44,604 nucleotides of DNA from Candidatus Veblenbacteria bacterium (GTDB taxonomy: Bacteria; Patescibacteriota; Patescibacteriia; Veblenbacterales; UBA10138): NCBI GenBank assembly GCA_030700105.1, contig JAUYKG010000013.1:1-44604 (forward strand). The letters are read 5' to 3'. The notes below the pieces were generated by a model that was given only the letters and a program-made list of their open reading frames with translations, did not search any database and was not told the origin of the DNA. A program made the position numbers and the translations under genes. Of this stretch, positions 1 to 44,604 are shown one piece after another; the stretch's first letter is position 1, and every line of letters begins with the position of its first letter.

Positions 1-2252
1 CTCCCTTGGGTTTCGTCCTCGTACTCGTAGGCGCACACCTGGGAGAAGTCTATGGTGGGGAAGGTGGCAGCCAGTTCTTCGTACTTTTCTTTCGTTATCT
101 CCTCGTAGGGTGCCAACTGGTACACATGCTCGTCTTTGGGCAGAAAGGAAAGCCCGCCCACCAGATTCCAGTTCTCGTACACCCAATTGCCCACCTTAAG
201 CCACTCGTCGGTGGAAACAGAAATGGTGGTGGAGGGGTTGTGCTCGGTGTAGTGCTGTTTAAGCATTTTCCAGTGGTCCAGCAAATCGAGTGCCCCCAGA
301 TCGCGCCGCACCACTGCGCCATCCGGCGCTTTCATAGGGAACTCCAGCACGTAGGTGGAGGCTTCGCCGTCCACCTGCCCCACCTCGGGGTGGTAGGGCA
401 CGTGTAGATCCTTCACCATATGGAAAAGCGGGTTGTGGCTCTCTATGCGCACGCGACGAACGTAGTACGGAGCGTGCCGAGGGTGCATGCCAGAAGAGGT
501 GTCAAAGAGCTGCGAACCGTTACCCGAGGGCTTAACGCAGGTAATGCAGGTGGAAGGGTTAATGCCAAAGCGCTTGGCGTACTCGCGGTTCACTTCCACG
601 GCGTGTGCCCTAAGCTTTTCCAAAACCTCCGGCTGCCGCACCACCGGGCAATCCCACTGGCCGGTAATGGAAACGCCCAGCAGAGCCTCTTCCTCGCAGT
701 GCTGCTGCCACTCTGGTGACAGGTACGGGAACTTTGTGAGCGAAGCCTGGTACGTGCCGAGAATAGTGGCCAGGCGAACCTTGCGCATAAGGCTTTCCTC
801 GGTATCCTCGGGCCGCGCCACCACTTCGGAGAGGTTGCAGAACTGTTTGGACTTTAAAATAATCTCGCCGCAGGGGTTGGTGCCGCTGGTGTGCGCGTCG
901 GGCGCGAACACCGGCCAACGCCGGGCCGGCAGCTGCTCTTTCAAACTGCCGCGGTTAAAAATACCCCGCTCGCCCGAGCCTGACTTTATGAGGTTCACCC
1001 ACTCGTCCAAAAAGAGCTCGAGCGAAGGCCTCTCGTTATACACGGCCGAGTTGTTGGCCATGCTGCGCTCGGGGTGCTTTAAATAGAACTGTCCGTTCTT
1101 AGCTTCGCGCATTTCGGTGTCGTCCAGGTCGGACAAAGAAATAAGTGCCGAACGCCTGACACCGCCCATAACCACTATTTCCCCTATCTTGCAGATGATG
1201 TCGTGCACGTCCAAAGTGGTGAGGTGCCGGCCTTGGCGCGCGAACATTTTGGCGCGCGAGAATTCTAGCAGGCTCTTGAGGGGCCCGGGGCCGGAAGCGC
1301 GGCCGCCCATAGTTTTAAGGCGCGAACCCTGCGCACGAATGGTGGAGTAATCAAATTCAATATCCTTACCCTGAGACCACGTGTTCAAGCCCAATACCAG
1401 AGCATCCGCCCAGCCCTCTTTGCTGTCCTTGATCTGGTGGGTGAAAAGCGTGGTGCCCATTTGCCGCTTGATGATAGGCAGCTGCTCCACGGTTTGCCGC
1501 TCCACACTGAACCCCACGCCGGTGCCGCACATGAGGATGTACATAATTTCGCCGAAATCCTGCCAGGCCGAAGGGGCCACAAAGGAGCAATTGTAGGCGC
1601 ACACATTGGTGGCCCTAGCCGCCGTACCAGCACCCCACAAGAGCCGCATGGAGCCGAGCGCTTCCATTTTGAGCATGCTGCTCCGAATTTCACTGTACTC
1701 CTCGCTCGTAAGCTTGCTACCGATCTTTTCCTCCATAAAGTCCACGTAGCGCTGTACCGTTTCCAACCAGGTTTCCCGCCGCCCTTTGTCCGGCATCCAT
1801 TTGGAATAGGTGGAGTAGTACACGAACTCCGCGAGCTGATTGCGGAAGTAGCGCTTACTCTCCTGGGCCAGCTGCTTAGCCTCTTCCGGCACCGGCCGCT
1901 CGGCCTTGCGCTGCTGCGCGTGTTCCTCGCGGTAGAGAATATAAGCCTTGGCGGTCTTAAGCCACTTGGAGTGCATGAGCGTAAGCTCCACCACGTCTTG
2001 CACCTGTTCCACTGTGGGCGTGGTGTGCCCGTCGTAAATGCGTTCCAGCTCCTCCGCTACTGCCCAGGCTAAACGCGCCGCCTCTTCGCGCGCAAATTCC
2101 CCGGTCTCGGCGCCGGCGTGAGCAATGGCCGCCACGATCTTCTTGGGATCAAAGTCCACTACGCGCCCGTCGCGCTTGGTAATGCGCGTTAACGCCACCG
2201 TGGTCGAACCGGCGGTGGTAGTTGGAGTGGAGGAACGGGCGGAGTGGGACAT
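1..2252 (-). CDS. nrdJ: Adenosylcobalamin-dependent (class II) ribonucleotide reductase, N-terminal ATP-cone, 3' end truncated by window edge
   Basis: Own translation of the minus strand from ATG at 2252 stays open to base 1: MSHSARSSTPTTTAGSTTVALTRITKRDGRVVDFDPKKIVAAI... (ATP-cone), ...NVCAYNCSFVAPSAWQDFGEIMYILMCGTGVGFSVE..., ...TSGTNPCGEIIL.... Absent from the ORF track because it has no stop inside the window. Directly downstream of nrdR. Confidence 0.93.
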   Translation of the reverse strand, partial: MSHSARSSTPTTTAGSTTVALTRITKRDGRVVDFDPKKIVAAIAHAGAETGEFAREEAARLAWAVAEELERIYDGHTTPTVEQVQDVVELTLMHSKWLKTAKAYILYREEHAQQRKAERPVPEEAKQLAQESKRYFRNQLAEFVYYSTYSKWMPDKGRRETWLETVQRYVDFMEEKIGSKLTSEEYSEIRSSMLKMEALGSMRLLWGAGTAARATNVCAYNCSFVAPSAWQDFGEIMYILMCGTGVGFSVERQTVEQLPIIKRQMGTTLFTHQIKDSKEGWADALVLGLNTWSQGKDIEFDYSTIRAQGSRLKTMGGRASGPGPLKSLLEFSRAKMFARQGRHLTTLDVHDIICKIGEIVVMGGVRRSALISLSDLDDTEMREAKNGQFYLKHPERSMANNSAVYNERPSLELFLDEWVNLIKSGSGERGIFNRGSLKEQLPARRWPVFAPDAHTSGTNPCGEIILKSKQFCNLSEVVARPEDTEESLMRKVRLATILGTYQASLTKFPYLSPEWQQHCEEEALLGVSITGQWDCPVVRQPEVLEKLRAHAVEVNREYAKRFGINPSTCITCVKPSGNGSQLFDTSSGMHPRHAPYYVRRVRIESHNPLFHMVKDLHVPYHPEVGQVDGEASTYVLEFPMKAPDGAVVRRDLGALDLLDHWKMLKQHYTEHNPSTTISVSTDEWLKVGNWVYENWNLVGGLSFLPKDEHVYQLAPYEEITKEKYEELAATFPTIDFSQVCAYEYEDETQG

Positions 2253-2309
2253 AGGTGGGGTGGATAAATTTTAGGTTAGTTTATAGATACGTTTAAGGCA
2301 GTATGAGCT

Positions 2310-2777
2310 CTATGAGCGGCGGCGCGGCGAACGGCCCAGGCCCTTGAGCTCTTGAGTGAAACCTTCAACATCCTGGAAAGAACGGTACACGCTGGCAAAA
2401 CGGATGTAGGCAACCTGATCGAACCGCTTAAGATGCTTCATAACCAGTTCACCGATCTCGCGCGTGGTTAGTTCGGTCTTACGCTTACGCTGAATATCGC
2501 GCTCGATCTTTTGTACCAACGCGGTGAACTGTTCGGCGGTATAGGGGCGCTTCTCCAAACTGTGCTTAAGGCCCTGGGCCAGTTTCTCCTTACTGTAGGG
2601 CTCCCGGCGTCCGTCGCGCTTAATAACGGTGAGTTCGAGTATCTCGCCTTGTTCAACCGTGGAGAAACGAAACCCGCACTTCGTGCACTCTCGGCGGCGT
2701 CGAATAGAAAGCCCGTCGGCTGCCACCCGCGAGTCCGTAACCTTAGTGTCAAAGTAGTTGCAATACGGGCAGTGCAT
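2310..2777 (-). CDS. nrdR: Transcriptional repressor NrdR (Zn ribbon + ATP-cone)
   Basis: MHCPYCNYFDTKVTDSRVAADGLSIRRRRECTKCGFRFSTVE... Start set at 2777 because the longer 2798 start would run into the promoter/operator. Confidence 0.97.
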   Translation of the reverse strand: MHCPYCNYFDTKVTDSRVAADGLSIRRRRECTKCGFRFSTVEQGEILELTVIKRDGRREPYSKEKLAQGLKHSLEKRPYTAEQFTALVQKIERDIQRKRKTELTTREIGELVMKHLKRFDQVAYIRFASVYRSFQDVEGFTQELKGLGRSPRRRS

Positions 2778-2792
2778 AGGGCCACCCTTGGG

Positions 2793-2808
2793 ACACAAGA
2801 TGTAGTGG
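2793..2808. promoter_or_regulatory. NrdR box 1 (ACACAAGATGTAGTGG)
   Basis: Close to the known NrdR-box consensus (acaCwAtATaTwGtGt); just upstream of the nrdR start; paired with box 2 whose start is 33 bp away. Confidence 0.85.
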
Positions 2809-2819
2809 TCGTAAATTCA

Positions 2820-2848
2820 ATTGTAACCCTATATGTAGTAGCGGTCAA
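2820..2848 (-). promoter_or_regulatory. Sigma70-type promoter of nrdR-nrdJ (TTGACC-N17-TACAAT)
   Basis: Near-consensus hexamers with 17-bp spacer, minus strand, upstream of nrdR. Confidence 0.8.
2826..2841. promoter_or_regulatory. NrdR box 2 (ACCCTATATGTAGTAG), inside the promoter spacer
   Basis: Second NrdR-like box; lies between -35 (TTGACC, 2843-2848) and -10 (TACAAT, 2820-2825). Confidence 0.85.
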
Positions 2849-2942
2849 AGGTCCAGAAAATGGAGCAAAACCTGATTTTAGTTCACCATATACGGGTGCG
2901 TTGGGCCACCTTGAGGTTTCCTTGTGTGGATAAGTTGAGCCA

Positions 2943-3082
2943 AAAAACAAAAAAACGCCGCTTACCTTAAGGGCGAAGTACTCCGTCCCGCTCTGGTGAG
3001 CGGGCAAGCGTCGTGAAATAGAATGAACAGGTGGCGAACCTAAATAAGCCATTGATTTTTGTTTGTTTTTAGCGCTTACACT
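2943..3082 (-). ncRNA. Candidate small RNA or attenuated leader with own promoter and intrinsic terminator
   Basis: Promoter TTGACC (3111-3116)-N17-TATCAT (3088-3093); inner hairpin CCCGCTC/GAGCGGG (2988-3005); closing stem CGACGCTT/AAGCGGCG (3007-3014 with 2957-2964) followed by TTTTTTTGTTTTTT. Confidence 0.65.
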
Positions 3083-3087
3083 AGGAA

Positions 3088-3116
3088 TGATAGCAAAAAA
3101 ATGCCCTCGGGTCAAT
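3088..3116 (-). promoter_or_regulatory. Promoter TTGACC-N17-TATCAT
   Basis: Minus-strand hexamers, 17-bp spacing, about 5 nt before the candidate sRNA start. Confidence 0.75.
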
Positions 3117-3182
3117 TAACCCAGTTCAATATACTAAGTGGGTCACCCGTAAGCCCAATGAAGGGCGGTTTTCATTTTCTGG

Positions 3183-4391
3183 CTACTTCCCCAGCTTGCG
3201 GCGGATGAAGGCGGGGATATCGTAATCGTCCTCAGCCTGGTTTGCGGTATTCGCTTCCCTTAGGGGCGGTTTTGGCTTGCTGGGCGACGAGCGAAGACTG
3301 CGCTCCTGAAAAACCCCTGGCTCACTGCTCTCACGCTCGTGCTTTGGTTCCGGAGGAGTAGCCACGCGCTCTTGCCTAAGGAAGGCTGACGGAGTGTAAG
3401 GAGCGACCATTGGGGTGGCCGAGACCTTCTTGGGGGAAGAGGTTTGAGCAAAACCAGTGGCGATCACAGTTACCTTAAGCTCATCCTTCATAGCCTCATC
3501 TATCACAGCGCCGAAGATGATCTTGGCGTTGGGATCGGCCGAAGCGGTGATAATACGGGCCGCCTCGTTCACCTCGTACATAGTGAGGTCGGGTCCGCCA
3601 GTAATAGTAAAGAGGATGCCACGCGCGCCGTCTATCCCTAGTTCCAGCAGAGGAGAATCGATTGCCGCCTTAGCCGCTTCGGCCGCGCGATTCTCGCCCG
3701 ACGCAGTGCCGATACCCATTAAGGCTGAGCCAGCGCCTGACATAATAGCCTTCACATCGGCAAAGTCCACATTAATGAGCCCAGGTACCGTAACGAGTTC
3801 GGCAATTCCCTGCACGCCCTGGCGCAAGACATCATCCACAATGGAGAAGGCTTCCAAGAGTGAGGTCTTCTTATCTATTAGCTGGAGCAACCGATCGTTC
3901 GGGATAGTGATAATGGTATCAACCTTGTCCGCCAGTTCGTCCAGACCTTGCTCGGCAACAGCCTTGCGCTGAGCACCTTCAAAGCTGAACGGTTTGGTAA
4001 CCACCGCAATGGTGAGCGCGCCGGCCTCGCGCGCCAATTCCGCCACCAGCGGCCCGGCCCCTGTGCCTGTACCACCTCCCAGCCCGCAGGTAAGGAACAC
4101 CATATCAGCTCCCTTTAAAACCTCTTTAACCTCGTCCCGGCTCTCCTCGGCGGACTTTCTACCCAGCTCGGGGTCCATACCTGCCCCCAAGCCGCGCGTA
4201 GTGGCTGTGCCGATGTGGAGCTTAACTCCGGCGCGAGAATGCTGGAGTGCCTGGGCATCAGTATTAATAGCCACAAACTCAACGCCCCGGAATTTAAAGG
4301 AGATCATGCGGTTAATAGCCGCGCCGCCGGAGCCGCCTACGCCAACTACCTTAATCTTGGCCAGGGTTTCTATATCGGGCTTTACTTCCAT
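3183..4391 (-). CDS. ftsZ: Cell division protein FtsZ
   Basis: Tubulin signature [11 protein letters not shown]-terminal [17 protein letters not shown]-terminal [15 protein letters not shown]. Confidence 0.98.
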
Positions 4392-4435
4392 AGGACATTA
4401 ATAACGTAAAAATTGATAAATAGTTCTTTGTGCCC

Positions 4436-5671
4436 TTAAGGCATAAAGAACTTAGGCAAACCTTTAAGTTTAGAAAGCACCTGCGACACCGAAGAGAAAC
4501 GCGGCAAATGGAAGCCACTGGGAGCCTGGGCTTGGGCTTGGCCCCAACGCACCAAGCCGAGAGCGGTGCTGAAGGCAGGATCATTCACGCGCTCCAGCGG
4601 ACTCACCACCTCTAGCGGGTAGCCAATGGTGGCGGGTAAACGGAACTCCCGCTTGGCTACCTCAATGAGCCCCACTAGCTTCACGCCGCCGCCAGTGAGC
4701 ACTATACCTGAGGGTAATTTACCTGAGCGTTCTATTTTAATAAGTTCACGGTCCACCAGATTGAATATCTCTTCTAGGCGCGCTTCAATAATCTCCGCCA
4801 GGTGGCGGCGGCTGATAACACCTTCTTCTTGAGAGAGTTCAGCCAGGTCGATCTCCTCGCGTTTACCAACCTCCGCAGCCTGCGCGTGGCCATAATCAAT
4901 TTTTAAACGTTCCGCCACATCGATGGATGTGCGCAGACCAATGGCAATGTCATTAGTAATGTGCCCCGAACCGACCGGCAGAATGGCAGCGTGCAAGGGA
5001 TCACCATCTTCACACACCAACAAACTGGTAGTAGCGCCGCCGATGTTCACCACCGCCACACCGAGCTCTTTTTGTCGCTTGGTCACGGTAGCTTCGGCAG
5101 TGGCCAGAATCCCCAGCACCAGATCGTCGATATCCACGCCGGTACGGTACACGCACTTGGTGAGATTTTTTACCTGTGCGATTTGGCCCTCGATGATCTG
5201 TGCCTCCACTTCCAGCCTAACGCCCGTCATGCCGATAGGATCCTTAATACCCGTCTGGCCATCAACAGTGAACGAGCGGGGTAATACGTGAAGAATTTCA
5301 TAATTGGGAGGTGTGGTAACGGCCTGCGCCGCCTCCACTACCCGGCTCACGTCGTCCTCCCCTATTTCCCCGTTCGGTTTGGCTACCGCAATCACGCCGT
5401 GGCTCGATTGCGCCTGAATGTGACTGCCGTTAATTCCTACCCAGGCATGCTCCACGGGCGACCCGGTCATGCGCTCGGCCTTCTCCAGACAACTGGAAAT
5501 CGCCGAAACGGCGTCATCGATGCTCGTGACCACGCCCTTGTGTATACCCTCCGAAGGTACCTCGGCTAAACCGACCACTTGCAGCTGCTCGCCGGCATTG
5601 GCCTGAGCCACCGCTACGCGCACAGCTGTTGAGCCGATATCAAGACCGGTAATAGTAGTAACGGAAGCCAT
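4436..5671 (-). CDS. ftsA: Cell division protein FtsA
   Basis: ITGLDIGSTAVRVAVAQ..., SGIVLTGGGVKLVGLIEVAKREF; upstream of ftsZ. ATG at 5671 preferred over 5740. Confidence 0.96.
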   Translation of the reverse strand: MASVTTITGLDIGSTAVRVAVAQANAGEQLQVVGLAEVPSEGIHKGVVTSIDDAVSAISSCLEKAERMTGSPVEHAWVGINGSHIQAQSSHGVIAVAKPNGEIGEDDVSRVVEAAQAVTTPPNYEILHVLPRSFTVDGQTGIKDPIGMTGVRLEVEAQIIEGQIAQVKNLTKCVYRTGVDIDDLVLGILATAEATVTKRQKELGVAVVNIGGATTSLLVCEDGDPLHAAILPVGSGHITNDIAIGLRTSIDVAERLKIDYGHAQAAEVGKREEIDLAELSQEEGVISRRHLAEIIEARLEEIFNLVDRELIKIERSGKLPSGIVLTGGGVKLVGLIEVAKREFRLPATIGYPLEVVSPLERVNDPAFSTALGLVRWGQAQAQAPSGFHLPRFSSVSQVLSKLKGLPKFFMP

Positions 5672-5732
5672 TGAGGGGTAGATAACTCTTACCAGTATAG
5701 AGCCCCTGGGTACGCCTGTGAAGCCTAAGGGC

Positions 5733-5753
5733 GTGAACAATTTAATTGTTCAC
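5733..5753. repeat. Palindrome GTGAACAATTTAATTGTTCAC upstream of ftsA
   Basis: 9-bp perfect arms around TTA, in the dgkA-ftsA gap. Confidence 0.7.
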
Positions 5754-5787
5754 CCTTTTGCACTTAATCCAGAAAAACACGGTGTGG

Positions 5788-6141
5788 CTAGGGCTGGCCA
5801 AACACGAACACAAGCAGCGCTACTGCCACTGCCCCCACAGCGACCAGCAACACCGCAGCGGCTAGGAGATTCTTTAGCACACCAACCTGTGCGGAGAGAC
5901 GCGGCTCAACCAGATCGAATAAGCGTTCTAACACGGTATTGAACGCTTCGGCGCTTAATACCACAAAAGAGACCACAATGATGAGTGCCCAAGAAACGGG
6001 ATCGAGCCTCAAGTACCAGGCCACCGCTTGTGCCACGAGCGCCGCGGCGATCTGCCAACGAAAACTCCACTCGTGGCGCCACAGGTACACAAGTCCGTGC
6101 GCCGCGTAGGTGAATTTTGGCAAGAGAGTTTGCTTCTTCAT
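5788..6141 (-). CDS. dgkA: Diacylglycerol/undecaprenol kinase family protein (DgkA)
   Basis: Three TM segments and VSFVVLSAEAFNTVLERLFDLVEP (DAGK signature). Confidence 0.93.
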   Translation of the reverse strand: MKKQTLLPKFTYAAHGLVYLWRHEWSFRWQIAAALVAQAVAWYLRLDPVSWALIIVVSFVVLSAEAFNTVLERLFDLVEPRLSAQVGVLKNLLAAAVLLVAVGAVAVALLVFVFGQP

Positions 6142-6578
6142 ACCAGTTTGAGAATGGAGCGGAGGCCCAAGGCCTGATACTCCAAGGCACGCATAATACT
6201 CCGCTCGCCTGCACGCAGGTGATCGTGGCCTAAGAGGTGGAGTAACCCATGCACAAACAAGAACTCCAATTCGGCTCCGAGGCTATGGCGAGCAGTACGG
6301 GCTTGGCGCGCGGCTTGCTCCACACAAATAAAAATCTCACCCACCACCGGGGAACGCGCCTGATAGGTGAACGAGAGTACATCCGTGACACGATCATAAT
6401 GACGATAGGTGGCGTTAAGCCGCCTCATGAACAACCCCGAAACAAAAATGAGGCCTACCTCGCCCCAGCGCTTGCCCGTTAACTTCTCCACTCGAGACAG
6501 TAGCCGCCGCGCGCGCGCGCGGAAAGCGGGCGGAATGCGCATACGCGACACATTGTGGTAACTGAATGTAACTGCCAT
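6138..6578 (-). CDS. ybeY: Endoribonuclease YbeY (rRNA maturation)
   Basis: YRHYDRVTDVLSF and HGLLHLLGHDH motifs. Confidence 0.96.
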   Translation of the reverse strand: MAVTFSYHNVSRMRIPPAFRARARRLLSRVEKLTGKRWGEVGLIFVSGLFMRRLNATYRHYDRVTDVLSFTYQARSPVVGEIFICVEQAARQARTARHSLGAELEFLFVHGLLHLLGHDHLRAGERSIMRALEYQALGLRSILKLV

Positions 6579-6611
6579 TGTCTTTTAAGTGGCGGGTAAA
6601 CCAGCGCCTTC

Positions 6612-7910
6612 CTAGATATTGCTCGGTGCCCCTTCAGGCTCCGTGGGTTGGCCCAAGGGCTGCTCGCCCGAAGCCAAGGTAAAAAGCTGTACCATAGCCT
6701 TAAAAAGCGCATAATACGAAGCGCTCTCAGCCGTACCAATATTATAGCTAACAGCAATAATACTGCGCTCGGTCGCCAGGTAGGCCGTAAGGCCGTCTGG
6801 TGCCAACGCCCACACCAAACCACCAGCTATGAGCTGCGGCACCTCTGTTGGGGCGAGGCTGGGGAACTGAGCAGCGTACCAAGCCGCGGCGGTAAGCTTG
6901 TCCGGATTACCTACCACCAATACCTCAATAAACTCAGTGCCACCTCCCCTTACCAGCACCTCAGAATCCTCTTCATCGATTGCCTCCGCCTCCCAAGACG
7001 TGGGGTAGAGTAACGTGTAGCTAAACTGTTCGTTCGTGTAACTCTTGAAGTGCGCACTCGTAATAAGCCGAGCGCTCTCACCTAGAGTTGGATCGTAACC
7101 GGAGCCAACCTCACTGCCATCGGTATAGCCATCGCCGTCGGAATCCGGCTTAGCCGCGTCCGAACCCAGCAACGGCTCTTCGGCGTCGGTGAGCCCGTCG
7201 CCGTCAACGTCAGCAGTGGGTAAGGGCGGCGTAACCGGACGTGGACCAGTTGGCGGGGCGACCGAAGAGGGCTGCTCATCTATCCCCAGCGGAGTAGCCT
7301 CGTGGTCGCCACTGCTTAAACCAGCCGTACCTTCTTCCAACCTAAAACGTAAGCTGTAGGTTGTTCCATCTAAGCTCTCAAACAAATAAGGACCACCGCC
7401 CGGCTCTGGATTGGTGGGTACCACCTCAAGGTACACCGCCCCTTGCGAAGCGCCGCTGAACCCGGCGGCCGAGAGCACGTTACTGGAACTCGTGCCGAGG
7501 ACCAACGAAAGCGGGGCAAGTGGATAACGATTATTCTCGGCAAAATAAAGTTCGAGTGCAGCTTGGATCTCTCGCACGTCACGGAAGCGCACGCGGTCAC
7601 GTTCGGCAGCCGTGACCAACTGTGTGGTTGGATTGGGGGAGGTGGGTGCGGGTGCGGGCGTAACAACTGGAGCTGGGGGTGTGGCCGGAACTTGAAGAGA
7701 ACGCCACCACATGTAACCGACCAAGCCCAGGATAGCTACCCCCAGGACAACGAGAACTATAATCAACGTACGCCGGCCCGACCCTCCACCCTTAACCTCA
7801 TTGGGCTGAAAGGCGTTCGGCATGGTGTAAATATCTCCCCACACCTCGGCCTTACCTGCTAAGGGTGGCGTAACGGGAGTGGGTGATTGATTTGATTTTA
7901 GACCAAACAC
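6612..7910 (-). CDS. Single-pass membrane protein with pilin-like helix segment and Ca-binding thrombospondin-type-3-like repeats
   Basis: TM LIIVLVVLGVAILGLVGYMWW; RFRDVREIQAALELYFAENNRYP (pseudopilin-like); DVDGDGLTDAEEPLLGSDAAKPDSDGDGYTDGSE. Confidence 0.75.
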   Translation of the reverse strand: MFGLKSNQSPTPVTPPLAGKAEVWGDIYTMPNAFQPNEVKGGGSGRRTLIIVLVVLGVAILGLVGYMWWRSLQVPATPPAPVVTPAPAPTSPNPTTQLVTAAERDRVRFRDVREIQAALELYFAENNRYPLAPLSLVLGTSSSNVLSAAGFSGASQGAVYLEVVPTNPEPGGGPYLFESLDGTTYSLRFRLEEGTAGLSSGDHEATPLGIDEQPSSVAPPTGPRPVTPPLPTADVDGDGLTDAEEPLLGSDAAKPDSDGDGYTDGSEVGSGYDPTLGESARLITSAHFKSYTNEQFSYTLLYPTSWEAEAIDEEDSEVLVRGGGTEFIEVLVVGNPDKLTAAAWYAAQFPSLAPTEVPQLIAGGLVWALAPDGLTAYLATERSIIAVSYNIGTAESASYYALFKAMVQLFTLASGEQPLGQPTEPEGAPSNI

Positions 7911-7939
7911 GCTACTTAACCTCCTTAATGCTTGAGCTA

Positions 7940-8524
7940 CTACTGATTCGGCAACTCTAAAATACGGCCGGGGCCGGTGGGGCTGTACCCGTTCCTCACC
8001 TCTTCGCCGTCGCCGTACCCGTCGCCGTCCGTATCGAACTGCAAAGGGTTGGACTGGTAAATGCTCAGCTCTTCGTAATCAAACAAACCATCTTCATCAC
8101 TATCCGCCCGCCGCGGATCCGTGCCGCGCTCAAGCTCCTCGACATCAGTCAAACGATCACCATCCGTGTCGGTAGAAGCGTTCGGTGCAGGAGTAGGTTC
8201 GGTGTTCACTGGCTGAACCGGGGTTTGGTCTGCGGGCTGCGACGTCTCGTTGAGCGGTGCCGGAACAGGCTCGCTCCCCCAACGCACCCACAGGTACCAA
8301 GCGCCAGCGCCGATTACTAATACCAATACAGCCAGCGCCAACCATTTGAGCCACGAATGCGAAGAATGGCGCTCACCCATTGGCATAGTGAGCGGCGCCT
8401 CGAGGACTGGGCCCGAGGCTAAGGTTTCGGGCTGAGGTTTAGACAAGGACGAAACCCCCTCAGCTGGGGCGAAAATATCCTCTACGGGTTTGGTTGATGG
8501 GGTGCCTGGTGGTTGATCAAACAT
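7940..8524 (-). CDS. Membrane-anchored protein with Ca-binding TSP3-like repeats
   Basis: TM WLALAVLVLVIGAGAWYLWV; DTDGDRLTDVEELERGTDPRRADSDEDGLFDYEE...DTDGDGYGDGEE. Confidence 0.78.
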   Translation of the reverse strand: MFDQPPGTPSTKPVEDIFAPAEGVSSLSKPQPETLASGPVLEAPLTMPMGERHSSHSWLKWLALAVLVLVIGAGAWYLWVRWGSEPVPAPLNETSQPADQTPVQPVNTEPTPAPNASTDTDGDRLTDVEELERGTDPRRADSDEDGLFDYEELSIYQSNPLQFDTDGDGYGDGEEVRNGYSPTGPGRILELPNQ

Positions 8525-8577
8525 ATATGAAAGTGTTAGCTAGGTAAACGTAGCACGTTTGTTCCTCAATCTCAATC

Positions 8578-11500
8578 TTACTGTGCGTCCTCCGCGCTCA
8601 GGAGCGGATTACCTACTTTCGTAACAGTATAACTGTCGCAAGCATCGTTACTGGTAATGGTAACCGGCGTGGTACCTTGCCAGGTGACATTCTTGAACTC
8701 GGGGTTGGTATAGAGTGTGTACCCGTATGAATTGCTAGCTACCTTATACTGATATACGTGCGAACCCGCCGGACAAACAAAACTCTTGGTGCTGGCCCGC
8801 CAGCAGGTGGTGGGGTCATACCCTGAAGGACAGTCATTAAAAGTATTAGTCGGATCAACCGGCAGCGCTTGTCCGAGTTCGTTCCCAAGCTCAGCCTGCC
8901 ACGAGGACCAGACCGAAGTGCTCTGCCCAACCAAGAAGGTGCCAGCCGGCAGCTTGGGGTACCTGCCACCGTGGGCCGCGGCGTAAGTTGATAACTTGCT
9001 GGCCAGGCCAGCTAGATCCTGTAAGCGAATCAGGTCGTGCTGTAACTTAGCCTGCTCTTGGCTCATGAGATCGGAGTTGAATAGCCACTGGTTCACTAAC
9101 TGGTTGAATATACTAACCGTCTCGGCCGAGGCTCCCTGACTAAAGGAAAGCACGTACATATTGGTGTAAAGGTTGCTACTGAGCTTGGCCACTGCCCCCA
9201 CGTAGGCCGTTTGCGCATCGCGCACGGCCTGATAACCATCCACCGTGAACGGCGACGGGGCGCCCAGGGTAATATCACCGCGCGTGGCGTACCAAGCCTG
9301 GGGCGACAGGTGGTCAGAATTACGATAGATACGCAGTCCTATAGCTTCATCCAGCGTGGGGTGCTTAAAGAAGTATTCTCTCATCAAACCATTATTGGTG
9401 GCTGGATTGCGATCGTTACCTGACACCAATAACTCTGGCAGCAGATCAGGGCTACCTGTTTGTCCCCGGCAGTACATAAGCCTGAAATCATAATCCGTAT
9501 CCGACGTCGTCCAAGGTACCTCGCACAAGAATACAGTTAGCGTGGCGCTGGCGCTCTTTTCGCCTGAGTTACCATAATTACTGCCGTTAGCCGTAGTGAT
9601 CATGGAGGCTTCGCCGCTGCGGTTGTTGGCCGTCACGTTTATGATCTGATTGTTCAATGGCGAGGTGACGGCAACCACATCAGCGCTATCATCCTCTTCC
9701 CAACTGTAATCAGCCGCCAACGGTTGACCCTCTGCTGAACGAGCCTGAGCTAGAAGCTCCTGGGTTTGGCCAGCGGCCGTGAAGAGGCGGTTCGGGGGGT
9801 ACACCATCACCAAATCGATCTGACAGATGTCGGCGCCGGTACGGAATTGCCATTGGCACAATCCATTAGAATTAGCGCAATCGACATTCGGGCTGGAGAT
9901 GACGACTCGGTGCTGCCTATCTGCCTTCAGGGGCGAATCGGGTATGAAGGTAATGGTATTACCGCTGGCCTGTATTCTACCCAATCGTCTGTCGCACCAC
10001 GTTTCCGCATCCACTGGGGAGATAAACAGCAACCACTTCGCCAACCGTTGCTTCCACTTTGAGGGTGGTAAGGCTGCGCCCGCACAGCCTCCCCTAAGCA
10101 ATTCCAGCTGGCTGGGGAGAATGGTGCTACTAGAAACGTTCTTATCAAAAGTGATGACGAGCACGGCGTTGCGGCAAATATTGGTGGCGTTCGGCGCCGG
10201 CTCCACGGACACTATCTTGGGTAAAGAACCGCCGATCGGCTGACAAGTACAGCTTCTAGCGGCGTCACAGAACAAGCCGCTGGCGCAGAGCGTGTCATCC
10301 GGATTGCATTGAGGACTCGGGTCGGCGTCGCACTGCTCACCAACACCTCCACCGCCTGAACCAGGTCGAATGGTGTAGTTCAAACGGTTTGATTCAATGC
10401 CTTGTTTATTAATAGAGACCTTATTTAATTCCGCCGCTTGCAGCACCACAGGAAAAGTGGGGGTGATAGCTTGCACACTAATACCACTCCAAGCCGGGTA
10501 GCTGGTGGCACTGCCCCAGTAGGTGGGAGTGCCGCTGATAAAGCGGTAGTAATTCACATTGTCGCTCAATGGATCAAGCACACCCTGTGCCCAAGCCGTG
10601 CGCACTGCTCGCACCAACCCGCGCCACAACCAAGCTGTCACCCGAATATTGCCAAACCCACGACCATCGATCGTAATGGTAGCGGCTGGTGTGCCCAAAT
10701 CCGCTTCATAGTGCGAAAGCGGCGCCAGGCGACACAACCCGGGACGGTTCACGTTGTTCACCGTAAAGGGTGTGGAGCTGATTGAACTGCCACCCTGAGG
10801 AGGAGCGCGCTCTATGGTTACCCCACCGGTAACTGCCCGATTCGGCACCTCGCTGACAATCTGCGTATTGCTCCAGGTGGATGGGCCGCACACGGCCGGG
10901 TTGGGCCACAGGCCGTCCGCCGTACTGCCCCCCGAGGCGACATAGGTAACTCGCCCGCGCGTTGTGCCAAAGTAACAACCAGAAATGGTGAGCCACGTGC
11001 CGGGTGCCCCATCTTGGGGTGACAAGCCGCTAACCACCGGCTCACAGCTGCCAGCTATACAGCTCGAGGTGCCAGTGCCACAGGCGTTACAATCGTTAAG
11101 CTCGGTACAGAAAGTGCCGGAAACCTGCACATCACTCGTGTCTTGCTTGTTCTGGCCCACTGCTTCCACGGCCACCCGCGCCGGCTTGCTAGTGGGCGTG
11201 TAATCAAGCGCTTCCACAGTCACGCTGGTGGAGCCGTTCGGGAGCTGCGAACCGCCACCCTCAAACTGAAGGCGCGCGGGAGGCGGCGGATCGGAGGGGT
11301 GGTTGGCAACCGTCCAGCGCCAGGTGTAATCAGCTGGATTGATGTTATTACAATTCGCCGCCGTAGCGGTAGAGGAAAAAACCTGACTGCTGCCCGGGTC
11401 CGGCACTAACTCACGAATGGTGGCATAACTTGGGGTGAGCAGTACGGAGGAAATTGGGCACAGGAGCGACGCCACCTTGAATCTCCACACGTAAGGACTT

Positions 11501-13989
11501 TGCAGCGGTGCCCCCGTGACGCTGGTAACACCGGGCGTAATGGTGCCCTGGTACCAGTAACCGTCTTGGAAGGGGGTACGCGGCGGAGCACTAAACCCGA
11601 TCACATTGTTCTGAGCATTGTAGAGATAGGTAGTCGGATTAAAACTTAAGCTGATAGTACAAGGTCCCAAGCTAGCACCGTTACCGCACTCCTCCACCTT
11701 GATGTTGCCAGCCGAACCTACGGTTAAGGTGGTCGGGTCCATAGGTAAGGTAAAGCGGGCCGACACTTCGGCGTTGCCACAGGCATCCGTACTATCCTTG
11801 TACGGGCTGGGGCTTTGCGTGGCGGCGGAACAGCTGGCCGTTTCCACCACCCGAGGGTAGGCCGTGGTGTCCGCTATCACGGTAAAACTCTTCGAGTTGG
11901 AAAGCTGCGAGTTCACCTTCACCTGCACGCGCCAGTTACCATCACTTAGGGCGTTCTGACCGTTCGCTACGGGCGTCTGCGCAATGATCTCGCCCTCGCT
12001 CCAACTGGTATAACTTGAGGCGTTAAGATTGTTGGCGTTATCAAACGTCAGCACACTTCCGCCTTGGTTGTCACCGAACCGCTCGCCCGTAGCGGTCACC
12101 ATAATGGGCAAATTAAGAAAAGGTGATGTTGAGGGCTCAAGCATGCACAGCCCAGGTCCGGGCGGTTGACTGGTCACGAGGAAGCTTTCCGAGTTGCTCC
12201 GCTTGTTGCCCCCGTTGCTGCCACTGGCCGCCGTAACCACTTCCACTTGGTAGCTCACGCCAGCCACCAGCGTGGTGGGCACCTTAACCACGATCTCAGT
12301 CTCCCCCCACCAGTTCCCGCAGGCCTCGGGCGGCTCGCCTGCCACCCAGGTACCGTCGGCCCGCACAAAACGCACCTGGCCCGCTGCACCACCAAAGTTC
12401 CAGCCAGACAGAGTAATATACTGCCCTGGCCCACCCGAACTCGGTGACAGCCACTCAAGGTAAGGTGAGGTAACTGTGAAAGGTAAGGTGTTCGAGTTAG
12501 CACTGCCTATAGCTACGTACACCTCACCCGCGCTGGCGGTAAGGCCTGATTGGTCATAAGCCGGGCCGGTGGTAGCACCAACTGGAGTGCGTACCTTTAT
12601 CTGGCTTCCCGTACAAGAGGTACTGCCATCGCGCGATACCCCACCCCAACATAGAACGTTCTCCGGCGGAGTGGCGCCCGGGAAGCTGTTGCTGTCAGCT
12701 GGAAAATTATTAATATAAAATTCGCCGTCCAAGAATAAATTTGAACCTGTTACGGTGGTTACCTGGCCGTAGTCTCGCCGATTAGGCGCCACCGAACTTA
12801 TGGAGGGGGAACAATCGGTCGTCTCGCCGGTCTCAAAAGTCCAGGTATAGTCACTGGCCAGTGGAATACCGCAAGTATCAGTAATACCACCAACTTCTCC
12901 GTTTAAGGTAACTCTATAAGTTGTAAAAGCGGCTAACTCTTGCTGAATCGTGAAATTAACTATGCGGTAACCATCACCAAAAGTTGGTGCACTTAACTGA
13001 ATATTGTTGCCTGCCTCATCTTGCAGCAAAACATTATTAGCAAAACTGGTAGAGAGCATGGGCTCGGAGAACACCACTTGAATAGGAGTAGCTCGGCACA
13101 CTTCTACGCCGCCCGCAGGCGGTTGCGTTGCTTCTACCGTCGGTGCCGTATCATCGCTTTCTGTACCAGTTGTAAATGTCCACACCTTATCTGTTCGTAA
13201 GTTTAAATCGCTCACGCTCCGCAATCCTCCCGCGCCCGAGGACAGCGTAGCGCGGTAGGTGGTATTGGGGGCGAACTCGTTACCAAAGTGCGTAAAGGAG
13301 ATATTACTGGAGTCAGAACCCGGCTGGTAAGTACCAGAGGTAAAAGGTGTGTTAGTGGTAGCCTCTTGAATAATGAAATTGGTGCTCACCGTGCTCCACT
13401 GCACCGCTTCAGAGAACGAAACTTGTACGCTCGTACAAAGCTTAACGTTGTTGCCGAGAGGCGCCTGGGAACGGACCTGGAGGTAGCTCGTGCCAAAGGT
13501 GCGCGGCGGACAAGGCGGCGGATTGCCGTCCCAACAAACCCCCGGCCCCCCAGGACCTCCCGTACTGCCCTGTATCTGCTTGATAATAAAAGAAGCAATG
13601 GCGAAAGCCGACAGAATAATAGCCAGGCCGATAACCGCACCCAACATGATCTTCTTGGCCTTGGCGATCTTTTCCGCCTCGCCCCGCGAAGTCATCCACA
13701 GCCAACCGGCGTACAGGATGAGCGCAATGGCGATAACACCCAAAAACCCGAGCGCGATGTTAATAACGCGCGCGATCGTTGAGATGAGCTCAAGATTAGT
13801 TCCGAGGTTGGTGTTCTGGGCAAACTCATTCAAACCCAGCTCACCACCCTGGGCCCCCACCCCAAAGGGCAACCCTAATAGCCCGAGCACGGCCGCTGTC
13901 ACGACGATGCCTTTAACCCGCGACCACCAGACCGAACGACCCCGAGCCTGTACGAATGTAGTTAAGGTGGCCATAGCGCTATTGCTCAA
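8578..13989 (-). CDS. Giant (1803 aa) surface protein: N-terminal T4SS-pilin-like TM hairpin, repeated Big_5/Ig-like and IPT/TIG domains, pilin-like C-terminal region
   Basis: Continuous ORF. N-term ELISTIARVINIALGFLGVIAIALILYAGWLWMTSRGEAEKIAKAKKIMLGAVIGLAIILSAFAIASFII; repeats such as TAPTVEATQPPAGGVEVCRATPIQVVFSEPM and SPSISSVAPNRRDYGQVTTVTGSNLF; C-term RLQDLAGLASKLSTYAAAHGGRYPKLPAGTF. Confidence 0.85.
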   Translation of the reverse strand: MSNSAMATLTTFVQARGRSVWWSRVKGIVVTAAVLGLLGLPFGVGAQGGELGLNEFAQNTNLGTNLELISTIARVINIALGFLGVIAIALILYAGWLWMTSRGEAEKIAKAKKIMLGAVIGLAIILSAFAIASFIIKQIQGSTGGPGGPGVCWDGNPPPCPPRTFGTSYLQVRSQAPLGNNVKLCTSVQVSFSEAVQWSTVSTNFIIQEATTNTPFTSGTYQPGSDSSNISFTHFGNEFAPNTTYRATLSSGAGGLRSVSDLNLRTDKVWTFTTGTESDDTAPTVEATQPPAGGVEVCRATPIQVVFSEPMLSTSFANNVLLQDEAGNNIQLSAPTFGDGYRIVNFTIQQELAAFTTYRVTLNGEVGGITDTCGIPLASDYTWTFETGETTDCSPSISSVAPNRRDYGQVTTVTGSNLFLDGEFYINNFPADSNSFPGATPPENVLCWGGVSRDGSTSCTGSQIKVRTPVGATTGPAYDQSGLTASAGEVYVAIGSANSNTLPFTVTSPYLEWLSPSSGGPGQYITLSGWNFGGAAGQVRFVRADGTWVAGEPPEACGNWWGETEIVVKVPTTLVAGVSYQVEVVTAASGSNGGNKRSNSESFLVTSQPPGPGLCMLEPSTSPFLNLPIMVTATGERFGDNQGGSVLTFDNANNLNASSYTSWSEGEIIAQTPVANGQNALSDGNWRVQVKVNSQLSNSKSFTVIADTTAYPRVVETASCSAATQSPSPYKDSTDACGNAEVSARFTLPMDPTTLTVGSAGNIKVEECGNGASLGPCTISLSFNPTTYLYNAQNNVIGFSAPPRTPFQDGYWYQGTITPGVTSVTGAPLQSPYVWRFKVASLLCPISSVLLTPSYATIRELVPDPGSSQVFSSTATAANCNNINPADYTWRWTVANHPSDPPPPARLQFEGGGSQLPNGSTSVTVEALDYTPTSKPARVAVEAVGQNKQDTSDVQVSGTFCTELNDCNACGTGTSSCIAGSCEPVVSGLSPQDGAPGTWLTISGCYFGTTRGRVTYVASGGSTADGLWPNPAVCGPSTWSNTQIVSEVPNRAVTGGVTIERAPPQGGSSISSTPFTVNNVNRPGLCRLAPLSHYEADLGTPAATITIDGRGFGNIRVTAWLWRGLVRAVRTAWAQGVLDPLSDNVNYYRFISGTPTYWGSATSYPAWSGISVQAITPTFPVVLQAAELNKVSINKQGIESNRLNYTIRPGSGGGGVGEQCDADPSPQCNPDDTLCASGLFCDAARSCTCQPIGGSLPKIVSVEPAPNATNICRNAVLVITFDKNVSSSTILPSQLELLRGGCAGAALPPSKWKQRLAKWLLFISPVDAETWCDRRLGRIQASGNTITFIPDSPLKADRQHRVVISSPNVDCANSNGLCQWQFRTGADICQIDLVMVYPPNRLFTAAGQTQELLAQARSAEGQPLAADYSWEEDDSADVVAVTSPLNNQIINVTANNRSGEASMITTANGSNYGNSGEKSASATLTVFLCEVPWTTSDTDYDFRLMYCRGQTGSPDLLPELLVSGNDRNPATNNGLMREYFFKHPTLDEAIGLRIYRNSDHLSPQAWYATRGDITLGAPSPFTVDGYQAVRDAQTAYVGAVAKLSSNLYTNMYVLSFSQGASAETVSIFNQLVNQWLFNSDLMSQEQAKLQHDLIRLQDLAGLASKLSTYAAAHGGRYPKLPAGTFLVGQSTSVWSSWQAELGNELGQALPVDPTNTFNDCPSGYDPTTCWRASTKSFVCPAGSHVYQYKVASNSYGYTLYTNPEFKNVTWQGTTPVTITSNDACDSYTVTKVGNPLLSAEDAQ

Positions 13990-14444
13990 GGTTGGCTAAG
14001 GAGTTCACGGGCCAACTGGCTGGCGGTTTGTCCATCGAGAGCGCCACCAAAATACGCCAAGGTGGCTTTGGTTAAAGCACCGATGGCCTGTGGGCCGCTC
14101 AAATTCTGTTCACGGAGAATATTTTCCATAACTTCCCTTACCTGCTCAACAGCAGGCGCGGGCGGCAGGTAACGGCTAACCACCTGCGCCTCGGCCTGTT
14201 CACTTTGAGCAAGTTCTGCGCGGCCTCCTTGTTCATAGAGCCCAGCCGCCTCTTGTCGCCGCTTGAGCTCGCGCCGCAACACAGCCCACACCTCGGCCTC
14301 GCCCAAACCTTCCTCTTTGGCCTGCTTGGCTATTCTCTCGTTCTGCAGAGCCGCTTTGAGCATCCGCAACACCCCCAGCTCTGGCGCGCGCGACCGCAGG
14401 GCGACAACCAGATCTTGCTCCAGACGACGCTCGATATCGGTCAT
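13986..14444 (-). CDS. yqeY: GatB/YqeY domain-containing protein
   Basis: ALRSRAPELGVLRMLKAALQNERIAK...AQVVSRYLPP...; adjacent to rpsU. Confidence 0.92.
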   Translation of the reverse strand: MTDIERRLEQDLVVALRSRAPELGVLRMLKAALQNERIAKQAKEEGLGEAEVWAVLRRELKRRQEAAGLYEQGGRAELAQSEQAEAQVVSRYLPPAPAVEQVREVMENILREQNLSGPQAIGALTKATLAYFGGALDGQTASQLARELLSQP

Positions 14445-14463
14445 GGTTACTGTGACGGGTTAG

Positions 14464-14751
14464 CTACTTACGAATTGTCCGCTTGATCATGGCGCGAATG
14501 CGCGGATTCCGGCTGCGCAAATCCTCTTCCGACAGCTGCCCGGTCTTGCGCAGGTATTCCCGGCGCGCCCGAATGGCGGTGCGGCGCAGGGCATCCTCAC
14601 GCTGCTCACGCTTGGTTTTGGGAGTGGCAAAAAATCGGCGCTTCTTCGTGCGCACGATTACCCCCGATTGCTGTATGCGCTTAGAGAACCGGCGGAGCAA
14701 ACTCTCCACTGACTCACTATCACGACGTTTCACTTCAATCACACGTGTCAC
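14464..14751 (-). CDS. rpsU: 30S ribosomal protein bS21
   Basis: VIEVKRRDSESVESLLRRFSKRIQQSGVIVRTKKRRFFATPKTKREQREDALRRT. Confidence 0.94.
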   Translation of the reverse strand: MTRVIEVKRRDSESVESLLRRFSKRIQQSGVIVRTKKRRFFATPKTKREQREDALRRTAIRARREYLRKTGQLSEEDLRSRNPRIRAMIKRTIRK

Positions 14752-14790
14752 CTCCTTTTAAGAGATAAAACCGTTCTAACACTATGCTAT

Positions 14791-14819
14791 AGCATACTAA
14801 TAACGGGGCTGACAGTCAA
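14791..14819 (-). promoter_or_regulatory. Promoter TTGACT-N17-TATGCT upstream of rpsU
   Basis: Minus-strand hexamers at 14814-14819 and 14791-14796. Confidence 0.7.
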
Positions 14820-14842
14820 ACAAAAAATATACACCAACACAC

Positions 14843-16195
14843 TTAGGCCAGAGTGTCAGGTTGGTGTGTGGCCAAGCGCTTCTGGACCTCCTCCACCACC
14901 TTCTGCTGGTCCACGATCTCCTGAATGCCATTCTCCATATCGCGCACGATGATAGTGCCGTCCGTGAGCTCCTTCTGTCCCATAACCAAGGTAAACTTCA
15001 CCTTAAGGCGGTTGGCTATCTCCAATTGGCTCTTCAGGCCGTCCTTGGTAAAACTCTCAGCCACTCGGATGCCCTGGCGCCGCAGGTCCTCGAACAAACG
15101 AATAGCTTTTTTGCGTGCCGTTTCACCCAAACACGCCAAGAACAAATCAGGTGGTGGCGGCAACGGTATACCGACCTGACGCGCCTTCAGTTCGCTCACC
15201 ACGCGCTCCACGCCGCCCGCAAAACCCACAGCTGGAGTAGGTACTCCCCCAAGTTCAGCAATAAGATTGTCATAGCGCCCGCCAGCGGCCAAGGCGGACT
15301 TTCCCTCCTCCGGGCCCCACACCTCAAAGACAGTTCGTGTGTAGTAATCCAACCCTCGCACCAGGTACGGGTTGAGCTGGTACGCCAGTTCAACCTCGTC
15401 CAAGTACTCCAGCAAGCGCACGAAGTGCGTGTGACACGGCTCACACAAGAAATCAACCAGCTGGGGTGCTTGGCGAGCCAAAGCTTGGTCCGCCTCTTCT
15501 TTGCAATCCAACAGCCGCAAGGGATTGCGCTGCAGACGCCGCTTACAATCCTCGCAGAGCACTGAACGCTTGGTGCGGTAGTAATCCTGAAGCACGGTGC
15601 GGTAAGCCGGGCGGCAATTGGGGCACCCCACGCTGTTTATCTGAACCGTTACCGGGAGGTGCAAGCTCTCGAACAGAGCGGCTGCCACCACAATGAGCTG
15701 GCAATCAGCCGTGGGCGAAGCTTCACCCAATATCTCAAAATCGAACTGCCAGAACTCGCGGTAGCGGCCGGCCTGCGGGCGCTCGTGTCGGAAGAGCGAC
15801 CCCAAGGCATAAAGCTTAACCGGCTGGGGCCAAGTGTGCATGCCATGCTCAATGTACGCCCGCGCCAGGCCGGCAGTATACTCCGGCCGTAAGGAAAGGT
15901 GATCGCCCGACTGGTCGACAAATGAATACATTTCCTTTTCCACCACGTCGGTGGCGGCGCCGATGGCGCGGGTGAAGAGGTTTGTCTTCTCCAAGGCGGG
16001 AGTTTCAATGCGTTCGAAACTGTAAATTTGGGCTAGGTCGCCTACCTCGCTCATGACAAAGCTCCACCACGGCCACTCGACGGGCAGTATGTCGTGCATA
16101 CCCCGCACAAGCTGCGGCGGCACCACCTTCTTAACCTTGACTAACGGCTCTTCAGGTGTAGTTGGTTTGTTTTTCTCGGTAGCTGGAGTTATCAT
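14843..16195 (-). CDS. hisS: Histidyl-tRNA synthetase
   Basis: RGMHDILPVEWPWW, LRPEYTAGLARAYIEHGM, LVRGLDYYTRTVFEVW, AAGGRYDNLIAELGG. Confidence 0.97.
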   Translation of the reverse strand: MITPATEKNKPTTPEEPLVKVKKVVPPQLVRGMHDILPVEWPWWSFVMSEVGDLAQIYSFERIETPALEKTNLFTRAIGAATDVVEKEMYSFVDQSGDHLSLRPEYTAGLARAYIEHGMHTWPQPVKLYALGSLFRHERPQAGRYREFWQFDFEILGEASPTADCQLIVVAAALFESLHLPVTVQINSVGCPNCRPAYRTVLQDYYRTKRSVLCEDCKRRLQRNPLRLLDCKEEADQALARQAPQLVDFLCEPCHTHFVRLLEYLDEVELAYQLNPYLVRGLDYYTRTVFEVWGPEEGKSALAAGGRYDNLIAELGGVPTPAVGFAGGVERVVSELKARQVGIPLPPPPDLFLACLGETARKKAIRLFEDLRRQGIRVAESFTKDGLKSQLEIANRLKVKFTLVMGQKELTDGTIIVRDMENGIQEIVDQQKVVEEVQKRLATHQPDTLA

Positions 16196-16226
16196 ATGTA
16201 AAATTGAGTGCTGATAGTACTGGTAC

Positions 16227-16790
16227 TTAAGGCGCTACGGGCTCAGCGGCATACACAGCCCAACGCTCCAAGGGCCAGGCGCGCACCCACACGCGCCCCA
16301 CAATAACATGCTCATCAATGGCGCCGAAGGCACGCGAATCCAAGCTGGCACTACGATTATCACCCAGAACGAAGTACTGGTTACTCCCTAAGGTAACGTC
16401 CAACGAACCCACTGTGCGTATCCACTCCCCCAGGTACTCCTCTTTGTACTTCACGAGCTCGCCGTTAGCCGAGCCAAGGTAGAGCTCGTTATCACGCACC
16501 ACCACCCGTTCATTCGGCAAACCGATAATACGCTTAATGAAATAGTTCGAGGGATCGCGCGGGTAGCGGAATACCACCACTTCGCCGTGGCTGGGCGCGC
16601 GGAAATGGTACGATAGTTCATCTATCAAAAGGTAATCATGGTCGTAGAAATTTGGTTCCATGGAAGCGCCCTTAACGTAAAAAGGTTGCACCAAAAAATA
16701 GCGAATGGGTAAAATGATCGCCAGAGAAACCAGGGCGACCTTAACGACCTCCCACAGAATAAGAAATGCCGGTTTGAGATAATTCACCAT
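16227..16790 (-). CDS. lepB: Signal peptidase I
   Basis: VKGASMEPNFYDHDYLLIDELSYHF, RYPRDPSNYFIKRIIGLPNERV, YFVLGDNRSASLDSRAFGAI. Confidence 0.97.
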   Translation of the reverse strand: MVNYLKPAFLILWEVVKVALVSLAIILPIRYFLVQPFYVKGASMEPNFYDHDYLLIDELSYHFRAPSHGEVVVFRYPRDPSNYFIKRIIGLPNERVVVRDNELYLGSANGELVKYKEEYLGEWIRTVGSLDVTLGSNQYFVLGDNRSASLDSRAFGAIDEHVIVGRVWVRAWPLERWAVYAAEPVAP

Positions 16791-16862
16791 TGCGATTTAT
16801 AGGCTAAGGTAATGGAGAAAGAAACTCGATAGTACGCCTCGGACTGTACGACGCGAGCCTAA

Positions 16863-16939
16863 TGGTGGGCGTACCTGGACTCGAACCAGGGACCTTACGG
16901 ATGTGAACCGTACGCTCTAACCAGCTGAGCTATACGCCC
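16863..16939 (-). tRNA. tRNA-Val (anticodon CAC), encoded CCA
   Basis: Cloverleaf GGGCGTATAGCTCAGCTGGTTAGAGCGTACGGTTCACATCCGTAAGGTCCCTGGTTCGAGTCCAGGTACGCCCACCA; acceptor GGGCGTA/TACGCCC, loop TTCACAT. Confidence 0.96.
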
Positions 16940-17061
16940 GGGCAAGGAAGGCGCGCCTGGACTTTTTACCACACCAAGAAGCCGTGTAACCAACGGTAGC
17001 CGTGCCCGAGGAAGTGTTTAGGGGCTGACCTATGGTAAACGATTTCTCCGGCGCGCGCAAA

Positions 17062-17091
17062 TTGACAGCTAAACAGAATTTATGGTAACAT
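17062..17091 (+). promoter_or_regulatory. Promoter TTGACA-N18-TAACAT upstream of LCP gene
   Basis: Consensus -35 and good -10, about 25 bp before the ATG. Confidence 0.7.
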
Positions 17092-17116
17092 TTTTTTCGC
17101 CTCTTGTAAAGTCTGT

Positions 17117-18469
17117 ATGATTACCTTACCTTCGGAGACAGACCTCCCTCCCTCCCCCGCCGCCCTCGACCGAGGGAAATTTTTTTTGTACTCACTCTTG
17201 ATCATTTTGATCCTGGGTGGCTTGTGGCTGTCACGACAGCCCCGCGTACAGGTAGTGGTATTAGAGTGGCAAGAGCACTCCTTGTGGGAAAACGTGAAGC
17301 GGCTAGTAGGTGGGGACAATAAAACCCTGCGCGGTGAGGACGAGGGTCGGGTGAACTTCCTCATCCTAGGCCAGGGCGGCGCAAAACACGACGGGCCATT
17401 CCTCACTGACACCATCATGGTAGTAAGCCTTAAACCCGACACCAAACAAGTCGCCATGCTTTCCCTACCCAGGGACTTGGTCGTGCCCATCCCAGGCTTT
17501 GGCTTGCGCAAGATCAACAGCGCCAACGCCTACGGGGAAACACTGGGTGAGGGCAAGGGCTCGGGGCTTACGAGCCAGGTGGTGAGCTCCATTCTCGACT
17601 TACCTATTCACTACTACGCGCGCTTGAGCTTTAACGGCTTCGCCGAGGTCATCGATGAGCTGGGCGGAGTACCTATTACCATAGAACAAGGTTTCGCGGA
17701 TCCCGAGTACCCCACCGACACCAACGGATTTACCTCGGTAAACTTTGAACCGGGCTGGCAAGTGCTCTCGGGTGAACGGGCACTCCAGTATGTGCGCTCA
17801 CGCCATGGCACGAACGGAGAAGGTTCGGACTTTGCCCGCGCCCGACGCCAACAACAGGTGCTCCTGGCGCTCAAAGCCAAATTACTCTCCCCTGCCACCT
17901 TTCTAAATCCTTCGCTGTCGCTCCGTCTGTACCGCACACTAAGCAACAGCGTGGATACCGACTTGGAAGCAAGTGAAGCCGTACGTTTGCTTGAGCTGGC
18001 ACGCGAAGTGGATACCAGTGCTATCATCTCCCGGGTGCTCGACACCTCACCGGATGGGCTCTTACATGAAACCATTGGCCTAGACGGCGCTTACCTACTC
18101 CTGCCCAACGTAACCGACTACAGTGAACTTAAAATAACAGCGCGAGACATCTTTAATGTAAGCTTGGTAGAACGCGAAGCGGCCAAACTGATCATTGAGA
18201 ACGGTACCATCTCGCCGGGGCTGGCAGAGGTTACCGGCCAAAGCCTGGTTCGCCAGGGCTTAAAAGTGTTGCGCTGGGGCAATGCCACGCACCAGGATTT
18301 CCCCCGTACCTTACTCTATGATTATTCCGGCGGTTCTAAGCCGGTAACCCGCGAACTTTTAGAAGCGCTTTTCCATATTACGGCCGTGCCCCTGGAGGCC
18401 ACCGCGTCGGATAGCGAAGCGGACTTCCGGCTCATCTTGGGTGCAGATCGCCTAGGAACGCAACAGTAG
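17117..18469 (+). CDS. LytR-CpsA-Psr (LCP) family protein with LytR_C domain
   Basis: TM near N-term, VNFLILGQGG...LTDTIMVVSLKPDTKQVAMLSLPRDLVVPIPG...KINSANAYG, VRSRHG; C-terminal IENGTISPGLAEVTGQSLVRQG. Confidence 0.93.
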   Translation: MITLPSETDLPPSPAALDRGKFFLYSLLIILILGGLWLSRQPRVQVVVLEWQEHSLWENVKRLVGGDNKTLRGEDEGRVNFLILGQGGAKHDGPFLTDTIMVVSLKPDTKQVAMLSLPRDLVVPIPGFGLRKINSANAYGETLGEGKGSGLTSQVVSSILDLPIHYYARLSFNGFAEVIDELGGVPITIEQGFADPEYPTDTNGFTSVNFEPGWQVLSGERALQYVRSRHGTNGEGSDFARARRQQQVLLALKAKLLSPATFLNPSLSLRLYRTLSNSVDTDLEASEAVRLLELAREVDTSAIISRVLDTSPDGLLHETIGLDGAYLLLPNVTDYSELKITARDIFNVSLVEREAAKLIIENGTISPGLAEVTGQSLVRQGLKVLRWGNATHQDFPRTLLYDYSGGSKPVTRELLEALFHITAVPLEATASDSEADFRLILGADRLGTQQ

Positions 18470-18474
18470 AAACT

Positions 18475-19782
18475 ATGGCTAAAAACTCTCACCACCGACC
18501 AGCTAGCGCACTCTTGGTGGGGCGCGTCAACGTTGGTAAATCAACCCTGTTCAACCGTATCTTGAGCCAACACCGAGCCATTACCTCCAACGAGGCAGGC
18601 ACCACCCGCGACATTAATCGCGCCCTGGCGGACTGGCGCGGACAGAATTTCTGGCTTACAGACAGCGGCGGCTTTGATTCTATCCAAGGAGATGACGTTA
18701 GCCGCCTAAGCAGAAAGCAGCTGGAGCGCGAGATAACTGAGGCGGCGGTGGTGCTCTTGGTAGTGGACGGACAAACCGGCCTCCTACCCCAGGACCGTGA
18801 ACTGGCTCGGCGTCTGCGTACGCTAAAAGCCAACTGCATCCTTGTAGTCAATAAGGCAGACAGCCCCGCCAAGCGCACGCGGGCCGAGGCTATCTCGCTG
18901 GGATTCCCCGACACGGTGCTCGTGTCGGCCCAAACCGGCAGCGGCGTGGGCGATCTGCTGGACCTGGTGATACAGCACCTGCCGGAAACGCTCCTCCCTC
19001 AGGCCCAGCTGACGCTCGCTCTGCTCGGACAAACGAACGTTGGAAAATCATCGCTCTTTAACGCCCTGCTCAAGGCCGAACGTAGCCTGGTGTTGCCAAG
19101 CCCGCACACCACGCGCGACCGCCTGCACGACTACCTAGAACACGGTGCAGTTACACTTGAACTAATCGACACGGCCGGCTTGCGGCGGCAGCACCAACGC
19201 GCGCCCAAACTGGAACAACTGAGTGCCCAACAGAGTTTGGCTGCACTCAAACAGATCGAAGTGGCGCTACTAACGCTGGACGGCTCACGTTCGCCCACCT
19301 GGCAGGATCAGCACATTGGACAACTAATCGTCGAGGCTCGTGTGGCCACAGTGGTACTGCTCAATAAATCTGATCTTGTCCCTTTTGACGAACGTAAGGC
19401 TGCGGTGGAGCGCCTCAGGCGATGGCTGCCCATGGCGGCCTGGGCACAAACGCTCTGGGTGTCTGGCCTCAAAGCGGAAGGCGTGCAGGACATCATACCG
19501 TTGGCAGAGGAAGCTGCCCGCGCCTGGCGCCGGCAGCTTACGGAAGCGGAACTAAAAACGTTCTGGGGGTACCTCAAGCGGAATGCCACCACCAACCGGC
19601 TACCCTTGGGTGGTTTTGAACAAACCGGCACCCGCCCGCCAAGCTTCCAGCTCCTCCTACGGCAAAAAGCCGACCCGCCTCACGCTATCGGCGATTGGGT
19701 GGCGCGAGCTCTTAGGAGCAAGTACGACTTCCGTGGCAGCCCCGTTTTGGTAAGACTGGAAGGCAGCCGGCAAGCCGGCTAA
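18475..19782 (+). CDS. der: Ribosome-associated GTPase Der (EngA)
   Basis: Two tandem GTPase domains: GRVNVGKSTLFNRI...TRD...DSGG and GQTNVGKSSLFNAL...TRD...DTAG; KH-like C-term. Confidence 0.95.
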   Translation: MAKNSHHRPASALLVGRVNVGKSTLFNRILSQHRAITSNEAGTTRDINRALADWRGQNFWLTDSGGFDSIQGDDVSRLSRKQLEREITEAAVVLLVVDGQTGLLPQDRELARRLRTLKANCILVVNKADSPAKRTRAEAISLGFPDTVLVSAQTGSGVGDLLDLVIQHLPETLLPQAQLTLALLGQTNVGKSSLFNALLKAERSLVLPSPHTTRDRLHDYLEHGAVTLELIDTAGLRRQHQRAPKLEQLSAQQSLAALKQIEVALLTLDGSRSPTWQDQHIGQLIVEARVATVVLLNKSDLVPFDERKAAVERLRRWLPMAAWAQTLWVSGLKAEGVQDIIPLAEEAARAWRRQLTEAELKTFWGYLKRNATTNRLPLGGFEQTGTRPPSFQLLLRQKADPPHAIGDWVARALRSKYDFRGSPVLVRLEGSRQAG

Positions 19783-19798
19783 CCATTATACTATATAT

Positions 19799-20359
19799 AT
19801 GAAGCTCATTGTCGGCCTTGGTAATCCTGAACAGAAATACCTCCCCACCTTACACAACGTGGGCTGGCGGATAGTGGAAATTTTAGCCCAAGCAGCTTCC
19901 TGGACCAACTTCTCTGCCCGCTCAAGAATCTGCCGCCTGCCCCAAACTGATACGCTACTGCTCCGGCCCCAAACCTTCATGAACGAATCCGGGGAGAGCG
20001 TGCGCGAAGTTGTGGAGTACTACAAGATCGCACTGCCCGACCTCTGGGTGGTACACGATGACCTCGACCTGCCCGCCGGCCAGGGGCGCTTAAGTTTTGA
20101 TTCGTCATCAGCCGGCCACCGCGGGGTACAGAGCATTATTGATGCGCTGGGCACCAAGACCTTTTGGCGGTTCCGTGTTGGTATTGGCCGGCCACCTCAG
20201 AACACCCCAGCCGAAGACTATGTACTGCAAGTGGCGTCAAATGAAATTGCGAACCTGCTGCAAACTAGTGAACGCGTAGCGGTAACGGCCATTGAGCAAG
20301 CACTGAAAAATGGGATTGCCGCCGCGCAGAACGCCTGGGAAAACAAAACCGCCCCTTAA
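19799..20359 (+). CDS. pth: Peptidyl-tRNA hydrolase
   Basis: MKLIVGLGNPEQKYLPTLHNVGWRIVE...PQTFMNESGESV...VVHDDLDLPAGQGRLSFDSSSAGHRGVQSII. Confidence 0.96.
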   Translation: MKLIVGLGNPEQKYLPTLHNVGWRIVEILAQAASWTNFSARSRICRLPQTDTLLLRPQTFMNESGESVREVVEYYKIALPDLWVVHDDLDLPAGQGRLSFDSSSAGHRGVQSIIDALGTKTFWRFRVGIGRPPQNTPAEDYVLQVASNEIANLLQTSERVAVTAIEQALKNGIAAAQNAWENKTAP

Positions 20360-20380
20360 GGAGGGAGCGGAAACGTACTT

Positions 20381-20490
20381 GAGTCTACTCACCAGTGCCA
20401 GGTTGCACTAGGATTCTACTGCCCCCTGACTTTGCAGATTAACTCTCGTTAAGGAGGGGTCACAAAAGCTAATCACTGGCAAGTAGACCC
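20381..20490 (+). other. Structured intergenic region (candidate mfd leader RNA)
   Basis: Long inverted repeat GTCTACTCACCAGTG (20383-20397) / CACTGGCAAGTAGAC (20474-20488), 13/15 paired, enclosing TTAAC-TCTC-GTTAA (20439-20452) and CCCCT/AGGGG. Confidence 0.4.
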
Positions 20491-20533
20491 AAATACGCCT
20501 CTTGTAAGTTTGTAAAACTAATCCTATAAGTTT

Positions 20534-23500
20534 GTGAGCACGCCCATCCTAGCACCGAGGCACCAAGCTGTCAAGGAACGGAAAATAGAGGGGCTTCACT
20601 CAAGCGCCCTCGCCCGCCGCTTGGCTAGAGGCCCATACGCCGGCCTCACCCTCCCCACGAACCTCACTGCCCAGGCCTTTCTCCTGGCCCACCTCCCTCC
20701 TCAAGCTTTGGGGCGAGGTGTGGTGTGGTGTTTGCCCACACACCGCGAACTCCCCCTGGCGTACGAACTCGCCAGCTGGTGGTTCTCGAGCGCCCAACAC
20801 ATGCACTCCCTGGCGCCAGAACTTCTACTATTCCCAGAAGGGTTCGTGCGCTGGCTTGCCCTAAGTGAACAGCAACAGCCACATGTGCTGCTAGTGGCCA
20901 CTGAACACCTTAACCTAGCCCTGCCCTCACCCCAGGAATTCAAACGACACACACTCAAACTTACAGCCGGACAGCGCCTCTCCCCCGTACAGGTATTAAA
21001 ACAGTTGGTAGAGGCAGGCTACGAACCAGGCCCATTACCAGACGATACTGGATGGTACGTCAAGCGAGGCGGCACCATAACCGTGGCGGCTGAAGCAGGC
21101 AGTTGGCGCCTCACCTGGGACAACGACCGCCTGGAGCACCTGGAAGAATTCAACCTAGCCACCGGCTTGCCGGCGGCCCGACGAGACGAGCTTGCTATCC
21201 TGCCTCGCCGGCTGCCCCCAACTCCTGGCATTTCTCTCTCCAGCTACCTCACCTCACAGCACACCCTCATAGGCGGCTCGCCCGCGCTCTGGCCCAAGTA
21301 CCCTCATCGCCTGCCGGTGAACCCTACCGCACCCAAACAGCTTTTGGGCAGCGTACCGCTTTTTGTAAAACAGTGGACGGAACTCGCGCGCTGGTTAGGG
21401 GAACGAGCTGGTGCCCGAGAACAAGTGGTCGCGCTCACTGCTTCACCGCATCGCCTCATGAACCTGCTACCGGTCGGCACCGCCCTCCCCCAAATACAAG
21501 AAGTGCCCGGCGCGATGGCTGGTATCCTCACTGGGTTCGTGGATCGTACCGCGGGTGTGCACTACCTCTGTGACCGTGAACTGGATGGCACCAGGCGCGC
21601 GACCCCGCGGCGGCACCTGGCGGCGTACGAACGCCTGAAACCCAATGACTACCTCGTGCACATAGACCACGGCATTGGCCGCTTTGGCGGGCTGGTGGAA
21701 AAACCTCGCGACGGCGGACCACACGAGTACTTCGTAGTGGAGTACGCCGAAGGCGACAAGCTCTATGTACCCATTGAACATACCGATCGATTATCGCGCT
21801 ACCTGGGCACACCGCACCCTGCCCTGGAACGCCTCTCCAGTGCCCACTGGTTTCAGGTACAAAAACGTATCAAAGCCGAAACCGCCGCGCTGGCACGTGA
21901 GCTGTTGGCGCTCTACGCCAAACGCCACACCCAAACAGTGGCACCCTGGCAAATGTTCCCAGAAGAGGAACTATTGGCCGCGTCCTTCCCTTACCCTCTC
22001 ACCCCGGACCAGCTCAAGACCTGGGCCGAGATATCGGCCGACCTCTCTGGTAGCGAGCCCATGGACCGACTCATCTGCGGCGATGTTGGATTTGGCAAAA
22101 CTGAACTGGCGGTACGAGCAGCCGCACGCGCCGTCTTCAACGGCTACCAGGTGGCGGTGCTGGCACCTACCACCATCCTGGCCCAGCAGCACTATGATAC
22201 CTTTAGCGAAAGACTATCAGCTTGGGGTGTGCGCCTAGGGCTCGCCTCGCGGGCGCAAACCGCCGCGGACATACGGAGCGCCCTAGGAGAACTCTCAACC
22301 GGCACCATCAACGTTATCATCGGCACGCACCGGCTCTTAGCCCCAGACGTTGCCTTCCACCGCCTGGGGCTTTTGGTGGTGGATGAGGAGCAGCGTTTCG
22401 GGGTCAAGCAAAAAGAACACCTAAAAGCGCTAAAGCCCTCAGTGCACGTACTGGCTCTCTCGGCCACACCAATTCCGCGTACGCTCAACCTGGCGGTGTC
22501 GAGCCTACGGGACCTCTCTATTATCCTGAGCCCGCCGGCGGGTCGGCAGGCGGTAACTATGAAGTTCGTCGCCCACGACGATGAGGTAATACGCCAAGCC
22601 ATATCCTATGAGCTTAAGCGGCACGGGCAAGTGTACTACCTGGTACCCCACGTGCGCGACTTGCCGGCCGCCGAGGCGCGCCTTAGGCATCTCTTCCCTA
22701 CCATTACGCTCGACGTGGTGCACGGACGCAAATCGCCCCACCAGGTGGCGCTCGCCATGCACCGCTTTGACCAAGGTGAACTCCAGCTACTGCTCGCCAC
22801 CACCATTATCGAGAACGGGCTGGACCTGCCGAACGTGAACACATTGATCGTGGAGCAAGCCGAGAGCTTTGGTTTGGCCGACCTCTACCAGCTGCGGGGC
22901 CGGGTGGGCCGCGGCAACACACCGGCGTACGCTTACTTCCTTATGAGCGAACGGCGCTCCAGCGCGGCGGAAAAACGCCTAGAAGCCCTAGCTCAGGCCA
23001 ATGAGCTAGGCGGCGGCATGAGCCTGGCGCTTAAAGATTTGGAGCTGCGCGGGGCTGGTGCAGTGCTGGGACGCGAGCAGCACGGTCACGTCTCCGCGGT
23101 CGGTCTGCACCTCTACGGCCAGCTCCTGGCGGAAGCCGTAGCGGAAGCGCGTAGCGGTGAACCCCTACCCGCCATACCCGAGGTGCGCCTGAACCTGCCA
23201 CTGGAGGGGCGCATCGCACCCGCACTGGTACCAAGCGAAGAGCACCGCATCCACCTATACCAGCGCCTAGCCAGCGTGCGTGAACCTACTGAGCTCATGC
23301 TTACGGCACAGGAACTCTTGGGGCGCCCACTCGGGGACGAAGCGTCTGACCGCATGTTCAAGAACTTGCTCACCCTCTTGGAATTTAAGCTCCTAGCTGA
23401 ACGCGCGCGCCTAGAAGAACTGCGCTGTCAGGTGCAGGATAAGAACGGTAAATTCTCCTTTAGGTTCCTCTCTGCCCCGCCAGTCGAGGTTCTTGCCCGG

Positions 23501-23620
23501 CTCACCGAATTCGATGATACCTGGCACAAGGTGGAATCAATCTGGCAAGCCGAACATCCCCTGGCGGCTGGAGCTTGGATCCCCTGGCTTAAGCAAAGCC
23601 TGAAACTTCTACAAAACTAA
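20534..23620 (+). CDS. mfd: Transcription-repair coupling factor Mfd (short N-terminal region)
   Basis: CarD-like NDYLVHIDHGIGRFGGL; helicase motifs DRLICGDVGFGKTELAVRAA, VVDEEQRFGVKQKEHLK, ALSATPIPRTL, TTIIENGLDLPNVNTLIVE, QLRGRVGRG; TRCF C-terminal domain. Confidence 0.95.
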   Translation: MSTPILAPRHQAVKERKIEGLHSSALARRLARGPYAGLTLPTNLTAQAFLLAHLPPQALGRGVVWCLPTHRELPLAYELASWWFSSAQHMHSLAPELLLFPEGFVRWLALSEQQQPHVLLVATEHLNLALPSPQEFKRHTLKLTAGQRLSPVQVLKQLVEAGYEPGPLPDDTGWYVKRGGTITVAAEAGSWRLTWDNDRLEHLEEFNLATGLPAARRDELAILPRRLPPTPGISLSSYLTSQHTLIGGSPALWPKYPHRLPVNPTAPKQLLGSVPLFVKQWTELARWLGERAGAREQVVALTASPHRLMNLLPVGTALPQIQEVPGAMAGILTGFVDRTAGVHYLCDRELDGTRRATPRRHLAAYERLKPNDYLVHIDHGIGRFGGLVEKPRDGGPHEYFVVEYAEGDKLYVPIEHTDRLSRYLGTPHPALERLSSAHWFQVQKRIKAETAALARELLALYAKRHTQTVAPWQMFPEEELLAASFPYPLTPDQLKTWAEISADLSGSEPMDRLICGDVGFGKTELAVRAAARAVFNGYQVAVLAPTTILAQQHYDTFSERLSAWGVRLGLASRAQTAADIRSALGELSTGTINVIIGTHRLLAPDVAFHRLGLLVVDEEQRFGVKQKEHLKALKPSVHVLALSATPIPRTLNLAVSSLRDLSIILSPPAGRQAVTMKFVAHDDEVIRQAISYELKRHGQVYYLVPHVRDLPAAEARLRHLFPTITLDVVHGRKSPHQVALAMHRFDQGELQLLLATTIIENGLDLPNVNTLIVEQAESFGLADLYQLRGRVGRGNTPAYAYFLMSERRSSAAEKRLEALAQANELGGGMSLALKDLELRGAGAVLGREQHGHVSAVGLHLYGQLLAEAVAEARSGEPLPAIPEVRLNLPLEGRIAPALVPSEEHRIHLYQRLASVREPTELMLTAQELLGRPLGDEASDRMFKNLLTLLEFKLLAERARLEELRCQVQDKNGKFSFRFLSAPPVEVLARLTEFDDTWHKVESIWQAEHPLAAGAWIPWLKQSLKLLQN

Positions 23621-23649
23621 AACCACCCCGCAGTGCTGCGGGGTGGTTT
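23620..23649. terminator. Intrinsic terminator hairpin after mfd
   Basis: Perfect AAACCACCCCGCAG-TG-CTGCGGGGTGGTTT, overlapping the mfd stop codon. Confidence 0.85.
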
Positions 23650-23728
23650 GCTAAATACCCTAACGTACCTGTGATTTAAAGCAACATCTCCTTAGCGCCA
23701 GTCTCTGTACCTACAACGGTGCTGCATC

Positions 23729-23923
23729 TTAATCTAGCTCATCTTCCACCTTGTCTGTGTCCTCTGGAATTATCGGTTCAAATTCTTTTTCACAAGTAGG
23801 ACAACTTTTAGAATTTTCAGGGTTCGATGCCCCGCAGTCTGGGCAGGTGTCAGGGTACTTCTTATTCCCTGAGCTAAATCCTGAACCGAAAGAACCTTGC
23901 TCAATATCATCAAACTCATCCAT
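23729..23923 (-). CDS. Small zinc-ribbon protein
   Basis: CPDCGASNPENSKSCPTC double CxxC motif, acidic tail; 64 aa. Confidence 0.65.
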   Translation of the reverse strand: MDEFDDIEQGSFGSGFSSGNKKYPDTCPDCGASNPENSKSCPTCEKEFEPIIPEDTDKVEDELD

Positions 23924-24055
23924 AGGTTTTTTGCTATACCTCGCGGGCTTGCTAAAGGCGGACGAGGTGTGTTAAGAATCTGAGGTCGCCGCCCTCCTGG
24001 CACCGAGCGGCGCCACCAGAACGAGCATATACACTTCTACAACACCCTGCCGCCT

Positions 24056-25141
24056 ATGTCAAGCGAAAACCCCGAATTGCCCTACTGGCTGGCTCTGACC
24101 CGTTGCCTTAAGCTTGGGCCCAAGGGCTTTGCGCTGCTCCGCGGCGCCTTTCCTACCATGAGCCAGGTTTGGGGAGCGAGCCGAAGCGAACTCCTACACG
24201 CCAGGCTGGAAGTGGGGGTGGTGGAGGCGCTGCTTGAACACCGGCGCACGACCGATGTAGCGCAGAGCTGGGGCGAGGTGGAACGCCTAGGGCTCCAGCT
24301 TATCACCATAACCGACGAACACTACCCTAAGCTCTTAAAAGAGATTTACGATCCACCTGCCCTGCTCTTTGCTCGCGGTGACCTTGCAACACTCGAGGGG
24401 GCGGGCTTGGCAGTAGTGGGTACACGGCAAGCCACGAGCTATGGGCTCAGCACGACCAAAGACTTGGTCGCGGTACTGGCGCGTAGCGGATTCACTATTA
24501 TCTCAGGCTTAGCCTATGGCATTGATACCGCCGCGCACCGCGCCACCTTAGAAGCGGGTGGCCGCACTGTGGCGGTAATGGCCTCGGGCTTGGATGAAGT
24601 GTACCCCACTGCCAACCGCCATTTGGCTCACGACATCGTGCAACATGGGGGCTTGTGGCTGTCGGAATTCCCACCCGGCACCGCGCCTCTGAAACAGAAC
24701 TTTCCCTACCGCAACCGCATTATCGCTGGTTTAAGCCGCGGCACGTTAGTAATTGAAGCCGCCCCAGGCTCAGGCGCGCTCCTTACCGCCAAACACGCCC
24801 TGGAAGCGAACCGCGAGGTCTTTGCTGTGCCTGGTAACATTACCTCCCCCACCGCCGCCGGCACCAACGAGCTCTTAAAACAAGGCGCGCACCTGGTCAC
24901 CTCGGCCGAGGATATTTTGAACGTGTTCGGGCTGGCCCCAGCCGCCACAGTAGCGCTCCCAACCCTAGAACCAGAACTGGAACAGCTGCTTCAAGCCATA
25001 CCACGCGAACCTATTCACCTCGATAACCTGGCTCGCAACCTACAGCTTCCCGTAAGCGTGCTCGCTCCCCAGCTCACACTCCTGGAGCTCAAAGGTTACC
25101 TGCGAGACGTGGGCGGACAGCAGTACATACGAGTGGTCTAA
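24056..25141 (+). CDS. dprA: DNA-processing protein DprA/Smf
   Basis: LAVVGTRQATSYGL...IISGLAYGIDTAAHRATLEAGGRTVAVMASGLDEVYP...SEFPPG...FPYRNRIIAGLSRGTLVIEA. Confidence 0.96.
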   Translation: MSSENPELPYWLALTRCLKLGPKGFALLRGAFPTMSQVWGASRSELLHARLEVGVVEALLEHRRTTDVAQSWGEVERLGLQLITITDEHYPKLLKEIYDPPALLFARGDLATLEGAGLAVVGTRQATSYGLSTTKDLVAVLARSGFTIISGLAYGIDTAAHRATLEAGGRTVAVMASGLDEVYPTANRHLAHDIVQHGGLWLSEFPPGTAPLKQNFPYRNRIIAGLSRGTLVIEAAPGSGALLTAKHALEANREVFAVPGNITSPTAAGTNELLKQGAHLVTSAEDILNVFGLAPAATVALPTLEPELEQLLQAIPREPIHLDNLARNLQLPVSVLAPQLTLLELKGYLRDVGGQQYIRVV

Positions 25142-25229
25142 AAGCGCTTCCAGGCGCCACCGCATTGCCAAGCGTAAGCGGGGTGTGCTATAAACAACTT
25201 TGTTTACACTCACACAACCAACGTACGCT

Positions 25230-27518
25230 ATGCCAGCACGCAATCTTATCATCGTGGAATCACCCACCAAAGCCCGGACCATCGGCCGGTTCCTGGGCGC
25301 TGAGTTCGAGGTAACCTCGTCCATGGGGCACGTACGCGACCTGCCCAAATCAAAGTTGGGTGTGGATGTTGAGCACGATTTTGAACCGCAGTACATTGAA
25401 CCACCGCGAGCCAAGAAGGCCATTGCCGAGCTTAAGGCCAAAGCAAAAACTGCCGACACCCTCTACCTTGCCACCGATGAAGACCGCGAGGGCGAGGCCA
25501 TTGCCTGGCACCTGGCCCAACTGCTCGGCCAGCGCTCCTTGTCCATAAAGCGTATTGCCTTCCACGAGATCACCGAACACGCCGTACGCCAGGCGCTGGA
25601 ACACCCCCGCGAGATAGATCTCTCCCTGGTGAACGCCCAGCAAGCCAGACGTGTGCTGGACCGGCTGGTGGGGTATGAACTCTCCCCCTTCCTATGGAAA
25701 AAGGTGGCACGCGGCTTGTCGGCCGGGCGTGTGCAATCTGCCGCCGTGCGGCTAATTGTGGAGCGTGAGCGGGAAATACAAGCCTTCCAAAAGCAGGAGT
25801 ACTGGTCTATTGGTGCCAACTTCACGCGCGGCAACAGCACATTCGAAGCCGCCTTACATGAACTCGATGGCAAACCACTGGATAAGTTCGGGCTCACTGG
25901 CGAAGCGCAAACACACGCCCTGGTAAAAGAACTTGAACAGGTGGCACAATGGTCGGTTACATCCGTGGAAAAGAGAACGAACAAGCGTTCTGCGCTGGCA
26001 CCATACACCACCTCTACCCTGCAGCAGGACGCCAACCGGCGCCTGGGGTTCTCGGCCATGCAAACCATGCTGCTGGCCCAACGCTTGTACGAAGGTATAG
26101 ACCTCGCCGAAGGTTCAGTAGGTCTCATTACCTACATGCGCACCGATTCCACTACCCTGGCGGATAAATTCCTAGGAGAAGTTCAGCAGTTCATTAAACA
26201 GTCTCTAGGTGAAAGCTACGTACGCGGGCCCAAGCGCTTCGTCACCAAATCAAAGAACGCGCAGGAGGCGCACGAAGCTATTCGCCCAACCGACGTCACG
26301 CGCCACCCCGATGGGATCAAGGCGGATATGAAACCACCCGAGTGGAAGCTCTACAACCTCATCTGGCGCCGGGCTGTAGCCAGCCAGCTACCCGAAGCTG
26401 AATTCGAAGGGGTGAGCGCAAACATTGTCGGCGGCCGCGCCTCTTTCCGCGCCACCGGTTCCACTCTGACGTTCGATGGGTTCCTAAAGGTGTGGGAGGA
26501 AAAACGCCAAGATACCATCCTGCCTGCCCTGGAGAATGGGGAAACAGTAAAACTCAGTACGCTTGTGCCAGAACAACACTTCACCGAACCGCCGGCGCGC
26601 TACTCGGACGCTTCACTGGTAAAAATCCTAGAGAGCCACGGCATTGGCCGCCCTTCCACCTACGCCCCTACCATAGGCACCATTATCACGCGTGGGTACG
26701 TGGAGCGCTTCGAGCGGCGCCTTAAGCCCACTGATCTGGCGCTTTTGGTGAGCGATCTTTTGGTAGAGCACTTCCCTGAGGTGGTGGATTACGAATTCAC
26801 GGCTAAAATAGAAACCGAGCTCGACGACATTGCCGAGGGCAAAGCCGAGTGGGTGCCGATAGTACGCGGATTCTACGAACCGTTCAAAGAACACCTTACC
26901 GCCAAGGAAAAGGAGGTAAAGCGGAGCGACGTAATGAAGGAACGCATCATCGGTACAGACCCCAAAACCGGCCAGGACGTAAAGGTGCGCATCGGACGTT
27001 ACGGCCCGTACATACAACTAGGAAGCGGTGACGACAAGGAAAAGCCAAAATTCGCGGCTATCCCCCGCTCTACCACAGCCGACGAAGTCACGCTGGAGCA
27101 AGCGCTGAAACTTTTAGAACTGCCACGCTCCCTGGGTACGGATCCTGAAACCCAGCAAGAAGTGTTAGCTGGCTTCGGTAGATTCGGCCCCTACATTAAA
27201 CGGGGTGAAGGGTACCGTTCGCTCAAGGAAACGGACGATGTGCTTACCATAGGCTTGGAGCGAGCACTCGAGATATTCCGCACCGAACTCCCCAAGAGCG
27301 GCACCATTGCTGTACTGGGTAAGCACCCCCAGAGCGGGGTTGAGATTTCTGTGAAAGCCGGCCGCTTCGGCCCCTATGTTACAGACGGCGAACTGAATGC
27401 CACCGTACCCAAGAACACGGACCCTAAAAGTGTAACATTAGAAGAAGCCGTGGAGCTCCTAACCAAGAAAGCAGCTGCCCCCAAGCGCCCCCGACGAGGA
27501 AAAGCTAGTAGTAAGTAG
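25230..27518 (+). CDS. topA: DNA topoisomerase I
   Basis: NLIIVESPTKARTIGRFLG, ATDEDREGEAIAWHL, RVQSAAVRLIVERE, LITYMRTDST. Start at MPARNL (25230). Confidence 0.97.
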   Translation: MPARNLIIVESPTKARTIGRFLGAEFEVTSSMGHVRDLPKSKLGVDVEHDFEPQYIEPPRAKKAIAELKAKAKTADTLYLATDEDREGEAIAWHLAQLLGQRSLSIKRIAFHEITEHAVRQALEHPREIDLSLVNAQQARRVLDRLVGYELSPFLWKKVARGLSAGRVQSAAVRLIVEREREIQAFQKQEYWSIGANFTRGNSTFEAALHELDGKPLDKFGLTGEAQTHALVKELEQVAQWSVTSVEKRTNKRSALAPYTTSTLQQDANRRLGFSAMQTMLLAQRLYEGIDLAEGSVGLITYMRTDSTTLADKFLGEVQQFIKQSLGESYVRGPKRFVTKSKNAQEAHEAIRPTDVTRHPDGIKADMKPPEWKLYNLIWRRAVASQLPEAEFEGVSANIVGGRASFRATGSTLTFDGFLKVWEEKRQDTILPALENGETVKLSTLVPEQHFTEPPARYSDASLVKILESHGIGRPSTYAPTIGTIITRGYVERFERRLKPTDLALLVSDLLVEHFPEVVDYEFTAKIETELDDIAEGKAEWVPIVRGFYEPFKEHLTAKEKEVKRSDVMKERIIGTDPKTGQDVKVRIGRYGPYIQLGSGDDKEKPKFAAIPRSTTADEVTLEQALKLLELPRSLGTDPETQQEVLAGFGRFGPYIKRGEGYRSLKETDDVLTIGLERALEIFRTELPKSGTIAVLGKHPQSGVEISVKAGRFGPYVTDGELNATVPKNTDPKSVTLEEAVELLTKKAAAPKRPRRGKASSK

Positions 27519-27536
27519 GGAGTAGCAAGTAGTATA

Positions 27537-27570
27537 AAGCTCAATCCTTGTTTGGGTTGGCTTTTTATTT
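27537..27570 (+). terminator. Terminator after topA
   Basis: AAGCTCAATCC-TTGTTT-GGGTTGGCTTTTTATTT; bulged stem followed by T tract. Confidence 0.55.
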
Positions 27571-27592
27571 ATATAAGTCCTTGAACCACTTT

Positions 27593-27753
27593 GCCGCCCT
27601 GTCGAAAGGCCAGAGCAGAGCGGAAGATGTGCGAGCGCCCGGCAACCGCGTGCTGTGGCGGTTGCGCATAGCGGTTGCCAGCGAGCACAACGAGCACTGC
27701 CTGGCCTGGAGACCGAGGCGGCGACTCTTGCGCCACTTCTCTAGAGAAGTGGC
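27593..27753 (+). ncRNA. Candidate structured RNA between topA and the small membrane protein gene (strand uncertain)
   Basis: Nested stems GCCGCC/GGCGGC (27593-27598 : 27717-27722), GGCCAG(A)GCAG/CTGCCTGGCC (27608-27618 : 27697-27706), TGTGC/GCACA (27628-27632 : 27685-27689), GCAACCGC with either of two GCGGTTGC copies; then 22-nt palindrome GCCACTTCTCTAGAGAAGTGGC (27732-27753). Confidence 0.5.
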
Positions 27754-27813
27754 TAACTTAGTGCCGTGGAACCCCCATAGCTAAGGGTAATTTAGGCATG
27801 TGTTCCTCAAGGG

Positions 27814-27842
27814 TTGACAAAACTCCTGTTTTGCGCTATGTT
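27814..27842 (+). promoter_or_regulatory. Promoter TTGACA-N17-TATGTT
   Basis: Consensus -35 and 17-bp spacing; about 250 bp upstream of the 28092 ORF. Confidence 0.65.
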
Positions 27843-28091
27843 TATATGTTATTTGAACTTTAAAAAGTTAATAGTCGTAGCTTCTTTCCCACTCACCTGG
27901 GAGGGGAGGAGGAGCTTATCATAGCTTTTCGTTGGTTCTTGAACTGACGGCTGCTAGTGTATAGGCTCTTGGTCTGTCGCTCGCAAGGGCAAAGGCAGCC
28001 CGCTCCACCCCAGATTAGTGGGAAGGAATTAAATTAAATAAATACATAAAAACTAATCGCGGACCCGTCGATTAACGGGCAAGGAGAAAAA

Positions 28092-28418
28092 ATGGAAAAT
28101 TTCATTAATATTTGGTTCATTGCAAGGATATTTGACGTAATCCAAATTACGTCAGCTATAGTAATGCTAACATGGATATTCCTTGTAATGAAATCTGTTA
28201 GGGATCGAGCATACGATCCTCTCAGGAAACTAATTGAGGACAAATGCTCAGCAACCGCCTTCTTTTTAGCTATCCCGCTATTAGTCTATAGATTTCTCGT
28301 AGTTACCGTGGATGGTCATATATTAAATTGGATGACCATTGTTGCAATTCTACCTATAGGATACGTATATTTCCTCATGTGGAAGGAAAACCGAAAAAAG
28401 AAGCTCACAATGAGTTAA
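28092..28418 (+). CDS. Small multi-TM membrane protein, function unknown
   Basis: 108 aa with hydrophobic segments; Shine-Dalgarno AAGGAG upstream; followed by strong terminator. Confidence 0.6.
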   Translation: MENFINIWFIARIFDVIQITSAIVMLTWIFLVMKSVRDRAYDPLRKLIEDKCSATAFFLAIPLLVYRFLVVTVDGHILNWMTIVAILPIGYVYFLMWKENRKKKLTMS

Positions 28419-28433
28419 TATCAAAATCTTTTC

Positions 28434-28466
28434 AGGACTCCAAATTAACTTGGAGTCCTCTTTTTA
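28434..28466 (+). terminator. Intrinsic terminator
   Basis: AGGACTCCAA-ATTAAC-TTGGAGTCCT-CTTTTTA. Confidence 0.9.
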
Positions 28467-28512
28467 TACCTTGAAAAAAACCGGCTTTTTTGCTAGGGTG
28501 TTCAATAACACT

Positions 28513-29988
28513 ATGGCTACCTTTGAGGACGTAAAAACCCTGGTAAATAAGAACAATCCCGGTGCGGACGTAACTATGCTGGAATTGGCCTACGACTTCG
28601 CCAGCAAGGCCCACGCCGGGCAAAAGCGGCTGGACGGCACGGACTATATTACCCATGCCGTGGAGACCGCCTACACCCTGGCACAGATGAACCTGGACCC
28701 CGATACCATTATGGCCGGCCTTCTGCACGATGTGCCCGAGGATACCGCCGTTACCCTGGAAGAGGTGGAGAAAAACTTTGGGCCCAACGTGGGCAAGCTC
28801 GTGCGCGGCATTACCAAGCTGGGCAAGCTCAAGTACCGCGGGCTGGAACGCTACGCCGAGAACCTGCGCAAAATGTTCGTGGCTATGGCCGAGGACGTGC
28901 GCGTAGTAATTATCAAGCTGGCGGACCGGCTACACAACCTGGAAACCCTTTCCTCCCTGCCGCCAGTAAAGCAACAGCGCATAGCCCGCGAAACCTTGGA
29001 AATTTACGCGCCCATTGCCAACCGCTTAGGCATTGGCGAGCTTAAGGGTAAGCTGGAGGACCTGGCTTTCCGCTACGTGTACCCCAACGAGTACCAGTGG
29101 GTGGTGGAACACACCAAATCCCGCATGGAGGATCAATTGACTTACGTAAACGGGGTAATAACCGAGCTCAAGGAACTGCTTGCCCAGAGCGGGCTCACAA
29201 ACTTTTCCGTACATGGCCGCGTGAAGCACCTCTACTCCCTCTACCGCAAGTTACAACGCAAAGACATGGACATAGCCAAAGTGTACGACCTGGTGGCCAT
29301 AAGGATAATTGTGAATAACGAAGCTGATTGCTACCACGTGCTCGGCCTGCTGCACAATAAGTGGAAACCACTGCCCGGGCGCATTAAAGACTACATTGCC
29401 CAGCCCAAGCCCAACGGCTACCGCAGCTTGCACACCACGGTGTTCGGCGAGGGTGGGCGCATTATAGAGTTCCAGATCCGCGATACAGTAATGCACGACC
29501 ACGCCGAGTACGGTATTGCCGCCCACTGGCACTACAAGGAGAGCAAAGGAACCGAACTCAAGCTACCGCCCGAACAATTAAAATGGATTACCGAACTCCT
29601 GCAGTGGCAAAAGGACATTGTAGATAACGAGCAGTACCTGGCGAGCCTGAAGCTCGACATCTTTCAAAACCGTATTTTCGTGCTCACCCCCAAGGGCGAC
29701 GTTATAGACCTGCCGGAAGAGGCCACACCGGTGGACTTTGCCTACCACATACACTCCGACATTGGTGACCATTGCTCGGGCGCCCGCGTGAACGAAAAAC
29801 TGGTACCATTAGAAACCAAACTCGTCTCGGGCGATTTGGTGGAAATTATTATGGACAAAAACCGCCAAGGCCCGAGCGAGGACTGGCTTAAGTTCGTGAA
29901 AACGAACATGGCACGCGCCCACATTAAGAACTACACCAAAAAAAAGCGCAGTGCCTTCGTAAAGCTGTTTAGCCGCCGCGCCAGCTAA
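28513..29988 (+). CDS. RelA/SpoT homologue, HD + synthetase + TGS, no C-terminal ACT/zinc-finger region
   Basis: HD motif LLHDVPEDTAV, IIKLADRLHNLETL; synthetase IRIIVNNEADCYHVLGLLHNKWKPLPGRIKDYIAQPKPNGYRSLHTTVFG; TGS IFVLTPKGDVIDLPEEATPVDFAYHIHSDIG. Confidence 0.94.
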   Translation: MATFEDVKTLVNKNNPGADVTMLELAYDFASKAHAGQKRLDGTDYITHAVETAYTLAQMNLDPDTIMAGLLHDVPEDTAVTLEEVEKNFGPNVGKLVRGITKLGKLKYRGLERYAENLRKMFVAMAEDVRVVIIKLADRLHNLETLSSLPPVKQQRIARETLEIYAPIANRLGIGELKGKLEDLAFRYVYPNEYQWVVEHTKSRMEDQLTYVNGVITELKELLAQSGLTNFSVHGRVKHLYSLYRKLQRKDMDIAKVYDLVAIRIIVNNEADCYHVLGLLHNKWKPLPGRIKDYIAQPKPNGYRSLHTTVFGEGGRIIEFQIRDTVMHDHAEYGIAAHWHYKESKGTELKLPPEQLKWITELLQWQKDIVDNEQYLASLKLDIFQNRIFVLTPKGDVIDLPEEATPVDFAYHIHSDIGDHCSGARVNEKLVPLETKLVSGDLVEIIMDKNRQGPSEDWLKFVKTNMARAHIKNYTKKKRSAFVKLFSRRAS

Positions 29989-30056
29989 AACAGCAAACCC
30001 GCCAGTTTTTGGTTAAGGAGGCGGGTTGGCTACTATGATAGCTTGGCCTGGTAGCA

Positions 30057-30917
30057 TCAGCCACTCATCTTGCGCATAAGCTCCTGCAGCTCTTCAGCCG
30101 AATAGAAGACTATCTCCACCACTCCGCTCTGGGGTGTGCCGCGTATCCTTACCTTAGTACCCAACCTGGCCTGCAGCTGCTGCTCCAAGGCGCGTAGTTC
30201 CGGCGAACCCGGGTGTCTGGTGCGCTCGTGAGTACGCACGCGCACGCTCTGGGCCTTCAGCTCGGCCAGGTGCACCGGCAAACCTTGTCGCACTACCGTG
30301 GTAAAAAATTTTTCCTGCTCAGCCGGGCTTCCCAAGCTCAAAATCACCTTGGCGTGCCCCACAGTTATGCGCCCCTCCCGCAAAGCCTCCTGAATGGTGA
30401 GGGGTAAAGTGAGCAAACGCTCGATATTGGCCACTTGCGAACGTGATTTGCCAACACTCTTAGCCACTTCTTCCTGAGTTAACCCGAACTCGTCCTGTAA
30501 GCGCCTAAAAGCGGCGGCCTCTTCCAGAGGGTTAAGGTCCTGTCGCTGAATGTTCTCTATGAGTGCAAGCTCCAAGTGCTCTTGGGCAGAAACCTCACGC
30601 ACAATGACTGGCACTTCGGAAAGTCCGGCCAGTTTAGCGCCGCGCCAGCGGCGTTCCCCCACCACCAGCTGGTACCGCCCGCCCCCGAGCGGCGCCACCA
30701 CCAACGGTTGGAGCAAGCCGTGGTTCTTAATAGAAGCGGCCAGCTCGGCCAAGGCGACGTCATCAAACTGACGGCGCGGCTGATGGGGATTTGATTCAAT
30801 TAAACTTAACGCCAATTTTTGTGCGGCGGCCACAGGCGCAACTGGATATTCCGGCTCCGCCTTACGGCTGGGGATAAGCGAACTTAAGCCCCGACCAAGT
30901 TGAAAAGTCTTTGCCAT
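30057..30917 (-). CDS. parB: Chromosome partitioning protein ParB
   Basis: IESNPHQPRRQFDDVALAELAASIKNHGLLQPLVV...YQLVVGERRWRGAKLAGLSEVPVIVRE...LIENIQRQDLNPLEEA. Confidence 0.96.
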   Translation of the reverse strand: MAKTFQLGRGLSSLIPSRKAEPEYPVAPVAAAQKLALSLIESNPHQPRRQFDDVALAELAASIKNHGLLQPLVVAPLGGGRYQLVVGERRWRGAKLAGLSEVPVIVREVSAQEHLELALIENIQRQDLNPLEEAAAFRRLQDEFGLTQEEVAKSVGKSRSQVANIERLLTLPLTIQEALREGRITVGHAKVILSLGSPAEQEKFFTTVVRQGLPVHLAELKAQSVRVRTHERTRHPGSPELRALEQQLQARLGTKVRIRGTPQSGVVEIVFYSAEELQELMRKMSG

Positions 30918-30925
30918 GTGTATTA

Positions 30926-31699
30926 CTACGAAGAAGTTTCAAACAGTTTAAGGAATTCGCGAGTAAGCGCTTGGTAAGCTTCAGCGCCGCGGGAGTGAGG
31001 GTCGTACACTCCGATCGGCTGCCCATAGCTCGGGGCTTCGGCCAGCTTAATGTTGCGCGGAATCATGGTCTCAAAAAGCTTGTTCGGAAAATTGGCCTTA
31101 AGCTCGTTCACCACGGCACCAGCCAAACGATTCCTACCATCGTACATAGTAACGAACGCGCCCAAAACCTGTAAGCCGGGGTTCAGGCTGTCCTGGACCA
31201 GCCGTATGGTGTTCATGAGCTGGCCCAAACCTTCCAGCGAGTAGTACTCGGCTTGCAGCGGTATGAGTACACGGTCGGCAGCCGCAAGCGCGTTAATGGT
31301 CAAAAGTCCGAGGCTGGGGGGGCAGTCTATCAATACCAAGTCGTACGCGGCCCGCAGGGAGCTTAGGGCCTGGTTTAAACGGTACTCTCTCCCCTCTTCG
31401 CTCACGAGTTCAATGGCAGCTCCAGCCAAATCCGCATGGGCTGGCAAAACCGATAGCCCAGGAAGTTCCGTAACCCGCACCGCTTCGCTGGCAAGCTCAG
31501 GCTGCAATAGTACGTGGTACACGTGCTTGTCCTGCGGTTCCAAGTGCACACCCAAACCAGCTGAAGCATTAGCTTGCGGGTCCATATCCACCACCAGTAC
31601 GCGTTTGCCGGCGCCGGCGAGGTAAGCGGCCAGATTTACGGTGGTGGTGGTTTTACCCACACCCCCCTTCTGGTTCGCCAGTGCTACAGTAAGCGCCAT
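30926..31699 (-). CDS. parA: Chromosome partitioning ATPase ParA/Soj
   Basis: ALANQKGGVGKTTTTVNLAAYLA (deviant Walker A), VLVVDMDPQANASAGLG, LVLIDCPPSLGLLTINAL. Confidence 0.96.
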   Translation of the reverse strand: MALTVALANQKGGVGKTTTTVNLAAYLAGAGKRVLVVDMDPQANASAGLGVHLEPQDKHVYHVLLQPELASEAVRVTELPGLSVLPAHADLAGAAIELVSEEGREYRLNQALSSLRAAYDLVLIDCPPSLGLLTINALAAADRVLIPLQAEYYSLEGLGQLMNTIRLVQDSLNPGLQVLGAFVTMYDGRNRLAGAVVNELKANFPNKLFETMIPRNIKLAEAPSYGQPIGVYDPHSRGAEAYQALTREFLKLFETSS

Positions 31700-31733
31700 A
31701 AGTACACCCTTAGTATACGGGCGATTACAGGCT

Positions 31734-31762
31734 TTGACAATTTACGCCTGGCTCACTATGAT
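31734..31762 (+). promoter_or_regulatory. Promoter TTGACA-N17-TATGAT for the tRNA-Leu transcript
   Basis: Consensus -35 and near-consensus -10, 17-bp spacer; about 135 bp upstream of the tRNA. Confidence 0.75.
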
Positions 31763-31898
31763 GGGGTGTGCTTTAACATATGAGCGAGTGGGCCAAAGGC
31801 GAGCAGGCACAGCCTTTGGCGGGCAGGCAAAAGCTGCCCAGGCGGGCACGAGACACCTCTTTTTGCTCGAGACTCTGTCGAGATAAATTAACAACCTA

Positions 31899-31983
31899 GC
31901 CGCGGTGGCGGAATTGGTATACGCACACGACTCAAAATCGTGCGCCGAAAGGCATGAGAGTTCGAGTCTCTCCCGCGGCACCA
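31899..31983 (+). tRNA. tRNA-Leu (anticodon CAA), encoded CCA
   Basis: Class II tRNA with variable arm: GCCGCGGTGGCGGAATTGGTATACGCACACGACTCAAAATCGTG...GTTCGAGTCTCTCCCGCGGCACCA; loop CTCAAAA. Confidence 0.96.
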
Positions 31984-31991
31984 CTACAATA

Positions 31992-32032
31992 CTTAAGCCG
32001 TGTTTGTGGCGTTACGCCAAGCACGGCTTTTA
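31992..32032 (+). terminator. Terminator after tRNA-Leu
   Basis: AAGCCGTG...CACGGCTTTTA with nested TGGCGTTACGCCA. Confidence 0.75.
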
Positions 32033-32039
32033 GCTAAAC

Positions 32040-32073
32040 AAAATCACCCCGCCTTGCGGCGGGGTGATTTTTA
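32040..32073. terminator. Bidirectional terminator between tRNA-Leu and csp
   Basis: AAATCACCCCGCC-TTGC-GGCGGGGTGATTTTT with T/A tracts on both sides. Confidence 0.85.
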
Positions 32074-32083
32074 GCAACAGCGC

Positions 32084-32281
32084 TTAGGCGCGGTTGACGT
32101 TGATGGCGCGAGGACCCTTATCGGATTCCTCGGTCTCGAACGTAACCTTGTCTCCATCATGCAACTCGTTGAAGGCGACTCCAACGAGAGCGGACGAGTG
32201 GAAGAACAGGTCTTTATCTTGGCCGTCAGGGGCAATGAAACCAAAGCCCTTGTCGGTTAGACGCTTGATTGTTCCAGTCAT
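32084..32281 (-). CDS. Cold-shock protein (CspA family)
   Basis: MTGTIKRLTDKGFGFIAPDGQDKDLFFHSSALVG...VTFETEESDKGPRAINV. Confidence 0.96.
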   Translation of the reverse strand: MTGTIKRLTDKGFGFIAPDGQDKDLFFHSSALVGVAFNELHDGDKVTFETEESDKGPRAINVNRA

Positions 32282-32458
32282 AGTAACTGTGTGTATAGTG
32301 AGTTAATCTGTAAACTGCTATTGGTATTAGGAAACTCGACCAATCTCCGCAACAAAGCTTTATTTACAGGCTTTTACACTACCATAGATACGTAATAATA
32401 GCAAGGGCTGCGCCTGTCCTCAATTTCCACAGGTATATTTCTAAATAAGAATCTAATA

Positions 32459-33031
32459 CTACCTCACCATGAACTCTGTTTCTGGAATAAGGAGATACTC
32501 ACCACCTTCACCCTTATAGCTCTCTTTAAATGATTCAAGGCTTTTTCTAAATTCCTCACTCCAGTGAACAACCACGTTAACAGGCAATAGGCCCAGGCCT
32601 TTGCACCAATCCTCCTCCGGACTAAGAGCATATCGCGCAAGGGCCATTACGCCAGCAGAAGAGCCTGCGTATACTTTGCCGTTAAGGAGTGCCGAGAGTT
32701 CATCTTTGAGGGGCGTAAACGCTTGAATCACCTTATCTACAGAACCTCCCCTAACGTAAATAACATCCGCCACTTTTATTTGCTCACGAAGCGTATCTAA
32801 GTTACTATCTGCAACCATAAAACTCACTTGACGATTGTTGGTGTATCTGGCAAACCGTTCCCTGTCCTCTTGCTCTAGCTTTGGCCACTCGGCCTTTTCG
32901 CGAGCAAAGTAACTTAGGAGAATGGTAGGAATAATGCCAGGCTGAAAGTCCTTCACCCATTCCTGGTAAAAGGCCTTATTGTGTTCATTGGGTAAACCCG
33001 TCTCTCCTCCGTGGAGTATGTACTTTGTCAT
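32459..33031 (-). CDS. Peptidase E-like (family S51) protein
   Basis: KYILHGGETG..., VIYVRGGSVDKVI, nucleophile elbow YAGSSAGVMAL. ATG at 33031 preferred over upstream GTG. Confidence 0.75.
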   Translation of the reverse strand: MTKYILHGGETGLPNEHNKAFYQEWVKDFQPGIIPTILLSYFAREKAEWPKLEQEDRERFARYTNNRQVSFMVADSNLDTLREQIKVADVIYVRGGSVDKVIQAFTPLKDELSALLNGKVYAGSSAGVMALARYALSPEEDWCKGLGLLPVNVVVHWSEEFRKSLESFKESYKGEGGEYLLIPETEFMVR

Positions 33032-33190
33032 GGGGAACACTGTAAATTCTAACCTGGCTGAACTGGCCTAGTTCCATATTTTATCCAATAAACATTCATA
33101 CACTTTCAATATATCACCCTAAGTATATCAGAGAATGTGAATATCATTTACCTTACCAAAAAATAGGCTCTATTCTGGAACTCCTCCTTA

Positions 33191-33889
33191 TTGATGCTAC
33201 AATTAACTAATCATATGCTTTTTTCAAGAAAAATGGTACTAGCCAGCTGCGGCGTAATTGCTTTATTGGGCCTTGCGGCCGTGGCGACAAACTTTATAGT
33301 GGGGCGTATTTTGCCGGCAAGCAAAGAAAATACTGTACCCTTTACCAGCCAAGCGCCCGAGGGCGATTGGCAAGAGCCCTGGCAAAACGCTTGCGAGGAA
33401 GCTTCTATTGTGATGGTACAAAATTTTTACAAAGACGAAGACCTTACCATAGAAAAAGCACGGGAACAAATTTTAGCGGTTTTTCAATTAAAAAAAGAAA
33501 CGGCGCCGGCCTCCCAAGACGAATCGCTTGAACGTGTGGCGGAAATTATAAACAGTGGTGACTTAATTTGGCAGGCGCGTGTGGTAACCGAGCCTAGCCT
33601 AGCTATGATTAAAGCCGAGCTGGCTGCCAACCACCCTATTATTGCACCGGTGTATGCACCGTTGCTCAATAACCCCAACTACACCAGCCCGGGTCCTCTA
33701 TACCATGTAATTGTTATTACCGGCTACGACGATGCCAGCGGTGAATTTATTACTAATGACCCAGGCACAGATATGGGTAAAGATAACCGGTACCCGTACG
33801 AGGTCCTATTGGCAGCTGTGCACGATTACCTGGCGAACAAGGACTATACCGCCGGTATTAAACGCCTCCTATTTACCGAGCTGCGTTAA
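33191..33889 (+). CDS. Secreted/anchored C39-family cysteine peptidase-like protein
   Basis: N-terminal TM; VPFTSQAPEGDWQEPWQNACEEASIVM, YHVIVITGYDDASGEFITNDPG. Confidence 0.8.
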   Translation: MMLQLTNHMLFSRKMVLASCGVIALLGLAAVATNFIVGRILPASKENTVPFTSQAPEGDWQEPWQNACEEASIVMVQNFYKDEDLTIEKAREQILAVFQLKKETAPASQDESLERVAEIINSGDLIWQARVVTEPSLAMIKAELAANHPIIAPVYAPLLNNPNYTSPGPLYHVIVITGYDDASGEFITNDPGTDMGKDNRYPYEVLLAAVHDYLANKDYTAGIKRLLFTELR

Positions 33890-33992
33890 CTGTTTCCTTT
33901 GCTTCCCACAAGCTGGAGAAGGAATAAAAATTACCGAGGCTACCAACGGCAGGATGGTTGCTCTGGGAGTAGATTAATAGCATTATGTAAGT

Positions 33993-35090
33993 ATGAGTTT
34001 ATTTGCTCGTTTGTATAGATATGGTTTTAAGCCGGTGGCTTTTCGTTTAGATCCGGAATTTGTCCATGATCATATTTTAGCCTTTGGTAAAATCCTTGGC
34101 GCACACCGTTTCAGCCGTGCGGCTGTACAAAAGCTCTTTGTATTCAGTTCACCGATGTTGGAGCAGGATATTCTGGGAATTCATTTTTCCAACCCCGTCG
34201 GTTTAGCGGCTGGGTTTGATAAGAACGCTGAGCTTACTGATATTCTGCCGGCGGTTGGTTTTGGTTTTGCCGAGGTAGGTTCGGTTACCGGTGAACCATG
34301 TGCTGGCAATCCCAAACAACGCTTATGGCGTTTACCAAAATCGCAAGCGCTGGTCGTGAATTACGGTTTAAAAAATGATGGGGCCGGGGCTATAGCGCGG
34401 CGGTTGGCGGGGCGTGTGTTTGGCATACCCCTGGGCATCAGCATTGCCAAAACCAATTCACCTGACACCGTACCGACCAAAGCCGGTATAGCCGATTATG
34501 TAAAGGCGTATCGGTCTTTTGTCGGCATTGGCAGCTATACCACCATCAATATCAGCTGCCCGAATGCATTCGGCGGCCAGCCATTTACTGAGCCGGCGAG
34601 CTTGGATGCGCTGCTTGCCGAAATAGACGGCATCCCCACGCGCAAGCCCGTGTTTGTTAAATTATCCCCTGATCTAGCAGAACCTCAGCTGGAAGCTCTG
34701 ATTGCCGTATTGAACAGACACACCGTACATGGCATAGTTTGTACTAATTTAACTAATCATAGAGCTAATCTGAATATAAAAGATGCTGTAGTGCCCGCGG
34801 TCGGCGGCTTAAGTGGCAAGGTGGTGGAACCGCTGGCTAACCGTTTAATAGCCTACATGTATCGGTGCACGCAGGGTAAGTATGTGATTGTGGGGTGCGG
34901 CGGGGTGTTTACGGCAGCAGATGCCTATAAAAAAATCCGCCTGGGCGCATCGCTTATTCAAATGATTACCGGTATGGTCTATCAGGGGCCGCAGGTGATT
35001 GGCGAGATTAACCAAGGCTTGGTAAAGCTGCTTCGTGTGGACGGCTTTAGCAATGTTTCGGAAGCAATTGGAGCTGATAATAAACTTTAG
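33993..35090 (+). CDS. pyrD: Dihydroorotate dehydrogenase (quinone), class 2
   Basis: NPVGLAAGFDKNAELTDILPAVGFGFAEVGSVT, NISCPNAFGGQPF, VFVKLSPDL, IVCTNLTNHR, GCGGVFTAADAYKKIRLGASLIQMITGMVYQGP. Confidence 0.96.
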   Translation: MSLFARLYRYGFKPVAFRLDPEFVHDHILAFGKILGAHRFSRAAVQKLFVFSSPMLEQDILGIHFSNPVGLAAGFDKNAELTDILPAVGFGFAEVGSVTGEPCAGNPKQRLWRLPKSQALVVNYGLKNDGAGAIARRLAGRVFGIPLGISIAKTNSPDTVPTKAGIADYVKAYRSFVGIGSYTTINISCPNAFGGQPFTEPASLDALLAEIDGIPTRKPVFVKLSPDLAEPQLEALIAVLNRHTVHGIVCTNLTNHRANLNIKDAVVPAVGGLSGKVVEPLANRLIAYMYRCTQGKYVIVGCGGVFTAADAYKKIRLGASLIQMITGMVYQGPQVIGEINQGLVKLLRVDGFSNVSEAIGADNKL

Positions 35091-35145
35091 AGTCTGGAAC
35101 TCTATCATATTTTTGGTCCTTCCGGTCGCGTAGAACAGGTTGTCT

Positions 35146-35159
35146 TGGTAGCGGGGGTG
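35146..35159 (+). repeat. 14-bp direct repeat TGGTAGCGGGGGTG (candidate attL), copy 1
   Basis: Identical to 44329-44342, the CCA end of the tRNA(CAT) overlapped by the serine recombinase ORF. Confidence 0.55.
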
Positions 35160-35272
35160 CCTGCCTGCGGTAGGCAGGGGAATCCTGCTCGCTCCGACTC
35201 GCAGCCGGGGCGCTACACTCACCCCGCCATCGGCGTGGTTTCTCACGCCCTTCGATTCCCACACTTCCACAC

Positions 35273-35321
35273 CTACCAGATAAAAACACCCAACACAAGG
35301 TTAGGTATTTTTATCTGGTAG
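35273..35321. repeat. Inverted repeat CTACCAGATAAAAA...TTTTTATCTGGTAG
   Basis: 14-bp perfect arms (35273-35286, 35308-35321). Confidence 0.8.
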
Positions 35322-35494
35322 ACCTCGTGAGAGCCAGTTGGAACCAGCTTATTGAGGAATTGCAGGTTTGGCAGCAGTTACAGCAGGCCGATGTGGTATT
35401 GTTGCCCGGTGCTTAGAACTACCCCACCCCTCAGGCCACTATTGTTTTAGACAGCCCAAGAGAAAGCGAGGCAAATCAAACTTATGGCCGAGCG

Positions 35495-35570
35495 TGGTGC
35501 CCTCGGAGGGAATCGGACCCCCAACCTTGCCGATAGAAGCGGCCTGCTCTATCCATTGAGCTACGAGGGC
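35495..35570 (-). tRNA. tRNA-Arg (anticodon TCT), encoded CCA
   Basis: GCCCTCGTAGCTCAATGGATAGAGCAGGCCGCTTCTATCGGCAAGGTTGGGGGTCCGATTCCCTCCGAGGGCACCA. Confidence 0.93.
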
Positions 35571-35645
35571 ATAACAAAAACCACCAAAACGAGCCGCAAA
35601 GATATGCGGTTTTTTGGCGGCCCCACCCTACGTACCACTATAATT

Positions 35646-36389
35646 TTATGTACCCAAATTATCCTTTCGCGCCTTGTAATTTCCCACGAGTTCAGGGTAA
35701 TTAAGAGGAAACGGTACTCTTGAAGTAGTAAGACCTGGATAGACCTGGTTAATAACGTATAACTTGTTATTTTCGTTATAGGCAATCAATACTTGAGTCT
35801 TGTTTGGTAACTCTGATTTGACAAATAGGTCGTTTAGCCTCTCAAAGTTTATTTCTGATATATCACCTCCTGTTTGTAAAATAATAAGGAGATTCGTATG
35901 GCCCAAATCGTTGCCATAATGCGCCAATTTATCCTTTACAAATCTAAATAACTCATCAGTATCTAATTTTCCCCTATACCTTTTAAGTTGGAATAACCTA
36001 ACGCCATCTTTTGATTTTACGACAAAGTCTATTGGCGTACTTTTTTCTAAAACCCCAACCAATCCTTTAAGGCTGACAACTCGGTCCCTTCTTGGATTGA
36101 AACTATTTTTTAGTTCCAAACAAACCTCGCTGTCTCCTCCATAAAAATTAAGAAATACATAAAATGCACCAAATAACTCACTCTGGTCATTATTTTTTTC
36201 TAACATATCTGATACGGCACCCGATACTTCTATCATTTTTTCTTTACTATCACGCAAATCATCAAGTGTGTAACCACGCCCGGCCATTTCTGATACTAGT
36301 TGTCTGTATGCCTGTTCCTTAAATAAAAGCAGGTATTCATTTTTCGTAAGGCAGATAAAATTACCACCTTGTAATTTAATGGCGTTCAT
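35646..36389 (-). CDS. Putative PD-(D/E)XK-like nuclease, accessory
   Basis: TPIDFVVKSKDGVRLFQLKRYRGK (D...QxK core arrangement); otherwise unrecognised; AT-rich. Confidence 0.5.
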   Translation of the reverse strand: MNAIKLQGGNFICLTKNEYLLLFKEQAYRQLVSEMAGRGYTLDDLRDSKEKMIEVSGAVSDMLEKNNDQSELFGAFYVFLNFYGGDSEVCLELKNSFNPRRDRVVSLKGLVGVLEKSTPIDFVVKSKDGVRLFQLKRYRGKLDTDELFRFVKDKLAHYGNDLGHTNLLIILQTGGDISEINFERLNDLFVKSELPNKTQVLIAYNENNKLYVINQVYPGLTTSRVPFPLNYPELVGNYKARKDNLGT

Positions 36390-36430
36390 AAGTCAGGTAA
36401 TTTATTATTCCTCTTGGCCCAATCAATAAT

Positions 36431-37153
36431 TTATAAATGTAAATCAGTTGGTAAATACTTTTCTAACTCGCCAGTTTCAAAACTGCCAGTCTTAGTTGTT
36501 TTAAGTGTATAGTTATGCTCTTTTGGAACCACCTTCATTAAAGAAATTGTATAGTAAGACTTATTACCGATATCTGTATAGGTAGCGATAATGGCGAAGG
36601 CGTCACGGACTCCAAGCTTAAATCCATCTCCTTGCGCCTCAACATAAGTATGTATTTTATCCATAAGCCCGGTACTTTCATTATCACCCTCTCCCAAATT
36701 GAACAGTCGCCTGAAATCACCATCATCTAAATTGCCCAAATTAGTATAGCCACCAGAGTGATGCAACTGCGTGATACGAAGCTCGATATTTAACGCCGGC
36801 CCCTTCCCTATATTTTTTAGAGAAACCGAATAGGGACCATAGACCTCATCTTTAGAAATAACTATTACCGGCCGTTTCATAAATTCGAGTTGTCTAATAC
36901 CCACTTGCTTAAGCCAATGAGTTTCCTTCGTATACTGAATAATAACTATGGCCGTGAACCATAATACACTTGCGGAAATAGCAGATTTGATGTCGTTTGT
37001 ACCACCCAAATAAAGAATGGCTACTATTCCCAATATAAAGAGGGTGGCAACTAGCCAATCGGAAAAATCAATCGTTGTCTTTTGTTTCAACCATTTATTA
37101 GCCATCATCCTAATTTTTTCTAGTAGTAACATACAAGTCATGAAACTTACCAT
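36431..37153 (-). CDS. Membrane protein (two N-terminal TM, soluble beta-like C-terminal domain), unknown function
   Basis: WLVATLFILGIVAILYLGG...AISASVLWFTAIVIIQY; VSLKNIGKGPALNIELRI. Start overlaps the upstream HD gene stop (TAATG). Confidence 0.6.
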   Translation of the reverse strand: MVSFMTCMLLLEKIRMMANKWLKQKTTIDFSDWLVATLFILGIVAILYLGGTNDIKSAISASVLWFTAIVIIQYTKETHWLKQVGIRQLEFMKRPVIVISKDEVYGPYSVSLKNIGKGPALNIELRITQLHHSGGYTNLGNLDDGDFRRLFNLGEGDNESTGLMDKIHTYVEAQGDGFKLGVRDAFAIIATYTDIGNKSYYTISLMKVVPKEHNYTLKTTKTGSFETGELEKYLPTDLHL

Positions 37154-38214
37154 TATTTTATCAGAATTGCCTCAACTTTTCGATATGCCTGCTTCAATTC
37201 ATCAACTATAGGACTTTTTAAGCGTTCCCTAAGCAAAGCTAGTACCTGGCCGTAAAACCATAACTGCTTATCAGGCGAAGCGCTAAATGCTTCCCAGATT
37301 GCAGCTCCCTTGAGTTTGTAGGCCGCACTCATGGTATTTAGATTATCGATTTTGTCGGCCGTGGCCACCAGTAGCGCCTCTTGGCTGGCTACTTTGAGAT
37401 GTTCAAGGTATTTTTGTTTACGCTCCTGCCATGAAGCCCTGCTCCCTAGGCGGTGTTTGAGCTCAATATCCTCGGTCACTTCAGCCACGATGCTGGCGAC
37501 CCTCTCGCCGAATTCGTGCTTGAGTTGCACAAGGGAGTAATCACAATCCTCCAGCGTATCATGAAGGTACGCAGCAATAATCACATCCTCATCTAGCGTG
37601 TAACCGGCCACAATTGTTGCCACATTGATAGGGTGCGTAATGTAAGGGATGGCGAGACTCTTCCTGGTCTGTCCTTTGTGAAGTTGTTCTGCTTTATCCA
37701 GAGCGGCCCGTACTCGCGGTGTAAAGTGTATTGTTTTCATTCCCCATGTCGCGGTCGGTATGGAAGCAAGATGCTCGGCTTCAATAGACAGATTATCCTG
37801 TCGCTCGCTTAGGTCAATTCTATAGCCTTGCTGGTTCAGAACTGGCAGGATATTTAACCGTTCTTTATAGTCCTTTAGTGTAAGCCAGTGATATTTAGGC
37901 AGACTGAACTGCAAGAGTATGGGCGGCGCTGTTTGCGCTATCCACAAATCAAGGTGATACCAGATGACAAACTCTAAACCATCAATATCAGAGTTCTCCA
38001 GTAAGCTGGCTGAGTGCGGCGCTAGCGGGCCTAAATCGCGAATTTGTCGGCTAGTCTCAATTAAAATGTCCTCGTCTCCTTGGAATGCTCCGGTAAGTAC
38101 GCGGATGGCCGAATAACTGTAGTCTGTAGGGTTGATGAGGTAAGCGGTATAGGTGGCAGCGGCCTCATCCACCACAAAGCCGACATGGATGATTGGTGCA
38201 ATTGATTTATTCAT
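37153..38214 (-). CDS. HD-domain hydrolase related to RelA/SpoT hydrolase domains, with N-terminal domain of unknown function
   Basis: ALDKAEQLHKGQTRKSLAIPYITHPINVATIVAGYTLDEDVIIAAYLHDTLEDCDYSLVQLKHEFGERVASIVAEVTED...ATADKIDNLNTM. Start uncertain (ATG 38214 or TTG 38268). Confidence 0.8.
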   Translation of the reverse strand: MNKSIAPIIHVGFVVDEAAATYTAYLINPTDYSYSAIRVLTGAFQGDEDILIETSRQIRDLGPLAPHSASLLENSDIDGLEFVIWYHLDLWIAQTAPPILLQFSLPKYHWLTLKDYKERLNILPVLNQQGYRIDLSERQDNLSIEAEHLASIPTATWGMKTIHFTPRVRAALDKAEQLHKGQTRKSLAIPYITHPINVATIVAGYTLDEDVIIAAYLHDTLEDCDYSLVQLKHEFGERVASIVAEVTEDIELKHRLGSRASWQERKQKYLEHLKVASQEALLVATADKIDNLNTMSAAYKLKGAAIWEAFSASPDKQLWFYGQVLALLRERLKSPIVDELKQAYRKVEAILIK

Positions 38215-38235
38215 ATAATTTTGATTAAAAAGCGA

Positions 38236-38294
38236 AAAACGGCCAAGAGATTTAATCCAGTCCGACAAACTGGATGAAATCTCCCAACCGTTTT
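38236..38294 (-). terminator. Long attenuator-like hairpin in leader of HD gene
   Basis: AAAACGG-(4x4 internal loop)-GAGATTT-ATCCAG...CTGGAT-AAATCTC-...-CCGTTTT, T5 on the minus strand, immediately before the ATG. Confidence 0.65.
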
Positions 38295-38423
38295 AGGGTC
38301 AGTCGCGCATGACATCTGGCTTCTCGCAGATTTCCCAAGTCGCCTATCCGCCCTCTGGGGCGAAAGACATGCACGGTCCGTGATAAGTCGCGGACTACTT
38401 CAGTAAGTAAAAGAACTACTAAC

Positions 38424-38453
38424 AGTATAGCAGTCTAAAGCCCATTGCGTCAA
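38424..38453 (-). promoter_or_regulatory. Promoter TTGACG-N18-TATACT for HD-module leader
   Basis: -35 at 38448-38453 overlapping the SNase stop, -10 at 38424-38429. Confidence 0.65.
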
Positions 38454-39100
38454 TCGCTGATTGGATTTGTCTCTAAACGACCACTAGTATTTTCAGTTAC
38501 CTGACACCCGCTCCAGAGCCCCAACTTCTGCGTCCTGGCTAGTTCCTGTGCTTCTGTAAATTCATCCTGCTTCGATATATCTGGTGAATAAGTATAGGAA
38601 AAGGCGTACCCTGTCTTCACCATCTCAAGGTTAACAAATGTGCCATCTTCCAAATAAACATAACCCAGTAGGCGCTGGTACTTATCGCGTTCAGTGACGT
38701 CCTTATAGAACTTAATTTGTTTGCCTTCAACTAGTTCCTTATTTTTTTCACTAGCTTGTTCAGCAAAGCATTGGACGGGTTTCCTGGGGTCGTTCTTTTC
38801 AGGCGTGTTTATGCCTATGTACCTCAACCTTTCCCCGTTTTCTAGTTGTATGGTATCGCCATCAATGACTCTAGCAACTCTTATCAGCTGGCCGTATTCA
38901 GGTGTCTCTAGGGGCGTAGCTACGGGCGCTTCTTCAGCCCCTGAATTACCTATCCTATTATTGAGTGTGTTTAGGTCAGCAGCTACAACTCGGCGCAGCT
39001 CATTGATTTCATTGGATAAGAAATAATGAGACCCTAGGATAAAACTCAATACTAAAACAAAGAAGGCTGCTATTAGGCTGTAAATACGTACGAAGCTCAT
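38450..39100 (-). CDS. Membrane-anchored thermonuclease (SNase) family protein
   Basis: N-terminal TM; RVARVIDGDTIQLENGERLRYIGINTPEKNDP, DKYQRLLGYVYLEDGTFVNLEMVKTGYA, ARTQKLGLWSGC. Confidence 0.9.
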   Translation of the reverse strand: MSFVRIYSLIAAFFVLVLSFILGSHYFLSNEINELRRVVAADLNTLNNRIGNSGAEEAPVATPLETPEYGQLIRVARVIDGDTIQLENGERLRYIGINTPEKNDPRKPVQCFAEQASEKNKELVEGKQIKFYKDVTERDKYQRLLGYVYLEDGTFVNLEMVKTGYAFSYTYSPDISKQDEFTEAQELARTQKLGLWSGCQVTENTSGRLETNPISD

Positions 39101-39381
39101 CGTAGTGATTTACGCCAACCAGCTTGTCTAGCTTCCTCTTCAGAACAAAACCATCTTTCACCATTTGAGGTGTCAATTTTTGTCTGGTCGTAGAAACTTC
39201 CACCTGGGACATGATAAATTCTTTCTCCAGAACTACTTATATTACCTTTAATAATGCACTCTGTAGTTTCGTCTAGAAAGGACGGAGGCGGTGTGGGCCC
39301 ATTGGGTTTATTAATTAACGCATAAATACCTATACCAAGTAGCGCAATCACTACAAGTAATAAATATATGATTTTTTTCAT
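39097..39381 (-). CDS. Membrane-anchored sunset-domain-like protein
   Basis: TM + CIIKGNISSSGERIYHVPGGSFYDQTKIDTSNGERWFCSEEEARQAGWRKS; 4-bp overlap (ATGA) with SNase gene. Confidence 0.75.
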   Translation of the reverse strand: MKKIIYLLLVVIALLGIGIYALINKPNGPTPPPSFLDETTECIIKGNISSSGERIYHVPGGSFYDQTKIDTSNGERWFCSEEEARQAGWRKSLR

Positions 39382-39444
39382 ATGGAATGGATTAAGGGAT
39401 TAAACTACATGTTAGTCATAAAACACAAAGCCCACCGCCAGGCC

Positions 39445-39528
39445 GAGACTTTCGTCTCCTACACCCTTTCGGGCGTAGACCACGGACATGGAGCCTGAAC
39501 GATGGGTTCAGTATGTCCGTGGCTTTTG
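39445..39528 (+). ncRNA. Candidate three-hairpin RNA ending in terminator
   Basis: GAGAC-TTTC-GTCTC; CTAC(A)CCC-TTTC-GGG(C)GTAG; CCACGGACAT...CTGAAC/GTTCAG...ATGTCCGTGG then CTTTT. Confidence 0.55.
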
Positions 39529-39635
39529 TGCCATGCCCCACAGCAACGCCGGGAGGTTTAGGCAATTCAGTTGTGCTTTTGTTTTACCCCAAAATGGTCT
39601 AAATTACAAGGGGTTAGCTCCATCATTAAATTACT

Positions 39636-40346
39636 ATGAAACTAGCAAAGAAGAGAAACGAACCCTGGGTCCAACTTCGTCTACATCCAGATTTTGAACC
39701 ACTGGTAGAAAAATACAGGAAGCTACTTGGTATCCCATCAAAAGGTGTGCCCGATTCTGATTGGGAATATGGCTCCGAGCTGGTTTATGGTAAACATGCG
39801 GATAAAAACTGGCCTGTTGTATCAGAATTTATCAAGGGTGCCAATGCTTTATATCCACTAGGTGATGATTTTAAGCAATTACTCATTTTTTACCTTGTAT
39901 TCGGCGAGGGCAAGGCGACTGATGTAGTATTAAATGAAGTTAATTTAAGTGGCTGTAGTTTTGAAGCTACCCCGGGTGGGCTAATAATTAGAATTGGGCC
40001 ACATACTCCAATCGATGAACTAAAAGAATTTATCAGTATCACCGCTAATAAAATTAAATCCGCTCAGGAAAACCCATTCTACAAAATGTTACACCCCAGA
40101 AAGTATCAGCGTCTTCGTTTCCGTAAAAATCCTGAGAGGGACTACCTTGTTATTAAACTAAGTCGCATACCTAGGGCTCAACTAGAGAAAAAGTACGGAA
40201 CGTATGGAATCAACTATAAAAGCAAGGAAGCCTACATAGCTAAGATTATGATTAGTGAATATCCATCGCTCAGTAAAAGTATTACTCAATCAAAAGACGG
40301 GACTGCATTAATCAAAACGATTATCCATCGCTCTCGACAACGATAA
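39636..40346 (+). CDS. Hypothetical protein (basic, 236 aa)
   Basis: Long ORF, AT-rich accessory region, no recognised domain. Confidence 0.6.
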   Translation: MKLAKKRNEPWVQLRLHPDFEPLVEKYRKLLGIPSKGVPDSDWEYGSELVYGKHADKNWPVVSEFIKGANALYPLGDDFKQLLIFYLVFGEGKATDVVLNEVNLSGCSFEATPGGLIIRIGPHTPIDELKEFISITANKIKSAQENPFYKMLHPRKYQRLRFRKNPERDYLVIKLSRIPRAQLEKKYGTYGINYKSKEAYIAKIMISEYPSLSKSITQSKDGTALIKTIIHRSRQR

Positions 40347-40399
40347 CATATGGGTCCAGTTACAGATAACTAGTATAGTTAAGTGTAGTTTCGTACTAT

Positions 40400-40429
40400 T
40401 CACCGCCAAGTTAAACTGGCGGTGAGTTT
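40400..40429 (+). terminator. Terminator-like hairpin
   Basis: TCACCGCCA-AGTTAAAC-TGGCGGTGA-GTTTT directly before the DUF5659-like start. Confidence 0.65.
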
Positions 40430-40430
40430 T

Positions 40431-40688
40431 ATGATTACTACTAATTTAGATGTCGAAAGGTTTTACCGGACCACTGACCTAGGGCTAGCTGCTGCCTTGG
40501 CTTTGTTTTATTCGTTGGAGGCTATAGACCGGCTAACCGAGCAACCGAAAGCCCAATTCGTATTCAAGCAAAATGACAAACTCAATGAGCTGATTGATGC
40601 CTATTGGAACGGGCAGTTACAGGTAGACGCTCAGGCCTATTTTCAAAAACTCCGTGCTGTCAAAACGCGGCTATATGGAGAGGGGTAG
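40431..40688 (+). CDS. DUF5659-like small protein
   Basis: RFYRTTDLGLAAALALFYSLEAIDRL...AQFVFKQNDKLNELIDAYWNGQLQVDAQAYFQKLRAVKTRLY. Confidence 0.65.
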   Translation: MITTNLDVERFYRTTDLGLAAALALFYSLEAIDRLTEQPKAQFVFKQNDKLNELIDAYWNGQLQVDAQAYFQKLRAVKTRLYGEG

Positions 40689-40690
40689 TT

Positions 40691-40843
40691 ATGCTGAGCG
40701 TTGAAACAACACGGAAGTTGCTAGATGACCCTACTCTCTCAGACGCAGAGGTGGAAGAAATCCGTGATGGATTCCGTGCTTTGGTCGAAGTGGTGTTTGA
40801 GAAGTGGAGGAACGAAAGGAAGGACGAACTAACTAAGCCTTAA
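40691..40843 (+). CDS. Small (50 aa) hypothetical protein
   Basis: MLSVETTRKLLDDPTLSDAEVEEIRDGFRALVEVVFEKWRNERKDELTKP; GGAGAGG ribosome-binding sequence overlapping the DUF5659-like stop. Confidence 0.55.
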   Translation: MLSVETTRKLLDDPTLSDAEVEEIRDGFRALVEVVFEKWRNERKDELTKP

Positions 40844-40861
40844 TCAACTCATTTCATTACT

Positions 40862-42142
40862 ATGGCAATTACTAGCGATACTCAATTTCAGCCCCTTAGC
40901 ATCCATAGCCTGGCCGAGATTCTAGGCCTCACTATTAAGCAAGATGAGCAGAACAAGGTAGTAACGTTCCTGTGTGAGCTGTCAGCCTACACTGATAATG
41001 CCCAGTTCAACATAAGTTACAACGCGCCCTCCTCTACTGGTAAGAGCTTTATACCACTCCAAATCGCTTCGCTGTTTCCTGATGAAGACGTGATAAAGTT
41101 AGGCAACTGTTCGCCGACTGCATTTTTTCACGAACAGGGCGACTATAACAAGGAAACTAACGTTATTACGGTTGACTTATCCAGAAAGATACTGATATTT
41201 CTGGACCAACCACACAATCTGTTGCTTGAACGTCTACGCTCGTTGTTGTCTCACGACCAGAAGCAGATGACATCCAAAATCACCGATAAGAACCAGCGGG
41301 GTGGTAATCGCACAAAAACTGTAATTATCAACGGCTATCCGGCAGTTATCTTCTGTACTGCAGGTCTTAAAATTGACGAGCAGGAGGGTACACGTTTCCT
41401 TCTCCTTAGCCCAGAGGTCAGTCAGGATAAAATCCGCCAGGGCGTCCAAGAGAAGGTTCGCAAAGAGGCTGATAACGACAGCTACAAGTCTTGGCTCGAC
41501 GGCAACCTAAACCGCCACCTACTCAAGGCACGAATCCAAGCCATTAAGGAGGTTGGCATTGAGGAAATAAGGCTCACAGAACCTGAAAAAATCTCTGAGC
41601 GCTACCTGAAACAGCGGAAGTTCCTCAAGCCCCGACACCAACGCGATGTAGGTAGGTTGCTCGCCATCATTAAGGCACTAACCCTGCTCAACTTTTGGTG
41701 GCGGGAGCGAGATAAATTCACGATAACCGCAAACAAGGATGACGTAGAGGAGGGCTTTGCATTATGGGATAAGATTTCCGAGAGCCAGGAACTCAACTTG
41801 CCGCCATACATATACAAACTTTATCACGAAGTCATAATACCCGCCTGGGAGACAAAACAAGCCCTAGGGGAGGGCCTAACCCGACAAGATGTAAGTCAGA
41901 AGCACTATGAAGTCTACGGCCGCATGGTGGATAGCCAACAGCTTCGCCAGCAAATACTACCCATGCTCGAAACTGCTGGTTTAATCACCCAGGAGCCTGA
42001 CCCGTCCGATAAACGTAAGTTACTTATTTACCCCACTACAACAACCACTATACCTGAGCCACAAAACAATAGTGGTAGCAAGGGTGGGGTATCCAATGAA
42101 ATTGCGTCTCATGAACTAGTGGGAGAAGATATACCGTTCTAA
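40862..42142 (+). CDS. P-loop ATPase, probable replication/helicase-like protein of the element
   Basis: Walker A NAPSSTGKSF, Walker B ILIFLDQPH; winged-helix-like C-terminal region. Confidence 0.6.
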   Translation: MAITSDTQFQPLSIHSLAEILGLTIKQDEQNKVVTFLCELSAYTDNAQFNISYNAPSSTGKSFIPLQIASLFPDEDVIKLGNCSPTAFFHEQGDYNKETNVITVDLSRKILIFLDQPHNLLLERLRSLLSHDQKQMTSKITDKNQRGGNRTKTVIINGYPAVIFCTAGLKIDEQEGTRFLLLSPEVSQDKIRQGVQEKVRKEADNDSYKSWLDGNLNRHLLKARIQAIKEVGIEEIRLTEPEKISERYLKQRKFLKPRHQRDVGRLLAIIKALTLLNFWWRERDKFTITANKDDVEEGFALWDKISESQELNLPPYIYKLYHEVIIPAWETKQALGEGLTRQDVSQKHYEVYGRMVDSQQLRQQILPMLETAGLITQEPDPSDKRKLLIYPTTTTTIPEPQNNSGSKGGVSNEIASHELVGEDIPF

Positions 42143-42166
42143 ATTCTCTAGCGATTACTAGCGATT

Positions 42167-42688
42167 ATGTACGGCGACCGAACAAATAAAGTTCAAGAAT
42201 GGGTGCGGCTTAATAGCAAGGGATACCTAGCGGCCTTTTTGGGAGAACTATCGTACATTGAAGGCCAAACGGTCACGATAGCGTCATCCAGTGATGCCCT
42301 TAGAGTCAAAGGATTACTCAAGGTTGGTGCTACTGCCTATTTCAAATCGCTTGCTGATATTCACAACGGTTTTAGTGAATGGTACGGGCAGGAAGTTGAT
42401 TTTGTGCCTTCAAATCTAGGCAAGGGGTACCTATGCTATTTCCTATGCAACGGCTGTGAACGTCGAGTGAAATATCTTTACTATAACTCCCATAGGACAC
42501 AACCCTTGTGTCGCACCTGTTGCAAGCTGCACTACAGTCAGCCAAGCCGGAAGATACGCCGACTTTCAAAGCTCATTCATAGGCCATATCTCTCAAGTGA
42601 TGCTAAACAAGCTATAGTTGAGTATGCTCAAATAACTGAAGCGGACTTACCACAAGAGGCTTCTATTCAAAGCCAGAAAGAGCTATAA
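42167..42688 (+). CDS. Putative Cys-rich (zinc-finger-like) DNA-binding protein
   Basis: CNGCERRVKYLYYNSHRTQPLCRTCCKLHY; follows the ATPase gene. Confidence 0.5.
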   Translation: MYGDRTNKVQEWVRLNSKGYLAAFLGELSYIEGQTVTIASSSDALRVKGLLKVGATAYFKSLADIHNGFSEWYGQEVDFVPSNLGKGYLCYFLCNGCERRVKYLYYNSHRTQPLCRTCCKLHYSQPSRKIRRLSKLIHRPYLSSDAKQAIVEYAQITEADLPQEASIQSQKEL

Positions 42689-42695
42689 TACCTAT

Positions 42696-42808
42696 GTTGA
42701 CCCTCCCTAAAAACACTTCCACGAGGCCTTTTTGTTGCCTATTGCTGCCCGTAAGGGGCGGTCTGCCAGCAATACTGGCTCCTCGTGGGTTAGTAGGGTT
42801 GGGTCAAC
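42696..42808. other. Nested inverted-repeat region immediately upstream of serine recombinase
   Basis: GTTGACCC/GGGTCAAC (42696-42703 : 42801-42808), CCCTA/TAGGG, CCACGAGG/CCTCGTGG (42719-42726 : 42781-42788), ATTGCTG/CAGCAAT (42741-42747 : 42767-42773), CCC-GTAA-GGG. Confidence 0.7.
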
Positions 42809-42830
42809 CAGACCGTCCCTTTAGGTTTTT

Positions 42831-44363
42831 ATGAAAGGCATAATCTACACCAGGGTATCAAGCGACGAACAAGTGAAAGGTACTTCCTTGGATTTTCAGG
42901 AAGAGATTTGTCGCAACTACTGTAAGGATAAAGGCATTGAGGTGCTGGCTTTGTTCCGTGAGGAGGGGGCTTCGGCCAAAACAGCTGAACGAGCAGAATT
43001 CCTAAGAGCTATTGAGTTTTGTAGAAAGAACAAGGGCAAGGTTGAGGCGTTCGTTGTAGCCAAAGTGGATAGGTTTGCCCGCAATACCGAGGACCACTTT
43101 TACGTAAGGAAAATACTGCTTGATTACGGCGTGACACTGCACTCAGTAAGTGAACCTATAGGGAACAGCCCGGTTGGAAAGTTTTTTGAAACTATGTTGG
43201 CGGGCAGTTCTGAATTTGATAATGCCATACGGAAACAGCGCTGCACCGACGGTATGCTCACCAGATTAAAGCAAGGCGTTTGGCCGTGGAATCCGCCGCC
43301 TGGCTACAAGCCTGGTAACTGGACTCGGCGAAGGGAAAAGAAGCTGCTACCAGACCAGCCTGACGAGCGGCTGTTCCCTATCATCCAGCGGGCGCTAAAG
43401 GAGTACGCCAAGGGGCTGTGTTCCCAGGTTGAGCTGGCAGGGTTGATGGACACGTGGGGATTTAAGGAAGCGCGTGGTCGGAAAACCCAAAACCAATTCG
43501 TTGATAGGGTGCTGGGCAGGTATCTGCCATTCTACGCTGGCATCTTGGTTAATCCCTGGACTGGTGAAGAGATTGATGGTTTACACAAGGCCATGATAAG
43601 CAAAGCGGAAATGGCGCAAATCAAGTTTGTCCGTTCGGGTAAGGCCAGGCTCGCTAAGAGAGAAAGGTACAACCCAGAGTTTCCGTTGCGGCGAACCGTT
43701 ATCTGCGCCGTCTGCACAGTACCACTTACCGGTAGTGCTCCCCGCGGCAACGGTGGCCGGTACCTTTACTACCACTGCCACAATAAAAAGTGCTTAATGT
43801 TTGGCAAGAGCATAGCCAAAAAAGACCTGGAAGCAGAGTTCCTGCGGTATTTGGAGACCATTACCCCTAACGAGAAGTGGCTGGCCGTATTCAAGGAAAG
43901 TGTCTTGGATTTATGGGAGGAGCAGGGCAAAGGGTTTGATGTAGCAGCACAGCGGTATGAGCGGCAGCTCGCCCTCTTAGAGACTAAAAGAAAGCGCGTC
44001 TACGAAATGCGTGAGGATGGCTCGTACACTAAGGAAGAATTTTTAGAACGGAGGCAGGAAGTAGATAACGAAATTACGGCCGCAAAAATATCTGTGAATG
44101 AGTCTAGGATTGAACAATTTGATATAGAGGGCTCGCTTACGTATGCCACTAACTTTATTCGCAACCTCGGCAGGCAGTGGTTTGATTTGCCGCCTCAAAT
44201 TCGCCCTCGGTTCCAAAAGTTACTGTTTCCGGAGGGTTTGCCATATAAAAAGGGGGTAGGATTTGGAACCGCCAGACTAGGGCTTATCTACACACTAAAA
44301 GAGACTTCTCGTAGTGAGAAATCTCTTGTGGTAGCGGGGGTGGGAATCGAACCCACGACCTAG
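42831..44363 (+). CDS. Large serine recombinase (site-specific integrase)
   Basis: GIIYTRVSSDEQVKGTSLDFQEEICRNYCKDKGIEVL, VAKVDRFARNTEDH; recombinase domain; zinc ribbon CAVC...CHNKKC; coiled coil. Last 11 codons lie inside a tRNA gene. Confidence 0.93.
   Translation: MKGIIYTRVSSDEQVKGTSLDFQEEICRNYCKDKGIEVLALFREEGASAKTAERAEFLRAIEFCRKNKGKVEAFVVAKVDRFARNTEDHFYVRKILLDYGVTLHSVSEPIGNSPVGKFFETMLAGSSEFDNAIRKQRCTDGMLTRLKQGVWPWNPPPGYKPGNWTRRREKKLLPDQPDERLFPIIQRALKEYAKGLCSQVELAGLMDTWGFKEARGRKTQNQFVDRVLGRYLPFYAGILVNPWTGEEIDGLHKAMISKAEMAQIKFVRSGKARLAKRERYNPEFPLRRTVICAVCTVPLTGSAPRGNGGRYLYYHCHNKKCLMFGKSIAKKDLEAEFLRYLETITPNEKWLAVFKESVLDLWEEQGKGFDVAAQRYERQLALLETKRKRVYEMREDGSYTKEEFLERRQEVDNEITAAKISVNESRIEQFDIEGSLTYATNFIRNLGRQWFDLPPQIRPRFQKLLFPEGLPYKKGVGFGTARLGLIYTLKETSRSEKSLVVAGVGIEPTT
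44299..44327 (-). terminator. Terminator of tRNA(CAT), inside recombinase 3' coding sequence
   Basis: Minus strand AAGAGATTTCTC-ACTAC-GAGAAGTCTCTT followed by TTAG, directly after the encoded CCA. Confidence 0.65.
44329..44342 (+). repeat. 14-bp direct repeat TGGTAGCGGGGGTG (candidate attR), copy 2
   Basis: Identical to 35146-35159. Confidence 0.55.
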
Positions 44364-44405
44364 GGCTTATGAGTCCCTCGCTCTAACCGACTGAGCTACC
44401 CCGCC
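44329..44405 (-). tRNA. tRNA with CAT anticodon (elongator Met or Ile2), encoded CCA
   Basis: GGCGGGGTAGCTCAGTCGGTTAGAGCGAGGGACTCATAAGCCCTAGGTCGTGGGTTCGATTCCCACCCCCGCTACCA; loop CTCATAA. Confidence 0.88.
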
Positions 44406-44471
44406 ACGCCAGATTTATATACCATACAGCGCGTGGCCAGTCCAGGCCAACGCGCCGCGTAACAAAATTCC

Positions 44472-44546
44472 TGGTTGCGGGGGCGGGACTTGAACCCGCG
44501 ATCTCCTGGTTATGAGCCAGGCGAGATGCCACTTCTCCACCCCGCG
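44472..44546 (-). tRNA. Initiator tRNA-fMet (CAT), encoded CCA
   Basis: CGCGGGGTGGAGAAGTGGCATCTCGCCTGGCTCATAACCAGGAGATCGCGGGTTCAAGTCCCGCCCCCGCAACCA; C1-A72 mismatch typical of initiators. Confidence 0.93.
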
Positions 44547-44604
44547 ACGAATAGAGCGTTCTTAGAATAGCCCAACTGCCCCAATTTGGCAAGGGCTATG
44601 GTGC

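Follow-up and report, generated by a model that had tools for sequence, protein, structure and literature searches.

The question raised by this locus is whether three consecutive genes on the minus strand, encoding an HD hydrolase, a 2-TM membrane protein and a PD-(D/E)XK-like nuclease, constitute a single anti-phage or toxin system in which a nucleotide hydrolase would act together with a membrane effector and a nuclease, as an earlier note on this DNA proposed. In what follows, the window is the whole 44,604-nt stretch of DNA that was analyzed, and coordinates refer to the window unless another locus is named (Table 1). The gene layout described in the note was confirmed: the three ORFs run head to tail in the order HD, 2-TM, nuclease-like, in AT-rich surroundings (GC content of 0.375–0.46 in the three-ORF region compared with 0.53–0.61 in the left part of the window) that also hold a serine recombinase. 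The three ORFs are real yet do not make up a conserved system; the three-gene module is not supported, and our attention moves to a structured RNA upstream of the HD gene, which the earlier note overlooked and which is most likely cis-regulatory for genes of small alarmone hydrolases (SAH).

Table 1. Location of the features discussed in the text, in window coordinates.
Feature	Position	Strand	Evidence or remark
HD gene (SAH type)	37153-38214 from probable ATG (37153-38268 from TTG)	-	HD_4 8e-22; PDB 7qoc 1e-30; catalytic positions aligned
HD / alarmone hydrolase domain	37216-37725	-	aa 182-351 counted from TTG start
Accessory domain of HD protein	37780-38187	-	36% identity to C-terminal domain of G715 SAH
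2-TM protein with soluble C-terminal domain	36431-37153; start uncertain: 37153, 37108 or 37105	-	relatives L039, L040
Orphan ORF with PD-(D/E)XK-like motif PIDFVV...FQLKRY	35646-36389	-	motif and low-confidence model
Promoter-like site TTGACG-18-TATACT, extended -10, TGCTATACT	38424-38453	-	10/12 consensus matches
Conserved structured RNA core, 161 nt (model R1/R2)	38235-38395	-	z = -5.2; homologs L038, L073, L028; covariation
Apical-loop sequence GGGAAATCTGCGA	38324-38336	-	GGGAAATCTGCG identical in 4/4 RNA copies
Terminator-like hairpin (about 26-27 bp) and U-tract	38236-38294	-	5' arm CGGTTGGGAGATTTC (38290-38276) identical in 4/4 copies
Serine recombinase of element, ends inside tRNA-Met (44329-44405)	42831-44363	+	43% identical to L073-element recombinase
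14-bp repeat of tRNA-Met 3' end, TGGTAGCGGGGGTG (also 44329-44342)	35146-35159	+	possible left end of element; ambiguous
Bifunctional Rel (HD_4 + RelA_SpoT + TGS); context, outside element	28450-29985	+	sole RelA_SpoT match in genome

That the three genes form one system is very improbable. Their common strand and the overlap or short gaps between them favor it, as do the neighborhoods of their homologs: one relative of the 2-TM protein adjoins a restriction-modification-like gene and a weakly PycTM-like protein (L039), another adjoins an NTPase and a probable DUF3800 protein (L040), and the HD homolog of genome G715 adjoins a DUF2779 protein and a methyltransferase-like protein. Against it, the three genes never occur together in any sampled genome. 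Co-occurrence elsewhere, which the earlier note expected of a single system, is absent from the sampled genomes for the HD and 2-TM families, which occur apart, and the nuclease-like ORF is an orphan without relatives to compare. The PADLOC scan suggested in the note has no model matching any of the three ORFs, that is, no known anti-phage system is recognized. The third-position GC content also differs (GC3 of 0.49 for the HD gene and of 0.37 and 0.32 for the other two ORFs), and because of this difference we regard the 2-TM protein and the orphan ORF as a separate pair. The region would consist of two separate pieces of cargo, an RNA-SAH regulatory unit and an AT-rich pair placed behind the SAH gene on the same serine-recombinase element.

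In the AT-rich pair, the 2-TM protein has two distant relatives, in the unrelated settings given above, and the one in L039 aligns mainly from KWLKQK onward. The TAATG overlap between the HD and 2-TM genes is real (37155–37153), but coupling is uncertain because M16 or M17, and not the overlapping ATG, may be where the 2-TM protein (P0002) starts. The nuclease-like ORF (P0001) stays open for 247 codons in sequence of about 37% GC, which is very unlikely to arise by chance. Searches of the sampled genomes (95 from relatives plus 380 drawn from the phylum), of GTDB and IMG/VR contigs (within reach of close relatives only), and of phages and plasmids brought up no relative; matches of the ORF below 0.01, to ClpC-, DnaE- and DnaB-type proteins and neighbors, were dismissed as chance matches. 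The D...(E/Q)XK motif noted earlier is present, on paired strands (120–126 and 129–138) of a low-confidence model (pLDDT 47) whose predicted beta-beta-alpha-beta core has a strand order that fits PD-(D/E)XK. PD-(D/E)XK-fold nucleases are among the weak Foldseek matches of this model, none at E <= 0.001. In comparison with PD-(D/E)XK nucleases, the ORF has the motif and the predicted core but no homolog, Pfam match or significant fold match, and the motif and weak model suggest a plausible but unproven nuclease.

The HD protein is more specific than the generic HD hydrolase first described: it is a hydrolase of the nucleotide type, as was noted, and within that type an SAH. In addition to the Pfam and PDB matches in Table 1, it matches the hydrolase part of TIGR00691 at 3e-27, the next best PDB matches by sequence are 7qoe (5e-26) and 4yf1 (3e-23), the HD and metal-binding positions (R, H, HD, ED, D, N) are conserved in the alignments, and domain search finds no synthetase domain. 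These features point to a likely alarmone-degrading SAH whose HD motifs are intact, encoded on a mobile element of a tiny genome that looks Patescibacteria-like. Within the phylum, the proteins closest to it are for the most part SAHs of a single domain, about 32–45% identical, which keep the catalytic positions, and the activity of SAH relatives has been published (PMC5954133, PMC9765508). The likely start of the gene is the ATG at 38214, since the TTG at 38268 falls within the terminator-like hairpin. No Shine-Dalgarno sequence precedes the gene, as is also the case for most other listed starts of the window, and we therefore rejected this absence as a special feature. The N-terminal domain, described earlier as novel, is real and rare, with one other copy among the genomes searched, located C-terminally to the HD domain in the G715 SAH; weak matches in G010 (unrelated genes) and G615 (E 0.003) were set aside. 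With the SAHs RelH of C. glutamicum, XccSAH and ATfaRel (Pfam HD_4) the protein shares HD_4, the SAH motifs and the lack of a synthetase domain, whereas it differs from them in the extra N-terminal accessory domain, in the conserved RNA that precedes its gene and in having no toxSAS partner on the element.

Alarmone synthesis bears on what such an enzyme might do. It is true, as the earlier note stated, that no alarmone synthetase is adjacent, but a bifunctional Rel lies in the same window, 7 kb from the HD gene. It is the only RelA/SpoT synthetase in the genome, and (p)ppGpp can probably be made because it is present. No toxSAS-type synthetase was found on the element or elsewhere in the genome, nor, for an SAH serving as antitoxin of a toxSAS pair, the adjacent toxic alarmone synthetase. 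These negative results also weigh on the fairly doubtful proposal that the SAH is a counter-defense or self-protection gene of the element, removing toxic alarmones (or pyrophosphate at the 3'-CCA of tRNA) that toxSAS-type immune proteins of the host or of competing elements produce, as does a copy of the RNA-SAH arrangement outside any evident element (G652). In its favor, phage and plasmid records do include SAH genes, products of toxSAS enzymes can be neutralized by SAHs such as ATfaRel (PMC11782079), and the HD gene sits on a serine-recombinase element. This role would be compatible with the regulation by attenuation considered below. As separate observations on SAH neighborhoods, a single-domain SAH gene in G505 is convergent with a small alarmone synthetase gene (RelA_SpoT 1e-12; L053 5488–6568), and in G652 (L081 3926–4991) and G695 (L043 5128–5888) the vicinity of an SAH gene includes a SocA/Panacea-type antitoxin gene accompanied by a small partner ORF, the SocA_Panacea domain assignment having been checked on L043 only.

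The gap between the upstream SNase gene and the HD gene contains the structured RNA. The gap folds with z = -5.2, and the corresponding gap before the G715 HD gene with z = -3.9. The leader is ~185–200 nt long (38417–38235, minus strand), its transcript probably starting near 38417, downstream of a promoter-like site in a region where the total of such sites is not above the shuffled mean. In Rfam 15, no family came close to its gathering score when the copies of the window, G715 and G652 were scanned, which speaks against a known family; by the evidence available here, the RNA is a structured family absent from Rfam.

Four copies of this RNA were found, the one in the window and three more. 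The second lies in the gap before the G715 HD gene (L038), the third on an IMG/VR contig (L073), where it was found by a pattern taken from the hairpin, and the fourth before another SAH in G652, where a covariance model of the first three scored 87 bits (E 1e-21) in a search of 47 sources and 430 kb (the window and fetched loci). G715 and G652 belong to other families of the phylum. Matches of the hairpin pattern in L067, L068–L072 and L074–L078 were discarded, being coding sequence or without further similarity around the match, which leaves L073 as the only true copy among the pattern matches; searches with the leader DNA in phages and plasmids found none. In the four-copy alignment, which was fitted to the model structure and favors that structure somewhat, 17 of 52 pairs are changed on both sides, a number reached by none of 500 shuffles (mean 6.1), and 97% of cells are paired. 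All five helices contribute to the covariation, and sliding the partners as a control destroys the pairing signal. RNAalifold applied to a MAFFT alignment of three copies gives 14 pairs changed on both sides. An extended -10 sequence (TGnTATAnT) is found 25–31 nt before helix 1 in all four copies.

The position of the RNA relative to genes connects it to the SAHs. A terminator-like hairpin, as expected of an expression platform, directly precedes a same-strand ORF in every copy, the distance from the RNA core to the ORF being 20 nt in the window, 60 nt in G715, 40 nt in G652 and 63 nt in L073. The SAHs behind the RNA have three architectures: in the window the accessory domain precedes the HD domain, in G715 it follows, and the G652 protein (267 aa) has another N-terminal region. 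When 39 SAH-bearing genomes were searched completely, strong RNA matches occurred only in the window genome, G715 and G652, each directly upstream of an SAH gene; as these genomes were chosen as SAH carriers, the result speaks for adjacency within genomes and not for exclusivity of the RNA to SAH genes. A match in G429 (27.7 bits) also appears on the other strand at the hairpin and was taken as a chance long hairpin.

The RNA could be a free-standing sRNA that acts in trans, its GGGAAAUCUGCG loop being available, for instance, to transcripts from elsewhere, while the gene behind it would be a neighbor and not the target. This is consistent with its own promoter signal and very strong terminator, the invariant unpaired loop, the unrelated ORFs that follow it in L073, and its carriage by mobile elements in three of four cases. 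We nevertheless find it rather unlikely, as the RNA stands directly upstream of an SAH gene in all three searched genomes that hold it, in front of three SAH architectures, and as only 20 nt separate the hairpin from the probable ATG in the window. This distance between the U-tract and the ATG is too short for a separate promoter, so the HD gene must be reached by read-through, and therefore the RNA should control it by attenuation.

We consider it fairly probable that the RNA acts in cis, probably by attenuation, on alarmone-hydrolase genes and has been partly spread by tRNA-targeting elements, with the AT-rich pair as separate cargo. Conservation and covariation of the RNA, the promoter and terminator signals, the position before SAH genes in three genomes and the SAH motifs are its observed basis; from these we infer the attenuation, the signal, and the activity and substrate of the enzyme. 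By default, the transcript would stop at the hairpin. In response to a signal, the terminator's 5' arm would be captured by the GGGAAAUCUGCG loop or by some other partner, leading to read-through and synthesis of the SAH. The enzyme would in turn break down (p)ppGpp-type nucleotides coming from the host Rel or from toxic alarmone synthetases. Alternatively, the SAH may act on NADPH as well, like an orphan SAH (PMC9765508). Neither the hairpin 5' arm (CGGUUGGGAGAUUUC) nor the apical-loop sequence varies among the four copies, and together they include a GAAAUCU/AGAUUUC complementarity, a candidate for an anti-terminator pairing or a loop-arm contact. Nested folding does not favor the anti-terminator, also in the truncated transcript; since the terminator form is far more stable, no switch is shown by folding. 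Like intrinsic-terminator attenuators, the leader has a promoter, a folded domain and a terminator hairpin with a U-tract followed by an ORF, but unlike them it has no alternative anti-terminator favored by folding. Several further points weigh against attenuation in cis: the known copies number only four, the ORFs behind the one in L073 lack an HD domain, the last genomes to be searched had been selected as SAH carriers, most SAH genes in the sample have no such RNA, and the four-copy alignment was fitted as described above.

Given its place before SAH genes in three genomes, the RNA is possibly an RNA switch of a new kind. The most specific version, which we regard as unlikely, is that the leader represents a new riboswitch class, carried by Patescibacteria and their tRNA-targeting mobile elements, that senses an alarmone or related nucleotide (a breakdown product, or ppGpp, pGpp or ppApp itself) and responds by switching on the hydrolase by which that nucleotide is removed. 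The ykkC subtype 2a ppGpp riboswitches offer an analogy only, as structured leaders that link alarmones to gene control; they precede amino-acid biosynthesis genes and not alarmone hydrolases (PMC7266159), and the leader described here has no Rfam match to any family. No structured RNA before genes of alarmone-degrading enzymes was found in Rfam or in the literature searched, where the known ppGpp riboswitches precede biosynthesis genes. Should the link between the RNA and SAH hold, alarmone removal would be under a control at the RNA level that can be tested directly, both in a group whose genomes are tiny and on mobile elements; either way, the analysis contributes a structured RNA family that Rfam lacks, together with a covariance model that can serve in a broader census.

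The mobile setting is shared by most of the copies. The L073 contig repeats the backbone of the window's element, including a small ORF that resembles the window's DUF5659 ORF, and ATPase-like and zinc-ribbon-like ORFs (identified by eye); its serine recombinase is 43% identical over 394 aa to that of the window, and in both elements the RNA is found at the end opposite the recombinase. The serine recombinase gene of G715 extends into the 3' end of a tRNA-Ser, much as that of the window overlaps tRNA-Met, whereas the G652 copy is not in an evident element. From these settings, tRNA-targeting serine-recombinase elements carry the RNA-SAH unit, which also occurs outside them. As an element boundary, the 14-bp repeat at 35146 is suggestive but ambiguous, since a tRNA-like 5' part is present there too. 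No att repeat was found for the G715 element. For the pyrD-like gene beside the window's element (33993–35090, plus strand), a comparison with seven other genomes of the family gave no match at E 1e-20.

Several minor features were observed in and around these elements. The G715 HD gene and its two neighbors named above (L038 7124–12596) are located on the element at tRNA-Ser. A tRNA-like relic at 35146–35228 (minus strand), with tRNA-Met acceptor ends and an internal palindrome CCTGCCTACCGCAGGCAGG, could be an old copy of a tRNA or mark the left end of the window's element. Between 35420–35448 and 42063–42091, a 29-nt inverted match (83%) resembles a relic copy, in opposite orientation, of the end of the ATPase-like gene, beside a tRNA-Arg, and is perhaps a remnant of an earlier related element. 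A LOOT RNA (RF03000, 77 bits, gathering score 46.4) is found at 39445–39564 (minus strand) on the same element, upstream of genes for a small sunset-domain protein and a staphylococcal-type nuclease (SNase, 2e-27) with an N-terminal hydrophobic segment, which stand head to tail at 38450–39381 (minus strand), directly upstream of the RNA-SAH unit.
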